In this document: positions 1-64,000 of the stretch, piece by piece
Layout of the letters: the number at the start of each line of letters is the position of its first letter
Numbering within the stretch: the stretch's first letter is position 1
Assembly: GCF_013155545.1 (NCBI RefSeq)
Contig: NZ_JABJVV010000001.1
Span: 124,001 to 188,000 of the forward strand
Source of the DNA: Caenimonas soli
GTDB lineage: Bacteria; Pseudomonadota; Gammaproteobacteria; Burkholderiales; Burkholderiaceae_C
DNA length: 64,000 bases
Direction of reading: 5' to 3'
Program-made: the position numbers and the translations under genes
The notes under the pieces: generated by a model
Told to the model about the DNA's origin: nothing
Database searches by the model: none
Seen by the model: the letters and a program-made list of their open reading frames with translations, nothing else

Positions 1-409
1 GACCGGCGTTGTACTCGCGCAGCCATTCGATGAAATCGCGCACCTCGGTGTTGCGCCACATCCAGGCCGGAAAGCGCTTGAAGCCGGCCAGGGCCGCTGT
101 GGCATCCGCATCGTCGGACAAGCCCCGCACATAACGATTGACGCGCCAGGCGTCGGGCCAGTCGGCTTCCACCGCAACCGCCGTGAACCCCTTTTCGGTC
201 ATCAGGCGCTGGGTGATGCGAATGCGCTCGCGATAGAACTCCTTCGTGCCATGCGAGGCTTCTCCCAACAAGGCCAGCCGGGAGTTGCCGATCAGGTCCA
301 GCAGGGTGTTGTAGTCGCTCGGCTCGCCCGACAAGGGTTCAAGATGCGAACGAAGGTTGTCAACCAGCTTGCCGCCGGCGCGGACGGGCTCGGACAGGCG
401 CGGGGCCAT
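1..409 (-). CDS. Erythromycin esterase family protein (partial, C-terminus beyond left edge)
   Basis: Reads leftward from ATG at 409 and is still open at base 1, giving the first 136 residues. The segment LLGEASHGTKEFYRERI, followed about 20 residues on by VAVEADWPD, is the N-terminal signature of the erythromycin esterase/succinoglycan-biosynthesis superfamily, with the conserved GEASHG histidine. Family members of about 400-450 residues hydrolyse esters, but chromosomal copies like this one mostly have no proven substrate, so macrolide resistance should not be assumed. It lies 23 bp downstream of a phosphoribosyltransferase gene and behind an alpha/beta hydrolase gene on the same strand, so the three probably form one transcript. 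Substrate unknown. Confidence 0.85.
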   Translation of the reverse strand, partial: MAPRLSEPVRAGGKLVDNLRSHLEPLSGEPSDYNTLLDLIGNSRLALLGEASHGTKEFYRERIRITQRLMTEKGFTAVAVEADWPDAWRVNRYVRGLSDDADATAALAGFKRFPAWMWRNTEVRDFIEWLREYNAG

Positions 410-432
410 GTGTCACTCCTCCCCCGAGAATT

Positions 433-1101
433 TCAATGGACGGAAAAAGCGTGTTCGCGCCGCGCCTCTTCCAGCAGCTCATGGACTTCATCGTCGCTGG
501 ACTGCGGGAAGTTGCGATACCACAAGCCCACGGCCCGGAATGGCGTGGGGGTTGCGCAGCAAACCACTTCGTCAGCCTCGGTGCGCAGTTGCTCGCAGGT
601 GTCGTCGGCGCCGACGGGAACGGCCACCACCAAACGCGCGGGATGCTGCTGACGGATCGCCAGCACGGCCGCCCGCATGGTCGAGCCTGTTGCCACGCCA
701 TCATCCACCACGATCACGTTGCGACCCCGCAGGCTCACCGCCGGGCCGTCGCCGCGGTAGAGCCGCTCGCGCCGAACCAGCTCTGCCTGTTCACGTTCCA
801 CCACGACGGCCACTTCCTTGGCAGACACGGTCGCGCCGGACAGGGGATTCATCACGCGTACGCCTCCGCTGGCAATGGCGCCCATCGCGTATTCCTCGTG
901 CCCAGGGAAACCGAGTTTTCGCACCACGAACACGTCCAGCGGGGCCTGCAACGCATGGGCCACTTCGAAGCCGACCGCCACGCCGCCGCGCGGCAAAGCC
1001 AGCACCAGCAGGTTGGGGCGGCCGCGGTAGTGCTCCAGGTGTTCGGCCAGCACCCGTCCGGCCTGCCTGCGATCCTTGAACGGAAGGCGCACTTCGTTCA
1101 T
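433..1101 (-). CDS. Phosphoribosyltransferase family protein
   Basis: 222 residues. The PRPP-binding signature VIVVDDGVATGST lies at residues 129-141, the hallmark of type I phosphoribosyltransferases; the N-terminal LALPRGGVAVG loop (about 34-44) is also typical. Such proteins are often annotated as putative hypoxanthine/xanthine-like transferases, but stand-alone members paired with hydrolases have no established substrate. The start at 1101 is supported by GGAGG a few bases upstream on the minus strand. It sits between an alpha/beta hydrolase (55 bp upstream) and an erythromycin-esterase-like gene (23 bp downstream). This set recurs in GC-rich bacteria, sometimes beside stress genes; a function in stress is inference only. 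Confidence 0.88.
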   Translation of the reverse strand: MNEVRLPFKDRRQAGRVLAEHLEHYRGRPNLLVLALPRGGVAVGFEVAHALQAPLDVFVVRKLGFPGHEEYAMGAIASGGVRVMNPLSGATVSAKEVAVVVEREQAELVRRERLYRGDGPAVSLRGRNVIVVDDGVATGSTMRAAVLAIRQQHPARLVVAVPVGADDTCEQLRTEADEVVCCATPTPFRAVGLWYRNFPQSSDDEVHELLEEARREHAFSVH

Positions 1102-1156
1102 TCGGAAACCTCCGCGCTACGCGCTGCGGTATTCGCCTTGGGAGCGGCCCGGCGGC

Positions 1157-1843
1157 TCATGACGCGTGCTCCACCGGCACCATGTGCCGGATGAACCAGG
1201 AGGCTGCCGCCTGAGCCACTTCCTCCAGGGCACCGCGCTCCTCGAACAAGTGGGTCGCGCCGGGAACGATGATGAGGTCCTTGTCGCACTGAAGGCGCTG
1301 CAAGGCCTCCTGATTGAGTTCGATCACGCCGTGGTCGGCCCCGCCAACGATCAGCAGCGTCGGCGCGGTGACCGCTGCGAGGGCCGCTGGCCCTGCAAGA
1401 TCCGGCCGGCCACCGCGGGACACCACGGCCTTGATGCGCTCGCCCAGCCGCGCCGCGGCAATGATGGCAGCCGCGCTGCCGGTGCTCGCGCCGAAGTAGC
1501 CGATTGGCGCGTGGTGCAACTCAGGCTGGGCGCAGGCCCATTCGGTGGCGTCCTGCATGCGCCGGGTCAGCAAGGGGATGTCGAATCGATGTTCGCGGGT
1601 CTGCAGGTCCACCTGCTCCTCCTGGGCGGTAAGCAGGTCGAACAGCAGCGTCGCAATCCCCGCTTGCTGCAGCCTCTGCGCCACCTGCCTGTTGCGCGCG
1701 CTGTGGCGGCCGCTGCCGCTGCCATGCGCGAACAGCACCAAACCCGCGAACCCGGGCGGTGTCACCAGGTCGCCGTAAAGCCGGGCGTCGCCCGCAGCGA
1801 TGCGGACCTCCCTGGCAGTCGAATCTTGCGTGGCGGTATTCAT
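1157..1843 (-). CDS. Alpha/beta hydrolase, dienelactone-hydrolase-like
   Basis: 228 residues, about the usual length of a compact alpha/beta hydrolase. The nucleophile elbow GASTG (118-122) gives Ser120; GGADHGVIE gives a candidate acid Asp170, and GATHLF gives His198, so the catalytic triad looks complete. FAHGSGSGRHS (38-48) forms the oxyanion-hole region. No signal peptide is seen, so the protein is predicted cytosolic. It is the first gene of a three-gene minus-strand run. A GAGG-type ribosome site precedes ATG 1843. The substrate cannot be deduced from sequence; dienelactone hydrolase is a family label, not a proven activity. Confidence 0.88.
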   Translation of the reverse strand: MNTATQDSTAREVRIAAGDARLYGDLVTPPGFAGLVLFAHGSGSGRHSARNRQVAQRLQQAGIATLLFDLLTAQEEQVDLQTREHRFDIPLLTRRMQDATEWACAQPELHHAPIGYFGASTGSAAAIIAAARLGERIKAVVSRGGRPDLAGPAALAAVTAPTLLIVGGADHGVIELNQEALQRLQCDKDLIIVPGATHLFEERGALEEVAQAAASWFIRHMVPVEHAS

Positions 1844-2010
1844 CGGACCTCAGCCAATACAAGCTAGGCGCTCACGCGGCGCTGCGCTGTCGGACCGGGT
1901 CGATTCCTGTGTAGGAGACGCCTCGCGTCAGGTGTTGGCTCGGCGGTAGAACCGCCGCAGGCACGGTCGAGCCATTTGGTGGCTGGCGCCGTCCGACGAG
2001 CAGGAAATCT

Positions 2011-3360
2011 TCACACCAGCTTCTTGACGAACACCATGCTCTTGCGGTCCCAGTTGTACTTGCGCTTGCGCGCCTCGGGCAGCCAGTCGGCGTCGACCTG
2101 GACGAAGCCGCGTTTCAGGAACCAGTGCATGGTGCGGGTGGTCAGCACGAAGATGCTTTCCAGTCCCATGGAGCGGGCACGCTGCTCGATGCGCTTCAGG
2201 ATCTTCTCGCCATCGCCCTGGCCCTGGCTTTGGGGCGATACCGTCAAGGCTGCCATCTCGCCGGTCTTGGCTTCGGGGTACGGGTACAGCGCCGCGCAGG
2301 CGAAGATGACACCGTCGTGCTCGACGATGGTGTAGTTGGCGATGTCGCGTTCGATCTCGGTGCGGTCGCGCTTGACGAGCGTGCCGTCCTTCTCGAACGG
2401 TTCGATCAGCTGCAGGATGCCGCCCACGTCGTCGGGAGTGGCTTCGCGCAGGCTTTCCAGCTTCTCGTCGATGACCATCGTGCCGATGCCGTCATGCACA
2501 TAGACTTCCAGCAGCAGCGAACCGTCGGTGGCGAACGGAATGATGTGGCTGCGCTCTACGCCGGCCTTGCAGGCCTTGACGCAATGCTGCAGGTAGAAGG
2601 CCGTGTCGGTGGGCTGCTGCGCGCCGGGCAGGCTGGCCAGCAGCTGCTCCGCGGCGGCCAGTGGCAGCTCGGTGTCGATGGGGTTGTCCTCGCCCTCGGG
2701 CTCCAGCGGCTTGACCCGCACGCCGGGAATTTCGGTCAGGAAGATCAGCTTGTCGGCCTGCAAGGCAATGGCCACGCTGGTCGCGACTTCTTCCATGGTG
2801 AGGTTGAAGGCCTCGCCGGTCGGCGAAAAGCCGAAGGGGGACAACAGCACCATGGCGCCGAAGTCCAGCGTCCGCGTGATGCCGCCCACATCGACCTTGC
2901 GCACCAGCCCCGAGTGCTGGAAGTCCACGCCGTCCAGCACCCCAACGGGCCGCGCGGTGATGAAATTACCCGAGATCACGCGCACGGTGGCGCCGGCCAT
3001 GGGCGTGTTGGGCAGGCCCTGGCTGAAAGCCGCTTCGATCTCGTAGCGCAGCTGGCCGGCGGCTTCCTGGGCGCTGTCCAGCGCCACTTCGTCGGTGATG
3101 CGCATGCCGTGGGAATACTTGGCGGCGTGGCCCTTGGCCCTGAGCTGCTCGTTGACCTGCGGGCGGAAGCCGTGGACCAGCACGATCTTCACGCCCATGC
3201 TCTGGATCAGCGCCAGGTCTTGCGCGATGTGGGGCAGCTTGCCCGCCGCGATGGCCTCGCCCGCGATACCCACCACGAAGGTCTTGCCCCGGTGCATGTG
3301 GATATACGGCGCCACCGAGCGGAACCACGGTACGAAGGTGAAGTTGAAGACGGTGGACAT
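2011..3360 (-). CDS. argA: N-acetylglutamate synthase (amino-acid N-acetyltransferase)
   Basis: 449 residues. Catalyses acetyl-CoA + L-glutamate to N-acetylglutamate, the first step of arginine biosynthesis, in the cytoplasm. An amino-acid-kinase fold occupies roughly residues 1-290 (FVVGIAGEAIAAG near the start, LVHGFRPQVNEQL); a GNAT domain follows to the end, with the acetyl-CoA loop SQGQGDGEKIL and the family-typical WFLKRGF and RKRKYNWDRKSMV. This two-domain layout is that of classical bacterial ArgA, which is feedback-inhibited by arginine. The start MSTVFNFTF at 3360 is preferred: the frame extends to 3474, but those extra 38 residues are low-complexity and would overlap the divergent neighbour. 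Divergent from the gene at 3441, with 80 bp between starts. Confidence 0.95.
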   Translation of the reverse strand: MSTVFNFTFVPWFRSVAPYIHMHRGKTFVVGIAGEAIAAGKLPHIAQDLALIQSMGVKIVLVHGFRPQVNEQLRAKGHAAKYSHGMRITDEVALDSAQEAAGQLRYEIEAAFSQGLPNTPMAGATVRVISGNFITARPVGVLDGVDFQHSGLVRKVDVGGITRTLDFGAMVLLSPFGFSPTGEAFNLTMEEVATSVAIALQADKLIFLTEIPGVRVKPLEPEGEDNPIDTELPLAAAEQLLASLPGAQQPTDTAFYLQHCVKACKAGVERSHIIPFATDGSLLLEVYVHDGIGTMVIDEKLESLREATPDDVGGILQLIEPFEKDGTLVKRDRTEIERDIANYTIVEHDGVIFACAALYPYPEAKTGEMAALTVSPQSQGQGDGEKILKRIEQRARSMGLESIFVLTTRTMHWFLKRGFVQVDADWLPEARKRKYNWDRKSMVFVKKLV

Positions 3361-3440
3361 GGCGGTGACTAAGGGTTGGCCGAAAGTGTAAGGGATAGGC
3401 CTGTGCCGCGGCGGCTGGGTTTGCCGTATCGTACGCACCC

Positions 3441-4664
3441 ATGGACATGCTGGTCGCGGGTTTCTGGGGCGCATTCTTTGGCACCGTCGCCCTCATGTTG
3501 GCCGGCTCGCTGGCTGCGTTTGCACGCTCGCTGCAGCGCGTGGCGTTGACGGCGGCGCTGTCCTCGCTGGTATCGGCGCTCTTTGTCGTGGCGTACCTGG
3601 GCTTGCTGCCCATTGAAAATCCCGCGCACCAATCGCGTTTCCTGGCTCACGTGGCCACGTTCACTTCGGTGGTGCTGGGTCTGATGCTGCTGGCCATGCT
3701 GGGCCTGCTGCGCGACCCCGTGGTGGCGCAGCGGGTCCGCGCCGTGATGGTGGTCGTGGGCGCCCTGGTGCTGGCCTTCGGGTGGACGCTGGACGCGCCC
3801 GAATCGCTTGCGCTCAGTTCAATGCTGGCGTTCATCGTCGGTGCCGTCATGCTCGTGATCTGCATCCGGAGCGCCCGCCGCGGCGACCGCCTGGCATGGG
3901 TGGCTGTCACCGGCGTCTCGTTCATGCTCGTCGCCGTGAGCGGATTGAGCTGGATTGCGCTGGATCGCGAGGGCGCGCCCTGGCAGGTCCATGCCCTGAG
4001 CGCGCTGTCGGGCATGGCCTATCTCTCCACCATGGCCACGGCGCTGTGGATCCGCTATTCCTACCTGATCGAATTGCGCGAGGTGGTGATCCACGGGCCG
4101 AGCTACGACCCGATCACGCGTATGCGCTCCCATACCGAAACCGGTCAGATGGTCGGGCTGGCTTTTTTTCGCCAGCATGAGGATGCGACGCACCCGGTGG
4201 GCGTGATCGGCATTGCCATCGGCAACCTGTACATGCTGGAAAAAATGCACGGCCGGCCGGCGCTCAACCACGCTCTGTTCGTTTGCGCCAGCCGGCTGCG
4301 CCGCTGCATGCCCGGCGACGTGGAGATGGGCCGCCTGGGTGAGGATGGTTTCCTCCTTCTTTTGCGCGATGCGGCCGATATGCAGCGGGTGGTCCGTCTT
4401 GGCAGGCTGGTCGCGGAGCGGCTGTCGCGCCCCGTGAAGCTGAGCACCAGCGGCGCGCCCGCCGACCTCGAGGCAGGCCAGGCCCATTGGGTGGCACAGG
4501 TGGGCGTAGGCGTGCTCGCCACCACGGCGCAGGTACGGCCTTCGGCCGCTGTGAAAATGGCCCGGGCAATGGCGCGCACCGCCTGGAGTTACGCCAGCCG
4601 CGTGGCCTGGCATGATCAGGCCTTGGGGGAGATAGCGGAGCTGCCGGCTGCCGACGCGGCTTGA
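3441..4664 (+). CDS. Membrane protein with degenerate GGDEF domain
   Basis: 407 residues. The first about 215 residues are very hydrophobic, with six or seven likely transmembrane helices. The C-terminal part resembles a diguanylate-cyclase domain: YDPITRMRS at its start is the usual DxLTGLxNR entry, and the active-site loop is RLGEDGF (G300-F304) where an active enzyme has RxGG(D/E)EF. The second glycine is Glu and the catalytic acidic position is Gly, so cyclic-di-GMP synthesis is unlikely. It may sense through its membrane part and act by binding, or be a relic. Divergent from argA and upstream of hrpA. A second ATG lies two codons inside. The family is clear in outline; the function is unknown. 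Confidence 0.7.
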   Translation: MDMLVAGFWGAFFGTVALMLAGSLAAFARSLQRVALTAALSSLVSALFVVAYLGLLPIENPAHQSRFLAHVATFTSVVLGLMLLAMLGLLRDPVVAQRVRAVMVVVGALVLAFGWTLDAPESLALSSMLAFIVGAVMLVICIRSARRGDRLAWVAVTGVSFMLVAVSGLSWIALDREGAPWQVHALSALSGMAYLSTMATALWIRYSYLIELREVVIHGPSYDPITRMRSHTETGQMVGLAFFRQHEDATHPVGVIGIAIGNLYMLEKMHGRPALNHALFVCASRLRRCMPGDVEMGRLGEDGFLLLLRDAADMQRVVRLGRLVAERLSRPVKLSTSGAPADLEAGQAHWVAQVGVGVLATTAQVRPSAAVKMARAMARTAWSYASRVAWHDQALGEIAELPAADAA

Positions 4665-4698
4665 GCGGGGGATAATCACGGGCTTTGAGCCGCGTGTC

Positions 4699-7600
4699 TT
4701 GTCGTCCCTGAGCATCACCTTCCCCGAATCCCTGCCGGTCTCGGCCAAGCGCGACGAGATCGCGGCCGCGATCGAGTCCAACCAGGTCGTCATCGTCTGC
4801 GGCGAAACCGGCTCGGGCAAGACCACGCAGCTGCCCAAGATCGCCCTGGGCCTGGGCCGGGGCAAGCTGAACTACCCACAGGGCCAGGGCCGGCTGATAG
4901 GCCACACGCAGCCACGCCGCATCGCGGCCTCCAGCGTCGCCAAGCGCATTGCCGAAGAGCTGAACACGCCGCTGGGTGAGGTCGTGGGCTACAAGGTGCG
5001 GTTCCAGGACCGGCTGTCGCGCGATGCATCGGTGAAGCTGATGACCGACGGCATCCTGCTCGCCGAGACCCAGACCGACCCGCTGCTCAAGGCCTACGAC
5101 ACGATCATCATCGACGAGGCGCACGAACGCAGCCTGAACATCGATTTCCTGCTCGGGTATCTGCGCGAAATCCTGCCACGCCGGCCCGACCTGAAGATCA
5201 TCGTCACCTCGGCCACCATCGATGCCGATCGTTTTGCCAAGCATTTCCAGTCAGCGAAGGGGCCAGCGCCCGTCATCTACGTGTCGGGGCGGATGTACCC
5301 GGTGGAGCAGCGCTGGCGGCCCTTCGAGGATTCACGCGATTACGGGTTGAACGAGGCGATTGCCGATGGCGTGGACGAGCTCTGGCAGGGCGGTGGTGGC
5401 GGCGACATCCTGGTCTTCTTGCCGGGCGAACGCGAAATCCGCGAGGCGGCGGATCATCTGCGCAAGCACCTGTCGCACCAGCCGTTGACGCGCAATGCCG
5501 AGGTGTTGCCGCTGTTCGCCCGGCTGTCGCAGGCCGAGCAGGACCGCATTTTCGACAACCACAGCGGGCGCCGCATCATTCTGGCGACCAACGTGGCCGA
5601 GACTTCGCTGACCGTTCCGGGCATTCGCTATGTGGTCGACGCCGGCACGGCTCGTGTGAAACGCTACAGCTTCCGCAGCAAGGTGGAGCAGCTGCTGGTG
5701 GAGCCGATCAGCCAGGCGGCGGCCAACCAGCGCGCCGGCCGCTGCGGGCGCGTTGCCAACGGCATTTGCATCCGCCTGTACGACGAGAAGGATTTCGCCG
5801 GCCGGCCGCGATTCACCGACCCGGAAATCCTGCGTTCGTCCTTGGCCGGCGTCATCCTGCGCATGAAAGCCTTGCACCTCGGTTCGGTCGAAGACTTCCC
5901 CTTCATCGAGGAGCCTTCGCGCCGCGCCATTGCCGACGGCTACCAGCTGCTCAACGAGCTGGGCGCGGTGGACGATACCAACGAGCTCACGGCCATGGGC
6001 CGCGAGCTGGCCAAGCTGCCGCTGGACCCGCGCGTCGGCCGCATGATCCTGGAAGGACGCGAGCGAGGCGCGCTCGACGAGGTTCTGGTCATTGCGTCGG
6101 CGCTCTCGGTGCAGGACGTGCGCGACCGCCCGATGGAGTTGCAGGCCCAGGCCGACCAGCAGCACGCGAAGTTCGACGACGAGAAGAGCGAGTTTTCCGG
6201 CTATCTGCGGTTGTGGAAATGGCTGGACGAATCGCGCGGCGGCCATGACAAGCAGCACAAACTGAGCAACCGCCAGTACGAACAGCTGCTGCGCCAGAAC
6301 TTCATCAACGTGCGGCGGGTGCGCGAGTGGCGCGACATCCACAGCCAGTTGCACACCGTGGTGGCGGAGCACAAGTGGCAGCTGAACGCGGCACCGGCCA
6401 GCTATGAGGAATTGCACAAGTCGATGCTGGCGGGCCTGCTGGGCAACATCGGCTGCAAGCTGGACGAGGAGGACGTGTACCTCGGCGCGCGCGGCATCAA
6501 GTTCTATCGCCATCCCGGCGCGCACCTGAAGAAGAAACCGGGCCGCTGGATCGTCAGTGCGGAGCTGGTGGAAACCACCCGCCTGTTCGGGCGCGGCATT
6601 GCCAACATCGAGCCGCTGTGGATAGAGCAGGTGGCCGGGCACCTGCTCAAGAAGCAGCTGCTCGATCCGCACTGGGAGAAAAAGGCTGCCGAAGTGATGT
6701 CGCTGGAGCGCGCCACGTTGTACGGCCTGGTGATCTACAGCGGCCGGCGGGTGCCTTTCGCCCGCGTCGATATGCAGGGTGCACGCGAGATATTCATCCG
6801 CGAGGGCCTGGTGGCCGGCCAGTGGGAGACGAAGCTGCCGTTCCTGGCCGCCAACCAGAAGCTCGTCAAGCAGGTGGAGGAGCTGGAGCACAAGTCGCGC
6901 CGGCAGGACGTGCTGGTGGACGAAGAACTGATCTATGCGTTCTACGACAAGTTCATTCCCCGCGACGTGTTCAGTGGCGCCAGTTTCGAGCGCTGGTTCC
7001 GCGAAGCCAGCCGCGGACATCCCGATCTGTTGAAACTGACGCGCGACGAGCTGATGCGGCATGAAGCCGCGGGCATCACGACCGAGGCCTTCCCGAAGTC
7101 CATCCGCATGGGCGGCGTGGATTGCGCCGCGACTTACCTGCACGAGCCCGGCGACATCCGCGATGGCATCACCGTGACGGTGCCGCTGTTCGTGCTGAAC
7201 CAGGTGAACGAGGACCGCGCCGAGTGGCTGGTGCCCGGGATGCTCAAGGACAAAGTGCAGGCCCTCCTCAAGAGCCTGCCCCAACGACCCCGTTCGCGCT
7301 TTGTCCCGCTGCCGGAATCAGCTAATCGGCTGGCAACGCAGCTGTCGCAGCCCGAGTTCTGGGCCAATGGGTCGCTGACCGATGCCTTGCTGAAGATCGT
7401 GCGTGCCGATACCAGCCTGGACGTGAAGCGCGCGGACTTCAAGCTCGACATGCTGCCTGCGCATCTGTTCATGAATTTCCGCGTGGTGGACGAGCACGGA
7501 CGCCAGCTGGGCATGGGGCGCAATCTGGGAGCGCTGAAGGCGGAACTGGGCGCGCAGGCGCGTGGGGCTTTTCAGGCATTGGCCGGCATGAAGGCCTTGC

Positions 7601-8538
7601 CTGCCTCGCCGGCGAGCCCTCATGCCGGCGCTCATGCCGACGCTGCGCCAGTGACTGCGGCGGAGCCAACAGCCAAGCGCCTGGTGGGCGACCAGCGCTA
7701 CACCGCCTGGACCTTCGGCGAACTGCCCGAGCTGATGGAAATTCGCAAAGGCGGCACCAGCCTGATCGGGTTCCCGGCGCTGATCGACCAGGGCGATGCG
7801 GTGACGATCGAGGTATTCGACGAGCCCGACGTCGCGGCGGCAAAGCACCGCGCGGGCTTGCGCCGGCTGTTTGCCCTGCAGATCAAGGACGCCCTCAAGT
7901 ACCTGGAAAAGAACATCCCCGACCTGCAGAAAATGGCCGTCGCCTTCATGCCGTTGGGGACGCAGGAGGAACTGCGCGAGCAGATCATCGAGGTGGCGCT
8001 GGAACGAGCGTTCATGCTGGAGCCCTTACCCGCCGACGAGATCGCCTTCAAGCGCCGGATCGAGGAAGGCCGTGGCCGCCTTACCTTGATCGCCAATGAG
8101 GTGGCGCGGCTGGCCGGCACGGTCCTGGTGGAGTACGCCGCGGCGGTGCGAAAGATCAAGGACACGAAAAACCAGCCCGATGCGACTGCCGATGCCGCTC
8201 AGCAGTTGCAGCGCCTGATGCCCAAGCGCTTCCTGGCGGCGACGCCCTGGGCCCAGTTGCAGCATTTCCCGCGCTACCTCAAGGCCATCACGCTGCGCCT
8301 GGACAAGCTGCGCAGCGATCCCGCGCGCGATACCACGAGGATGGCTGAACTGCGACCGCAGGAGCAGCGCTACTGGCGGCTGGTGGCCGAACGCAAAGGG
8401 GCCGTGGACGACCGAATGCAGGAGTTGCGCTGGCTGCTCGAGGAACTGCGCGTGAGTTTTTTCGCGCAGGAATTACGTACGCCCCAGCCGGTGAGCGTCA
8501 AACGGCTCGACAAGCTTTGGGTGCAGCTCAACAGCTGA
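4699..8538 (+). CDS. hrpA: ATP-dependent RNA helicase HrpA
   Basis: 1279 residues, close to the about 1300 of E. coli HrpA. DEAH-box helicase: Walker A GETGSGKT at 35-42, DEAH at 139-142 (IIIDEAHERS), motif III TSAT, and motif VI QRAGRCGR. The helicase core is followed by the helicase-associated and OB regions and a long C-terminal DUF3418 part ending about residue 1275. In E. coli HrpA acts on mRNA and, according to later work, helps rescue stalled ribosomes. The best start in frame is TTG at 4699; no ATG or GTG precedes the Walker A motif in a plausible position, so weak initiation is expected. It lies 34 bp after the degenerate GGDEF gene and may be co-transcribed. Confidence 0.95.
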   Translation: MSSLSITFPESLPVSAKRDEIAAAIESNQVVIVCGETGSGKTTQLPKIALGLGRGKLNYPQGQGRLIGHTQPRRIAASSVAKRIAEELNTPLGEVVGYKVRFQDRLSRDASVKLMTDGILLAETQTDPLLKAYDTIIIDEAHERSLNIDFLLGYLREILPRRPDLKIIVTSATIDADRFAKHFQSAKGPAPVIYVSGRMYPVEQRWRPFEDSRDYGLNEAIADGVDELWQGGGGGDILVFLPGEREIREAADHLRKHLSHQPLTRNAEVLPLFARLSQAEQDRIFDNHSGRRIILATNVAETSLTVPGIRYVVDAGTARVKRYSFRSKVEQLLVEPISQAAANQRAGRCGRVANGICIRLYDEKDFAGRPRFTDPEILRSSLAGVILRMKALHLGSVEDFPFIEEPSRRAIADGYQLLNELGAVDDTNELTAMGRELAKLPLDPRVGRMILEGRERGALDEVLVIASALSVQDVRDRPMELQAQADQQHAKFDDEKSEFSGYLRLWKWLDESRGGHDKQHKLSNRQYEQLLRQNFINVRRVREWRDIHSQLHTVVAEHKWQLNAAPASYEELHKSMLAGLLGNIGCKLDEEDVYLGARGIKFYRHPGAHLKKKPGRWIVSAELVETTRLFGRGIANIEPLWIEQVAGHLLKKQLLDPHWEKKAAEVMSLERATLYGLVIYSGRRVPFARVDMQGAREIFIREGLVAGQWETKLPFLAANQKLVKQVEELEHKSRRQDVLVDEELIYAFYDKFIPRDVFSGASFERWFREASRGHPDLLKLTRDELMRHEAAGITTEAFPKSIRMGGVDCAATYLHEPGDIRDGITVTVPLFVLNQVNEDRAEWLVPGMLKDKVQALLKSLPQRPRSRFVPLPESANRLATQLSQPEFWANGSLTDALLKIVRADTSLDVKRADFKLDMLPAHLFMNFRVVDEHGRQLGMGRNLGALKAELGAQARGAFQALAGMKALPASPASPHAGAHADAAPVTAAEPTAKRLVGDQRYTAWTFGELPELMEIRKGGTSLIGFPALIDQGDAVTIEVFDEPDVAAAKHRAGLRRLFALQIKDALKYLEKNIPDLQKMAVAFMPLGTQEELREQIIEVALERAFMLEPLPADEIAFKRRIEEGRGRLTLIANEVARLAGTVLVEYAAAVRKIKDTKNQPDATADAAQQLQRLMPKRFLAATPWAQLQHFPRYLKAITLRLDKLRSDPARDTTRMAELRPQEQRYWRLVAERKGAVDDRMQELRWLLEELRVSFFAQELRTPQPVSVKRLDKLWVQLNS

Positions 8539-8555
8539 CACCCATGGCTCAGTCG

Positions 8556-8714
8556 CTATATCTTGCCCATCAATAGCAAGACCAGCAGGATCAGCAGAAC
8601 CAGGCCCAGGCCACCCGAAGGACCGTAGCCCCAGTTGCGGCTGTGTCCCCAGGTGGGCAGCGCGCCCACCAGCAAGAGGATCAGCACGATCAGGAGAATC
8701 ATCGAAACGGACAT
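8556..8714 (-). CDS. Small DUF3309-type membrane protein
   Basis: 52 residues. Two hydrophobic stretches (about residues 4-18 and 36-50) flank a short polar loop with WGHSRNWGYGPSGG, the conserved centre of the DUF3309 family of tiny inner-membrane proteins common in Proteobacteria. GGAG lies 9 bases upstream of ATG 8714 on the minus strand, which decides this start over an upstream in-frame ATG at 8783. It is convergent with hrpA (17 bp between stops) and divergent from the Rieske gene. Function unknown; the family is often reported near stress genes, which is not evident here. Confidence 0.8.
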   Translation of the reverse strand: MSVSMILLIVLILLLVGALPTWGHSRNWGYGPSGGLGLVLLILLVLLLMGKI

Positions 8715-8897
8715 GTGGGCTCCTTGGTTATCGCTGGGCCTCAATCCTTGCACCGCCCGCCGGGCCGGCGCGCCGGAGGCCATCCCTGCCTCGGGTCAGG
8801 CAGCTTCCTGACGCCGTGTGGGCACATGGCTACTTTGTTCTTCGGTACAAAGCCCCTTTGACAGCCGAGGTGCCCATGGTGTGTACTTCGGCCACCC

Positions 8898-9602
8898 ATG
8901 GATCGACGCAGTTTCATAGAGTCATGCACGGCCGGGGCGGCTTGTATATCCGCCGCGGCTGCATTGCCCGTGTTCGCCGCGGACGCCAAGCCCCGGGCCT
9001 ATCCGCAGGCCCTGCTGATGAACGACAAGGGCGAGCCGCTCAAGGCCTCCAGCCTGAAGCCGCTCACCAACTATGTCTTCCACTATCCCTTCGAAGCCAC
9101 CCCGGTGTTCCTGCTGGAATTGGGCAAGCCCGCGCCGCCGCAGTCACTGAGCACCAAGAACCGCGACGCCTATGCCTGGCCAGGCGGCGTGGGGCCGCGG
9201 CGCAGCGTGGTGGCGTATTCGGCGATCTGCGCGCACCAGCTCGTCTATCCCACGCGGGACGTGAGTTTCATCAGCTTTCGCAAGACCCGGGCCCAGCGCG
9301 GCGTGCAGGACGAACTGATCCATTGCTGCGCGGACCACAGCCAGTACGACCCGGCGCGGGGCGCCCGGGTCCTGTCCGGGCCTGCATCGCAGCCGCTATG
9401 CGCCGTGCTGCTGGCCCACGACACAAAGGCCGATACCCTCACGGCTTACGCCACGCTGGGCGGCGAGCTGTTCGACGACTTCTTCAGGAAGTACGAGATG
9501 AAGCTGAGCCTGGAGGTGGGTCCCAAGGCCAGGAACTCCGTCACCGGAGAGGCCGTTGTGCGCGAACTCGAGAAGTTCTGCCGCAACCCGATCCAGTGCT
9601 GA
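8898..9602 (+). CDS. Tat-exported Rieske [2Fe-2S] protein
   Basis: 234 residues. The N-terminus MDRRSFIESC followed by an alanine-rich stretch to about AFAADA-like residues 26-30 looks like a twin-arginine signal, as expected for a protein folded with its cluster before export. The Rieske ligands appear as CAH (Cys111, His113) and CADH (Cys144, His147). The 31-residue spacing between the two ligand boxes is longer than the usual 15-20, and the second box lacks the classical CxxHGS form (it reads ADHSQYD). No cytochrome b or oxidase gene is adjacent, so the redox partner is unknown; it is a monocistronic unit by position. Rieske identity is fairly sure, electron partner not. Confidence 0.78.
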   Translation: MDRRSFIESCTAGAACISAAAALPVFAADAKPRAYPQALLMNDKGEPLKASSLKPLTNYVFHYPFEATPVFLLELGKPAPPQSLSTKNRDAYAWPGGVGPRRSVVAYSAICAHQLVYPTRDVSFISFRKTRAQRGVQDELIHCCADHSQYDPARGARVLSGPASQPLCAVLLAHDTKADTLTAYATLGGELFDDFFRKYEMKLSLEVGPKARNSVTGEAVVRELEKFCRNPIQC

Positions 9603-9608
9603 GTGATT

Positions 9609-9910
9609 TGTCCTTGCGGGCATGACCCGCTACTGTCCGGAGATTTCAGAGCGCTGGCAATTGCTCGTGGATGAGAGCCCTGACCGGGGACCCATGGTCG
9701 CGAGCGGTTCGCTGTCCGCTGCTGTTGCAGGCTTGCGTGTGGGCGGCGAAGCCACGTGCGGGCGGGCTGTGACGCGCGGTCAGCCCGCCCACACGCGGCT
9801 TCGCTCGGACTTGGTTGGCGCGCCGCAGCCGACCGGCGCACAGCCTTGCCGCGAGGTTTTGGCGCGCAACAAATTCATGGATCCTGGATCGAGTCCGGGA
9901 TGACAGCCTT
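9609..9910. repeat. Mosaic palindromic intergenic repeat, copy A
   Basis: Non-coding gap of 312 bp between two convergent genes. It shares several blocks with copy B (33595-34010): 9700-9787 matches 33806-33886 in the same orientation; 9818-9867 matches 33710-33759 in inverted orientation with about one mismatch in 50; 9651-9675 matches the reverse complement around 33971-33993; and the last 11 bases (9900-9910) are identical to 34000-34010. Internally it is rich in inverted repeats, for example GCGGGCTG at 9762-9769 with CAGCCCGC at 9781-9788, and GCGTGTGGGC at 9735-9744 with GCCCACACGC at 9787-9796. No transposase or target duplication is visible. It probably acts as a transcript 3'-end or insulating structure; that is inference. 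Confidence 0.8.
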
Positions 9911-9914
9911 TTTC

Positions 9915-11081
9915 CTACAACTTCGCCAGGCGCTCGAGCGCCGCATGGAGCGTCTCTTCCTTCTTGCCGAAGCAAAAACGCACCACGCGCTGGTCGAACC
10001 CGTTGCCGTAGAACGCCGATAGCGGAATGGCCGCCACGCCGATCTCGGTGGTGAGCCACTTGCAGAATTCGGCTTCTCCCAGCTTGCTCACCTCGGAGAT
10101 ATCGACGCACTGGAAGTAGCTGCCTTCGCTGGGTAGGATCTTGAACTTGGTCCGCTGGAGGCCCTGGCGGAAAAGGTCGCGCTTGCGCTGGTAGAAGGCA
10201 GGCAGCTGCAGGTGGGGCTGCGGGTCCGCCATATACGCGGCCAGGCCATGCTGCACCGGCGTGTTGACCGTGAACACGTTGAACTGGTGGACCTTGCGGA
10301 ATTCCGCCATGAGAGGTTCGGGTGCCGCCACATAGCCGACCTTCCAGCCGGTCACGTGATAGGTCTTGCCGAAACTCGACACGATGAAGGCCCGTGCCGC
10401 CAAGCCCGGGAAACGGGCCGCGCTCTGGTGTTCCTGGCCGTCGAACACCATGTGCTCATACACCTCGTCGCTGATCAGCAGGACGTCGGTGGGCGCCAGC
10501 AGCTCCTGCAGCTTGAGCATGTCCTGGTTCGACCAGATAGTGGCGCTGGGGTTGTGCGGGCTGTTGATCAACAGGGCGCGGGTCTTGCCATTGATCGCAG
10601 CGGAAATCTTGTCGAAATCCGGTCGAAAGCTGCCGGGCGTGAGCGGGACGCGAACCACGGTTCCGCCCGCGAGCTCGATGTTGGGTACATAGCTGTCGTA
10701 GCAGGGCTCCAGCACGATCACCTCGTCGCCCGGCCGGACGACGGCGAGGATTGCGGTGATGATGGCCTGTGTGGCGCCCGCAGTGATCGTGATCTCGGAG
10801 GCGGCGTCATAGCTGTGGCCGTACATCGCCTCCATCTTGGCCGCCACTGCGGCCCGCAAGGTGGGCACGCCGGGCATGGGCGGGTACTGGTTCAGCCCCT
10901 GCGTCATGGCCTCGGTCACGGCCCGGACAAGCCGCGGGTCGCAATCGAAATCGGGAAATCCCTGGCCGAGGTTCACGGCGCCTTTTTCGGTCGCAAGGGC
11001 CGACATGACGGTGAAGATGGTGGTGCCCACGGAGGGCAGCTTGGTCTGGAGAATCGGCGTGCGTGCGAGGTTAGAGCTCAT
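9915..11081 (-). CDS. PLP-dependent aminotransferase, class I (methionine/kynurenine-type)
   Basis: 388 residues, a typical fold-type I aminotransferase. The PLP lysine is Lys239 in SSFGKTYHVTGWKVG; NSPHNPS (173-179) and SDEVYEH (204-210) are the other PLP contacts. The strong LGQGFPDFD near residue 38 and the GWKVG context resemble the YbdL/MtnE group, which transaminates methionine, glutamine or kynurenine. It overlaps the 3' end of cysB by 11 bp, so it is likely translationally coupled to this sulfur regulator, in keeping with a role in sulfur amino-acid metabolism (inference). The 2-oxo acid partner is unknown. Its stop is adjacent to repeat copy A. Confidence 0.88.
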   Translation of the reverse strand: MSSNLARTPILQTKLPSVGTTIFTVMSALATEKGAVNLGQGFPDFDCDPRLVRAVTEAMTQGLNQYPPMPGVPTLRAAVAAKMEAMYGHSYDAASEITITAGATQAIITAILAVVRPGDEVIVLEPCYDSYVPNIELAGGTVVRVPLTPGSFRPDFDKISAAINGKTRALLINSPHNPSATIWSNQDMLKLQELLAPTDVLLISDEVYEHMVFDGQEHQSAARFPGLAARAFIVSSFGKTYHVTGWKVGYVAAPEPLMAEFRKVHQFNVFTVNTPVQHGLAAYMADPQPHLQLPAFYQRKRDLFRQGLQRTKFKILPSEGSYFQCVDISEVSKLGEAEFCKWLTTEIGVAAIPLSAFYGNGFDQRVVRFCFGKKEETLHAALERLAKL

Positions 11082-12015
11082 AGTCGTTTACATGGCCTGT
11101 CATGGCCTTGGCGATCAGGTTGCGGTCGAGCCGGTCTGAGAGCAGCTCGGCGAACTTATAGACGAAGTTGCGCAGGTAGGCGCTGCGCTTGAAAGCCACC
11201 CGCGCCACGTTCTGCCCGAACAAGCTGCCCAGCGGCCGGACCGCCAGGTCGCTGTTGCTGCCGTCGTCGCGCACGGCCATCTCCGCGACGATGCCGATGC
11301 CCAGTCCCAGGCGCACATAGGTCTTGATCACGTCCGAGTCGATCGCTTCCAGCGCGATGCGAGGCTCCAGCTTGCGCTGCGCGAAAGCATGGTCGATGCG
11401 TGTGCGGCCGGTGAAGGAAGGGTGATAGGTGATGATCGGTTCGGAGGCCAGGTCCTCCAGGGTGATGCGCTCCTTCTTGGCCAGCGGATGGGCCAGCGGC
11501 AGCACCAGCACATGCTGCCACTCGTAGCAGGGCAGGGTGACCAGTTCCTGGTAGTCCGACAGCGACTCGGTGGCGATGCCGATCTCGGCCACTTCGTCGA
11601 TCACCATGCGCGCCACCTGGTCGGGCGAGCCCTGGTGCAGGCTGACGTTCACCTTGGGAAAGGCCTCGCGCAGTTTGGCAACGGGTACCGGCAGCACATA
11701 GCGCGCCTGGGTATGGGTGGTCGCAATCGACAGGGTGCCGCTGTCCTGGGCACTGAACTGTTCGCCTATGCGCTTGAGGTTGCCGACCTCGCGCATGATG
11801 AGTTCTATGCTTTTGAGTACGTGCTGGCCCGGCTCCGTCACGCGCTTGAGGCGTTTGCCGTGGCGGGCGAAGATTTCCACCCCCAGCTCCTCCTCCAGTT
11901 CTATGATGGCCTTGGACACCCCAGGCTGCGACGTGTGCAGCGCCTTGGCCGCCTCGGTCAGGTTCAGGTTGCGGCGCACCGCTTCCTGGACGAATCGGAA
12001 TTGATGGAGATTCAT
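11071..12015 (-). CDS. cysB: CysB-type LysR-family regulator
   Basis: 314 residues. The N-terminal winged helix-turn-helix covers about 1-60 (LTEAAKALHTSQPGVSKAI), followed by a LysR substrate-binding domain. The sequence follows CysB/Cbl throughout, for example TTHTQARYVLP and SEPIITYHPSFTGR. CysB activates sulfate assimilation genes and senses N-acetylserine or O-acetylserine. There is a gap of 48 bp to cbiX upstream, and an inverted repeat lies just before the start codon (12019-12042). The gene is followed by an aminotransferase whose start overlaps its end. Sulfate-assimilation target genes are not in the window. Confidence 0.9.
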   Translation of the reverse strand: MNLHQFRFVQEAVRRNLNLTEAAKALHTSQPGVSKAIIELEEELGVEIFARHGKRLKRVTEPGQHVLKSIELIMREVGNLKRIGEQFSAQDSGTLSIATTHTQARYVLPVPVAKLREAFPKVNVSLHQGSPDQVARMVIDEVAEIGIATESLSDYQELVTLPCYEWQHVLVLPLAHPLAKKERITLEDLASEPIITYHPSFTGRTRIDHAFAQRKLEPRIALEAIDSDVIKTYVRLGLGIGIVAEMAVRDDGSNSDLAVRPLGSLFGQNVARVAFKRSAYLRNFVYKFAELLSDRLDRNLIAKAMTGHVNDYEL

Positions 12016-12018
12016 ACC

Positions 12019-12042
12019 GAATTTCTTCTAAGAGAGAAATTC
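12019..12042. promoter_or_regulatory. Inverted repeat immediately upstream of cysB
   Basis: Perfect 8-bp arms (GAATTTCT and AGAAATTC) separated by 8 bases, ending 3 bases before the cysB start codon on the minus strand. It covers the position of the expected ribosome site, and no good Shine-Dalgarno sequence is seen. It could be an autoregulatory CysB site or an RNA hairpin masking initiation; neither is shown. A CATAAT element at 12044-12049 (minus strand) could be a -10 box, but no convincing -35 box goes with it. Confidence 0.45.
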
Positions 12043-12063
12043 ATTATGCCCGAGCCGTCTATG

Positions 12064-12429
12064 CTATTCGAGGGCAATCGTTGCCAGCAAATCCAGCACG
12101 CGCGGGTCTTCGCCCACCGGCTGCTGCAGCTTGAATTGCACCGCCGGGTTTGCATCGCGGAGGGCCTGGACCAGGCGAGGCAAGTCTTCGCGCGCGTGCC
12201 TGCCGGCGCCGAGGAACATGGGAACAATGGTGACCTCGGTCGCACCTTGGGCGGCGAGTTGCGCCGAGGCAGCGGGCAGGTCGGGCTGGTCGAGTTCCAG
12301 GTAGGCGCAGCGCACCAGTAGTCCCGGCTGCTGCGCTGCGAGCCGGCTGGCCACCGCCTCGATGGGGCGGCGCCACAGGGGGTCGCGCGAGCCGTGCCCA
12401 AAAAGGATGATCGCCTTGCGTTCCTGCAT
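12064..12429 (-). CDS. cbiX: CbiX/SirB-like sirohydrochlorin chelatase
   Basis: 121 residues, the size of the small single-domain CbiX chelatases. It begins with LFGHGSRDPLWRRP, where the His of GHGS is the metal-binding/catalytic residue, and contains IVPMFLGAGRHAREDLP with the second conserved His. The family inserts Co2+, Ni2+ or Fe2+ into sirohydrochlorin; with cysB next door, ferrochelation for sirohaem (sulfite reductase cofactor) is attractive but inferred. Start ATG 12429 lies 4 bp after the lptG stop, so it is the third gene of the lptF-lptG-cbiX run. Confidence 0.85.
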   Translation of the reverse strand: MQERKAIILFGHGSRDPLWRRPIEAVASRLAAQQPGLLVRCAYLELDQPDLPAASAQLAAQGATEVTIVPMFLGAGRHAREDLPRLVQALRDANPAVQFKLQQPVGEDPRVLDLLATIALE

Positions 12430-12433
12430 GGGG

Positions 12434-13534
12434 CTACCGCCGCAACACCAGCCAGCCGAAGGCGCCCAGCGAGAACATCGAATAGATGAGCCCCGGCGCA
12501 GCCGCGGTCAGCCATGGCCACCAGTTCTGCAGGTTGCCGATATAGCCGAACACGTTGTTGAGCAGAAAGAAGCTGATGCCGATCAGCACGCCGCCAAAAA
12601 CATAGCTGGTGATGCCGCCAGAGCGGAAATGCAGATAGGCGAAGGGCAGGGCGAGCACGACCATGACGATGCAGCTCAGTGGATAGAACACCTTGCGCCA
12701 GAACTCTATTTCGTAGCGCTGGGAGGTCTGGCCATTGGCTTCCAGGTGGCGGATGTAGTGAAACAGGTCGATGGTGCTCATGCGGTCGGGCTTGAGCAAG
12801 GCAACCGACACCATTTCGGGTGTGATCTCGGTCGGCCAACGCATGCTGGGAAGTTTCAACCGTTCGACCCGTGCCGCTTCGGTGCCGCCCGTGTTGAATT
12901 CGCTGCGCTCGACGTCTTGCAACAGCCAGCCGCTGTCGGTAAAGCGGGCCTTGGGGGCCTGGGAGACAGACACCAGGAACCCGCGGCTGTCTGCTTCGAA
13001 GATGCGCACGTCCTGCATGTCGCCGTCGGGCGTGAGCGCCTTCACGTTGACGTTGTACGTGTGATAAGGCTGCCGCTCCTTCAGCCACGCCCCCGTCTGG
13101 CCGATGCTGATGCGGCCCTGCAAGCGGGCTTTGAGGAGCTGGGCCGCCCGGTCGGCGACCGGCGCCAGGTAGTCGCCGGCGGCGAAGGTCAGCAGGGTGA
13201 ACACCAGGCCCAGTACCAGCAGCGTGCGCAACGCCCGCCAAGGCCCCAGCCCGCTGGTGCGCAGGATGGTGTACTCCGAGCTCTGGGCCAGCCGTGCCAT
13301 CACGAAGATGGTGCCTATTAGCACGGCGATCGGCAGCAGCTCATAGAGATGGCTGGGCAGCATCAGGGTGACGTGCGCCAAGGCCTGGGTCAGCCGGTAG
13401 CCAGTAACGCCCTTGCCGACGTTCGGCAGTTCGTCCACGAAATCGAAGAAGAAGAAGAGCGCCAGGAATCCGACCGTCACGAACAGGACCGAGGCAAAGA
13501 CTTCCCGATAGATGAGGCGCCTGATCGTTCTCAT
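12434..13534 (-). CDS. lptG: LPS export permease LptG
   Basis: 366 residues. Part of the LptB2FG ABC transporter that extracts lipopolysaccharide from the inner membrane. Three N-terminal helices (about 12-35, 60-85, 100-122), a periplasmic beta-jellyroll (about 125-270), then three C-terminal helices match the YjgP/YjgQ family. It starts at ATG 13534, where ATGA overlaps the lptF stop, indicating translational coupling. The frame can be extended upstream to 13843, but that part is the wrong frame of lptF. LptG is expected to be essential in an LPS-producing cell. Confidence 0.93.
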   Translation of the reverse strand: MRTIRRLIYREVFASVLFVTVGFLALFFFFDFVDELPNVGKGVTGYRLTQALAHVTLMLPSHLYELLPIAVLIGTIFVMARLAQSSEYTILRTSGLGPWRALRTLLVLGLVFTLLTFAAGDYLAPVADRAAQLLKARLQGRISIGQTGAWLKERQPYHTYNVNVKALTPDGDMQDVRIFEADSRGFLVSVSQAPKARFTDSGWLLQDVERSEFNTGGTEAARVERLKLPSMRWPTEITPEMVSVALLKPDRMSTIDLFHYIRHLEANGQTSQRYEIEFWRKVFYPLSCIVMVVLALPFAYLHFRSGGITSYVFGGVLIGISFFLLNNVFGYIGNLQNWWPWLTAAAPGLIYSMFSLGAFGWLVLRR

Positions 13535-14637
13535 GGGGTGTCCGGGCGCGGTGCGGCGCGGTGACGCAGCAACTGCCGTAGCGTCCAGTTGTTGTGCTGT
13601 TTGGCCAGCCACAGCCCTCCCGCCACCAATACGCCGCCATGCAGGCCCACCAGGAAGGTGCCAAAGCCGGCGCGCCCGGTGCTGATCCAGCTCTGCCCCA
13701 GGTTCAGCAGGTTGAAATAGACGACGAAGGCGAACAGGGCGAACACCAGGTTGCCGCTGCGGCCGGCGCGAGGGTTCACGCTGGACACCGCGATGGCGAT
13801 CACCACGAAGTTCAGCGCCGCCAGCGCCAGGCCGAGGCGCCACGCCAGCTCGCCCAGATGGGGCCGCGTGGGTTCCATCACGAGGTCGAACGTGGAACGC
13901 GTCTTGGCCGGCAGGTTCCCGCGCGCCACCAGCTCATTGGCGCCGACGCGGTTCGCGTATTCCTCGAACTCACTGATCTTCAGCTGCCCGGCTTCGGTGG
14001 TTTCCAGCCGCTGGCCATTGGCAAGCACCAGGAACTGGTTGTCGCCCATGGTTTCGATGCGGCCGCTGCGCGCCGAGGTCACCGTTTCCTTGCCGCGCTC
14101 GTTGGTCGAGATGAATATGTTCTTGCCCGACTTGTTGTCGGGCGTGTCCTTGTCCAGGAAGAACACGCGTGTTCCGCTGGCCGACTCCTGGAACTGGCCG
14201 GGCGCGACGCGCTCCAGGTCGCCGCGCTTGCCATAGCGGTCCTTGAGTTCCTGCGTCTGCTGGTTCGACCAGGGCCATACGGCCAGCGCGAGGGCGGCGA
14301 TCACCAGCAATATCGGCCAGGCGAAGCGGAACAGCGGCGTAAGGAAGGCCGACAGCCCCCGGCCGGCCGAGAACCAGATCACCATTTCGCTGTCGCGGTA
14401 CATGCGCGACAAGGTGCCGACGATGGCGATGAACAGGGACAGCGTGAGCACGGGGGGGAGATAGCCCAGCACCGTGTAGCCCATCACCATCAGGACTTCC
14501 TGGGGATTGACGCTGCCGCGGCTGGCCTGGCTCAGCGTGCGGATCAGCGTCATCGTCATCACGATGGTCACCAGCACGACCAGCGTCGCGCCGAAACTGC
14601 GGGCGAGCTCCTTGCGGAGGGTCGAATGGAATAACAT
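13531..14637 (-). CDS. lptF: LPS export permease LptF
   Basis: 368 residues. Partner of LptG in the LptB2FG exporter. MLFHSTLRKELARSFGATL begins the protein, followed by transmembrane helices near 15-35, 50-75 and 95-120, a periplasmic domain (about 125-260) and three C-terminal helices. Start ATG 14637 is 40 bp from the divergent pepA start, the arrangement seen across many Gram-negative genomes. Its frame stays open far upstream, to 16203, but that is antisense to pepA and rejected. Stop overlaps the lptG start by ATGA. Confidence 0.93.
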   Translation of the reverse strand: MLFHSTLRKELARSFGATLVVLVTIVMTMTLIRTLSQASRGSVNPQEVLMVMGYTVLGYLPPVLTLSLFIAIVGTLSRMYRDSEMVIWFSAGRGLSAFLTPLFRFAWPILLVIAALALAVWPWSNQQTQELKDRYGKRGDLERVAPGQFQESASGTRVFFLDKDTPDNKSGKNIFISTNERGKETVTSARSGRIETMGDNQFLVLANGQRLETTEAGQLKISEFEEYANRVGANELVARGNLPAKTRSTFDLVMEPTRPHLGELAWRLGLALAALNFVVIAIAVSSVNPRAGRSGNLVFALFAFVVYFNLLNLGQSWISTGRAGFGTFLVGLHGGVLVAGGLWLAKQHNNWTLRQLLRHRAAPRPDTP

Positions 14638-14676
14638 CGGCGCGATATTGAAGTTGCGAAAGAAAAACAGCGAATT

Positions 14677-16158
14677 ATGGACTTTGAACTCAAGACCCTG
14701 ACCCTGGCAGGCGCCGCCGCCGAGAAATGCGATGCGATCGTGGTGCTGGTCGGCGAATCCTTCAAGCCGGGGAAGGACCCCCTTTCCAGGCTGGTTGCCG
14801 ACGCCATGAAGGCGCGCGACCTGGAGACCAAGCCCGGCAAGCTGCTGCAGGCGTACCGCAGTGCCGGCATTGCCGCGCCGCGCGTCGTGCTGGCCGGGGC
14901 GGGCGACGGCACGGGCAAACGCGTGCAGGCTGCCGTCCAGGCGGCCGTGGGCAGCTTGCGCACCTCGGGCGCCAAGCGCCTGGTGATCTGCCTGCCCGCC
15001 GACGCCGGGGACGACGCCGTACGCGCCGCCGTGGCTGCAACGGCCGAGGCCAGTTACGTGTATGTGGCAACCAAATCCAAGCCGGAAGGCCGCGAACTGC
15101 AGCGTGTGACCATTGCGGTGGCGGACGCTGCCCGCTATAAGGCGGGTTTCGGTGCGGCCAAAGCCGCGGCCAACGGCATCGAATTCGCCCGCGAGCTCGC
15201 GAACCTGCCCCCCAACCTGGCGACACCCACGCGCCTGGGCGACGAAGCCAAGAAGCTCGCCAAGACGCATGGCTTCCTGTGCGAAGTGCTGGGGCCCAAG
15301 GAAATCGGCAAGATCGGCATGGGTTCGTTCCTGGCGGTGGCCCAGGGCTCCGAGCAGCCCCCGCGCTTCATCGTGCTGCAGTACCAGGGCGCCGCGGCGA
15401 GCGAGCCGCCGCTGGTACTGGTCGGCAAGGGCATCACCTTCGACTCGGGCGGCATCTCCATCAAGCCCTCGCAGGACATGGACGAGATGAAATTCGACAT
15501 GGGTGGCGCAGCCAGCGTGCTCGGCACCTTCCGCGCCATTGGGGAGCTGAAACCGGCACTCAACGTGGTCGGCCTCATCCCGAGCTGCGAGAACATGCCC
15601 GACGGCAAGTCGGTCAAGCCGGGCGACATCGTCACCAGCCTCAGCGGCCAGACCATCGAAATCCTCAACACCGATGCCGAGGGGCGCCTCATCCTGTGCG
15701 ACGCACTGACCTATGCCGAGCGGTTCAAGCCCAGCGCGGTGATCGACATCGCCACCTTGACGGGCGCCTGCGTGGTGGCGCTGGGTGGGGTGCGCAGCGG
15801 CCTGTTCGCGACGGATGACGGGCTGGCGCAATCGTTGCAGGACGCCGGCGATGCCGCGCTCGACCCCTGCTGGCGCATGCCGCTGGATGACGAATATGCC
15901 GATGGCCTGAAGAGCAACTTTGCCGACGTGGCGAACGTCGCGGGCCGCGCCGGCGGCGCCGTCAATGCGGCCAAGTTCCTGCAGCGCTTCACGACGAAGT
16001 ATCCCTGGGCCCACCTGGACATCGCCGGCACGGCATGGAAGGGCGGCGCCGCCAAAGGATCGACCGGGCGCCCGGTCGGACTGCTGGTGCAATTCCTCGT
16101 GAGCCAGCTGGGCGCCGCGCCCGCCAAGCCGGCCCGTCGTGGCGCCAAACGCAAATAG
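14677..16158 (+). CDS. pepA: Leucyl aminopeptidase PepA (M17)
   Basis: 493 residues, standard length for the hexameric, two-metal M17 aminopeptidase. The family signature NTDAEGRL is at 331-338, with Asp333 and Glu335 as metal ligands; GKGITFDSGGISIKP gives further ligands and the catalytic lysine. It removes N-terminal residues from peptides and, in E. coli, also binds DNA at cer sites and the carAB promoter. The N-terminal PepA_N domain covers about 1-160. Divergent from lptF (40 bp), followed by holC 7 bp downstream. Confidence 0.95.
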   Translation: MDFELKTLTLAGAAAEKCDAIVVLVGESFKPGKDPLSRLVADAMKARDLETKPGKLLQAYRSAGIAAPRVVLAGAGDGTGKRVQAAVQAAVGSLRTSGAKRLVICLPADAGDDAVRAAVAATAEASYVYVATKSKPEGRELQRVTIAVADAARYKAGFGAAKAAANGIEFARELANLPPNLATPTRLGDEAKKLAKTHGFLCEVLGPKEIGKIGMGSFLAVAQGSEQPPRFIVLQYQGAAASEPPLVLVGKGITFDSGGISIKPSQDMDEMKFDMGGAASVLGTFRAIGELKPALNVVGLIPSCENMPDGKSVKPGDIVTSLSGQTIEILNTDAEGRLILCDALTYAERFKPSAVIDIATLTGACVVALGGVRSGLFATDDGLAQSLQDAGDAALDPCWRMPLDDEYADGLKSNFADVANVAGRAGGAVNAAKFLQRFTTKYPWAHLDIAGTAWKGGAAKGSTGRPVGLLVQFLVSQLGAAPAKPARRGAKRK

Positions 16159-16165
16159 CAGGGCC

Positions 16166-16600
16166 ATGACTGAGGTTGCCTTCCATTTCAATGCGCCCGA
16201 CAAGCTTGGCTATGCATGCCGTCTGCTGCGCAAGGCCGTTGCCAACGGTGCCAAGGTGGTGGTGACGGGCGATCCCGGGCTGCTGCGCGAACTCGACACG
16301 GCACTGTGGACCTTCTCGGCGCTGGACTTCGTGCCGCACTGCTATGGGGCCGCCGCCGCACCGGCGGTCGTGGAGGCCTCGCCGGTGGTGCTGGCCGATT
16401 CCGCCCGCACGGCGCCGCATCAACAGGTGCTGGTCAACCTGGGAGCAGGGGTGCCCGAAGGCTTCGAGCGCTACGAGCGATTGATCGAGGTCGTCACCCT
16501 CGAAGAAGACGACCGGCAGCAGGCCCGCCAGCGCTGGAAGCACTATGCCGACCGGGGTTACGCCATCACGCGCCACGATCGCGCCAGGGAGGCCGGCTGA
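16166..16600 (+). CDS. holC: DNA polymerase III chi subunit HolC
   Basis: 144 residues. HolC links the clamp-loader to single-stranded-DNA-binding protein via the psi subunit. The start MTEVAFHFNAPDKLGYACRL is characteristic, with the LLRKAVANGAKVVV segment. Genetic linkage of holC with pepA is common across Proteobacteria and supports the call. ATG 16166 is preferred to an upstream frame start within the pepA 3' end. The TGA stop overlaps the ATG of the next gene by one base. Confidence 0.9.
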   Translation: MTEVAFHFNAPDKLGYACRLLRKAVANGAKVVVTGDPGLLRELDTALWTFSALDFVPHCYGAAAAPAVVEASPVVLADSARTAPHQQVLVNLGAGVPEGFERYERLIEVVTLEEDDRQQARQRWKHYADRGYAITRHDRAREAG

Positions 16601-16899
16601 TGTCCAGCCGCAACCCGCCGCGCTATGTGCCCACCCTCACCGAGGTGGTCAAGTCCTCCGCCGCCCCCGAGGCGGCGGTCTCAGTGGGCGTGTCGCAGGA
16701 GCAGCTCATTGCCCGCGTGATGCAGCGCGTCGATCTCGTCCTGGAGCGGCGGTTGCGCGAGGCCATCGCCACCACGGTGCTGGAGCAGACGCGATCCATC
16801 GCCCCCTTGCTGCGCGATGAAATCGAGTCGGTCGTTCGCGAGACCGTGTCGCAGGCGTTTGTCGACGAGCTGGCGGCCGGGCAGCACACCCGGAAATAG
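16600..16899 (+). CDS. Small acidic hypothetical protein, coupled to holC
   Basis: 99 residues. Starts at ATG 16600, where TGATG overlaps the holC stop, so it is translated with holC. No signal peptide or membrane segment. Residues about 35-90 form a predicted helical region rich in Glu, Arg and Val (VMQRVDLVLERRLREAI), ending DELAAGQHTRK. No recognised domain. The position suggests a betaproteobacterial companion of HolC, perhaps taking part in clamp-loader assembly, but that is only inference. A stand-in for the missing psi subunit is possible and untested. Confidence 0.7.
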   Translation: MSSRNPPRYVPTLTEVVKSSAAPEAAVSVGVSQEQLIARVMQRVDLVLERRLREAIATTVLEQTRSIAPLLRDEIESVVRETVSQAFVDELAAGQHTRK

Positions 16900-17065
16900 C
16901 GCTCGCGAGACACTGTTCATTAGCGCCGCGGCGACTGGGGTATTCCCCCTTATCGGCCCCAACCTAGACCTTTCCCTATGGTTCGGGTCCGGAAATTGCG
17001 ATATGTTCGCCGCCGTTGAGCCTAAAAAGATATCTCAACCCTTTTCCCTACTCTGGAGGTTAGTT

Positions 17066-18196
17066 ATGCAAATGAAGTTGAAATTGACGGTTGTCGCCAC
17101 CATCGCCGCAGTTGCGGGCATGGTGTCCGCTCAAGAACAAGTGGTCAAGATTGGCCACGTCGCGCCCATGTCCGGTGCCCAGGCCCACTACGGCAAGGAC
17201 AACGAAAATGGCGTGCGGATGGCCATCGAGGACCTGAACAAGCAGGGCGTGACCATCGGTGGGAAGAAGGTCAAGTTCGAGATCCAGGCTGAAGACGACG
17301 CAGCCGACCCGAAGCAGGGCACGGCCGTCGCACAAAAACTGTGCGACTCCAAGGTCGCCGGCGTGGTTGGCCACCTGAACTCGGGCACCACCATTCCCGC
17401 TTCCAAGGTCTACAACGACTGCGGCATCCCCCACGTCACCGGCGCGGCCACCAACCCCGACCTGACCAAACCGGGCTACAAGACCACCTACCGCATCCTT
17501 GCCAACGACAATGCGCTGGGCGCGGGCTTGGCACTCTATGCCGCCGATAAGCTCAAGCTCAAGAAAGTGGCGATCATCGACGACCGCACGGCTTATGGCC
17601 AGGGCGTTGCCGCGGTGTTCAAGAAGACCGCGGAGTCTAAGGGCCTGCAGGTCGTCGACTCGCAGTTCACGACCGACAAAGCCACCGACTTCATGGCCAT
17701 CCTGACTTCCATCAAGTCGAAGGCTCCGGACGCCATCTTCTACGGCGGCATGGACGCGCAAGGCGGTGCGATGTTGCGCCAGCTGGAGCAGCTCGGCATG
17801 TCGAACGTCAAGTTCTTCGGCGGTGACGGCATCTGCACGGCTGAGATCGCCAAGATCGCGGCCGGCGCCAAGACGCTGGGCAATGTGATCTGTGCCGAAG
17901 GCGGCGCTTCGCTCGCGAAAATGCCCGGCGGTACGGCTTGGAAGAAGCGTTACGACGAAAAGTACCCGAACCAGTTCCAGGTCTACAGCCCGTACACCTA
18001 TGACGCCACGTTCGTGCTGGTGGACGCGATGAAGCGCGCCAACTCGGTCGATCCGAAGGTCTACACCGCCAAGCTGCCGGAGACCAGCTACAAAGGCGTG
18101 ACGACTACCATCGCCTTCGAGCCCAACGGCGAGCTGAAGAACCCGGCCATCACCCTGTACGTCTACAAGGACGGCAAGAAGGTCCCTCTGGAATAA
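17066..18196 (+). CDS. Branched-chain amino-acid ABC transporter substrate-binding protein
   Basis: 376 residues with a signal peptide (about 1-22, cleaved after VSA before QEQVV). The periplasmic-binding fold is of the LivJ/LivK type (VVKIGHVAPMSGAQAHYGKD, GVVGHLNSGTTIPASKVY). It delivers Leu/Ile/Val or related ligands to a LivHMGF permease, but no permease genes are adjacent. Start ATG 17066 has GGAGG at 17055-17059; a longer upstream frame has no such site. A Rho-independent terminator follows 17 bp after the stop, so it is a single-gene transcript, expected to be highly expressed. Ligand unproven. Confidence 0.92.
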   Translation: MQMKLKLTVVATIAAVAGMVSAQEQVVKIGHVAPMSGAQAHYGKDNENGVRMAIEDLNKQGVTIGGKKVKFEIQAEDDAADPKQGTAVAQKLCDSKVAGVVGHLNSGTTIPASKVYNDCGIPHVTGAATNPDLTKPGYKTTYRILANDNALGAGLALYAADKLKLKKVAIIDDRTAYGQGVAAVFKKTAESKGLQVVDSQFTTDKATDFMAILTSIKSKAPDAIFYGGMDAQGGAMLRQLEQLGMSNVKFFGGDGICTAEIAKIAAGAKTLGNVICAEGGASLAKMPGGTAWKKRYDEKYPNQFQVYSPYTYDATFVLVDAMKRANSVDPKVYTAKLPETSYKGVTTTIAFEPNGELKNPAITLYVYKDGKKVPLE

Positions 18197-18212
18197 GCGT
18201 AAAGCTTGTATG

Positions 18213-18238
18213 AAAAGCCGCCTTCGGGCGGCTTTTTT
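18213..18238 (+). terminator. Rho-independent terminator after livK-type gene
   Basis: AAAAGCCGCC, a TTCG tetraloop, GGCGGC, then a run of six T. A stable GC stem with UUCG loop and T-run, placed 17 bp after the stop codon at 18196. It ends the binding-protein transcript before the hybrid-kinase promoter region. Confidence 0.93.
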
Positions 18239-18448
18239 CATGGGCTGGAACAAAGGTAGCTGTGCCTCGGTCCCTACAGGGGCCTGTCAGGACTCTGCGA
18301 TTGTTAACGTAGGTTTCGTCCTACAGAGCGCGCGGGCGCTGCGTTTGCCGGAGGCCGGTATTCCCTCCGGCTTGTGGCGCCTAGCCGAACACAGTACTCT
18401 GCTTCGACTTGTAGCCGCGTTACGGCTACTTACGTATGGGGAACAGCA

Positions 18449-21400
18449 ATGGAAGTAGTGGCGAAATTGCCTTCGGCGGATCAGCGCGACAGCGAGCTGA
18501 AGCAGGTGTTGAAGGCGCTTGGCGCCTTCAGGCGGGGGGAAAGCGGTGTCACGCTGCCCACGGAATGGGACGGGGTGTACGGCAAGATTGCCGCTGAATT
18601 CAACGATCTCACCGCGCAGACGGCGCGCACCTCCCACAAACTCAAGGCCATCGAGACTGCGGCTCGCGGCACGGCCAAATCACGGCGTGTGACCGATGAG
18701 AAGCTGACCGGTTTCTGGCAGAACGACGTGGCCGTCGTCAATTCAGTTCTCGATGAAGTCGATGGCTTGTCCGAGCACACACGCACCTTCCTCTCCGCAC
18801 TGACTGATTTGAAGAAGGGCAACGCCTCGGCCCAGCTGCCGCAGGATTGGACCGGCGTCTTCGGCAAGGTCGCCGACGCCTTCAATGACGTGGTGGCCGA
18901 GAACCTGCGCATGTCGCACGAGCTGTCGCGCCTGTCCCGCGTGGTGGGTAAGGAAGGCAAGCTCAAGGAGCGGGCCTTCGTGCCCAATGCCAGCGGCTTC
19001 TGGCGCGATTCCGCCGAGTCCATCAACTCCCTGATCGCCGACCTGGTGCACCCGACGTCTGAAGTCGCGCGAGTGATCGGTGCGGTGGCGCAGGGTGACC
19101 TGTCCAAGAGCATGGCGCTGGAGGCCGATGGCAGGCCGCTGGAAGGCGAGTTCCTGCGCACGGCCATGATCATTAACAAGATGGTGCAGCAGCTGGGCAC
19201 CTTCTCCGCGGAAGTGACGCGGGTGGCGCGGGAAGTGGGTACCGAAGGCAAGCTGGGCGGCCAGGCCGATGTGCAGGGCGTGGCCGGTACCTGGAAGGAC
19301 TTGACCGATTCGGTGAACTTCATGGCCTCGAACCTGACGGCCCAGGTGCGAAACATTTCCGGCGTGACCAAGGCCGTGGCGACGGGCGACTTGTCCAAGA
19401 AGATCACCGTGGACGTGAAGGGCGAGATTCTCGAACTGAAGAACACCATCAACACCATGGTGGACCAGCTGCGATCCTTCGCGTCGGAAGTGACGCGGGT
19501 GGCCCGGGAAGTGGGTACCGAAGGCAAGCTGGGCGGCCAGGCCGATGTGCAGGGCGTGGCCGGCACCTGGAAGGACTTGACCGATTCGGTGAACTCCATG
19601 GGTTCGAACTTGACGGCCCAGGTGCGAAACATCGCCGAGGTGACCAAGGCCGTGGCGGCCGGTGACCTGTCCAAGAAGATCACCGTGGACGTGAAGGGCG
19701 AAATCCTGGAACTGAAAAACACCATCAACACCATGGTGGACCAGTTGCGATCCTTCGCGTCGGAAGTGACCCGAGTGGCCCGGGAAGTGGGTACCGAAGG
19801 AAAGCTGGGCGGCCAGGCCGATGTGCAGGGCGTGGCCGGCACCTGGAAGGACTTGACCGACTCGGTGAACTCCATGGGCTCGAACCTGACGGCCCAGGTG
19901 CGAAACATCGCCGAGGTGACGACGGCCGTGGCGGCCGGTGACCTGTCCAAGAAGATCACGGTGGACGTGAAGGGCGAGATTCTCGAACTGAAGAACACCA
20001 TCAACACCATGGTGGACCAGCTGCGGTCCTTCGCGTCGGAAGTGACGCGGGTGGCCCGGGAAGTGGGTACCGAAGGCAAGCTGGGTGGTCAGGCCGATGT
20101 GCAGGGCGTAGCCGGCACCTGGAAGGACTTGACCGACTCGGTGAACTTCATGGCCGGTAACCTGACGTCCCAGGTGCGGAACATCGCCGACGTGACGACG
20201 GCCGTGGCGGCCGGTGACCTGTCCAAGAAGATCACGGTGGACGTGAAGGGCGAAATCCTGGAGCTGAAGAACACCATCAACACCATGGTGGACCAGCTCT
20301 CCTCGTTCGCTTCGGAAGTGACGCGGGTGGCCCGTGAAGTGGGTACCGAAGGCAAGCTGGGCGGCCAGGCCGATGTGCAGGGCGTAGCCGGTACCTGGAA
20401 GGACTTGACCGATTCGGTGAACTCCATGGGTTCGAACCTGACGGCCCAGGTGCGAAACATCGCCGAGGTGACGACGGCCGTGGCGGCCGGTGACCTGTCC
20501 AAGAAGATCACCGTGGACGTGAAGGGCGAAATCCTGGAACTGAAAAACACCATCAACACCATGGTGGACCAGTTGCGATCCTTCGCGTCGGAAGTGACCC
20601 GGGTGGCCCGGGAAGTGGGTACCGAAGGAAAGCTGGGCGGCCAGGCCGATGTTCAAGGCGTGGCGGGTACCTGGAAGGACTTGACCGATAACGTGAACTT
20701 CATGGCCGGCAACCTGACCTCTCAGGTGCGGAACATCGCCGACGTGACCAAGGCCGTGGCGGCCGGCGACCTGTCCAAGAAGATCACGGTGGACGTGAAG
20801 GGCGAGATTCTCGAACTGAAGAACACCATCAACACCATGGTGGACCAGCTGCGGTCCTTCGCGTCGGAAGTGACGCGGGTGGCCCGGGAAGTGGGTACCG
20901 AAGGCAAGCTGGGTGGCCAGGCCGATGTGCAAGGCGTTGCCGGCACCTGGAAGGACTTGACCGACAACGTGAACTTCATGGCCGGTAACCTGACCTCCCA
21001 GGTGCGGAACATCGCCGACGTGACCAAGGCCGTGGCGGCCGGTGACCTGTCCAAGAAGATCACGGTGGACGTCAAGGGCGAAATCCTGGAGCTGAAGAAC
21101 ACCATCAACACCATGGTGGACCAGCTCTCCTCGTTCGCTTCGGAAGTGACGCGGGTGGCCCGTGAAGTGGGTACCGAAGGCAAGCTGGGCGGCCAGGCCG
21201 ACGTGCAGGGCGTGGCCGGTACCTGGAAGGACCTGACCGACAACGTGAACTTCATGGCCGGCAACCTCACCTCCCAGGTGCGCGGTATCGCCAAGGTGGT
21301 GACCGCCGTGGCCAACGGCGACCTGGACCAGAAGCTCACCGTGGAAGCCAAGGGCGAAATCGCCGCGCTGGCCGACACCATCAACTCCGTGACCGACACG

Positions 21401-24400
21401 CTGGCCACCTTCGCCGACCAGGTGACGACGGTGGCGCGCGAGGTGGGCGTGGAAGGAAAGCTGGGCGGCCAGGCCAAGGTGCCGGGCGCCGCGGGCACCT
21501 GGAAGGGCCTGACGGAAAACGTGAACCAGCTGGCCGCCAACCTGACGACGCAGGTGCGAGCCATTGCCGAGGTGGCGACGGCCGTGACGCAGGGTGACTT
21601 GACGCGGTCGATCACGGTGGAAGCGCTGGGCGAGGTGGCCGCGCTGAAGGACACCATCAACGAGATGATCCGCAACCTGAAGGACACGACGCAGGTGAAC
21701 ACGGAGCAGGACTGGCTCAAGACCAACCTGGCCAAGTTCTCCCGGATGCTGCAGGGCCAGAAGGACCTGGTGGCCGTAGGTCACCTCATCCTGTCGGAGC
21801 TGGCCCCGGTGGTGGGCGCGCAGCAGGCCGAGTTCTACGTGCTGCGCTACACGCACGAACTGCCCAAGCTGCGCCTGATGGCCAGCTACGCCTCGGATGG
21901 CCACGGCTCCTACGGCAAGGAGGTGGACATGGGCCAGGGCCTGGTCGGCCAGTGCGCCTATGACAAGAAGAAGATCCTCTTGACTTCTTCCATTCCGGAC
22001 AGCCTGAAGATCTCGTCGGGCCTCACCGAGGTGGAGCCGCTGAACGTGCTCGTGCTGCCCATCATCTTCGAGGGCCAGGTCCGCGGTGTCGTGGAGCTGG
22101 CGTCGGTGGAGCGCTTCAACCCGACCCACCAGGCCTTCCTGGACCAGCTGACCGAATCGATCGGTATCGTGATCAACACGATCGAGGCCAACATGCGCAC
22201 GGAAGACCTGCTGACCCAGTCGCAGTCTCTTGCGCAGGAGTTGCAGAGCCGCCAGCAGGAACTGCAGCAGACCAACGAGGAACTGCAGGAAAAGGCCCGT
22301 CTCCTGGTGCACCAGAACCACGAGGTGGAACGCAAGAACCAGGAAGTGGAGCAGGCCCGCCAGGCCCTTGAAGACAAGGCCAAGCAGCTGGCGTTGACCT
22401 CCAAGTACAAGTCCGAGTTCCTGGCTAACATGTCGCACGAGTTGCGTACGCCCCTGAACTCGCTGTTGATCCTGTCGGACCAGCTGTCGAAGAACCCGGA
22501 CGGCAACCTGTCGCCCAAGCAGGTTGAATTCGCCAAGACCATTCATTCGTCGGGTAACGACCTGCTGATGCTGATCAACGACATCCTGGACCTGTCCAAG
22601 ATCGAGTCCGGCACGGTGGTCGTGGACATCAACGAACTGCGCATGTCAGACCTGCAGCTGTATGTGGAGCGCACGTTCCGTCACGTGGCCGAGGCCAAGA
22701 ACGTGGACTTCATGATCCATACCGGGGTGAACCTGCCGACCTCGATGGTCACCGACGTCAAGCGCCTGCAGCAGATCCTGAAGAACCTGCTGTCCAATGC
22801 CTTCAAGTTCACCCACCAGGGCAACGTGACCCTGACGGTGGAGGAAGTGTTCACCGGCTGGACGCCGGACAACGACGACCTCAACCGCGCCCAGCAAGTG
22901 CTGGCCTTCGCTGTGTCCGACACCGGTATCGGCATCTCCAGCGACAAGCAGCAGATCATCTTCGAGGCCTTCCAGCAGGCCGATGGATCGACCAGCCGCA
23001 AATACGGCGGCACAGGGCTGGGCCTGGCCATCAGCCGCGAATTGTCCAAGCTGCTGGGCGGGGAAATCCGGCTGTCGAGCGCGCCCGGCCAGGGCAGCAC
23101 GTTCACGCTGTACCTGCCCCTGGTCTATTCGGGCGCCCGCGCGACCCGCCGCGTGGCGCAGGCCTCGAACGAGTCCCGCGGCGATATGACGATGCCCGGC
23201 CTCAAGCGCATGCTGCGCCCCGAGCCGCCGCAGGTCGAAGACGCCGTGGTGGTGGGCGACGAAGGCTCGGCGTTGAACGAGGCCAGTGACGACCGCGATT
23301 CGATCCAGCAGGGCGACCTGGTGCTGCTGATCGTGGAGAACGACCTGGCTTTCGCCAGCTTCCTGCTGGACGCCGCGCGCTCGAAGGGCTTCAAGGGACT
23401 GGTTACCTCGATGGGCGCCGGCGCCTTGACGCTGGCGACCCAGTACAAGCCTTCGGCGATCACGCTGGACATGTACCTGCCCGATATGGACGGTTGGCGG
23501 GTGCTGGATCGCCTCAAGCAGGACATGGGTGCCCGTCACCTGCCGGTCTGCGTCATCTCCACCGACGATTCCAAGGACCGCGCGTTCCGCTCGGGCGCGA
23601 TGGCTTTCGTGGAGAAGCCGATACAGTCCAAGGAAGTCCTGGACGCGATGCTGGACAAGCTGCAACGCTACCTGGCGCGCCCGCACAAGAGCCTGCTGGT
23701 GGCGCTGAAGGATGTCGCAGCGCGACGCGAATTCCTGGCCCAGATCGAGGAAGACGAGATCGCGTCCACGGTGGTGAAGAGCGCCGAGAAGCTGCAGGAG
23801 GCGCTGGAGGAAAGCCGCTTCGACTGCGTGGTTCTCGAGGATGGATTCCCCGGGATCGAGGGCGGCGAGTTCCGCCGCCTGCTTGCCGCGCAGGCCGAGA
23901 TCGGGCCGCTGCAGTTGTTGATCTACCGCGGGGCGAGCAAGGATGCCGGCAAGTTCGCGTGGCACTCGGACGACACCATCACCGTCCAGGAAGCCCACAC
24001 CGTTCCCAAGCTTTTCGACAACACGCTGCTGGCGCTTCACCACAACCTGGCCAGGTTGCCGGAGGCCAAGCGGACGCTCATCAACAATATCCATGAATCG
24101 AGCAAGCCGCTGGCCGGCAAGCGCGTCCTCATCGTCGATGACGACATGCGTAACATTTTTGCCCTGGCCACCGTGCTGGAGGAGCACGGCATGGATATTG
24201 TCTGGGCGGATAATGGCCGGGATGCGATCTCTCGCGTGGCGACGGATCCCCACATCAAAGTTGTATTGATGGATATCATGATGCCCGAGATGGACGGCAT
24301 GGCGACCATGAAGGAAATACGCAAGCTACCGGCGGGGAAGAACCTGCCGATGATTGCGGTAACGGCCAAGGCCATGAAGGGCGATCGGGAAAAATGCATC

Positions 24401-24484
24401 GAAGCGGGCGCATGGGACTACCTGTCCAAACCAGTCAACACGCAGGACCTTCTGACGGTGCTGCGCGCCTGGCTGCACCAGTGA
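18449..24484 (+). CDS. Giant soluble poly-HAMP hybrid histidine kinase with three receiver domains
   Basis: 2011 residues with no signal peptide or membrane helix. Order: degenerate HAMP-like segments (about 1-254); eight near-identical 92-residue HAMP-type units (255-990) and a diverged ninth (991-1082); GAF (about 1100-1250); coiled coil (1250-1318); HisKA with His1330 in [10 protein letters not shown]; HATPase with DTGIGIS near 1490 and [10 protein letters not shown]; receiver 1 (1622-1740, Asp1674); receiver 2 (1747-1870), degenerate with Glu at the acceptor place; receiver 3 (1890-2010, Asp1942). Repeated HAMP units of about 90 residues in a cytosolic hybrid kinase are known from fungal group III kinases (Nik1/Os-1, osmotic sensing) and some bacteria. 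The signal is unknown. Start ATG 18449; an upstream in-frame start has no support. Its stop overlaps the GTG of the next kinase. Confidence 0.92.
19211..21694 (+). repeat. Tandem array of 276-bp units (poly-HAMP coding repeats)
   Basis: Nine in-frame units, each 276 bp (92 codons), starting at 19211, 19487, 19763, 20039, 20315, 20591, 20867, 21143 and 21419. The GTGGGTACCG landmark recurs exactly every 276 bp in the first eight (19235, 19511, 19787 and so on). Units 1-8 share near-identical first halves ([18 protein letters not shown]), with differences limited mostly to S/N, FMA/SMG and K/T swaps; the second half of unit 8 and unit 9 are diverged. High DNA identity implies recent duplication or gene conversion, so copy number could vary between strains and assemblies could collapse here. 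Confidence 0.95.
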
Positions 24485-26559
24485 GTCCGGCGGTGGCTTC
24501 CAAGACGCCGCCGCTCGAGCAGGAAAAAGTCAACATCCTGGTGGTCGACGACCTCCCGGAAAAGCACGTCGTCTTCGGCAGCATCCTGGAGGAGTTGGGC
24601 CAGAACATCGTCAGCGCCCGCTCCGGGCAGGAAGCCCTGCGCCACATCCTGGAGCAGGAATTCGCCGTCATCCTGCTTGACGTCAACATGCCGGATATCG
24701 ACGGCCTGGAGACGGCGAGCCTGATCCGCCAGTACAAGAAGTCGTCGCAGACTCCCATTGTGTTCATCACCGCCTACGTGGACGAGGTCCAGGCCAAGCG
24801 GGGATACGCCTTGGGCGCGGTGGACTACATCCCTTCGCCGGTCGTTCCCGAGGTGCTGCGTTCCAAGGTGAGGGTGTTCGTCGAGCTCTTCCGCATGAAT
24901 CGCCAGCTGCAGCTGCAGGCGGCTGCGCGCGAAGCCCTGGCCCGTTCCGAGGCGGCGCGTGCGGCGGCGGAGGAGGCCATCCACCGGGCCGACTACCTTT
25001 CCGAAGCGGGCCAGCAGCTCTCGCGCTCGCTCCACATCGAAGACACCATCAAGGCGTTGTTCGACGTGGCCGTGCCCATGCTCGCCGACAAGGCCGTGCT
25101 GGCCCTGGCAAACGCCGACGGATCGCTGGGGCGCATGGAAGCGCATCCCGCGTCGGCCGGCGACGCAACCGAATCCTTGCCGCAGAGCCTGCGCGACGTT
25201 CTCACACGGGTACTGGAGAAAAAGCAGTTCGACCTCTGGCGCGAGGGCGACCAGGCCGCCGCCGTCTGCCCGCTGCTGGCGGGTGGCCGTGTCCTGGGGG
25301 CCTTGATCCTGCTGGCTCCCGCTGCGCGCATGGATTCGTCGCGGGTCGCCCTGGCCAAGGAGGTGGTGAGCCGCGCATCGATAGCCATGGAAAACGCGCG
25401 CCTTTATACGGCCATCCAGGATGCCGACCGGCGCAAGAACGAGTTCCTGGCAATGCTGGCTCACGAGCTTCGCAACCCGCTTGCCCCGATTCGCAATGCC
25501 GTGCACATCATGCAGGGCGGCGACGTTTCGCTGCCCACGATGAATTGGGCTCGCGATGTGATTGGCCGGCAGGCCGATCACATGGCGCGGCTGATAGACG
25601 ACCTGCTCGATGTCTCGCGCATCGTCCAGGGCAAGGTCGTGGTCAGGCCCGAAAAACTCAGCCTGGCGTCGCTGGTCGAGCGCTCGGTCGAGGCCAGCGC
25701 GCCCCGGGTGGCCGCGCGGGACCAGGAGCTCAAGGTGGAGCTGCCGGAACAGCCTGTCGTCCTGAACGGCGACGCCGTCCGGCTGGCGCAGGTGCTGGCC
25801 AACCTCATCAACAACGCTTCGAAATTCTCGGGACCGAATACGCAGGTCGTCTTGAGCGCCACGTACGCCGATGGCGAGTTGAAGATCTCGGTGAAGGACC
25901 AGGGCGCGGGCATAGACCCGGCTTTCCTGCCGCACATCTTCGACCTCTTCGCGCAGGCCGACCAGTCGCTCGACCGCTCCCAAGGGGGCCTGGGCATTGG
26001 CCTCACACTGGTCAAGCACCTCGTGGAACTGCACGGGGGCAGGGTAGCTGCTCACAGCGAGGGTGTTGGGCGGGGCACGGAAGTCACGGTGTACCTGCCG
26101 GCGCGGCTGGCGGAGCCGGGCGAAACTCCCACCCCCGCTTCCGGCAGCCGCGCGCCGGTCGTGCTCGGGAAAGTGCCCGCCCGTATCCTGGTGGTCGATG
26201 ACCTCGCGGCATCGGCCGAGACGCTGATGACGTTGCTGGAGATGGAAGGCTTCGAGGTGAAGGTGGCCAGCGAAGGCATGGCCGCTCTCAAGATCGCCGA
26301 GGAGTTCCGTCCCGATGTGGTGCTGCTGGACATCGGCTTGCCCGGCATGAACGGCTTCGAGGTAGCGAATCGCCTGCGCACCCAGCCCGAATCCCGCGAC
26401 GCGCTGATGATCGCCCTGACGGGCTACGGAGAGGCCGAAAGCCGCTCGCGCTCGGTTCAGGCAGGCTTTGACTTCCACATGGTCAAGCCGGCCGACGTGA
26501 ACCTGCTGCTGTCGATGCTGGCCAATCCCCAGAAGGCGCGCAGGTCCAAGGGGGCCTGA
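24481..26559 (+). CDS. Hybrid sensor kinase REC-GAF-HisKA-HATPase-REC
   Basis: 692 residues, soluble. N-terminal receiver (about 16-135, acceptor Asp67 in ILLDVNMPD), where the usual conserved Lys before Pro is Ser (YIPSPVVP), then a helical linker, a GAF-like domain (about 180-310), HisKA with His328 in LAHELRNPL, HATPase (about 435-550) and a C-terminal receiver (about 565-685, Asp617). GTG at 24481 is chosen because GTGA overlaps the upstream stop; this implies translational coupling. Receiver-fronted kinases of this form act downstream in phosphorelays, so the poly-HAMP kinase is a likely partner. No Hpt protein or DNA-binding response regulator is next to them. Ends in a strong terminator. 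Confidence 0.9.
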   Translation: MSPAVASKTPPLEQEKVNILVVDDLPEKHVVFGSILEELGQNIVSARSGQEALRHILEQEFAVILLDVNMPDIDGLETASLIRQYKKSSQTPIVFITAYVDEVQAKRGYALGAVDYIPSPVVPEVLRSKVRVFVELFRMNRQLQLQAAAREALARSEAARAAAEEAIHRADYLSEAGQQLSRSLHIEDTIKALFDVAVPMLADKAVLALANADGSLGRMEAHPASAGDATESLPQSLRDVLTRVLEKKQFDLWREGDQAAAVCPLLAGGRVLGALILLAPAARMDSSRVALAKEVVSRASIAMENARLYTAIQDADRRKNEFLAMLAHELRNPLAPIRNAVHIMQGGDVSLPTMNWARDVIGRQADHMARLIDDLLDVSRIVQGKVVVRPEKLSLASLVERSVEASAPRVAARDQELKVELPEQPVVLNGDAVRLAQVLANLINNASKFSGPNTQVVLSATYADGELKISVKDQGAGIDPAFLPHIFDLFAQADQSLDRSQGGLGIGLTLVKHLVELHGGRVAAHSEGVGRGTEVTVYLPARLAEPGETPTPASGSRAPVVLGKVPARILVVDDLAASAETLMTLLEMEGFEVKVASEGMAALKIAEEFRPDVVLLDIGLPGMNGFEVANRLRTQPESRDALMIALTGYGEAESRSRSVQAGFDFHMVKPADVNLLLSMLANPQKARRSKGA

Positions 26560-26573
26560 AAGCCAACGCCCGT

Positions 26574-26602
26574 AAAAAAGCCCCGCACTGCGGGGCTTTT
26601 TC
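26574..26602. terminator. Bidirectional Rho-independent terminator
   Basis: AAAAAGCCCCGC, loop ACT, GCGGGGCTTTTT. The stem is symmetric with A-run on one side and T-run on the other, so it can stop transcription of the kinase operon on the plus strand and of tRNA-Ser on the minus strand. Confidence 0.92.
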
Positions 26603-26614
26603 CATGTGGCTTCG

Positions 26615-26705
26615 TGGCGGAGCAGGCGGGATTCGAACCCGCGGAGGGCTATTAACCCTCACACGCTTTCCAGGCGTGCGACTTAAACCACTCATCCACC
26701 GCTCC
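26615..26705 (-). tRNA. serW: tRNA-Ser (anticodon GGA)
   Basis: Ninety-one bases including the encoded CCA. The acceptor stem GGAGCGG pairs with CTGCTCC (one G-U), discriminator G, then CCA at 26617-26615. The anticodon loop CTGGAAA places GGA at 26671-26669, reading UCC and UCU. The extra arm (GTGAGGGTTAATAGCCCTC region) is long, as in all type II tRNAs for Ser. GTTCGAATCC forms the T loop. The symbol is by analogy to E. coli serW/serX. Confidence 0.96.
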
Positions 26706-26715
26706 TGAGCCCACG

Positions 26716-26721
26716 ATTGTA
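26716..26721 (-). promoter_or_regulatory. -10 element of tRNA-Ser promoter
   Basis: TACAAT on the minus strand, about 11 bases before the tRNA 5' end at 26705, the right distance for a start site near 26709. No clear -35 hexamer is seen at 17-18 bp. No SD or ORF of note lies in the 240-bp gap up to 26948. Confidence 0.45.
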
Positions 26722-26947
26722 GCAGTGGCGGGAACGGCTTCTGCGCCGCGAAGCGGGCAGCGCGGGAGGCGGTCATTTTTTGTTTTCAGATGTTTGGCCC
26801 GCTCGCGCTGGCTGGGCCCGACTCCGGCGCCCGGCTTGAGGTTATGGCGCGACGGTAGCGGCGATCTCTTCAATAGCCTGAAGCAACCCGGCCACTGCGG
26901 ATGCCTTAGATTGCGTGGCCTTGCAGCTTGCGATGCCATAAATTCAT

Positions 26948-27691
26948 ATGCCGCTCCGAGAAATGCTGAAACAGTCCGACGCCGTAGTGGGCGTCGTGAA
27001 GGACACACGCAGGATCCTGGGGGCATTGCGCCACAGCAGCCTCGGGCCGAACGGCAGGTTGATAAGGCGCTACCTGGAAACTCACGAGGTCAGGAAGCTG
27101 CAGATTGGTGCCGGCCCCACGGCGCTGGACGGGTGGCTCTGCACGGACATCGACCCTAAGTCCGAGACGACCGCTTACCTGGACGCCACCAAGCCATTTC
27201 CGTTCGAAGAAGGCACCTTCGACTACATCTACAGCGAACACATGATCGAGCACATCCCGTGGAGGGAAGGGCTCTTCATGCTCCGCGAATGCCGGCGCGT
27301 ATTGAAGCCGGGTGGCGTGTTGCGCGTTGCGACGCCCGACCTGAAGGTCCTGCTCGACCTGTACGCAGGCCCGCACAAGCCGGTCGAGGAAAGGTACATC
27401 CATTGGATCACCGACACGTTCCTGGACGGCGTCAAGGTCTACAAGCCTTCGTTCGTGATCAACAACGCGTTCCATAACTGGGGCCACCAGTTCCTCTACG
27501 ACGCAGAGCTGTTGGCCATGGCGCTTCGCGAGGCGGGCTTCACGGATATACGGCAATGGCCGACCGGCGAGTCGGATGATCCCGCCCTAAGGGGCATCGA
27601 GTCGCATGGCAGGAACATCGCCGACGACGACATGGCGGCCTTCGAGACGATGGTCTTCGAGGCGCGGCCCGCAGAATCTCACGCGCACTGA
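26948..27691 (+). CDS. SAM-dependent methyltransferase (class I)
   Basis: 247 residues. A Rossmann methyltransferase: motif I LQIGAGPTALDGW (about 51-63), the acidic post-motif DIDP, FDYIYSEHMIEHI (motif III/IV region), and RRVLKPGGVLRVATPDL. This pattern is typical of Methyltransf_11 enzymes found in glycan and envelope clusters. The N-terminal 45 residues are a helical extension. No Shine-Dalgarno is seen before ATG 26948, so initiation may be weak or leaderless. No genes of an obvious pathway are next to it; substrate unknown. Confidence 0.82.
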   Translation: MPLREMLKQSDAVVGVVKDTRRILGALRHSSLGPNGRLIRRYLETHEVRKLQIGAGPTALDGWLCTDIDPKSETTAYLDATKPFPFEEGTFDYIYSEHMIEHIPWREGLFMLRECRRVLKPGGVLRVATPDLKVLLDLYAGPHKPVEERYIHWITDTFLDGVKVYKPSFVINNAFHNWGHQFLYDAELLAMALREAGFTDIRQWPTGESDDPALRGIESHGRNIADDDMAAFETMVFEARPAESHAH

Positions 27692-27708
27692 GCTTGCCCT
27701 CCGCCCTT

Positions 27709-27810
27709 GACTGTCCAAGATAGAGTGTGTCTGTCCAAATGGCTTTGCTAGACGTATTTAGACAGTCTTGACAAATTGAATGGACTGTCTAATAATGTAA
27801 TTGGACAGAC
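27709..27810. promoter_or_regulatory. Strong sigma-70 promoter with nested operator repeats
   Basis: TTGACA (27768-27773), 17-bp spacer, AATAAT (27791-27796), close to the ideal sigma-70 promoter and predicting a start near 27803. Around it are five half-site-like copies of the core CTGTCC/CTGTCT or its complement: GACTGTCCAA at 27709, GTCTGTCCAA at 27729, TAGACAGTC at 27759, GACTGTCTA at 27783 and TTGGACAGAC at 27801. TAGACAGTC/GACTGTCTA are exact inverted repeats that bracket the -35 and spacer; GTCTGTCCAA and TTGGACAGAC are also exact inverses. The first two are 20 bp apart, two helical turns. This looks like an autoregulatory operator for the MerR-type protein encoded next. Confidence 0.8.
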
Positions 27811-27830
27811 TAAATGTCGAGGCCGTCTTG

Positions 27831-29375
27831 TTGACCAGCAAAGAGGTATTGGAAAAGACCGGGATATCCCGGGCCACACTGAACAACTACATCAGTTGTG
27901 GAATCGTGCCCCGGCCCGATGTCCTGCCACCGGAGCCGAGTGACGGCGCCGCGCCTCGCATCGGCTATTTCCCGCCCGAGACCATAGACCGCATCGAAGA
28001 GATCCAGCGCCTGAAACGGGAAGGCTGGAGCATCACGAGGATCACGCAGCATTTCACGGGGGTGGCGGGGACGGCGCCAGACGAGACCCTGGATGAAACG
28101 ACCGAGGCCCCTGTGATTTCCGCTGGCCAGAGGCCGGGCGGTGCGATGCCGAGCCTGTCCTTCGGGGAGACCGCCCATCCGGCCTACCTGGTCAACAGCC
28201 GCTTCGAAGTGGTCTGGCTGAATGAAGCCGCCGGCTCTGCGGCGTGGCCGAATTTCGTGCCGATGCCGTCCCAAGCGGTGTCACACGGCGTCTTTCCGTA
28301 TCTCCTCAAGGGCCAGAGCCAAAGCCTTGCGGTCGCCGCCGAATCGCGCCAAGCCATCCTGCGCCTGCACCTGGGACTTGCCAGGCAGCGCGGCGCCAGC
28401 CTCTCCGAGCTCTGCCGGGAGGTCTCGCGTGACGACATGCTTGTCATGGAGCGCCTCTATAGCGAGGCCGAGCCCTTTGAATTCCCGCTGGTGGTCCGCA
28501 CGCCTGTTATCGCTAGCCGCCCCGGCGCGGCCAACCCGCTCTTTCTGTACGCGTTGAATTTCCGCGAGGGGATCCTCTTCATCTACGTTCCAGGCGACGC
28601 CGGCCTTTTGGAAGTGTCCACGCTGTTGGCGCCATCCGTGCAATCGGTCGGCGACGCGGGGCACAGGCAGGCACCGGCCCTGACGCAGGTGGCGGTGCTG
28701 GCCGCCGAACTGCAGCAGGCATCCCGCTTGTGGTCCGAACTCCCGCCCGAGGAGTATTTCGAGCTGATCAACGAGATCTGGCTGACCGTCGATCCGATCT
28801 TCAAGCGCCACCAAGGCGCCAGCGGCAAGCACCCTGGGGAAGGGATGGTCTGCTATTTCCTGCCGCGGCCCGGCTCGAGCCATTTGTTGAATGCGCTTCT
28901 TGCGGCGCAACAGGTACGCGAGGCCATGCGGCGGGTGAGCAAGCAATGGCAGTTGCGAAAGGGCTGGACCACCGAGCTCTACATGAACATCGGGATCGAT
29001 GAGGGGCAGGAGTGGCATGGCACTTTGCGGCCAGGATCGCGAGAGTTCACCGTGCTCGGCAATGCCGTGGATCAAGCTCTGGGCATCTCGAATATTGCCA
29101 AGCGTGGAGCGATCTGGGTCACCCGGAACCTGGTGGGCAGGCTGCGCGCCGACGAGCGCCGGCGCCTCCAATACGGTGTGCGCCGGCTGGACAAGGAAGG
29201 CCGCGACACCGTCGTGGCGTCGACCTTTACCAGGGTGGGGAACCTTGTCGACATGACCGAGCCGGGCAGCGAAGCCCTGGGGGCGATCGCCCGGCTGCCC
29301 ATCACCGAAATTTTCGAAGTCGCTGCCCAGGCAAGCGGCGACCCTGACCGGGCGGCCGGTCCCCTGTCCGTTTGA
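27831..29375 (+). CDS. MerR-like regulator fused to PAS-like and degenerate class III cyclase domains
   Basis: About 514 residues from TTG 27831 (TTG 27828 is equally possible; GAGG at 27819-27822 fits both). An earlier TTG at 27801 lies at or before the predicted transcription start and is not favoured. The N-terminus (SKEVLEKTGISRATLNNY, then IGYFPPETIDRIEEIQ) is a MerR-type helix-turn-helix. Residues about 115-165 look PAS-like (YLVNSRFEVVWLNEAA). Residues about 284-440 resemble a class III nucleotide cyclase: HPGEGMVCYF and VLGNAVDQALGIS. The usual metal Asp and the Asn/Arg pair of the VNxAAR motif are not in place (Asp and Ser instead), so it may bind a nucleotide without making cAMP. 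The next gene is 22 bp downstream. Confidence 0.72.
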   Translation: MTSKEVLEKTGISRATLNNYISCGIVPRPDVLPPEPSDGAAPRIGYFPPETIDRIEEIQRLKREGWSITRITQHFTGVAGTAPDETLDETTEAPVISAGQRPGGAMPSLSFGETAHPAYLVNSRFEVVWLNEAAGSAAWPNFVPMPSQAVSHGVFPYLLKGQSQSLAVAAESRQAILRLHLGLARQRGASLSELCREVSRDDMLVMERLYSEAEPFEFPLVVRTPVIASRPGAANPLFLYALNFREGILFIYVPGDAGLLEVSTLLAPSVQSVGDAGHRQAPALTQVAVLAAELQQASRLWSELPPEEYFELINEIWLTVDPIFKRHQGASGKHPGEGMVCYFLPRPGSSHLLNALLAAQQVREAMRRVSKQWQLRKGWTTELYMNIGIDEGQEWHGTLRPGSREFTVLGNAVDQALGISNIAKRGAIWVTRNLVGRLRADERRRLQYGVRRLDKEGRDTVVASTFTRVGNLVDMTEPGSEALGAIARLPITEIFEVAAQASGDPDRAAGPLSV

Positions 29376-29397
29376 CGTCTACGAAAAGAGGCGACCT

Positions 29398-29826
29398 ATG
29401 CGTTTCTTCAAGCCGAATCTCAGAAGCAGCATCCACGCCATATTGTCTTTGGGTCACCCCTCGGTGCCCCCGGAGACGATGGAAATGGAAATAGACATAG
29501 AGGACATCCGCCGCGCGATGCTGGATCTCATGACGGACGTCGAGGACGCCCGGTTCCCGCAGGTCCTGCGGCGTATCCGCTACGCGCCGGACGTACCGGG
29601 CCTGTGGTTCCTTCGGGGCGATCTGATGGCCGCGCTGGCAAGCAGCCACGGGGAGGCCGTCGCCCGGGAGAAGCTCGAAACCCTGAGCGAGATGTTCGAG
29701 GATCTGTTGCCTGACGGACTTCGATCGCGGCCAAGCCCCTTGAGCTCCAGTTTCCGCAACTCCGAGGGCTCGCCGCTGGCGCGGGCGGACGGCACCCCGG
29801 ATTCCGGGTTCAAGCCGTCGTCCTAG
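29398..29826 (+). CDS. Small protein of unknown family, partner of the MerR/cyclase-like gene
   Basis: 142 residues; ATG 29398 with AGAGG seven bases upstream and 22 bp after the MerR/cyclase-like gene, so co-transcribed. It begins MRFFKPNLRSSIHAI and has a conserved core FPQVLRRIRYAPD, LWFLRGDLMAALA, HGEAVAREK, LLPDGLRSRPSPL. The protein at 61413-61757 has the same order of blocks (about two thirds identity in the core by eye). No domain is recognised; no signal peptide or membrane helix. The C-terminal about 25 residues are a polar tail absent from the paralogue. The 3' end overlaps the convergent SPFH gene by 17 bp. Function unknown. Confidence 0.78.
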   Translation: MRFFKPNLRSSIHAILSLGHPSVPPETMEMEIDIEDIRRAMLDLMTDVEDARFPQVLRRIRYAPDVPGLWFLRGDLMAALASSHGEAVAREKLETLSEMFEDLLPDGLRSRPSPLSSSFRNSEGSPLARADGTPDSGFKPSS

Positions 29827-30727
29827 CTCCCTGAACCATCCGCATCGCCGAGCCGATAAGCGCCGACACCTCGGTCATGTTGCTCGGAACGATGAGTGTG
29901 GTCGTCGAATCCGAGGCCACCTTGCTATAGGCATCGACGGCGCGCTCCGCCACCTTCAGCTGTACGGCCTGCTCGCCGCCGGGCTGGCGGATCGCCGCGG
30001 CGATACGCTCGATGGCCGAGGCCGTGGCGTCGGCAACCGCCGTGATGGCCGCCGCCTCGCCCTGCGCCTGGTTGATGGCGGCCTGTTTCTCACCCTCGGA
30101 GCGGGCGATGAAGGCCTCGCGCTCGCCGGTGGCGATGTTGATCTGCTCCTGGCGGCGGCCCTCGGAGGCGGCGATCAGGGCCCGCTTCTCGCGCTCGGCC
30201 GTGATCTGCGCCTGCATGGCATGCAGGATTTCCTTGGGCGGGGTCAGGTCCTTGATCTCGTAGCGCAGCACCTTCACGCCCCAGTTCAGCGCCGCCTCGT
30301 CGATGGCCTGGACCACCTGGGCGTTGATGATGTCGCGCTCCTCGAAGGTCTTGTCCAGTTCCAGCTTGCCGATCACGCTGCGCAGGGAGGTCTGCGCCAG
30401 CTGCGTCACGGCCACGATGTAGTTGGATGAGCCATAGCTGGCGCGCATGGGGTCGGTCACCTGGAAGTACAGGATGCCGTCCACCTGGAGCTGGGTGTTG
30501 TCGCGGGTGATGCAGACCTGGCTGGGCACGTCCAGCGGGATTTCCTTCAGGCTGTGCTTGTAGGCGACCTTATCGACGAAGGGGATGAGGAAGTTCAGGC
30601 CCGGCGTCAGCGCGGCGTGGTACTTGCCAAGCCGCTCGACCACCCAGGCGTTCTGCTGGGGGACGACCTTGATGGCCCGCACCACGAAGATGACGGCAAT
30701 GACGAACAGGACGAGTGCGATTTCCAT
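29810..30727 (-). CDS. Stomatin-like SPFH/Band 7 protein (QmcA-type)
   Basis: 305 residues. One N-terminal membrane helix (about 2-20), then the SPFH domain (VVPQQNAWVVERLGKY to about 190) and a long Ala/Glu-rich coiled coil (EREKRALIAASEGRRQEQ). These proteins make large membrane ring or cage assemblies thought to organise membrane proteins and proteases. The NfeD gene directly upstream (start of this gene is 20 bp from the NfeD stop) is the classical partner. No protease gene is present. The 3' end overlaps a convergent gene by 17 bp. Confidence 0.93.
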   Translation of the reverse strand: MEIALVLFVIAVIFVVRAIKVVPQQNAWVVERLGKYHAALTPGLNFLIPFVDKVAYKHSLKEIPLDVPSQVCITRDNTQLQVDGILYFQVTDPMRASYGSSNYIVAVTQLAQTSLRSVIGKLELDKTFEERDIINAQVVQAIDEAALNWGVKVLRYEIKDLTPPKEILHAMQAQITAEREKRALIAASEGRRQEQINIATGEREAFIARSEGEKQAAINQAQGEAAAITAVADATASAIERIAAAIRQPGGEQAVQLKVAERAVDAYSKVASDSTTTLIVPSNMTEVSALIGSAMRMVQGARTTA

Positions 30728-30747
30728 TGGGTTTTTCCTTTTGTTGT

Positions 30748-31173
30748 TCAGATTTGCTCGACGACCAGGCGGTTTCCGACGACTTCACAGACCCGATGCG
30801 GGCCCGTGACAAGAATGGCCCCCTCCACCGGGATGGCGGTCCAGTTGGCTCCGCGGTACTTGATCGAGGCCGTGCCATCGCGGTTCCAGGCGTCGATCTG
30901 GACGACCTCCCCGATGTCCAGGTTCACGTCGCGGTTCGCCGAAGCGACGGGCTCATCCGGGCGCTTGCCGCGCTTCAGGTGCCAGCCAGCGACCGCGCCG
31001 CCGCCGACGAGGGCCGCGGCGATCAATTGCGCAGTCAGCGGCGCCCCGGCATGGGCGGCCAGGGCGCCGGCCGCCAGCCCGATGGCGAGCATCAGAAGGT
31101 AAAAGGTGCCGGTCACCAACTCAACGGCAACCGCGGTTCCCGCCAGCAGCCACCAGATGGTCGATTCAGCCAT
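30748..31173 (-). CDS. NfeD family protein (short form)
   Basis: 141 residues. Two or three hydrophobic segments (about 5-70), then a C-terminal OB-fold domain (IGEVVQIDAWNRDGTASIKY to RLVVEQI). This short NfeD form has no ClpP-like protease domain. It is the usual genomic companion of SPFH/stomatin proteins, probably binding it at the membrane. GGAG lies just upstream of ATG 31173; an earlier in-frame start at 31215 is not favoured. Confidence 0.9.
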   Translation of the reverse strand: MAESTIWWLLAGTAVAVELVTGTFYLLMLAIGLAAGALAAHAGAPLTAQLIAAALVGGGAVAGWHLKRGKRPDEPVASANRDVNLDIGEVVQIDAWNRDGTASIKYRGANWTAIPVEGAILVTGPHRVCEVVGNRLVVEQI

Positions 31174-31319
31174 GGCTTCTCCTCGTGGTTCGTGTTTATG
31201 TATTGAAGCCACCACATTTTGGGTGAATTACAAAGCTGCGCAAGGAGGGTGCCTCCGTATTTGCATACACTTCGCGCCTGTTTTCCCATTTTCGGCTGCC
31301 CCAGCCAAGGCCTTTGCCC

Positions 31320-33587
31320 ATGAAATTCCGCTTTCCGATCGTCATCATCGACGAAGACTACCGCTCGGAGAACACCTCCGGTCTGGGGATCCGCGCACTG
31401 GCGCAGGCCATCGAATCCGAAGGCTTCGAAGTGCTGGGCGTGACCCGCTACGGCGACCTGTCGCAGTTTGCACAGCAGCAAAGCCGCGCCAGCGCCTTCA
31501 TCCTGTCCATCGACGACGAGGAGTTCACGCCCGGCCCCGACCTGGACCCGGCGGTGGTGCTCCTGCGCACCTTCATCGAGGAGGTGCGGCGCAAGAACAG
31601 CGACGTGCCGATCTACGTGCACGGTGAAACCAAGACCTCGCGCCACATCCCCAACGACATCCTGCGCGAGCTCCACGGCTTCATCCACATGTTCGAGGAC
31701 ACGCCGGAGTTCGTGGCCCGCCACATCATCCGCGAGGCCAAGAGCTACCTGGAGGGCGTGCAGCCGCCGTTCTTCAAGGCGCTGCTCGACTACGCCGAGG
31801 ATGGCTCGTACTCCTGGCACTGCCCGGGCCATTCGGGCGGCGTGGCGTTCCTGAAAAGCCCGGTGGGGCAGATGTTCCACCAGTTCTTCGGGGAGAACAT
31901 GCTGCGCGCCGACGTGTGCAACGCGGTGGACGAACTCGGCCAGCTGCTGGACCACACCGGACCGGTGGCGGCCAGCGAGCGCAACGCCGCGCGCATCTTC
32001 AATGCCGACCATTGCTTCTTCGTCACCAATGGCACCAGCACCTCCAACAAGATGGTCTGGCACCACACGGTGGCGCCGGGCGACGTGGTGGTGGTGGACC
32101 GCAACTGCCACAAGTCCATCCTGCACGCCATCATCATGACCGGGGCCATTCCCGTGTTCATGAAGCCCACGCGCAACCACTTCGGCATCATCGGGCCCAT
32201 CCCGCAAAGCGAGTTCGAGCCGGCCGCGATCAGGGAAAAGATCAGGGCCAACCCGCTGCTCAAGGGCGTGGATCCGGATAGCGTCAAGCCGCGCGTGATG
32301 ACGCTGACCCAGTCCACCTACGACGGCGTGATCTACAACACCGAGACCATCAAGAAGATGCTCGACGGCTATGTGGACACGCTGCACTTCGACGAGGCCT
32401 GGCTGCCGCACGCGGCCTTCCACCCGTTCTATGGCGCCTACCACGCCATGGGCCGCAACCGGGTCCGGCCGAAAGAGTCGCTGACGTTTGCGACGCAGTC
32501 CACCCACAAGCTGCTGGCGGGCATCAGCCAGGCCAGCCACGTGCTGGTGCAGGACTCGCAGAACCGCAAGCTGGACCGGCACCTGTTCAACGAGGCCTAC
32601 CTCATGCACACGTCCACCAGCCCGCAGTACGCGATCATCGCCAGCTGCGACGTGGCTGCCGCCATGATGGAGCCGCCCGGCGGCACCGCGCTGGTGGAAG
32701 AGAGCATCCTGGAAGCCCTGGATTTCCGCCGCGCCATGCGCAAGGTCGACGAGGAATACGGCAAGGACTGGTGGTTCAAGGTCTGGGGGCCGGACAAGCT
32801 GGTGGAAGAAGGGATTGGCCGCGCCGACGACTGGATCATCAAGGGCGAGGCACGCACTGCCAAGTGGCACGGCTTCGGCAACCTGGCCGAGGGCTTCAAC
32901 ATGCTGGACCCGATCAAGTCCACCATCGTCACGCCCGGCCTGGACCTGAACGGCAAGTTCGCCAAGACCGGCATCCCGGCCTCCATCGTGACCCGCTTCC
33001 TGGCGGAGCACGGCATCATCGTGGAGAAGACCGGCCTGTACAGCTTCTTCATCATGTTCACCATCGGCATCACCAAGGGCCGCTGGAATACGCTGTTGAC
33101 GGCGTTGCAGCAGTTCAAGGACGACTACGCCCGCAACCAGCCGATGTGGCGCATCCTGCCCGAGTTCTGCCAGCAGTTCCCGCGCTACGAGCGCATGGGC
33201 CTGGCCGACCTGTGCCAGCACGTGCACGAGCTCTATGCCAAGTACGACATTGCCCGCCTCACGACGGAGATGTACCTGAGCGACCTGACGCCGGCCATGA
33301 AGCCCAGCGATGCCTTCGCCTACATCGCCCACCGCAAGACGGAGCGGGTGGCCATCGACGAACTGGAAGGCCGCATCACGACCTCACTGGTGACGCCGTA
33401 CCCGCCGGGCATCCCGCTGCTGATCCCGGGCGAGGTTTTCAACAAGAAGATCGTCGACTACCTGAAGTTCTCGCGCGAATTCAATGCGCAGTGCCCGGGT
33501 TTCGAGACCGACATCCACGGCCTGGTGGAAGAGGCCGGGCCGGACGGCAAGCTGAATTACTTCGCCGACTGCGTGCGGGAGGAGTAA
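31320..33587 (+). CDS. Arginine/lysine/ornithine decarboxylase (fold-type I)
   Basis: 755 residues, the length of the large inducible or biosynthetic basic-amino-acid decarboxylases (AdiA/CadA/SpeC group). The N-terminal wing/response-regulator-like domain covers about 1-130 (FPIVIIDEDY), then the PLP domain with Lys397 in QSTHKLLAG; HFDEAWLPHAAFH carries the PLP-ring Asp and His. C-terminal domain from about 600. It makes a polyamine from Arg, Lys or Orn and consumes a proton, giving acid resistance or polyamine supply. Sequence alone does not settle the substrate; the closest resemblance by eye is to biodegradative arginine decarboxylases. No antiporter gene is adjacent. ATG 31320 is used. 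Repeat copy B follows the stop. Confidence 0.9.
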   Translation: MKFRFPIVIIDEDYRSENTSGLGIRALAQAIESEGFEVLGVTRYGDLSQFAQQQSRASAFILSIDDEEFTPGPDLDPAVVLLRTFIEEVRRKNSDVPIYVHGETKTSRHIPNDILRELHGFIHMFEDTPEFVARHIIREAKSYLEGVQPPFFKALLDYAEDGSYSWHCPGHSGGVAFLKSPVGQMFHQFFGENMLRADVCNAVDELGQLLDHTGPVAASERNAARIFNADHCFFVTNGTSTSNKMVWHHTVAPGDVVVVDRNCHKSILHAIIMTGAIPVFMKPTRNHFGIIGPIPQSEFEPAAIREKIRANPLLKGVDPDSVKPRVMTLTQSTYDGVIYNTETIKKMLDGYVDTLHFDEAWLPHAAFHPFYGAYHAMGRNRVRPKESLTFATQSTHKLLAGISQASHVLVQDSQNRKLDRHLFNEAYLMHTSTSPQYAIIASCDVAAAMMEPPGGTALVEESILEALDFRRAMRKVDEEYGKDWWFKVWGPDKLVEEGIGRADDWIIKGEARTAKWHGFGNLAEGFNMLDPIKSTIVTPGLDLNGKFAKTGIPASIVTRFLAEHGIIVEKTGLYSFFIMFTIGITKGRWNTLLTALQQFKDDYARNQPMWRILPEFCQQFPRYERMGLADLCQHVHELYAKYDIARLTTEMYLSDLTPAMKPSDAFAYIAHRKTERVAIDELEGRITTSLVTPYPPGIPLLIPGEVFNKKIVDYLKFSREFNAQCPGFETDIHGLVEEAGPDGKLNYFADCVREE

Positions 33588-33594
33588 TGTCATC

Positions 33595-34010
33595 CCGGAC
33601 CTGATCCGGGATCCAGGGACGGATTGCGGGTCAAGCCCACTATTGTCCGGAGAGGAATTCTCATTCGATCGCTAAGTTGTTGCTGCGCTTGACCCGCAAT
33701 CCACCTGTTGCGCGCCAACACCTCGCGGCAAGGCTGTGCGCCGGTCGGCTGCGGCGCGCGGACCAGCCGTTCGGCGCTGGGAGCGCCGAAACGATGCGGA
33801 GGTCGGCGAGCGGTTCGTTGCTGTTGCAGGCCTGCGTGTGGGCGGCGAAGCCGCGTGCGGGCGGGCTGTGACGCGCGGCCAGCCCGTTCCGCGCCTTTTC
33901 AAGGGGCGGAAGCGGCGCCGGGGAACGGACTTGCGGGCTTCAGACTCATCGTGGTCCCGGGGCAAGCTCACATCCACGAGCAATTGCCAGCGCCCCGCAA
34001 TGACAGCCTT
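33595..34010. repeat. Mosaic palindromic intergenic repeat, copy B
   Basis: Non-coding gap of 421 bp between convergent genes (decarboxylase and fabI). Starts with TGTCATCCCGGAC, the inverse of the end of copy A (9609-9910). Contains block 33710-33759 (inverse of 9818-9867) and block 33806-33886 (same orientation as 9700-9787). It also holds a perfect hairpin, TTCGGCGCT/AGCGCCGAA with a 3-base loop, at 33770-33790, and ends with the same 11 bases as copy A, directly before the fabI stop. No coding capacity: the long plus-strand frame through it belongs to yejA only from 34831. It probably forms an RNA/DNA structure at converging transcripts' ends. Confidence 0.8.
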
Positions 34011-34791
34011 ATTCGGCGATGCCACCCACCACGTGGCTGAAGCCGCCGTCCACGTACATGATCTCGGCCGTCACACCGGCGGCGAGGTCGCTCAGCAGAA
34101 AAGCCGCCACGTTGCCCACGTCGTCGATGGTGATGTTGCGGCGGATCGGCGAGGCCTCGGCCACGACCGAGAGGATCTTGCCGAAGCCCTTGATGCCGCT
34201 GGCGGCCAGGGTCTTGATCGGGCCGGCACTGATGCCGTTGACCCGCATTCCCTTGGGTCCCAGCGATTCGGCCAGGTAGCGCACCGAGGCCTCCAGCGAG
34301 GCCTTGGCCAGCCCCATGGTGTTGTAGTTGGGGACGGTACGGATCGCGCCCAGGTAGGTCAGGGTGACGAGGGCCGACTTGTCATTCAAGTAGGGCAGGG
34401 CGGCCTTGGCCATGGCGGGGAAGCTGTAGGCGCTGATGTCGTGGGCGATCTTGAAGCCCTCGCGCGACAAGCCCTCCAGGAAATCCCCGGCGATCGCCTC
34501 GCGCGGCGCATAGCCGATGCTGTGGACGAAGCCGTCGAACTTCGGCCAGGCGGCCGACAGGTCCTTGAAGAGCTTGTCGATCTGCGCGTCGTCGCCGACG
34601 TCGCAGTCGAAGATCAGGTTGGAGCCGAAGTCCGCCGCGAACTCGGTGATGCGCTCCTTGAAGCGCTCGCCCACATAGCTGAAGGCGAGTTCCGCGCCCT
34701 GCGCGTGGCAGGCCTTGGCGATGCCATAAGCAATGGAGCGGTTCGACAGAACGCCGGTGATCAACAATTTCTTGCCAGTGAGGAAGCCCAT
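34009..34791 (-). CDS. fabI: Enoyl-ACP reductase FabI
   Basis: 260 residues, NADH-dependent reduction of trans-2-enoyl-ACP in the last step of each fatty-acid elongation cycle. The FabI pattern is intact: [15 protein letters not shown] at the N-terminus binds NADH, and Tyr146, Tyr156 and Lys163 ([19 protein letters not shown]) match the catalytic positions of E. coli FabI. This is the target class of triclosan. Start ATG 34791 gives the standard MGFLTGKK N-terminus; an upstream extension to 34890 overlaps the divergent yejA start. The two starts are 39 bp apart (34791/34831). Confidence 0.96.
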
Positions 34792-34830
34792 AAGTCTCTC
34801 GAATCGGTAAAAAGTCGGCAGAATTGTCGC

Positions 34831-36663
34831 ATGCGAGGTTTGTTGCTTGTCCTGGCGTCGATGCTGGCTGTGCCGTCCTGGGCTGCGCACGGGTACGCGC
34901 TCTGGGGCGACCTCAAGTATCCGTCCGGCTTTGCCAATTTCGACTACGTCAACCCGGGCGCACCCAAGGGGGGCGAGCTGCGGCTGGTCAGCAACCTGCG
35001 GGTGTCGACCTTCGACAAGTACAACCCGTTCACCATCAAGGGCTCAGCCCCAGCGTACTTGGCCGCCCTCATGTTCGACAGCCTGCTGATCGGCGCCCTG
35101 GACGAGACCGGCTCGGGCTACGGCCTGCTGGCCGAGGATGTCCAGATGGCGCCCGACGGCTTGTCCGCCACCTTCCGTTTGCGCAAGGAGGCCCGGTTCC
35201 ACAACGGCGACCCGGTCCTCGCGGCGGACGTGAAGCACAGCTATGACACCTTGATGGGCCCGTTCACATCCCCGGCCTACAAGACGGCGCTGGAGGATGT
35301 GGCGGGCCTGGACGTGCTGGACGAGCGAACGGTGCGTTACCGCTTCAAGCGCCTGAACCGCGAGGTGCCGCTCACCGTTGGCGGGCTGCCCGTGTTCAGC
35401 CGCAAATGGGGCATGGAGGACGGCAAAGCCAAACCCTTCGACCAGGTAGTGATGGATATTCCGATCGGCAGCGGCCCCTACAAGATCGGACCGGTTCGAT
35501 TCGGCAAGGACATCACCTACGTGCGCGACCCAGCCTACTGGGCCCGCGATCTCAATGTGCGCCGCGGCAGCGCCAACTTCGAGCGCATCACAGTCAAGAT
35601 CTACAAGGACAACACCGCGCGGCTCGAGGCCCTGAAAGCCGGCGAGTTCGACCTGATGCGCTTCTTCTCCGCCGGCGACTGGGCTCGCCGCGTGAACGGC
35701 AAGCGTTTCAAGACCGGCGAGCTGGTCAAGGGCGAGTTCAAGCACAAGCTGCCTTCGGGCTTTCAGAGCTACGTGCTCAACACACGCAAGGACAAGCTGA
35801 AGGATGTGCGCGTGCGCGAGGCGCTGGGGATGGCGATCGACTACGAGTGGATGAATCGCCAGATGTTCTACAACTCCTACCAGAGGGTGGTGGGCCTCTT
35901 CGGCAACACCGACTGCCAGGCCACGGGTTCGCCGGGGCCCGAGGAACTGGTCCTGCTGGAGCCCTGGCGCGGCAAGATACCTCCGGCGGTATTCGGCCCG
36001 ATGTACCAGCCGGTGCGCACCGACGGCGAATCCTCCCTGCGCGACAACCTGCGGCGGGCACGCGATCTCCTGAAGGAGGCGGGCTGGGAGGTACGCGATG
36101 GCGCCTTGCGCAACGCCAAGGGCGAGCCGCTGGTGCTGGAATACCTCGACAGCAACGAGAGCGGCGCCCGGGTGGTCAGCCCCTGGATCCGCAACCTGGA
36201 GAAGCTCGGTGTGCAGCTGAACTTCCGCCCCGTGGACTTCGCGCTTTATCAGCAGCGGTTGCAGAAATTCGACTTCGAGATCACCTCGCTGGCATACCAG
36301 GGCACGCACACGCCGGGCCAGGAATTCGCAGACCTGTTCGGCAGCAAGGCGGCCGACATAGAAGACTCGGGCAACCACGCCGGGGTGAAGAGCCCGGCGG
36401 TCGATGCGATGATCTCGCGCATGACGGGCGCTCGAACCAAGGCGGAACTGTTGCCGGCCTGCCGTGCACTGGAGCGGATCATCGCGCACAGCCACTACCT
36501 GATTCCGCAGTGGACCGCGGGCACCCACCGCATTGCCTACAACGCGTGGCGCCTGGCGCTACCGCCCGCCATGCCGCCCTATGCGCAAAGCGAAGCCTGG
36601 GCCATCGACACCTGGTGGGCCAAACCGGCGGGGTCTTCCACGCCCCCCGCCGCGCAGCCCTGA
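34831..36663 (+). CDS. yejA: Peptide/microcin-type ABC transporter substrate-binding protein (YejA-like)
   Basis: 610 residues with a signal peptide ([18 protein letters not shown]). A family 5 extracellular solute-binding protein: [20 protein letters not shown] and [13 protein letters not shown] at the start are typical of YejA, which in E. coli feeds the YejBEF transporter that takes up microcin C and peptides. The frame is open from 33736, but that upstream part runs through the repeat and fabI and is rejected; ATG 34831 is the first with a good signal peptide. Followed 3 bp later by yejB. Ligand here unknown. Confidence 0.92.
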
Positions 36664-36666
36664 AGC

Positions 36667-37695
36667 ATGGCCTCGTACATCCTCAAACGCCTGTTGCTGA
36701 TGCTGCCGACGCTGCTGGGCGTGCTGCTGGTGACCTTCGTCGTGACCCAGTTCGTGCCGGGCGGGCCGGTGGAGCAGTACCTGGCCGAAGCCAAGGCCGG
36801 TGGGGGCGGTGCCGCCGAAGGCGGGGGCCTGAGCTACCGCGGCGCCCAAGGCGTGGACCCCAAGCGCGTCGAGGAGATCAAGAAGCTATACGGTTTCGAC
36901 AAGCCGCCGCATGAGCGCTTCTGGCAGATGCTGGGCCAGTACGCCCGCTTCGACCTGGGCCGCAGCTTCTTCCAGAACAAGGACGTCTGGCAGCTGATTC
37001 GAGAGAAGCTGCCCGTGTCCATCAGCCTGGGACTGTGGACGTTTTTCATCAGCTACCTGATCGCCGTACCCTTGGGGGTGGCCAAGGCCGTTCGAGCAGG
37101 GTCGCGCTTCGACCTCGTCACCACCCTGTTGGTACTGGTGGGCTACGCCATTCCCGGCTTCGTCCTGGGCGTGGCCTTGCTGGTGGTGTTTGGCGGCCAG
37201 CTGCAGTGGTTCCCGCTGCGCGGCCTGACATCGAGCAATTGGGATGAATTGAATTGGGGCGCACGCATCGTCGACTATCTGTGGCACATCACGCTGCCGG
37301 TGACGGCGATGGTGGTGGGCAGCTTCGCCGTGACCACCATGCTGACCAAGAACTCGTTCCTGGAAGAGATCCGCAAGCAATACGTGCTGACGGCGCGCGC
37401 CAAGGGCCTGGCCGAACGCCAGGTACTGTGGAAGCACGTGTTCCGCAATGCGCTGATGCCGATCATCGCGGGCTTTCCGGCGGCTTTCCTGGGCGCCTTT
37501 TTCACGGGCTCGCTGCTGATCGAAACCTTGTTCTCGCTGGATGGCCTGGGCCTGCTGAGCTATGAGAGCGTGATCCGGCGCGACTACCCGGTCGTGCTGG
37601 GCACCTTGTACCTGTTCACGCTGATCGGGCTGGTCACCAAGCTCATCAGCGACCTCGGCTACGTCTGGGTAGACCCCCGTGTCAAATTCGACTGA
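36667..37695 (+). CDS. yejB: ABC transporter permease YejB
   Basis: 342 residues. Binding-protein-dependent permease, DppB/OppB family, with six membrane helices (about 8-28, 115-140, 150-175, 205-235, 270-295, 315-335) and the EAA loop near AKGLAERQVLWKHVFRNA. The long periplasmic/cytosolic N-terminal insertion after the first helix, including a glycine-rich stretch at about 45-58, is normal for YejB. Overlaps yejE by 17 bp. Confidence 0.93.
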   Translation: MASYILKRLLLMLPTLLGVLLVTFVVTQFVPGGPVEQYLAEAKAGGGGAAEGGGLSYRGAQGVDPKRVEEIKKLYGFDKPPHERFWQMLGQYARFDLGRSFFQNKDVWQLIREKLPVSISLGLWTFFISYLIAVPLGVAKAVRAGSRFDLVTTLLVLVGYAIPGFVLGVALLVVFGGQLQWFPLRGLTSSNWDELNWGARIVDYLWHITLPVTAMVVGSFAVTTMLTKNSFLEEIRKQYVLTARAKGLAERQVLWKHVFRNALMPIIAGFPAAFLGAFFTGSLLIETLFSLDGLGLLSYESVIRRDYPVVLGTLYLFTLIGLVTKLISDLGYVWVDPRVKFD

Positions 37696-38809
37696 AGCCG
37701 CCGCACCTTTTCTCACACCGGGCGGCCTGGCCCCCGGGGCGAGCGCGCCTGTGGGTGGCACCGTGGCCACTGCCGCCGTCGGGCCCCACCTGTCGCCGGG
37801 CCGCAGAGCGTGGCTGCGCTTCAAACGCAACCGGCTGGGCTTCTGGAGCCTGGTGCTGTTTGGCGCCATACTCGTCCTGAGCCTGTTCGCCGAAGTCATC
37901 TCCAATGACCGTCCGCTGATCGTCCGCTACAACGGCTCGTTCTATTTCCCGATCACGACCACCTATTCGGAAAAGACTTTCGGCGGCGACTTCGAGACCG
38001 CCACCGACTATCTGGACCCTTTCATCCGCGAGCAGTTGTCCAAGGGCGGCAATTGGGCCGTCTACTCGCCCAACCCCTATGGGTCGAAGACCATCAACTA
38101 TTTCGCCAAGGAGCCCAACCCCTCCCGGCCCACCCGCGACAACCTCTTGGGAACCGACGACCGCGGGCGCGACTTGCTGGCCCAACTCATCTACGGATTT
38201 CGCCTCAGCGTGCTGTTCGCGCTGGCCCTCACGGCCATCGGCATCCTGATCGGAGTCGTGACGGGTGCGATCCAGGGGTTCTTTGCCGGAAAGACCGACC
38301 TGGCATTCCAGCGGTTTATCGAGATCTGGGACTCGATGCCGGAGTTGTACCTGCTGATCATCTTCAGCGCCATCTTCGCGCCGAGCGTGGCCTTGCTGCT
38401 CGTGCTGCTCAGCCTGTTCGGCTGGATGGGGCTGTCGCAGTACGTGCGCGCCGAGTTCCTGCGCAACCGGCAGATGGAGTACGTGAAGGCGGCGCGCGCC
38501 CTTGGCGTGGGTAACGGCCGCATCATGTGGCGCCACATCCTGCCCAACAGCATGACGCCGGTCATCACCTTCCTGCCATTTCGCATGAGCGGTGCAATCC
38601 TGGCCCTGACATCGCTGGATTTCCTTGGCTTGGGGGTGCCACCCGGCACGCCGTCGCTGGGTGAACTGCTGAGCCAGGGCAAGAACAACATCGACGCCTG
38701 GTGGATATCGCTGTCCACCTTCGCCGTGCTGGTGATCACCTTGCTGCTGCTCACGTTCATGGGCGATGCGCTTCGAGATGCGCTCGACCCACGAAAGGCC
38801 GATGTATGA
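37679..38809 (+). CDS. yejE: ABC transporter permease YejE
   Basis: 376 residues. DppC/OppC-type permease; after a 40-residue polar N-terminus come membrane helices at about 55-75 and four or five more from 180, with the EAA loop [23 protein letters not shown] 37679 lies 17 bp inside the yejB gene, indicating coupled translation; a later start would lose nothing essential, so the exact N-terminus is uncertain. A 110-residue periplasmic loop ([16 protein letters not shown]) is characteristic of YejE. Confidence 0.92.
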
Positions 38810-40395
38810 CGGCGCCTCTGCTCGACGTCAAGGATTTACGCGTCTCGTTCGGTGGCAAGGAGGTCGTGCATGGCGTCGACTTCAGCATCGGTGCCGGCGA
38901 GAAGCTGGCGCTGGTGGGCGAGTCGGGCTCCGGTAAAACCGTGACTGCGCTCAGCCTGCTGCGGCTGGTCCACAACGCCCACATCACGGGCAAGGCGGAA
39001 TTTGCCGGCCGCGACCTGCTTGGGCTGCCGGAACGCGAGTTGCTGGGCGTGCGCGGGCGCGAGATCGCGATGATCTTCCAGGAGCCGATGACGGCGCTCA
39101 ATCCGCTGTACACCGTAGGCAACCAGATCGCCGAGGTCCTGCAGCTCAAGGAATCGCTCTCGCGGCAACAAGCGCATCAGGCGGCCATTGGCCTCCTGGC
39201 GGACACCGGCATCCCCGAGCCGGAGCGGCGCGCCGATGCTTATCCGCACCAGCTGTCGGGCGGCCAGCGGCAGCGCGCCATGATCGCCATGGCCCTGGCT
39301 TGCCGGCCCAAGCTGCTATTGGCCGACGAGCCGACCACGGCCCTGGACGTGACCTTGCGCGGGCAGATCCTGGGCCTGCTCGGCGATCTGCAGCAGCGCT
39401 ACGGCATGGCGGTGCTGATGATCACGCACGACTTGAACCTGGTGCGCAAGTTCGCCGACCGCGTGGCGGTGATGGAGGATGGCTGGCTGGTGGAGCAGGG
39501 CAGCGTCGCGCATGTCTTTAGCAACCCACAGCATCCCTACACCCGCAAGCTGATCGAAAGCCGTCCGGCGCGCGAGCTCGAGGAGGCGCCGGCCAAGGGC
39601 GCCGAGCCGGTGATGCGCGCGACCGACCTGCGCGTGAAGTACGCGATCCCGATTGCGGGAATCCGGGGCTGGTTCAAGAAGGATGAATTCGTCGCCGTGA
39701 AAAATGCCGGCTTCGCCATCGCGCCGGGACGGACGCTCGGCGTGGTGGGGGAGTCGGGCTCCGGCAAATCCACCTTGGCGCTTGCCGCGCTGGGCCTGAT
39801 CCCCTTTGGCGGTCAGATCGAGGTGGTCGGTCGGCGCTGGGGGCCGGACGCGGCGGGCAACAAGGCGATCCGGCGGTTGGTCCAGGTGGTTTTCCAGGAC
39901 CCTTTTTCATCCCTGTCTCCCCGCATGACAGTGGAAGAGATCGTCGGAGAGGGCCTGCTGGTTCACGAGCCCGGTCTGCCGCTTCCGCAACGTCGCGAGC
40001 GCGTGATCCAGGCCCTGGCCGACGTCGGATTGCGTGAGGCGCAGTTCCCCGGCCTGCTGCAGCGCTATCCCCACGAGTTCTCCGGCGGCCAGCGCCAGCG
40101 GCTGGCGATCGCCCGGGCACTGATCGTCCAGCCCGAATTGCTGGTCCTGGACGAGCCGACCAGCGCGCTCGACGTCACGATCCAGAAGCAGGTGCTGCGC
40201 CTCTTGCAGAAGCTGCAAAAGGAAAAAAAGCTGAGCTACCTGCTGATCACCCACGACGTGGACGTGATCCGGGCAATGGCCCACGACGTGATGGTCATGA
40301 AGGATGGCGACATCGTGGAATCCGGCCCGGTGCTGCAGGTGCTGGACGCTCCGCGCGACGAGTACACCCGCACGCTGGTGGCGGCAGCGTCGTGA
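38806..40395 (+). CDS. yejF: Fused double ATPase of the YejABEF importer
   Basis: 529 residues, two ABC ATPase halves in one chain. First half: Walker A GESGSGKT near 39, signature LSGGQRQR near 149, Walker [13 protein letters not shown]. Second half: Walker A GESGSGKS near 318, signature FSGGQRQR near 428, Walker [12 protein letters not shown]. It drives the YejB/YejE permease. ATG 38806 overlaps the yejE stop by ATGA. Completes the four-gene yejABEF operon. Confidence 0.94.
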
Positions 40396-40403
40396 GGGCG
40401 GTC

Positions 40404-40814
40404 ATGCCGACCAAGCCCGCCACGGTCATTCCCGAGTCGGAAGTAGAGCTCACGGCCATGCGGGCCCAGGGGGCCGGGGGCCAGAACGTCAACAAGGTTT
40501 CCAGCGCCATCCACCTGCGCTTCGACATTCGCAACTCATCCTTGGCAGAGGACCATAAAGAGCGGCTGTTGTCCTTGCCGGATCAGCGGATCACCCGCGA
40601 CGGCGTCCTGGTCATCAAGGCGCAGACCCACCGCAGCCAGGACATGAACCGGGCCGAAGCCCTGGGCCGGTTGCAGGAGCTGGTGGACAGCGTCGCCGCT
40701 CCCCCGCGAGTGCGCCGCCCCACCAAGCCGACGCCGGGTTCGAAAAAGCGCCGGCTGGAAGCCAAGAACCTGCGTTCGCAAGTCAAGCTGCTGCGCGGCA
40801 AGGTCAGCGAATAG
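40404..40814 (+). CDS. arfB: Alternative ribosome-rescue factor ArfB (YaeJ)
   Basis: 136 residues from ATG 40404; a GTG at 40392 overlapping the yejF stop (GTGA) is an alternative that adds four residues. GGQ at 25-27 (RAQGAGGQNVNKVSSA) is the catalytic motif that hydrolyses peptidyl-tRNA, and the C-terminus is basic and unstructured (KKRRLEAKNLRSQVKLLRGK), the tail that enters an empty mRNA channel. ArfB frees ribosomes stalled on non-stop mRNA, backing up the SmpB/tmRNA system encoded at 53184-53657 (smpB). Confidence 0.93.
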   Translation: MPTKPATVIPESEVELTAMRAQGAGGQNVNKVSSAIHLRFDIRNSSLAEDHKERLLSLPDQRITRDGVLVIKAQTHRSQDMNRAEALGRLQELVDSVAAPPRVRRPTKPTPGSKKRRLEAKNLRSQVKLLRGKVSE

Positions 40815-40840
40815 CGGACACGGCGCGGCGATGTCCGGGG

Positions 40841-41485
40841 TCACAATGCCCCGGCGACTCCTGCCGCTCCAGCGATCACCAGACTGGCGCCCCACACCAG
40901 GTCCAGATCGAACCAGGCGCGGCGCAGGAATTGCAGTCCCAGGTAGCGGTACACCGCCCAGGCCATGCCGACTCCGGCGAGCATCATCGCCAGCGTATGC
41001 ACCAGCGCGACGGCCACGGCGGTGGCGACGTTGGATTGCGCCAGGTAGTTCATGACGGCGGCGTCGGCAGGCCCCGCCACGCACAGCCCCAGCATGAACG
41101 GCACCAGCATCAGCCCCGCACCCTGCGCGGTAGCCATCAGAAACGACCACCACGCAAGCTGCGTCGGGCGAATCCGCGCCAATGCCCGGGGGTGGCGCCG
41201 TTCGATGAGCTTGTAGATTCCGAACAGCAGGACCAGCGTGCCCGCTCCCAGGCGGACCGCGCGGCTCCACTCCACATACCAGCTGAGCCAGGCGAACGGC
41301 ACCAGCACGACCGCCATCGCGGCGAAATGCCCGCCGCCCAATGGCAGCAGGGTGGAAAACACCGCTCCGGCACGGCGTGCCGCCATGCCGTTGGCGACCG
41401 CGATGGGCCATCCCATCGCTGGGTTGAGACCGTGATAGAACCCGATTGCGAGAATCGCGAGCCAGAGCGCCGCGGTAGCGTTCAA
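40841..41485 (-). CDS. Polytopic membrane protein, coupled to the selenium-binding protein
   Basis: About 214 residues if started at TTG 41485, which overlaps the upstream stop (TTGA). There are five or six membrane helices. GFYHGLNPAMGWPIAVANG and LLPLGGGHFAAM carry conserved His residues next to Gly, reminiscent of metal-exporter (NicO/RcnA-like) or LysE-type membrane proteins, but identity is not clear. Upstream of this start the frame runs antisense to the neighbour and is not coding. Genes like it follow SBP56-type genes in other genomes as I recall; that would make it part of methanethiol/selenium handling (inference). Convergent with arfB. Confidence 0.65.
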   Translation of the reverse strand: MNATAALWLAILAIGFYHGLNPAMGWPIAVANGMAARRAGAVFSTLLPLGGGHFAAMAVVLVPFAWLSWYVEWSRAVRLGAGTLVLLFGIYKLIERRHPRALARIRPTQLAWWSFLMATAQGAGLMLVPFMLGLCVAGPADAAVMNYLAQSNVATAVAVALVHTLAMMLAGVGMAWAVYRYLGLQFLRRAWFDLDLVWGASLVIAGAAGVAGAL

Positions 41486-42888
41486 GCCGACGGGTAGCAG
41501 AACGAATCGGTCGAGCAGTCGCCGCCCTGCAGGCGGATCTGGTGCGCGGCGTAATCCGGCCCGAAATCGACGTGGAAATCCGGGTCGATCTTGATGCCAC
41601 CGCCGGCGCCTACATTGCACATCGCTTGCACGCCGGGCACACCGTCGGGATAGAACTGCGGATCCCAGCTGCTGTAGAGCGAATTGGTGAAATACACGCG
41701 CTTGCCGTCCCGGCTGATCTCCGTCATCTGCGGGCCGCCGCCGAAGGGCCGGCCGTTCGGATGCTGCGTGTGCTGCGCGATGCCACCGATGCGCACGCTG
41801 CCGGCCAAGGCCGGCTTCATCGGATCGGTCACGTCGTACTGTCGCAGTTCGCCGGTGCCCCAGCACGCGACGTAGAGGAAGCGATCGTCAAGCGAGAGGT
41901 CGATGTCGCTGATCAGCGGCGGCACGGCGCCAAAGCCCTTCAAGAGCGGCGGAAGATTCGCTGCATCAGCTGGCTCGGGCGGGATGGTGGCCGTCTTCTT
42001 GATGTTGAATTTGCCGTTCTCGCGGTACCAGGTCCAGATCGATCCTTCCAGATTGGTGGTATCGACAACCACCCCGATAAAACCGTACTCGCGCGTGGGA
42101 TCGTGCGCGGGGCGAATCTCGAGCGCCATCTGGTGGTTGGCGCCGAGGTCGATGCTCTGCACGTGGGTGCGGCCGCGCAGATCCCAGAAATGCACGGCGT
42201 GGCCATACTTGTTGGCGAGCAGGTCCTCCGCGACGATGCCGTTTTCGAACTGCGGGGGCAGGGCCCATTCGCTGGACACCATGTAATCACGCGGCAGGTT
42301 CCACCAGAAGTCGTAGTGCAGTTGTTGCGGACCGCGGTCGATCTCCCAGCGCCCCAAGAGCTCGAAGGTCTCGCAGTCCATGACGAACACGCCTGGCGGC
42401 CCCTGGGTGCCGTCCGGACCAGAGCCCCCGAGGGTGCTGACGTAGATGCCTTCGGGGCCGCAATGCACGGTATGCGGCCGCGAGTAGCCGGTCTTGTGCA
42501 TCACCTCTTCCGGCTCGATCGTCTTGATGAGCTTGGGCGCGCTCGGATCGGGCTGGGTATCGACCACGTAGATGCGCGACGAGCGCATGCCGGGAATGAT
42601 GAGGTAGCGGCGCTGCAGGAAGGCGTGCCCCGACATCGGCGACAGAGCTGAACTGCAGGCGTTCCAGCCGAAGTGGTGGAATTCGTCGCCGCGATTCGGC
42701 ATCTCGAGCCGGTTCAGCACCTTCCCATAGGTTTTCGACGTCGGGTCGACATCGACGACCGCCAATGCGTCGGGCCGAGACCGGTCCGGTGACAAAAGCG
42801 CCGTGTAGGCGATATGTTCGGCTTCGGCCTCCATCGCCAAGCGTGGCGAGGGGTGGAACGTGGGATCCGGGCGCAATGTTTCCAACAT
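41482..42888 (-). CDS. mtoX: Selenium-binding protein 56 family, methanethiol oxidase (MtoX)
   Basis: 468 residues. Full-length SBP56 homologue: HFGWNACSSAL, TGYSRPHTVHCGPEGIYVS, DFWWNLPRDYMVSSEWALP and the C-terminal CNVGAGGGIKIDPDF are signature blocks, including the Cys and His residues that bind copper in bacterial MtoX. Bacterial members oxidise methanethiol to formaldehyde, sulfide and hydrogen peroxide. No signal peptide is evident, although some MtoX proteins are periplasmic. GGAGG lies 8 bases before ATG 42888. SCO1/MauG companions known from mtoX operons are absent here; only the membrane protein follows. The gene diverges from the rimP operon. Confidence 0.85.
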   Translation of the reverse strand: MLETLRPDPTFHPSPRLAMEAEAEHIAYTALLSPDRSRPDALAVVDVDPTSKTYGKVLNRLEMPNRGDEFHHFGWNACSSALSPMSGHAFLQRRYLIIPGMRSSRIYVVDTQPDPSAPKLIKTIEPEEVMHKTGYSRPHTVHCGPEGIYVSTLGGSGPDGTQGPPGVFVMDCETFELLGRWEIDRGPQQLHYDFWWNLPRDYMVSSEWALPPQFENGIVAEDLLANKYGHAVHFWDLRGRTHVQSIDLGANHQMALEIRPAHDPTREYGFIGVVVDTTNLEGSIWTWYRENGKFNIKKTATIPPEPADAANLPPLLKGFGAVPPLISDIDLSLDDRFLYVACWGTGELRQYDVTDPMKPALAGSVRIGGIAQHTQHPNGRPFGGGPQMTEISRDGKRVYFTNSLYSSWDPQFYPDGVPGVQAMCNVGAGGGIKIDPDFHVDFGPDYAAHQIRLQGGDCSTDSFCYPSA

Positions 42889-43012
42889 GGCAGTTACCTC
42901 CCCAAGCCAGGACGCTATGGACCTTTGATAATGGTTCGAGGCCGCCCGCTGTCAAGCTTTTTTGCCCGTGCGGAGCTCGGCAGTTCTACTGCCAACAGAG
43001 GGGCGTAATGCC

Positions 43013-43041
43013 TTGCAGAACAATGCGTTACGCGGTACAAT
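43013..43041 (+). promoter_or_regulatory. Sigma-70 promoter of the rimP-nusA-infB operon
   Basis: TTGCAG (43013-43018), 17-bp spacer, TACAAT (43036-43041). It predicts a start near 43048, about 75 bp before the GTG of rimP. A small perfect hairpin, GGCAGT/ACTGCC with a TCT loop, sits at 42979-42993, just upstream. Confidence 0.75.
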
Positions 43042-43056
43042 CCTTGCTTCACGACC

Positions 43057-43088
43057 AAACGGGCGGGTAATCACCGCCCGTTTTTTTT
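43057..43088 (+). terminator. Leader terminator (probable attenuator) before rimP
   Basis: ACGGGCGGGT, loop AATC, ACCGCCCGT, then eight T. A textbook intrinsic terminator, located between the promoter (43013-43041) and rimP (43122), with no gene on the same strand upstream that needs it. In this place it would end most transcripts early unless antitermination occurs, as in known rimP-leader RNAs. NusA, encoded in the same operon, could influence it. Confidence 0.8.
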
Positions 43089-43121
43089 GGTCGATCGCAT
43101 TTCAAGGGATACCGCACAACA

Positions 43122-43688
43122 GTGGCGCTGCAGGACATCGTAGAGCAAACAGTAGCCGGCCTCGGTTACGAATTGGTGGAGATCGAGCGCTCCGCCGGGG
43201 GCCTGCTGCGCATCACGATCGACCTGCCGTGGAACCCGGGCGAGGAGCAGTTTGTCAATGTAGAAGACTGCGAGAAGGTGACGCGGCAGTTGCAGTTCGC
43301 CCTGGAGGTCGAGGGCGCCGAGTACAAGCGGCTGGAAGTGTCGTCGCCGGGCATAGACCGGCCGTTACGTAGCGACAAGGATTTCGAGCGTTTTGCCGGC
43401 CAGATGGTCGACATCACGCTCAAGGCGCCGATGGGCGCCGCGGCGGACGGCCAGGTGGCCGCCAACCGCAAGAAGTTTCGCGGCACGCTGGAGCGCGCTG
43501 ACGCAGGTGGCTGGCAGATCGTCTGGAGCGATGAGCCAACCGTCAAGCCGGGCCAGAAGGTGAGCAAGAAGAGGGAGCCCGCGCCCCTGCGGGCATTGGG
43601 TTTTGCGCTGGACGAGCTGAAGGAAGCCCGGCTGGCACCGGTTGTTGATTTCAAGGGCAGAAAGCCCAAGGCAGTAGGAGAGTCGTGA
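43122..43688 (+). CDS. rimP: Ribosome maturation factor RimP
   Basis: 188 residues. RimP is required for 30S assembly. [18 protein letters not shown], then the segment around [10 protein letters not shown], is diagnostic for the family; the C-terminal SH3-like domain covers about 90-165. The C-terminal segment from about 150 ([17 protein letters not shown]...) is longer than in E. coli (150 residues), partly from an insertion at [17 protein letters not shown] 43122 is the start. Followed directly by nusA (1 bp). Confidence 0.9.
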
Positions 43689-43689
43689 A

Positions 43690-45186
43690 ATGAATCGCGA
43701 ATTGTTGATGCTGGTCGAAGCGATCTCGCGCGAGAAGAACGTCGAACGCGACGTGGTTTTCGGCGCGGTGGAATCGGCGCTGGCCCAGGCTACCAAGAAG
43801 CTGTACGAAGGCGACGTGGACATCCGCGTGGCGATCGACCGCGATAGCGGCAACTACGAAACCTTCCGCCGCTGGCACGTCGTTCCGGACGAGGCCGGCC
43901 TGCAGCTGCCCGACCAGGAAATCCTGCTGTTCGAAGCCAAGGAGCAAATCGCCGACATCGACGTGGACGACTACATCGAGGAATCGGTGGATTCGGTCCC
44001 GATCGGCCGCATCGGCGCGATGGCCGCCAAGCAGGTGATCCTGCAGAAGATCCGCGACGCCGAGCGCGAGATGCTGCTCAACGACTTCATGTCGCGCGGC
44101 GACAAGATCTTCGTGGGCACCGTCAAGCGCATGGACAAGGGAGACATCATTGTCGAATCGGGCCGCGTCGAAGGGCGCCTGCGCCGCGGCGAGATGATCC
44201 CCAAGGAAAACCTGCGCAACGGCGACCGCGTCCGCGCCATGATCATGGAAGTGGACCTGACGCTGCGCGGCGCGCCCATCATCCTGTCGCGCTCCGCCCC
44301 GGAATTCATGATCGAGCTGTTCCGCCAGGAAGTGCCCGAAATCGAGCAGGGCCTGCTGGAGATCAAGAGCTGCGCCCGCGACCCCGGTTCGCGCGCCAAG
44401 ATCGCCGTGCTCTCGCACGACAAGCGCGTCGACCCGATCGGCACCTGCGTCGGTGTCCGAGGCACGCGTGTCAATGCCGTCACCAATGAACTGGCCGGCG
44501 AGCGCGTCGACATCGTGCTGTGGAGCGAAGATCCGGCGCAGTTCGTGATCGGTGCGCTGGCCCCGGCCAACGTTTCTTCCATCGTCGTGGACGAAGAGAA
44601 GCACGCCATGGACGTGGTGGTCGACGAGGAAAACCTCGCGATCGCCATCGGCCGCGGCGGCCAGAACGTGCGCCTGGCCTCCGACCTGACGGGCTGGAAG
44701 ATCAACATCATGGATGCGAACGAATCGGCGCAGAAGCAGGCCGAGGAGACCGACACGATCCGCAAGCTCTTCATGGAAAAGCTCGACGTCGACCAGGAAA
44801 TCGCCGACATCCTGTTCTCCGAAGGCTTCACCAGCCTGGAGGAAGTGGCCTACGTGCCGATCCAGGAAATGCTGGAGATCGAATCCTTCGACGAAGACAC
44901 CGTGAACGAGCTGCGTTCACGCGCCAAGGATGCGCTGCTGACGATGGAGATCGCCCGCGAAGAGAGCGTCGAGGAAGTCTCGCAGGACCTGCGCGACCTC
45001 GAAGGCCTGAGCCCGCAACTGATCGCCAAGCTGGCCGAGGCCGGCGTCCACACCCGCGACGACCTGGCCGACCTGGCCGTCGATGAACTTACCGAAATCA
45101 CCGGCCAGTCCGCGGACGAGGCCAAGACCCTGATCATGAAAGCGCGCGAGCACTGGTTCACCAGCGCCACCGCCGCTCACGAGTAA
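43690..45186 (+). CDS. nusA: Transcription termination/antitermination factor NusA
   Basis: 498 residues, full length for a proteobacterial NusA. The order is N-terminal RNA-polymerase domain (1-130), S1 (135-200), KH1 and KH2 (about 230-345, [10 protein letters not shown] in KH2), then two acidic repeat domains (about 365-490). It controls pausing, intrinsic termination and antitermination. Its location within the rimP-nusA-infB operon and behind a leader terminator fits feedback on its own operon. ATG 43690 follows GGAGAG at 43676-43681. Confidence 0.95.
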
Positions 45187-45209
45187 TGTGATGGAAGGCA
45201 CCACAACAC

Positions 45210-48074
45210 ATGTCAAGTACCACCGTCGCCGAGTTTGCCGCCGAACTCAAGAAATCTCCGGACACGCTGCTTGAACAGCTTCGCAGCGCCGGCGTGGCCA
45301 AATCCGCCACGACCGATGCCCTCAGCGAAGCCGACAAGCAGAAGCTGCTGGGTTACCTGCAAGCCAGTCACGGCACTGCCGCGCCTGAACGCAAGAAGAT
45401 CACCCTGGTGAAGAAATCCACCAGCGAGATCAAGCAGGCCGACTCGTCCGGCAAGGCCCGCACCATCCAGGTGGAAGTGCGCAAGAAGCGCACCTTCGTC
45501 AAGCGCGACGAGGGCGGCGACACGGCCGTGATCGAGGCGCCCGAACCCGAGGTGCAAGCCCCGGCGCCTTCGCGTGCCGAAGATGCCGAACTCGCCCGCC
45601 GCGAGGAAGAAGCACGGCGTCAGGCCGAGCTGATCCGCAGGCAGGAAGAGGACCTGGCGGAAAAGCGCCGCCAGCGCGAAGAAACCGAAAGGCGCGAACG
45701 CGAAGCCGAAGAGCGCGCCGCGAACTACGCCGCCAACGAAGACCAGAAGAAGGTCCAGGCCAGCACCGAGAAGGCCGAGGCCAACCAGGAAGCCGCTGAC
45801 GCAGCTGCTGCACGCGTTGCAGCCCAGGCCGAGGCGCGTGAGAAGGCTGCCGCTGAGTCCAAGGCGCGTGCCGACGAGGAAGCCGCCCGCGCGGCCGACC
45901 TCGGCGATCGCCGCCGCAAGGCCGAGGCCGAGGCTGCCGCTATCCGTTCGATGATGTCCGCACCCAAGAAGGTGCTGGTCGCGCACAAGCCGCCCGAAAA
46001 GATCGTGGTCAAGGCCGAGCCGGCCAAGCCCGCCGCCAAAGGCACGCTGCACAAGCCGGCCGTCGGCACCGGCACCGGCCGTCCCGCCACGGGCGCTCCG
46101 GCACCGGCCGGTGGACCGGGCGCAGGCAAGGAAGTCAAATCGGCCAAGCTGTCGTCCAGCTGGGCCGGCGATCCTTCCAAGAAGAAGGCCATTCCGACCC
46201 GTGGCGACGCCACCGGCGGCGTGGGCCGCAACAGCTGGCGCGGAGGCCCGCGTGGCCGCCGTGGCAACGAGCGCGATCATCGCGACGACCATGTGCAAGC
46301 CGCACCGGTCGAAGCACGCGTGATCGAAGTGCACGTGCCCGAAACCATCACGGTCGCCGAACTGGCGCACAAGATGGCCGTCAAGGCCTCCGAGGTGATC
46401 AAGCACCTGATGAAGCTGGGCCAGATGGTCACCATCAACCAGCCGCTGGACCAGGACACGGCCATGATCGTGGTCGAGGAAATGGGCCACAAGGCCGTCA
46501 CGGCCGCGCTGGACGACCCGGAAGCCTTCACCGAAGAAGACGTCGGAGCAACCGAGGGCGAAGCCCTTCCGCGCGCCCCGGTGGTCACCGTCATGGGCCA
46601 CGTCGACCACGGCAAGACTTCACTGCTGGACTACATCCGCCGCGCCAAGGTGGCGGCGGGCGAAGCCGGCGGCATCACCCAGCATATCGGCGCGTATCAC
46701 GTACAGACCGAGCGCGGGATGATCTCCTTCCTGGACACCCCGGGCCACGAAGCGTTCACCGCCATGCGTGCCCGTGGTGCGCAAGCCACCGACATCGTGA
46801 TCCTGGTGGTCGCGGCCGACGACGGCGTGATGCCTCAGACCAAGGAAGCCATCAAGCACGCGAAGGCGGCCGGTGTGCCCATCGTGGTCGCGATCAACAA
46901 GATCGACAAGCCAGATGCCAACGCGGACCGCGTGAAGCAGGAACTGGTGACCGAAGAGGTCGTGCCGGAAGAGTACGGCGGCGAATCGCCGTTCGTGGCG
47001 GTGTCGGCCAAAACCGGCGAGGGCATCGATGCCCTGCTGGAGCAGGTTCTGCTGCAAGCCGAAGTGCTGGAACTGAAGGCGCCGGTCGAAGCCATGGCCA
47101 AGGGCCTGGTCATCGAAGCCCAGCTGGACCGGGGCCGCGGTCCCGTGGCCACCGTGCTGGTGCAGTCCGGTACGCTCAAGACCGGTGACGTGGTGCTGGC
47201 CGGCCAGACCTATGGCCGCGTGCGAGCCATGCTGGACGAGGACGGCAAGCCGATCAAGACGGCCGGTCCGTCGATCCCGGTGGAAATCCAGGGCCTGACC
47301 GAAGTGCCGCAAGCCGGCGACGAATTCATGGTGATGACCGACGAGCGGCGCGCCCGCGAAATCGCGACCTACCGTGCCGGCAAGTTCCGCAACACCAAGC
47401 TGGCCCGCCAGCAGGCCTCCAAGCTGGAGAACATGTTCACCGACATGACCGCCGGCGAAGTGAAGATGGTTCCCATCATCATCAAGGCCGACGTGCAGGG
47501 TTCGCAGGAAGCGCTGGGCCAGTCGCTGCTGAAACTTTCCACCGACGAGGTGAAGGTGCAGCTGGTGTACTCGGCTGTGGGCGCCGTCAGCGAATCGGAC
47601 GTCAACCTGGCTATTGCTTCGAAGGCCGTGATCATCGGCTTCAACGTGCGCGCCGATGCGGGCGCACGCAAGCTGGCCGAAGGCAACGGCGTGGACATCC
47701 GCTACTACAGCATCATTTACGACGCGGTGGACGAGCTCAAGGTCGCCATGTCGGGCATGCTAACGCCGGACAAGAAGGAAGAAGTCATCGGTACGGCCGA
47801 GATTCGCCAGGTGTTCAAGGTCAGCAAGATCGGCTCTATCGCCGGCTGTATGGTCACCTCCGGCGTGGTTCGCCGCTCGGCGCGCCTGCGCCTGCTGCGC
47901 GACAACGTGGTGGTGTTCACCGGCGAGCTGGAGTCGCTCAAGCGCTTCAAGGACGATGCCAAGGAAGTCAAGGAAGGTTTCGAGTGCGGCCTGAACATCA
48001 AGGGCTACAACGACATCTCCGAAGGCGACCAGCTGGAGTTCTTCGAGATCAAGGAAATCGCCCGCACGCTGTAA
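45210..48074 (+). CDS. infB: Translation initiation factor IF-2
   Basis: 954 residues, long form with an Ala/Glu-rich N-terminal extension of about 380 residues (many EAxxR repeats; the extension is a strong coiled-coil-like stretch at about 125-250). The GTPase domain starts near residue 463 (GHVDHGKTS), with DTPGH and NKID following, then the IF2 beta-barrel and C1/C2 domains that bind fMet-tRNA. It is the initiator-tRNA GTPase. 23 bp after nusA; internal starts may give shorter forms as in E. coli (not shown). Confidence 0.95.
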
Positions 48075-48092
48075 AGCGTGTGGCCTGGTGCC

Positions 48093-48464
48093 ATGCCCGC
48101 GAAGAAGTCATCCACGCCCAACCGCAGCTTCAAGGTTGCCGATCAGATCCAGCGCGATCTGACGGAGCTGATCGCGCGCGAGCTGAAGGATCCGCGGGTG
48201 GGCATGGTCACCATCCAGGCCGTCGAGGTGACACCCGATTACGCCCACGCGAAGATCTTCTTCAGTGTGCTGGTCGGCGACCCGAAGGAATGTGAAGAAG
48301 CGCTCAACCAGGCGGCAGGATTTCTGCGCAACGGCCTGTTCAAGCGCCTGCACATCCACACGGTGCCCACGCTGCACTTCCAGTTCGACCGCACGACCGA
48401 GCGTGCGGCGGACATGAACGCCTTGATCGCCAAGGCCGTTTCCTCGCGCGCAAAAGAAGACTAG
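48093..48464 (+). CDS. rbfA: Ribosome-binding factor RbfA
   Basis: 123 residues. A KH-fold 30S maturation and cold-shock factor: [23 protein letters not shown] is split by the family motif, and [15 protein letters not shown] follows. ATG 48093 is preferred; a GTG at 48078 adds five residues and is less likely. 18 bp after infB; 2 bp before truB. Confidence 0.92.
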
Positions 48465-48466
48465 CC

Positions 48467-49407
48467 ATGAACGCGCCACGCACCAGGGTGCAGCGGCGCC
48501 CTGTGCATGGGGTGTTGCTGCTCGACAAACCGCTGGGTCTTTCCAGCAACAACGCTTTGCAGAAGTGCAAATGGCTGCTGCGCGCCGAAAAGGCCGGCCA
48601 CACCGGCACGCTCGATCCGCTGGCCACCGGCGTCCTGCCCCTGTGCTTCGGCGCTGCGACCAAGTTCAGCCAGCTGCAACTCGATGCCGACAAGACCTAT
48701 GAGGCTACCGTGCGGCTGGGGGTCAAAACCTCCACCGGCGACGCCGAAGGCGAAGTCATCGAAGAACGTCCGGTCCCGACGATCACCGCCGAGCGCCTGG
48801 CCGAGGTGGTTGCGCAGTTCACCGGCGCAATGCGCCAGATGCCTCCCATGCACAGCGCGTTGAAGAAGGACGGAAAGGCCCTGTACGAGTACGCGCGGGC
48901 GGGCGAAGAAGTCGAGCGCGAAGCGCGCGACGTAGTCGTCTGGTCGCTGGAACTGGCCTTCGGCGAGACCCCGGACACCCTCAAGCTGCTGGCCAAGGTC
49001 AGCAAGGGAACCTACATCAGAACACTCGGCGAGGACATCGGCGAAGCCCTGGGCTGCGGCGGGCATCTCACGTCGCTGCGCCGGATCGCCACCGGTCATT
49101 TCGATTTGTCGGGGTGCATCACGCTGGACCGCCTGGAAGCCTTGAGCGAACAGGAACGGCTGTCCTGCCTCAGACCCGTCGATTCCCTGTTGCCCGACCA
49201 CACGCCCGTCACATTGGACGCGGACAATGCGGGCCGGTTCCTGAGCGGCTTGCGCCGGCGCGGAAACTGGCAGGACAACGAACACATCGCCGTTTTCGGC
49301 GAACAACCCCGGGCATTGCTCGGCACGGCCCACATCAAGGGCGGCGAACTCATTCCCGGTCGGCTGCTGAGCCCGCCGGAAGTCGCACAGATTTTGGAAA
49401 GCAACCT

Positions 49408-49411
<4 letters not shown>
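48467..49411 (+). CDS. truB: tRNA pseudouridine(55) synthase TruB
   Basis: 314 residues. Catalytic Asp50 in [27 protein letters not shown] precedes it. Modifies U55 in the T loop of all tRNAs. The C-terminal PUA-like domain is present. The stop overlaps the typA start by ATGA. Its placement after rbfA is the canonical order. Confidence 0.94.
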
Positions 49412-51237
<1,826 letters not shown>

Positions 51238-51239
51238 GA

Positions 51240-51255
51240 ATGCCTCGCGAGGCAT
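51240..51255. promoter_or_regulatory. 16-bp perfect palindrome over a start codon
   Basis: ATGCCTCGCGAGGCAT, perfectly symmetric, ends on the A and T of the start codon of the DMT transporter gene (ATG at 51254). In RNA it would form a short hairpin covering the ribosome site, and the spacing from the AGGA upstream is poor. It could be a regulator site, an RNA brake after typA, or chance in GC-rich DNA. Confidence 0.4.
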
Positions 51256-52126
51256 GAAGCTCACCCACACCAAGGCGGTCTTCCTGATGGTGGCCGTGAC
51301 CCTGATGTGGTCGATCGCTGGCGTGATCACGCGCCAGCTGGAGCATGCGCGCAGCTTCGAGATCACCTTCTGGCGCAGTTTCTTCACCGTACTGTCGCTC
51401 TTGGTGATCCTGCCGTTCTTCCAGGGACGCCAGGTCTTCGCCAAGATCCGCAGCGGCGGCCGGGCGCTCTGGATATCGGGGGTTTGCTGGAGCGTGATGT
51501 TCACCGCCTTCATGGTGGCGCTCACGCTCACCAGCGTGGCCAATGTGCTGGTCACCATGTCGGTGGGCCCCTTCCTCACGGCCCTGATGGCCCGCGTTTT
51601 CATCGGCTACCGCATTCCCATGCGCACCTGGATCGCGATCCTGGTGGCCGGCTGCGGCATCGCCTACATGTACGCGGCGCAAATGTCGGGCGGACAGCTC
51701 GCCGGCACCCTGGTGGCGCTTTGCGTGCCTCTGGCCGGCGCCGTGAACTGGACTGTGGTGCAGCGCTCCCAAGCCCGGGGGCTGAACATTGACCTGGTTC
51801 CTGCAGTGCTGGTCGGGGCGGTGATTTCGTGCCTGACCACGCTGCCGTTGGCCATGCCGTTCCAGGCCTCGGGCCACGATATCGGGCTGTTGGCCCTGCT
51901 GGGCCTGGTCCAGCTGGCGATTCCCTGCGCGTTGTCGGTGATGTGCGCCCGCGTGCTCAAGGCGCCCGAGATTGCGCTGCTGGCGTCGCTGGAAGTGATT
52001 TTCGGGATCTTGTTGGCCTGGGTCGGCGCTGACGAAGTGCCGAGCCACACGGTCCTGGCAGGCGGGGCGCTGGTGATCGGCGCCCTGGTGGTCAATGAAC
52101 TGGTGAGCTGGAGATTAAGGGCATGA
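51254..52126 (+). CDS. EamA-type DMT transporter
   Basis: 290 residues, ten predicted membrane helices in two EamA repeats (about 8-140 and 150-285). Small-molecule exporter of the drug/metabolite superfamily; substrate unknown. ATG 51254 is within a palindrome (51240-51255) and 16 bp after the typA stop. The stop overlaps the next start by ATGA, so it is coupled to the CoA hydrolase-like gene. Confidence 0.88.
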   Translation: MKLTHTKAVFLMVAVTLMWSIAGVITRQLEHARSFEITFWRSFFTVLSLLVILPFFQGRQVFAKIRSGGRALWISGVCWSVMFTAFMVALTLTSVANVLVTMSVGPFLTALMARVFIGYRIPMRTWIAILVAGCGIAYMYAAQMSGGQLAGTLVALCVPLAGAVNWTVVQRSQARGLNIDLVPAVLVGAVISCLTTLPLAMPFQASGHDIGLLALLGLVQLAIPCALSVMCARVLKAPEIALLASLEVIFGILLAWVGADEVPSHTVLAGGALVIGALVVNELVSWRLRA

Positions 52127-53187
52127 GCGACATCCTCTTCGAAATTCGTGCCGGCGTGGGCCTGATCACGCTGAATCGACCCAAGGCGCTGAATGCGCTG
52201 ACGCTTTCCATGATCCGCGAGCTCACGGCCACGCTGCTGGCGTGGCGCGATGACGCGGCTGTCCAGGCGGTAGCGATTCGGGGCCAAGGCAAGGAAGGGC
52301 CGTTCGGCGCATTCTGCGCCGGCGGCGATATCCGCTTCTTCCACCAGGCGGCGCTGGCAGGCGATCCCCGGCTGGAGGACTTCTTCACCGAGGAATACAG
52401 CCTCAATCACCTGATCCACCAGTACCCCAAGCCCTATGTGGCCTTCCTGGATGGCATCGTGATGGGCGGTGGGATGGGGATCTCGCAGGGGGCCAGGCTG
52501 CGCGTCGTCACCGAGCGCACGAAGATGGCCATGCCGGAAACCAACATCGGCCTGTTCCCGGATGTCGGCGGCGGGTACTTCCTGTCGCGCTGTCCCGGCC
52601 GCCTGGGCGAATACCTGGCGCTGACCGGCCACATGATCAGCGGTGCCGATGCAGTGGCTGCGGGGCTCGCTGACGTCTTCGTCGCATCAAGCGACCTTCC
52701 TGGCTGGTGGGACCGGCTGGCGGCCCAGGGCGCGACGGCCGAGCCGGCTGGGCAGGCGCAAGCGGGCCAAAGCCAGTTGGCGCTGGCGCGGGGCCAGATC
52801 GATGCCGTGTTTGGCCTGGCTAGTGTGACCCAGATCGTTGCGGCACTCGAAGCCGACATGTCGCCCTGGGCGGTCGAAACGGTCGCCGCGCTGCGCAAAC
52901 GCTCACCGCTGATGCTGCACGTCGTGCTGGAACAGGTGCGGCGTGGCCGCCAGATGAGCTTGGCCGACGACCTGCGCATGGAACGCGACATGGTGCGGCA
53001 TTGTTTTCACCTGCGACCGGGTGCCGCGAGCGAAACGGTGGAGGGCGTCCGGGCGCTGGCCATCGACAAAGACCACAGCCCCCGATGGAATCCGGCGCGG
53101 ATCGAAGAGGTCCCGCCGGAACTGGTGCAGGCCTTCTTCGACAGCCCCTGGCCGGCGCACGCGCACCCGCTGCGCGACCTGCGCTAG
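52123..53187 (+). CDS. Enoyl-CoA hydratase/isomerase family, 3-hydroxyisobutyryl-CoA hydrolase-like
   Basis: 354 residues, longer than the 260 of ordinary enoyl-CoA hydratases. [29 protein letters not shown] and the C-terminal HCFHLRPG with [14 protein letters not shown] match 3-hydroxyisobutyryl-CoA hydrolases (valine degradation). The Glu of the catalytic pair is expected in the PETNIG segment. No other valine catabolic genes are adjacent. It overlaps the DMT gene (ATGA) and its TAG stop forms a shared CTAG with the smpB stop on the other strand. Confidence 0.85.
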
Positions 53188-53657
53188 CGATTGCGGCTCT
53201 TCATGGCGCGCTCGACCTCGCGCTTGCCTTCCCGATCCTTGATGGTGTCGCGCTTGTCGTGCTCGGCCTTGCCCTTGGCCAGGGCGATCTCGCACTTGAC
53301 CTTGCCCTCTTTCCAGTGCAGGTTGAGCGGGACCAGGGTGTAGCCCTTCTGCTCGACCTTGCCAATGAGGCGCCGGATTTCTTCCTTGTGCAGCAGCAGT
53401 TTCTTGGTCCGCACGGCATCGGGGCTCACGTGGGTGGACGCCGTCTTGAGCGGATTGATCTGGCAGCCGATCACGTACAGCTCCCCGCCCTTGACCACGA
53501 CGTAACCGTCAGTCAGCTGCACCTTCCCCTCACGGAGGGCCTTGACTTCCCAGCCCTGCAGCACCATGCCGGCTTCGAACCTCTCCTCGAAGAAGTAGTT
53601 GTACGCCGCTTTCTTGTTGTCGGCGATGCGGCTTGCAGTTTCGGGTTTCTTGGCCAT
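53184..53657 (-). CDS. smpB: SsrA-binding protein SmpB
   Basis: 157 residues. Binds tmRNA and brings it to ribosomes stalled on broken m[25 protein letters not shown] at the N-terminus contains the family signature (split at N-K), and the basic C-terminus ([19 protein letters not shown]) enters the mRNA channel. ATG 53657 is used. Its stop codon overlaps the convergent gene's stop by sharing CTAG. The ssrA gene is not in this window. Starts 59 bp from the divergent ratA. Confidence 0.95.
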
Positions 53658-53716
53658 GGGCTTACAAATGGGGTGCGTGGCCGTATCTACAATGCCTCGC
53701 GGGCTCCGCATTCTCT

Positions 53717-54149
53717 ATGAAAACTGTTCACAAGTCCGTTCTCATCTGGTACAGCGCCGAGGAAATGTTCTCCCTGGTCGTCGATGTCGCCCGTTATCCC
53801 GAGTTTCTGCCATGGTGCGACCATGCGGCGGTCCTGGCGCAGGACGAGCATGGCATGAAGGCCGAAATAGGGATTTCCTTCAGCGGGATCCGCCAGGTTT
53901 TCCGGACTCGCAACGAACATGTGCCGGGGCGCCAAGTGACGATGAAACTGGTCGACGGGCCGTTTTCCCGGCTGGACGGCCAGTGGAAATTCATTCCCCT
54001 GGGCGGGGATAAGCAGCGTGCCTGCAAAGTGGAGCTGGAACTGCACTACGGCTTCGAGAACGCGGCCCTGGGCGCGCTGGTGGGGCCGGTTTTCGACAAG
54101 ATTGCGGGCAGCTTGGTCGATGCGTTCGTGAAGCGGGCGGAGCAGGTCT

Positions 54150-54157
<8 letters not shown>
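53717..54157 (+). CDS. ratA: RatA-type SRPBCC protein (ribosome association toxin/COQ10-like)
   Basis: 146 residues. The START-like fold of the COQ10/RatA group: VVDVARYPEFLPWCDHA near residues 22-38 is diagnostic. In E. coli RatA was reported to block 70S formation, while homologues bind ubiquinone; which applies here is unclear. Usually sits with rnfH and smpB, as it does here. Overlaps rnfH by 8 bp. Confidence 0.9.
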
Positions 54158-56587
<2,430 letters not shown>

Positions 56588-56600
56588 CCCTTAGCCGCCG

Positions 56601-58223
56601 ATGCAACACGACAAGATCCTCATCCTCGATTTCGGCTCCCAGGTCACCCAGCTCATTGCGCGGCGCGTGCGCGAGGCCCATGTGTTCTGCGAGGTCCATC
56701 CTTGCGACATGTCGGACGAGTGGGTTCGCGAGTACGCCAAGGATGGCAAGCTCAAGGGCGTCATCCTCTCGGGCAGCCACGCCAGCTTGTGGGAAGACGA
56801 TACGCTGCGCGCGCCTCGCGCCGTGTTCGAACTGGGCGTCCCGGTGCTGGGAATCTGCTTTGGCATGTACGCCCTGGCGGAGGCCCTGGGCGGCAAGGTG
56901 GAGGGCGGCCACAAGCGCGAATTCGGCTATGCCGAAGTGCGGGCGCGCGGCCACACCCGCCTGTTCGACGGCATCCAGGATTACGCCACGCCCGAGGGCC
57001 ACGGCATGCTGCATGTCTGGATGAGCCACGGCGACAACGTCACCGAAATGCCGCCCGGCTTCAAGCTGATGGCATCCACCGAATCGTGCCCCATTGCCGG
57101 CATGGCGGATGAGGAGCGCGGCTACTACGGCGTGCAGTTCCATCCGGAAGTCACGCACACCACACAGGGTAAGGCGATCCTCGATCGCTTCGTGCTGGAT
57201 ATCTGCGGTGCCCGCCCCGACTGGGTGATGCGGGACCATGTGGCCGAAGCGGTGGAAGCGATTCGCAAGCAGGTGGGCGATGAAGAAGTCATCCTCGGCC
57301 TGTCCGGCGGTGTCGACTCCTCGGTAGCTGCGGCCCTGATCCATCGCGCCATCGGTGACCAGCTCACTTGCGTGTTCGTCGATCACGGCCTGCTGCGCCT
57401 GAACGAGGGCGACATGGTCATGGAGATGTTCGCCGGCAAGTTGCACGCCAAGGTGATCCGGGTGGATGCCAGCGAGGTGTTCCTGGGGAAACTTGCGGGC
57501 GTTAGCGATCCGGAAGCCAAGCGCAAGATCATCGGCCGCGAATTCGTCGAGGTGTTCAAGGCGGAAGCCGCGCGACTGAAAGCCGGGCTGGACGGAGCGC
57601 ATAAAGGCGCAAAGTGGCTGGCGCAAGGCACCATCTATCCCGACGTGATCGAGTCGGGCGGCGCCAAGAGCAAGAAAGCCGTCACCATCAAGAGCCACCA
57701 CAATGTCGGCGGCTTGCCCGAGCAGCTGGGGTTGAAGCTGCTGGAGCCGCTGCGCGACCTGTTCAAGGATGAAGTCAGGGAACTGGGCGTGGCCCTGGGC
57801 CTGCCGCCGGAGATGGTCTATCGCCATCCGTTCCCCGGCCCCGGCCTGGGCGTGCGGATCCTCGGCGAGGTGAAGAAGGAGTACGCGGACCTGCTGCGCC
57901 GCGCCGACGCGATCTTCATCGAGGAGCTGCGCAACTTCAAGGACCCGTCCACCGGCAAGAGCTGGTATGACCTCACCAGCCAGGCGTTCACGGTGTTCCT
58001 GCCGGTCAAGAGCGTGGGCGTGATGGGCGATGGCCGGACCTACGACTACGTGGTGGCCTTGCGGGCCGTGCAGACCAGCGACTTCATGACGGCGGACTGG
58101 GCCGAGCTGCCCTACGCCCTGCTGAAGAAAGTTTCCAGCCGCATCATCAACGAGGTGCGCGGTATCAACCGCGTGACCTACGACGTGAGCAGCAAGCCGC
58201 CCGCCACCATCGAGTGGGAATAG
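56601..58223 (+). CDS. guaA: GMP synthase (glutamine-hydrolysing)
   Basis: 540 residues, slightly over the usual 525. Class I glutamine amidotransferase domain (1-200) with Cys86 in [10 protein letters not shown], then the ATP-pyrophosphatase with [10 protein letters not shown] (about 233-242) and the GMP synthase C-terminal dimer domain. Converts XMP to GMP. An 18-residue insertion in the synthetase part around [19 protein letters not shown] explains the extra length. Directly follows guaB. Confidence 0.95.
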
Positions 58224-58256
58224 GGGGGAGGGCGCGGGCGGGGCACAATCTGTACT

Positions 58257-58883
58257 ATGTACCAGCCTCCCCAATTCAGGTCGACTGACCGCGCGCTGGC
58301 GGCGCGGTTGATGCGAGAGCACCCCTTTGCCAGCCTGATCTCCAACGACGACAACGGGCTGCCGTTCGTCTCGCACCTGCCCTTGCATCTGGAGGATAGG
58401 GGCGACGCCTTCGTCCTGCTGGGCCACTGCGCGCGGCCCAACCCGCATTGGCGCTATCTGGAGGCGCGGCCCACCGCAGTGGTGACCTTCCTGGGCCCCC
58501 ATGCCTACCAGTCGCCCAAGATTTATCCCGACCTCGCCCGCGTGCCCAGCTGGAACTACCTGGCGGTCCACTGCACCGTGTCTGCCACGCTGATCGAGGA
58601 TCCGGTGGCCAAGGACGGGCTACTGAAGAAACTCATAGGCGACCATGAGCCGCCGTACGCGGAACAATGGCGCGGACTGGGCGAGGACTTTGCGCGCAAG
58701 CTGCTGGCGGGCATCATGGCCTTCGAGCTCGAGGTGGTGGACCTGCAGTGCAAGCTCAAGCTGAATCAGCACCGTCCCGAATCCCACGCGGCCCTCAAGG
58801 CCGGCTACGCGCAAGGCAACGAGCAAGAGCGCGAACTCGCCCGATGGATGGACAGCCTGGGAATGGGCGTAGAGGAGAAATAG
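58257..58883 (+). CDS. FMN-binding PaiB-type protein
   Basis: 208 residues. PaiB family: MYQPPQFRSTDRALAARLM, HPFASLISNDDNGLPFVSHLP, then KLKLNQHRPESHAAL. It has a split-barrel flavin-reductase-like fold; B. subtilis PaiB affects sporulation and degradative enzyme genes, but most members are uncharacterised and may be enzymes. 33 bp after guaA and 1 bp before the next gene (TAGGATG). Confidence 0.88.
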   Translation: MYQPPQFRSTDRALAARLMREHPFASLISNDDNGLPFVSHLPLHLEDRGDAFVLLGHCARPNPHWRYLEARPTAVVTFLGPHAYQSPKIYPDLARVPSWNYLAVHCTVSATLIEDPVAKDGLLKKLIGDHEPPYAEQWRGLGEDFARKLLAGIMAFELEVVDLQCKLKLNQHRPESHAALKAGYAQGNEQERELARWMDSLGMGVEEK

Positions 58884-61399
<2,516 letters not shown>

Positions 61400-61412
61400 G
61401 CGGCTGGCGGGG

Positions 61413-61757
61413 TCAGCCCACCAGGGGGCTGGGACGCGAATTGAGTCCGTTGGGCAGCAGGCCCTGGAACTGGCGCGTTATGGAAGAGACCTTCTCGCGG
61501 GCCGCCATCTCGCCATGGATGGCGGCCAAAGCTCCCATGAGGTCGCCCCGCAGGTACCACAGGGCCTGGATGTCACTCGCATAGCGGATGCGGCGGGTGA
61601 CCTGCGGGAAGTGCTTGGGGCCTGTCTCGCCGAGCACGATGAGCATCGATTCCCGAATGTCCTCCGTCCCGTTCTCAAGGATGGATTCTGTCGGTTCTAC
61701 GGGGTTGCCCAGCAGGCCGTAGATGCTGCTTCTGAGGTTCGGTTTAAGCCAACGCAT
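61413..61757 (-). CDS. Small unknown protein, paralogue of the gene at 29398
   Basis: 114 residues from ATG 61757 (MRWLKPNLRSSIYGLL). Shares with 29398-29826 the blocks FPQVTRRIRYASD, LWYLRGDLMGALA, HGEMAAREK and LLPNGLNSRPSPL, in the same order, and ends at the last block. No domain known. A TTG at 61787 could extend it by ten residues. Stands alone, convergent with ldcA. A purine-rich stretch lies about 14 bases upstream; no strong SD at the usual place. Confidence 0.75.
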   Translation of the reverse strand: MRWLKPNLRSSIYGLLGNPVEPTESILENGTEDIRESMLIVLGETGPKHFPQVTRRIRYASDIQALWYLRGDLMGALAAIHGEMAAREKVSSITRQFQGLLPNGLNSRPSPLVG

Positions 61758-61984
61758 GATGTAGTTTTGGTCCCCCTGGCGGAACAAATTTGTCTTCTTG
61801 GACGCAAGTTATAAGGAGAATGACAAAAGTGCAAGACAGAATCGTGAATTAGTTAACGAAAAGCGACAGGCGAGACCAACTGCTTCGTAACGAACCGTCA
61901 ATCTTTGCTGTTCATTGCTGAGCCTAGGCCTTTGACCGGCTGTTAATGGCGGATGCTATTTGACATAATATACATCGTATCAAG

Positions 61985-62644
61985 TCACCATTTGCCTTTT
62001 GGCTGGGCCGCCCGTACCGATGCGGCGATCAGGTCCACTGAATCCTTGCGGTTGGCGCGATGGGCAAAGTCGATGGCCGTCAGGCCCAGCTGGTTCCTCA
62101 GCATCGGATCGGCGCCTGCCTCCAGCAGCAGCTTCACGGCGGCCGGCGTGCCGTAATGCGCCGCCATCATCAACGGCGTCGAGCCGTTCGGCGATTCGGC
62201 ATCGATGTACGCATGGTTCTCGAGCAGCAACTCCATGATGGCCAGATGTCCGTTGGTGGACGCATAGTGAAGCGGCGTCCACCCGGTCTTGTTGACGTCG
62301 GCGCCACGCTCTATGAGCTTCCTGGCCAGATCCAGATGGCCCTTGAGCGCCGCCATCATCAGCGGGCTCTCGTCCTGGAGCGTGCGGACCTCCAGGTTGG
62401 TCTTGGGCCAGGTGATCAGCGCCTCGGCGGCCTTGGGCGACGGTTCGCGCAGGGCCAGGTACAGGCCGGGCAGACCTTCTGCATTGGGCGTGTTGGGATC
62501 GAATCCGCGCTTGAGCAGATTCGTGATGGCCCCGCCGTCGTCTTGCTTAATGGCTGCGAAGAAGTCCTCGTAAGAACCGGCATGCAGGAGAGAATGTCCA
62601 AGCAGGACAACAAGATAAACGAGTTTTCTAATGTGATTTCTCAT
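61985..62644 (-). CDS. Exported ankyrin-repeat protein
   Basis: 219 residues. A hydrophobic N-terminus (LVYLVVLLGHSLLHAGS, about 8-24) suggests a signal peptide. Four ankyrin repeats follow: NAEGLPGLYLALREPS, DESPLMMAALKGHLDLAR, TGWTPLHYASTNGHLAI and NGSTPLMMAAHYGTPAA. Binds an unknown protein partner, presumably in the periplasm. ATG 62644 overlaps the tatD stop by ATGA. The region 61758-61984 between it and the next gene is AT-rich by this window's standards and has no gene seen. Confidence 0.85.
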   Translation of the reverse strand: MRNHIRKLVYLVVLLGHSLLHAGSYEDFFAAIKQDDGGAITNLLKRGFDPNTPNAEGLPGLYLALREPSPKAAEALITWPKTNLEVRTLQDESPLMMAALKGHLDLARKLIERGADVNKTGWTPLHYASTNGHLAIMELLLENHAYIDAESPNGSTPLMMAAHYGTPAAVKLLLEAGADPMLRNQLGLTAIDFAHRANRKDSVDLIAASVRAAQPKGKW

Positions 62645-63447
62645 GTTTGAACGGCTCGAAACAAGCGCTCGAAATTGGTGCTGGTCAGCTTGCCGACGTC
62701 TTCCACCGGTATTTTGCGCAGGTAGGCCAACTGCCGTGCAACATAAGGAACATAGGAAGGATTATTGGTCTTGCCGCGGTACGGCACAGGCGCCAGGTAG
62801 GGGCTGTCGGTCTCGATCAGCAGCCGATCCAACGGGACGAATGCGGCGACGTCACGCAAATCCTGCGCGGTCTTGAAGGTCAGGATGCCGGAAAACGAGA
62901 TGTAAAAGCCCAGGTCCAGCGCGGCGCGGGCTACCTCGGCCGTTTCGGTAAAGCAGTGAAACACCCCACCGGCGGCTCCAGCGGATCCGTCTTCGCCCTC
63001 CTCCTTGAGGATGGCTATCGTGTCGGCCGAGGCGGCTCGGGTGTGGATTACCAGGGGCTTGCCGACCTGCCGGGCCGCTCGGATATGGGTGCGAAAACGC
63101 TCGCGCTGCCATTCCATGTCGGCGACCGTGCGGCCGCCCTTGCGCTCCTCCATCTGGTAATAGTCGAGCCCCGTTTCGCCGATCGCCACCACCTTGGGGA
63201 GTGCTGAACGTCCCACCAGGTCCTGGAGGCTGGGCTCGGTCACCCCTTCGTTGTCCGGGTGCACGCCGACGCTGGCCCAAAAGTTGTCGTATTGCAGGGC
63301 CAGGGCGTGTACCGCGTCGAACTCTTCCAGCGTGGTGCAGATGCACAGCGCACGGTCCACCTGCGCCTCTTCCATAGCTTGCCGGATCTCAGGCAGCCTG
63401 GACGCCAGTTCGGGGAAGGTCAGATGACAGTGGGAATCGACAAACAT
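62641..63447 (-). CDS. tatD: TatD family metal-dependent DNase/hydrolase
   Basis: 268 residues. The HxH metal motif is FVDSHCHL at the start; GETGLDYY and ETDSPYLAP are family blocks carrying the metal Glu and Asp. Acts as a 3'-5' exonuclease or deoxyribonuclease in E. coli. 18 bp downstream of the pilZ gene, in the holB-pilZ-tatD order common in Gram-negative bacteria. Confidence 0.92.
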   Translation of the reverse strand: MFVDSHCHLTFPELASRLPEIRQAMEEAQVDRALCICTTLEEFDAVHALALQYDNFWASVGVHPDNEGVTEPSLQDLVGRSALPKVVAIGETGLDYYQMEERKGGRTVADMEWQRERFRTHIRAARQVGKPLVIHTRAASADTIAILKEEGEDGSAGAAGGVFHCFTETAEVARAALDLGFYISFSGILTFKTAQDLRDVAAFVPLDRLLIETDSPYLAPVPYRGKTNNPSYVPYVARQLAYLRKIPVEDVGKLTSTNFERLFRAVQT

Positions 63448-63465
63448 CGGCGCCTGCGGGCCGCT

Positions 63466-63828
63466 TCAGATGGTCTGGGTCGGTCGCTCGGAGGCCAGGT
63501 GGCCGCCCAGGATTTCTTCGATCTTGATCTTGAGCAGGCGTGACTTTTCGTCCGAGGGGAACCGGATGCCCACACCCTGGGTGCGATTGGCGGCGGCCCG
63601 CGCCGGTGTGACCCAGGCGACCTTGCCGGCCACCGGATAGCGCTGCGGGTCGTCGGGCAAGGACAGCAGCACGTAGACATCGTCGCCCAGCTTGTAGTCG
63701 CGCGTGGTGGGAATAAAAATGCCACCGTCCGCGAACAGCGGGATGTAGGCCGCGTACAGCGCTGCCTTTTCCTTGATGGCGAGCTGGATGACGCTGGGGC
63801 GGGGCGTGGTGGGCGAGGGATTGCTCAT
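63466..63828 (-). CDS. PilZ-domain protein
   Basis: 120 residues. PilZ fold: LFADGGIFIPT, the LGDDVYVLLSLPDD strand, and GKVAWVTPA. The classical RxxxR and D/NxSxxG pair for cyclic-di-GMP is not clearly present; LFADGGIF stands where D/NxSxxG would be, so c-di-GMP binding is doubtful, as in type IV pilus PilZ proteins. In the holB-pilZ-tatD location the protein is normally the pilus-biogenesis PilZ. 13 bp after holB. Confidence 0.88.
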   Translation of the reverse strand: MSNPSPTTPRPSVIQLAIKEKAALYAAYIPLFADGGIFIPTTRDYKLGDDVYVLLSLPDDPQRYPVAGKVAWVTPARAAANRTQGVGIRFPSDEKSRLLKIKIEEILGGHLASERPTQTI

Positions 63829-63841
63829 GGGGAAGTACTGC

Positions 63842-64000
63842 TCAAGGCCTAGAGTTTAGGGCCGAGCGGGCCTGGCTCACAAGGGCTTCGAGCATCAGCC
63901 CGGCGTTGAAGGGATGTTCCACGGTTCGTGCCATGCGTGTCAATTCGCGAGACCATGCGCCCAAAGCCGCAAACGACGCCGGGGCGGGCAGGTCGGCCGC
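63842..64000 (-). CDS. holB: DNA polymerase III delta' subunit HolB (C-terminal fragment)
   Basis: The last 52 residues of a protein that starts beyond the right edge. WSRELTRMARTVEHPFNAGLM-type end and LEALVSQARSAL are the usual HolB C-terminus. It loads the sliding clamp with the gamma complex. Its stop at 63842-63844 is followed 13 bp later by pilZ. With holC at 16166 the window has two subunits of the clamp loader. Confidence 0.8.
   Translation of the reverse strand, partial: AADLPAPASFAALGAWSRELTRMARTVEHPFNAGLMLEALVSQARSALNSRP

Follow-up and report, generated by a model that had tools for sequence, protein, structure and literature searches.

Several soluble hybrid histidine kinases with long HAMP arrays have been described. 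AskA and AskB of Myxococcus xanthus are poly-HAMP hybrid kinases reported to have roles in development and in responding to ambruticin and glycerol, with askC, which also encodes a hybrid kinase, located immediately downstream of askB (PMC7643160). According to the same source, AskA, AskB, and AskC bind one another, an AskA receiver interacts with the AskC receiver in two-hybrid experiments, AskB binds the mrpC promoter in vitro, and ambruticin is bound weakly by AskC but not by purified AskA or AskB. OsaA of Streptomyces coelicolor is described as a hybrid kinase with more than 10 HAMPs and no membrane helix, encoded next to osaB (PMC9739842, PMC10117811). Deletion of osaB is reported to have a strong effect under osmotic stress and deletion of osaA a minor one, with osaA, osaB, and osaC not being transcriptionally coupled (PMC10117811). 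In Candida, CaNik1p carries four 92-residue HAMP pairs plus a single HAMP, and its version without any HAMPs leads to activation of Hog1p (PMC3848655). HAMPs also occur as a di-HAMP beside the DNA-binding part of FrzCD, which sits on the nucleoid (PMC12077210). Ramlibacter tataouinensis, obtained from dry sand, forms desiccation-tolerant cysts and has many two-component systems; the available text of its genome paper contains no word starting with "hamp" (PMC3164672).

The window, the whole 64,000-nucleotide stretch of Caenimonas soli DNA analyzed here, encodes a protein of this kind, referred to below as the array kinase (Table 1). An alternative, longer frame begins at GTG 18374; the ATG at 18449 is also the start used in P0002, a protein from a separate source (JGI). 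In a Pfam search HAMP, HAMP_2, GAF_2, HisKA, HATPase_c, and three Response_reg domains were all found above their family cut-offs. The two HAMP models (PF00672 and PF18947) were strongly positive on the units, with HAMP reaching 327 bits (cut-off, 25) over nine stretches and HAMP_2 reaching 279 bits (cut-off, 24.3) over 10 stretches. No membrane segment was found using 19-residue Kyte-Doolittle averages, the highest of which was 1.68, within receiver 1. The array kinase thus combines the features of a bacterial poly-HAMP hybrid kinase, namely, an N-terminal HAMP array, HisKA/HATPase, receivers, and no membrane helix. Open frame, repeat motif, and Pfam matches agree with the sequence-only reading of this gene, which had proposed a 2,011-residue hybrid kinase with nine 92-residue units, then GAF, HisKA/HATPase, and three receivers, and its claim that membrane helices are lacking was upheld. 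By Pfam, GAF is the only classical ligand-type domain; the usual acidic residues are missing, by eye, from receiver 2.

Table 1. Features of the array kinase gene and the downstream partner gene (window positions)
Feature	Position	Strand	Basis
Poly-HAMP hybrid histidine kinase, 2011 aa	18449..24484	+	Open frame; Pfam
Degenerate N-terminal HAMP-like pair 1 (residues 18-101)	18500..18751	+	BLASTP to residues 112-197; HAMP HMMs do not detect
Degenerate N-terminal HAMP pair 2 (residues 112-199)	18782..19045	+	Divergent-HAMP HMM 161-199, 23.5 bits; start of PDB 9trk match
Cap canonical HAMP (residues 205-256), longer loop	19061..19216	+	Canonical-HAMP HMM, 33.7 bits
Core units 1-7 (residues 257-900), divergent + canonical HAMP each	19217..21148	+	91-100% identical
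Unit 8 (residues 901-992): divergent half core-like, canonical half diverged	21149..21424	+	Unit comparison
Unit 9 (residues 993-1083), 57-62% to other units	21425..21697	+	Unit comparison
GAF domain (residues 1105-1242)	21761..22174	+	PF13185 (GAF_2), E 4.5e-13
HisKA (residues 1321-1388), H-box SHELRTPLN	22409..22612	+	PF00512, E 3.3e-18
HATPase_c (residues 1436-1558)	22754..23122	+	PF02518, E 4.3e-29
Receiver 1 (about residues 1622-1735), phospho-acceptor Asp and Lys present	23312..23653	+	PF00072; boundaries and residues by eye
Receiver 2 (about residues 1758-1875), degenerate, Glu at acceptor site	23720..24073	+	PF00072; boundaries and residues by eye
Receiver 3 (residues 1893-2005), canonical	24125..24463	+	Best PF00072 stretch
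Partner hybrid kinase: receiver, GAF-like (below cut-off), HisKA, HATPase, receiver	24481..26559	+	Open frame; Pfam
Partner N-terminal receiver (residues 48-159 of 24394 frame), conserved across phyla	24535..24870	+	PF00072

The divergent-HAMP motif occurs at residues 257, 349, 441, 533, 625, 717, 809, 901, and 993 of the array kinase, a constant interval of 92 residues (276 bp), and Tandem Repeats Finder gave a period of 276 with 8.7 copies and 0% indels. Two HMMs, made from the divergent and the canonical halves of the units of 19 arrays, matched alternately along the protein, revealing two HAMP types in a fixed register. The divergent model matched residues 161 to 199 (weakly) and nine stretches between 257 and 1038, and the canonical model matched residues 205 to 256 (more weakly than the rest) and nine stretches between 300 and 1083; with a shuffled sequence as control, one model had no match and the other scored 0.5 bits. 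The 92-residue repeat is therefore HAMP, as had been read from the sequence, but each repeat comprises two HAMPs, not one. Similarly, the earlier count of eight nearly identical units holds for the divergent halves but not for full units, as seven are 91 to 100% identical and the eighth is alike in its divergent half only.

Neither HAMP HMM matched before residue 161. However, residues 18 to 101 resemble residues 112 to 197 (33% identity over 86 residues; E 5e-17 by BLASTP), and the HAMP-like pattern thus extends to the N terminus. Tallied by their loops, there are about 23 HAMPs between residues 18 and 1083, 12 canonical-type and 11 divergent-type in alternation, the first two or three of which rest on weak likeness only. 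Pfam recognized no other domain in this region before GAF. The N-terminal cap is spaced by 94, 92, and 97 residues at the loop glycines; the strict register of 92 therefore belongs to the array proper. AlphaFold modeled one stretch poorly (pLDDT, 56), and only the helix pattern of that model fits stacked HAMPs.

Near-identical tandem units might stem from an assembly artefact or from recent neutral expansion, and several draft genomes do break within the array, with matches at contig ends. The misassembly raised as a worry by the sequence-only reading was checked. P0002 matches the array kinase without gaps at 1,962 of 2,011 positions and has the same nine units, with only 3 of the 49 differences falling in residues 257 to 1083, and nine units were also found in relatives G020 and G013. 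As far as can be told, the array is not misassembled, its exact unit number resting on these agreements. Among the core units of the window, third-position identity is 0.74 to 0.96 and protein identity is 0.91 to 1.00, and in G020 94% of core residues are alike compared with 69% of third positions. The pN/pS ratio is 0.15 for the window core units and 0.08 to 0.34 across the 18 arrays whose core units sufficed for the calculation, which indicates, on sequence grounds, that the core units are under purifying selection. Although all seven window core units have their best third-position match inside their own array, as expansion would have it, an artefact or neutral expansion is extremely improbable and is largely refuted for the array itself.

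The high protein identity beside lower third-position identity instead argues that the core sequence is kept by selection while the units turn over. Units 8 and 9 are positional orthologs across species (third-position identity with G020 of 0.84 and 0.79, respectively), whereas the core units are not. Strict concerted evolution was considered and dropped, as the core units of several species match those of another species best at third positions. Unit similarity by lag showed no stable peak, with slightly raised values at lag 1 for the distant loci and at lag 5 for Ramlibacter.

Twenty-one regions were compared (the window and 20 others), of which 19 have one intact frame; L053 and L058, with broken frames, were excluded from unit and identity counts. 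Three intact regions, the window included, have nine units, ten have 11, and two have 12, while G058, from another family, has eight, G031 has four, and both paralog regions have 14, so that array length among the relatives spans 4 to 14 units. One paralog is encoded in the source genome itself (G000:C4, a frame of 2,380 residues). Eight of 150 sampled genomes of the phylum, its own included, matched one unit at E 1e-15, each with at least eight matches. Among 72,556 plasmid records, 167 matched the array at E 1e-40, and 111 of these were from Rhizobium.

A distant set was obtained by searching species genomes with the letters of PDB entry 9trk, yielding at least 581 confirmed stretches, from which the best 80 loci were kept. 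By record titles, these 80 loci cover twelve phyla and include Myxococcus/Polyangium, Acidobacteria, Elusimicrobia, Gemmatimonadales, Cyanobacteria, and several proteobacterial classes, as well as Bacteroidetes, Verrucomicrobia, Planctomycetota, Dormibacteraeota, Riflebacteria, and an actinobacterium; Deinococcus was added by plasmid matches to the array. The unit interval was 92 in all 579 cases in these best 80 loci, in all 632 cases in 120 proteins found via the kinase half only (P0002 to P0121), and throughout five annotated plasmid loci. The motif scan tolerated six substitutions (five for the unit counts in the 21 regions), so very diverged units would escape it; a skipped inner unit would show as an interval of 184, which never occurs. 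Among 64 closed loci of the best 80, the commonest array lengths are 9, 6, 11, and 12, with 7 and 10 absent. A rule of three for array lengths was nevertheless dropped, as the set found via the kinase half also contains arrays of 7 and 10 units.

The array was found to be conserved more strongly than the catalytic part of the protein. In 61 closed loci among the best 80, median identity was 88% (85 to 92%) for one window unit, a value flattered by being the best of several units and by an array query that favors conserved arrays, compared with 66% (32 to 74%) for the HisKA/HATPase core, and the unit exceeded the core in all 61. Medians in the closed loci among the best 80 were 52% for GAF and 59% for receiver 3 (58 loci), and the entire core array (residues 257 to 900) reached 86% (69 to 91%) in 59 loci. 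The biases were checked with relatives found using the whole protein, where unit and core identities were 89 and 79% in G058 and 88 to 89 and 68 to 69% in the paralogs, and with plasmids searched separately with the array and the kinase half, where they were 90 and 65% in Paraburkholderia phymatum and 79 and 47% in Mesorhizobium 131-2-5. The gap is small across 14 Ramlibacter orthologs (kinase core, 88 to 96%; unit, 95 to 100%), and in G013 the core array (90%) falls below receiver 3 (94%). At 70% coverage, the N-terminal 204 residues matched nothing in the 61 closed loci among the best 80. By these comparisons the array appears to be the best-conserved part of the protein, above the kinase core, which is unusual.

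In 74 loci among the best 80, 31 of 35 hydrophobic unit positions and 25 of 47 polar or charged ones are at least 95% conserved, the latter showing that constraint goes beyond the helix core. These values bear on whether the array might be a passive rod that spaces, dimerizes, or localizes the kinase while the partner or GAF does the sensing. Such a role would suit the variable array length among relatives, the presence of GAF as the sole classical ligand-type domain, and the binding of ambruticin by AskC rather than AskA or AskB (PMC7643160), but in a passive spacer one would not expect the highest conservation of the whole protein, nor such constraint on polar and charged positions, and HAMP deletions in fungal kinases are reported to alter activity (PMC3848655). 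We regard a purely passive rod as possible but doubtful.

The conservation could also be taken further, with the array itself as the sensor. Its near-invariant HAMP surface would read one universal intracellular quantity, such as a physical condition of the cytoplasm, a ubiquitous ligand, or a ubiquitous protein, and together with the linked receiver-kinase it would form an ancient stress phosphorelay whose input half is common to bacteria and fungi. The identity of about 86 to 88% from Myxococcus and Acidobacteria to Cyanobacteria (among the best 80 loci) is cited for this, as conservation of the array speaks for a rod in contact with something universal and against a spacer role. This is a tentative proposal that we think more likely wrong than right by a good way.

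That the array binds DNA or the nucleoid and so puts the kinase at promoters is very unlikely. AskB is reported to bind the mrpC promoter in vitro (PMC7643160), FrzCD with its di-HAMP is found on the nucleoid (PMC12077210), and helix-turn-helix models matched the array kinase in Pfam (SpoIIID, E 7.9e-10; HTH_6, E 1e-4). However, the DNA-binding part of FrzCD is described as lying outside its HAMPs (PMC12077210), and neither helix-turn-helix match has a single individually passing stretch; both therefore look like weak scores summed over repeats, and a helix-turn-helix domain was rejected.

Directly downstream of the array kinase gene lies a second hybrid kinase gene, an arrangement of the AskB-AskC type. 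The frame of this partner, which the sequence-only reading did not mention, is open from ATG 24394; its probable start is GTG 24481, which overlaps the array kinase stop codon by 4 nt (GTGA). A gene encoding the N-terminal receiver of the partner (here termed the special receiver) was found downstream of the array in all 18 intact relative regions, including the two paralog regions, in which receiver identity is 46 to 50%. Sixty-three distant loci among the best 80 have at least 1.5 kb behind the array. In 36 of these the special receiver gene lies within 600 bases downstream, in 6 it is farther away, and in 21 it is absent; 33 of the 63 match at E 1e-20, with receiver identities of 45.6 to 63.9%. 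Many of the 36 close genes resemble the partner in its kinase part as well. As a control, a special receiver gene was found upstream, on either strand, in 8 of 76 loci among the best 80. A 4-nt in-frame start/stop overlap was present in 21 of the 55 loci with the gene close by, the window included.

Other genes follow the array elsewhere. CheR is directly downstream in 10 of the 21 distant loci without a special receiver, and it was found behind the array in 15 loci overall, in one case on the opposite strand and 3.5 kb off. The gene order in Deinococcus QL22 is array kinase, CheR, and a receiver-PAS-kinase whose receiver shares 56% identity. On two Streptomyces plasmids the gene downstream of the array kinase encodes a SpoIIE phosphatase that also has ANTAR, PAS, and GAF-like parts; its N terminus did not match the special receiver, and genes for STAS, anti-sigma, or SigF proteins lie in the vicinity. 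No common upstream function beyond two-component genes was identified in 88 of 127 open reading frames from 39 of the 80 loci (those omitted being mostly the shorter frames of a locus, with a few long ones); a receiver was present in 10 of the 88 proteins. By eye, the partner receiver of the window has Ser where a conserved Lys stands in 9 of 12 relatives listed. No description of the cross-phylum pairing of array kinase and receiver gene was found in the open-access literature searched, in part for other aims, and one may well be in print elsewhere.

Taken together, we consider it fairly probable that the array kinase is a cytoplasmic poly-HAMP hybrid kinase acting with the downstream kinase, in which a HAMP rod sets the kinase/phosphatase state and phosphate passes to the partner receiver. 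Drawing on HAMP biochemistry and the solved Myxococcus-type array, two chains would form one long parallel HAMP rod, along which canonical and divergent HAMPs would alternate between two packing states. Being exactly 92 residues long, the repeat would hold the helices in register, so that a change anywhere along the rod would shift GAF/DHp between kinase and phosphatase. Phosphate would then move from His to the protein's own receivers and to the N-terminal receiver of the partner. Of the proposed steps, input and output are the least certain: the input may be a state of stress inside the cell (osmotic, desiccation, or starvation-type), sensed by the conserved array directly or via a bound protein, and a general stress or dormancy program may be the output.

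Counted for this rod-and-relay mechanism are the domains, the HAMP pairs, the register, purifying selection, the conservation of the unit above the core, and the conserved, often overlapping partner. By analogy, the adjacency and binding of AskB and AskC and the two-hybrid contact of the AskA and AskC receivers (PMC7643160), the activation of signaling by deletion of the CaNik1p array (PMC3848655), and the stress links of OsaAB and of the two Streptomyces plasmid loci with SpoIIE, STAS, and anti-sigma/SigF may be added. Counted against it are upstream neighbors without a common function beyond two-component genes, the absence of the special receiver in 21 of the 63 distant loci (10 with CheR instead), the reported lack of transcriptional coupling in the osa genes (PMC10117811), the Ser in the window partner receiver, and the poor AlphaFold model.

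An osmotic or general stress input is plausible by analogy, being favored by OsaAB, the two Streptomyces neighborhoods, and the fungi. Envelope stress, the alternative named in the sequence-only reading, found no support in the literature consulted on other points. The narrower proposal of a Nik1-type bacterial osmosensor, an idea raised by the sequence-only reading and in which water loss or crowding would compress the array and thereby switch the kinase, is rather unlikely. It draws on the same 92-residue HAMP pairs in CaNik1p (PMC3848655), on the tie of OsaAB, with the more than 10 HAMPs of OsaA, to osmoadaptation (PMC9739842, PMC10117811), and on the dry-sand origin and cysts of R. tataouinensis (PMC3164672). 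Conversely, osaA deletion is reported to give only a minor osmotic effect (PMC10117811), AskA and AskB are described as serving development and the ambruticin and glycerol response (PMC7643160), and no osmotic gene family is prominent beside the loci (88 proteins from 39 of the best 80). The sequence-only reading had also named the fungal arrays as the target of phenylpyrroles; that the array itself is the fungicide target is doubtful, because ambruticin is bound by AskC and not by AskA or AskB (PMC7643160) and fludioxonil is reported to have no direct action on the kinase (PMC6433957).

In fungi, poly-HAMP kinases have been tied to antifungal action, and what their arrays sense could be asked in a harmless bacterium with the two-gene system. 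A most-conserved array, an exact register, and a receiver-led gene that travels with it across phyla are three testable facts. The fixed spacing of 92, the conservation of the array, and the linked receiver-led gene seem to be underappreciated, and the conservation pattern of the poly-HAMP family merits more attention than the window gene alone.

Among known systems, the Aer2 tri-HAMP aerotaxis receptor (PDB 3vol) also has concatenated HAMPs and gave a weak match (E 1.8e-4); unlike the array kinase, Aer2 has a chemoreceptor output and a PAS-heme input. Residues 101 to 390 of the array kinase align without gaps (400 bits) to the histidine kinase-Gcn4p fusions in PDB 9trk/9trj, of which 9trk covers only the first HAMPs of its parent protein. 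Since the best match to 9trk, among the matches listed, is Myxococcus qinghaiensis (93%), 9trk is almost surely a Myxococcus protein. The array of the Myxococcus relative at L059 aligns without gaps to that of the window (82% over 201 residues), but genes for CheR and CheB separate the array kinase from the receiver protein at that locus, unlike in the window. By published description, AskA and AskB are, like the array kinase, soluble poly-HAMP hybrid kinases with several receivers and with the same sort of spurious helix-turn-helix matches, and a hybrid kinase gene adjoins downstream in both askB-askC and the window; host and array length differ (PMC7643160). OsaA shares more than 10 HAMPs, the lack of a membrane helix, and an adjacent receiver protein, although OsaB is a receiver with a coiled coil and the window partner is a full hybrid kinase (PMC9739842, PMC10117811). 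The fungal group III kinases (CaNik1p and Nik1/Os-1) have in common with the array kinase the tandem 92-residue HAMP pairs and the HisKA/HATPase/receiver arrangement, with fewer pairs in CaNik1p and with HOG pathway output (PMC3848655). Repeated HAMPs had been taken as a signature of these fungal kinases, with bacterial versions little studied; the likeness of the units stands, but such arrays are widespread in bacteria, where AskA/AskB and OsaA have already been studied, and the PDB contains a close array of Myxococcus type. The array kinase of the window thus belongs to a known but little-studied family that is widespread in bacteria and mirrored in fungi.

In the paralogous region of the same genome, too, a gene downstream of the poly-HAMP kinase carries the special receiver, the type found at the N terminus of the partner, the hybrid kinase encoded directly behind the array kinase. 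In the partner's receiver, inspection by eye revealed that the conserved Lys is replaced by Ser (PSP for KP, window about 24830-24850). The same Ser was seen by eye in the receiver of another locus (L129), and, also by eye, nine of the 12 relatives compared carry Lys at this position of the special receiver, the remainder having Ser, Ala or Thr.

The PF13458 gene was present in the same-genus ortholog regions compared, with no match listed for the region of a relative from another family (G058), and so it probably lies outside the module.

Features in the window, its genome and two Streptomyces plasmid loci
Feature	Location	Remark
Periplasmic binding protein, PF13458	window 16817-18196	upstream of array kinase
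tRNA-Ser	window 26615-26705	reaches Rfam gathering score
tRNA-Pro, predicted	window 33743-33833	ARAGORN; below Rfam gathering score
14-unit poly-HAMP kinase, paralogue	G000:C4 about 157000-164300 (L056)	same genome as window
Streptomyces plasmid locus L141	4890-12989	poly-HAMP kinase and stress-type neighbors
Streptomyces plasmid locus L142	6405-16245	poly-HAMP kinase and stress-type neighbors

In both Streptomyces plasmid loci, genes for a SpoIIE phosphatase and for STAS, anti-sigma or SigF proteins neighbor the poly-HAMP kinase; these surroundings are a partner-switching stress setting. Upstream of the poly-HAMP kinase in a Myxococcus locus (L059, 6843-8471) is a gene for an ATPase of the KaiC type, in which the KaiC domain matches twice.

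Over the array, SpoIIID and HTH_6 match as whole-protein Pfam scores only, with 0 passing stretches (window 19217-21697). Like Pfam matches in AskA and AskB, poly-HAMP hybrid kinases of Myxococcus xanthus, are interpreted as putative DNA-binding domains in PMC7643160.
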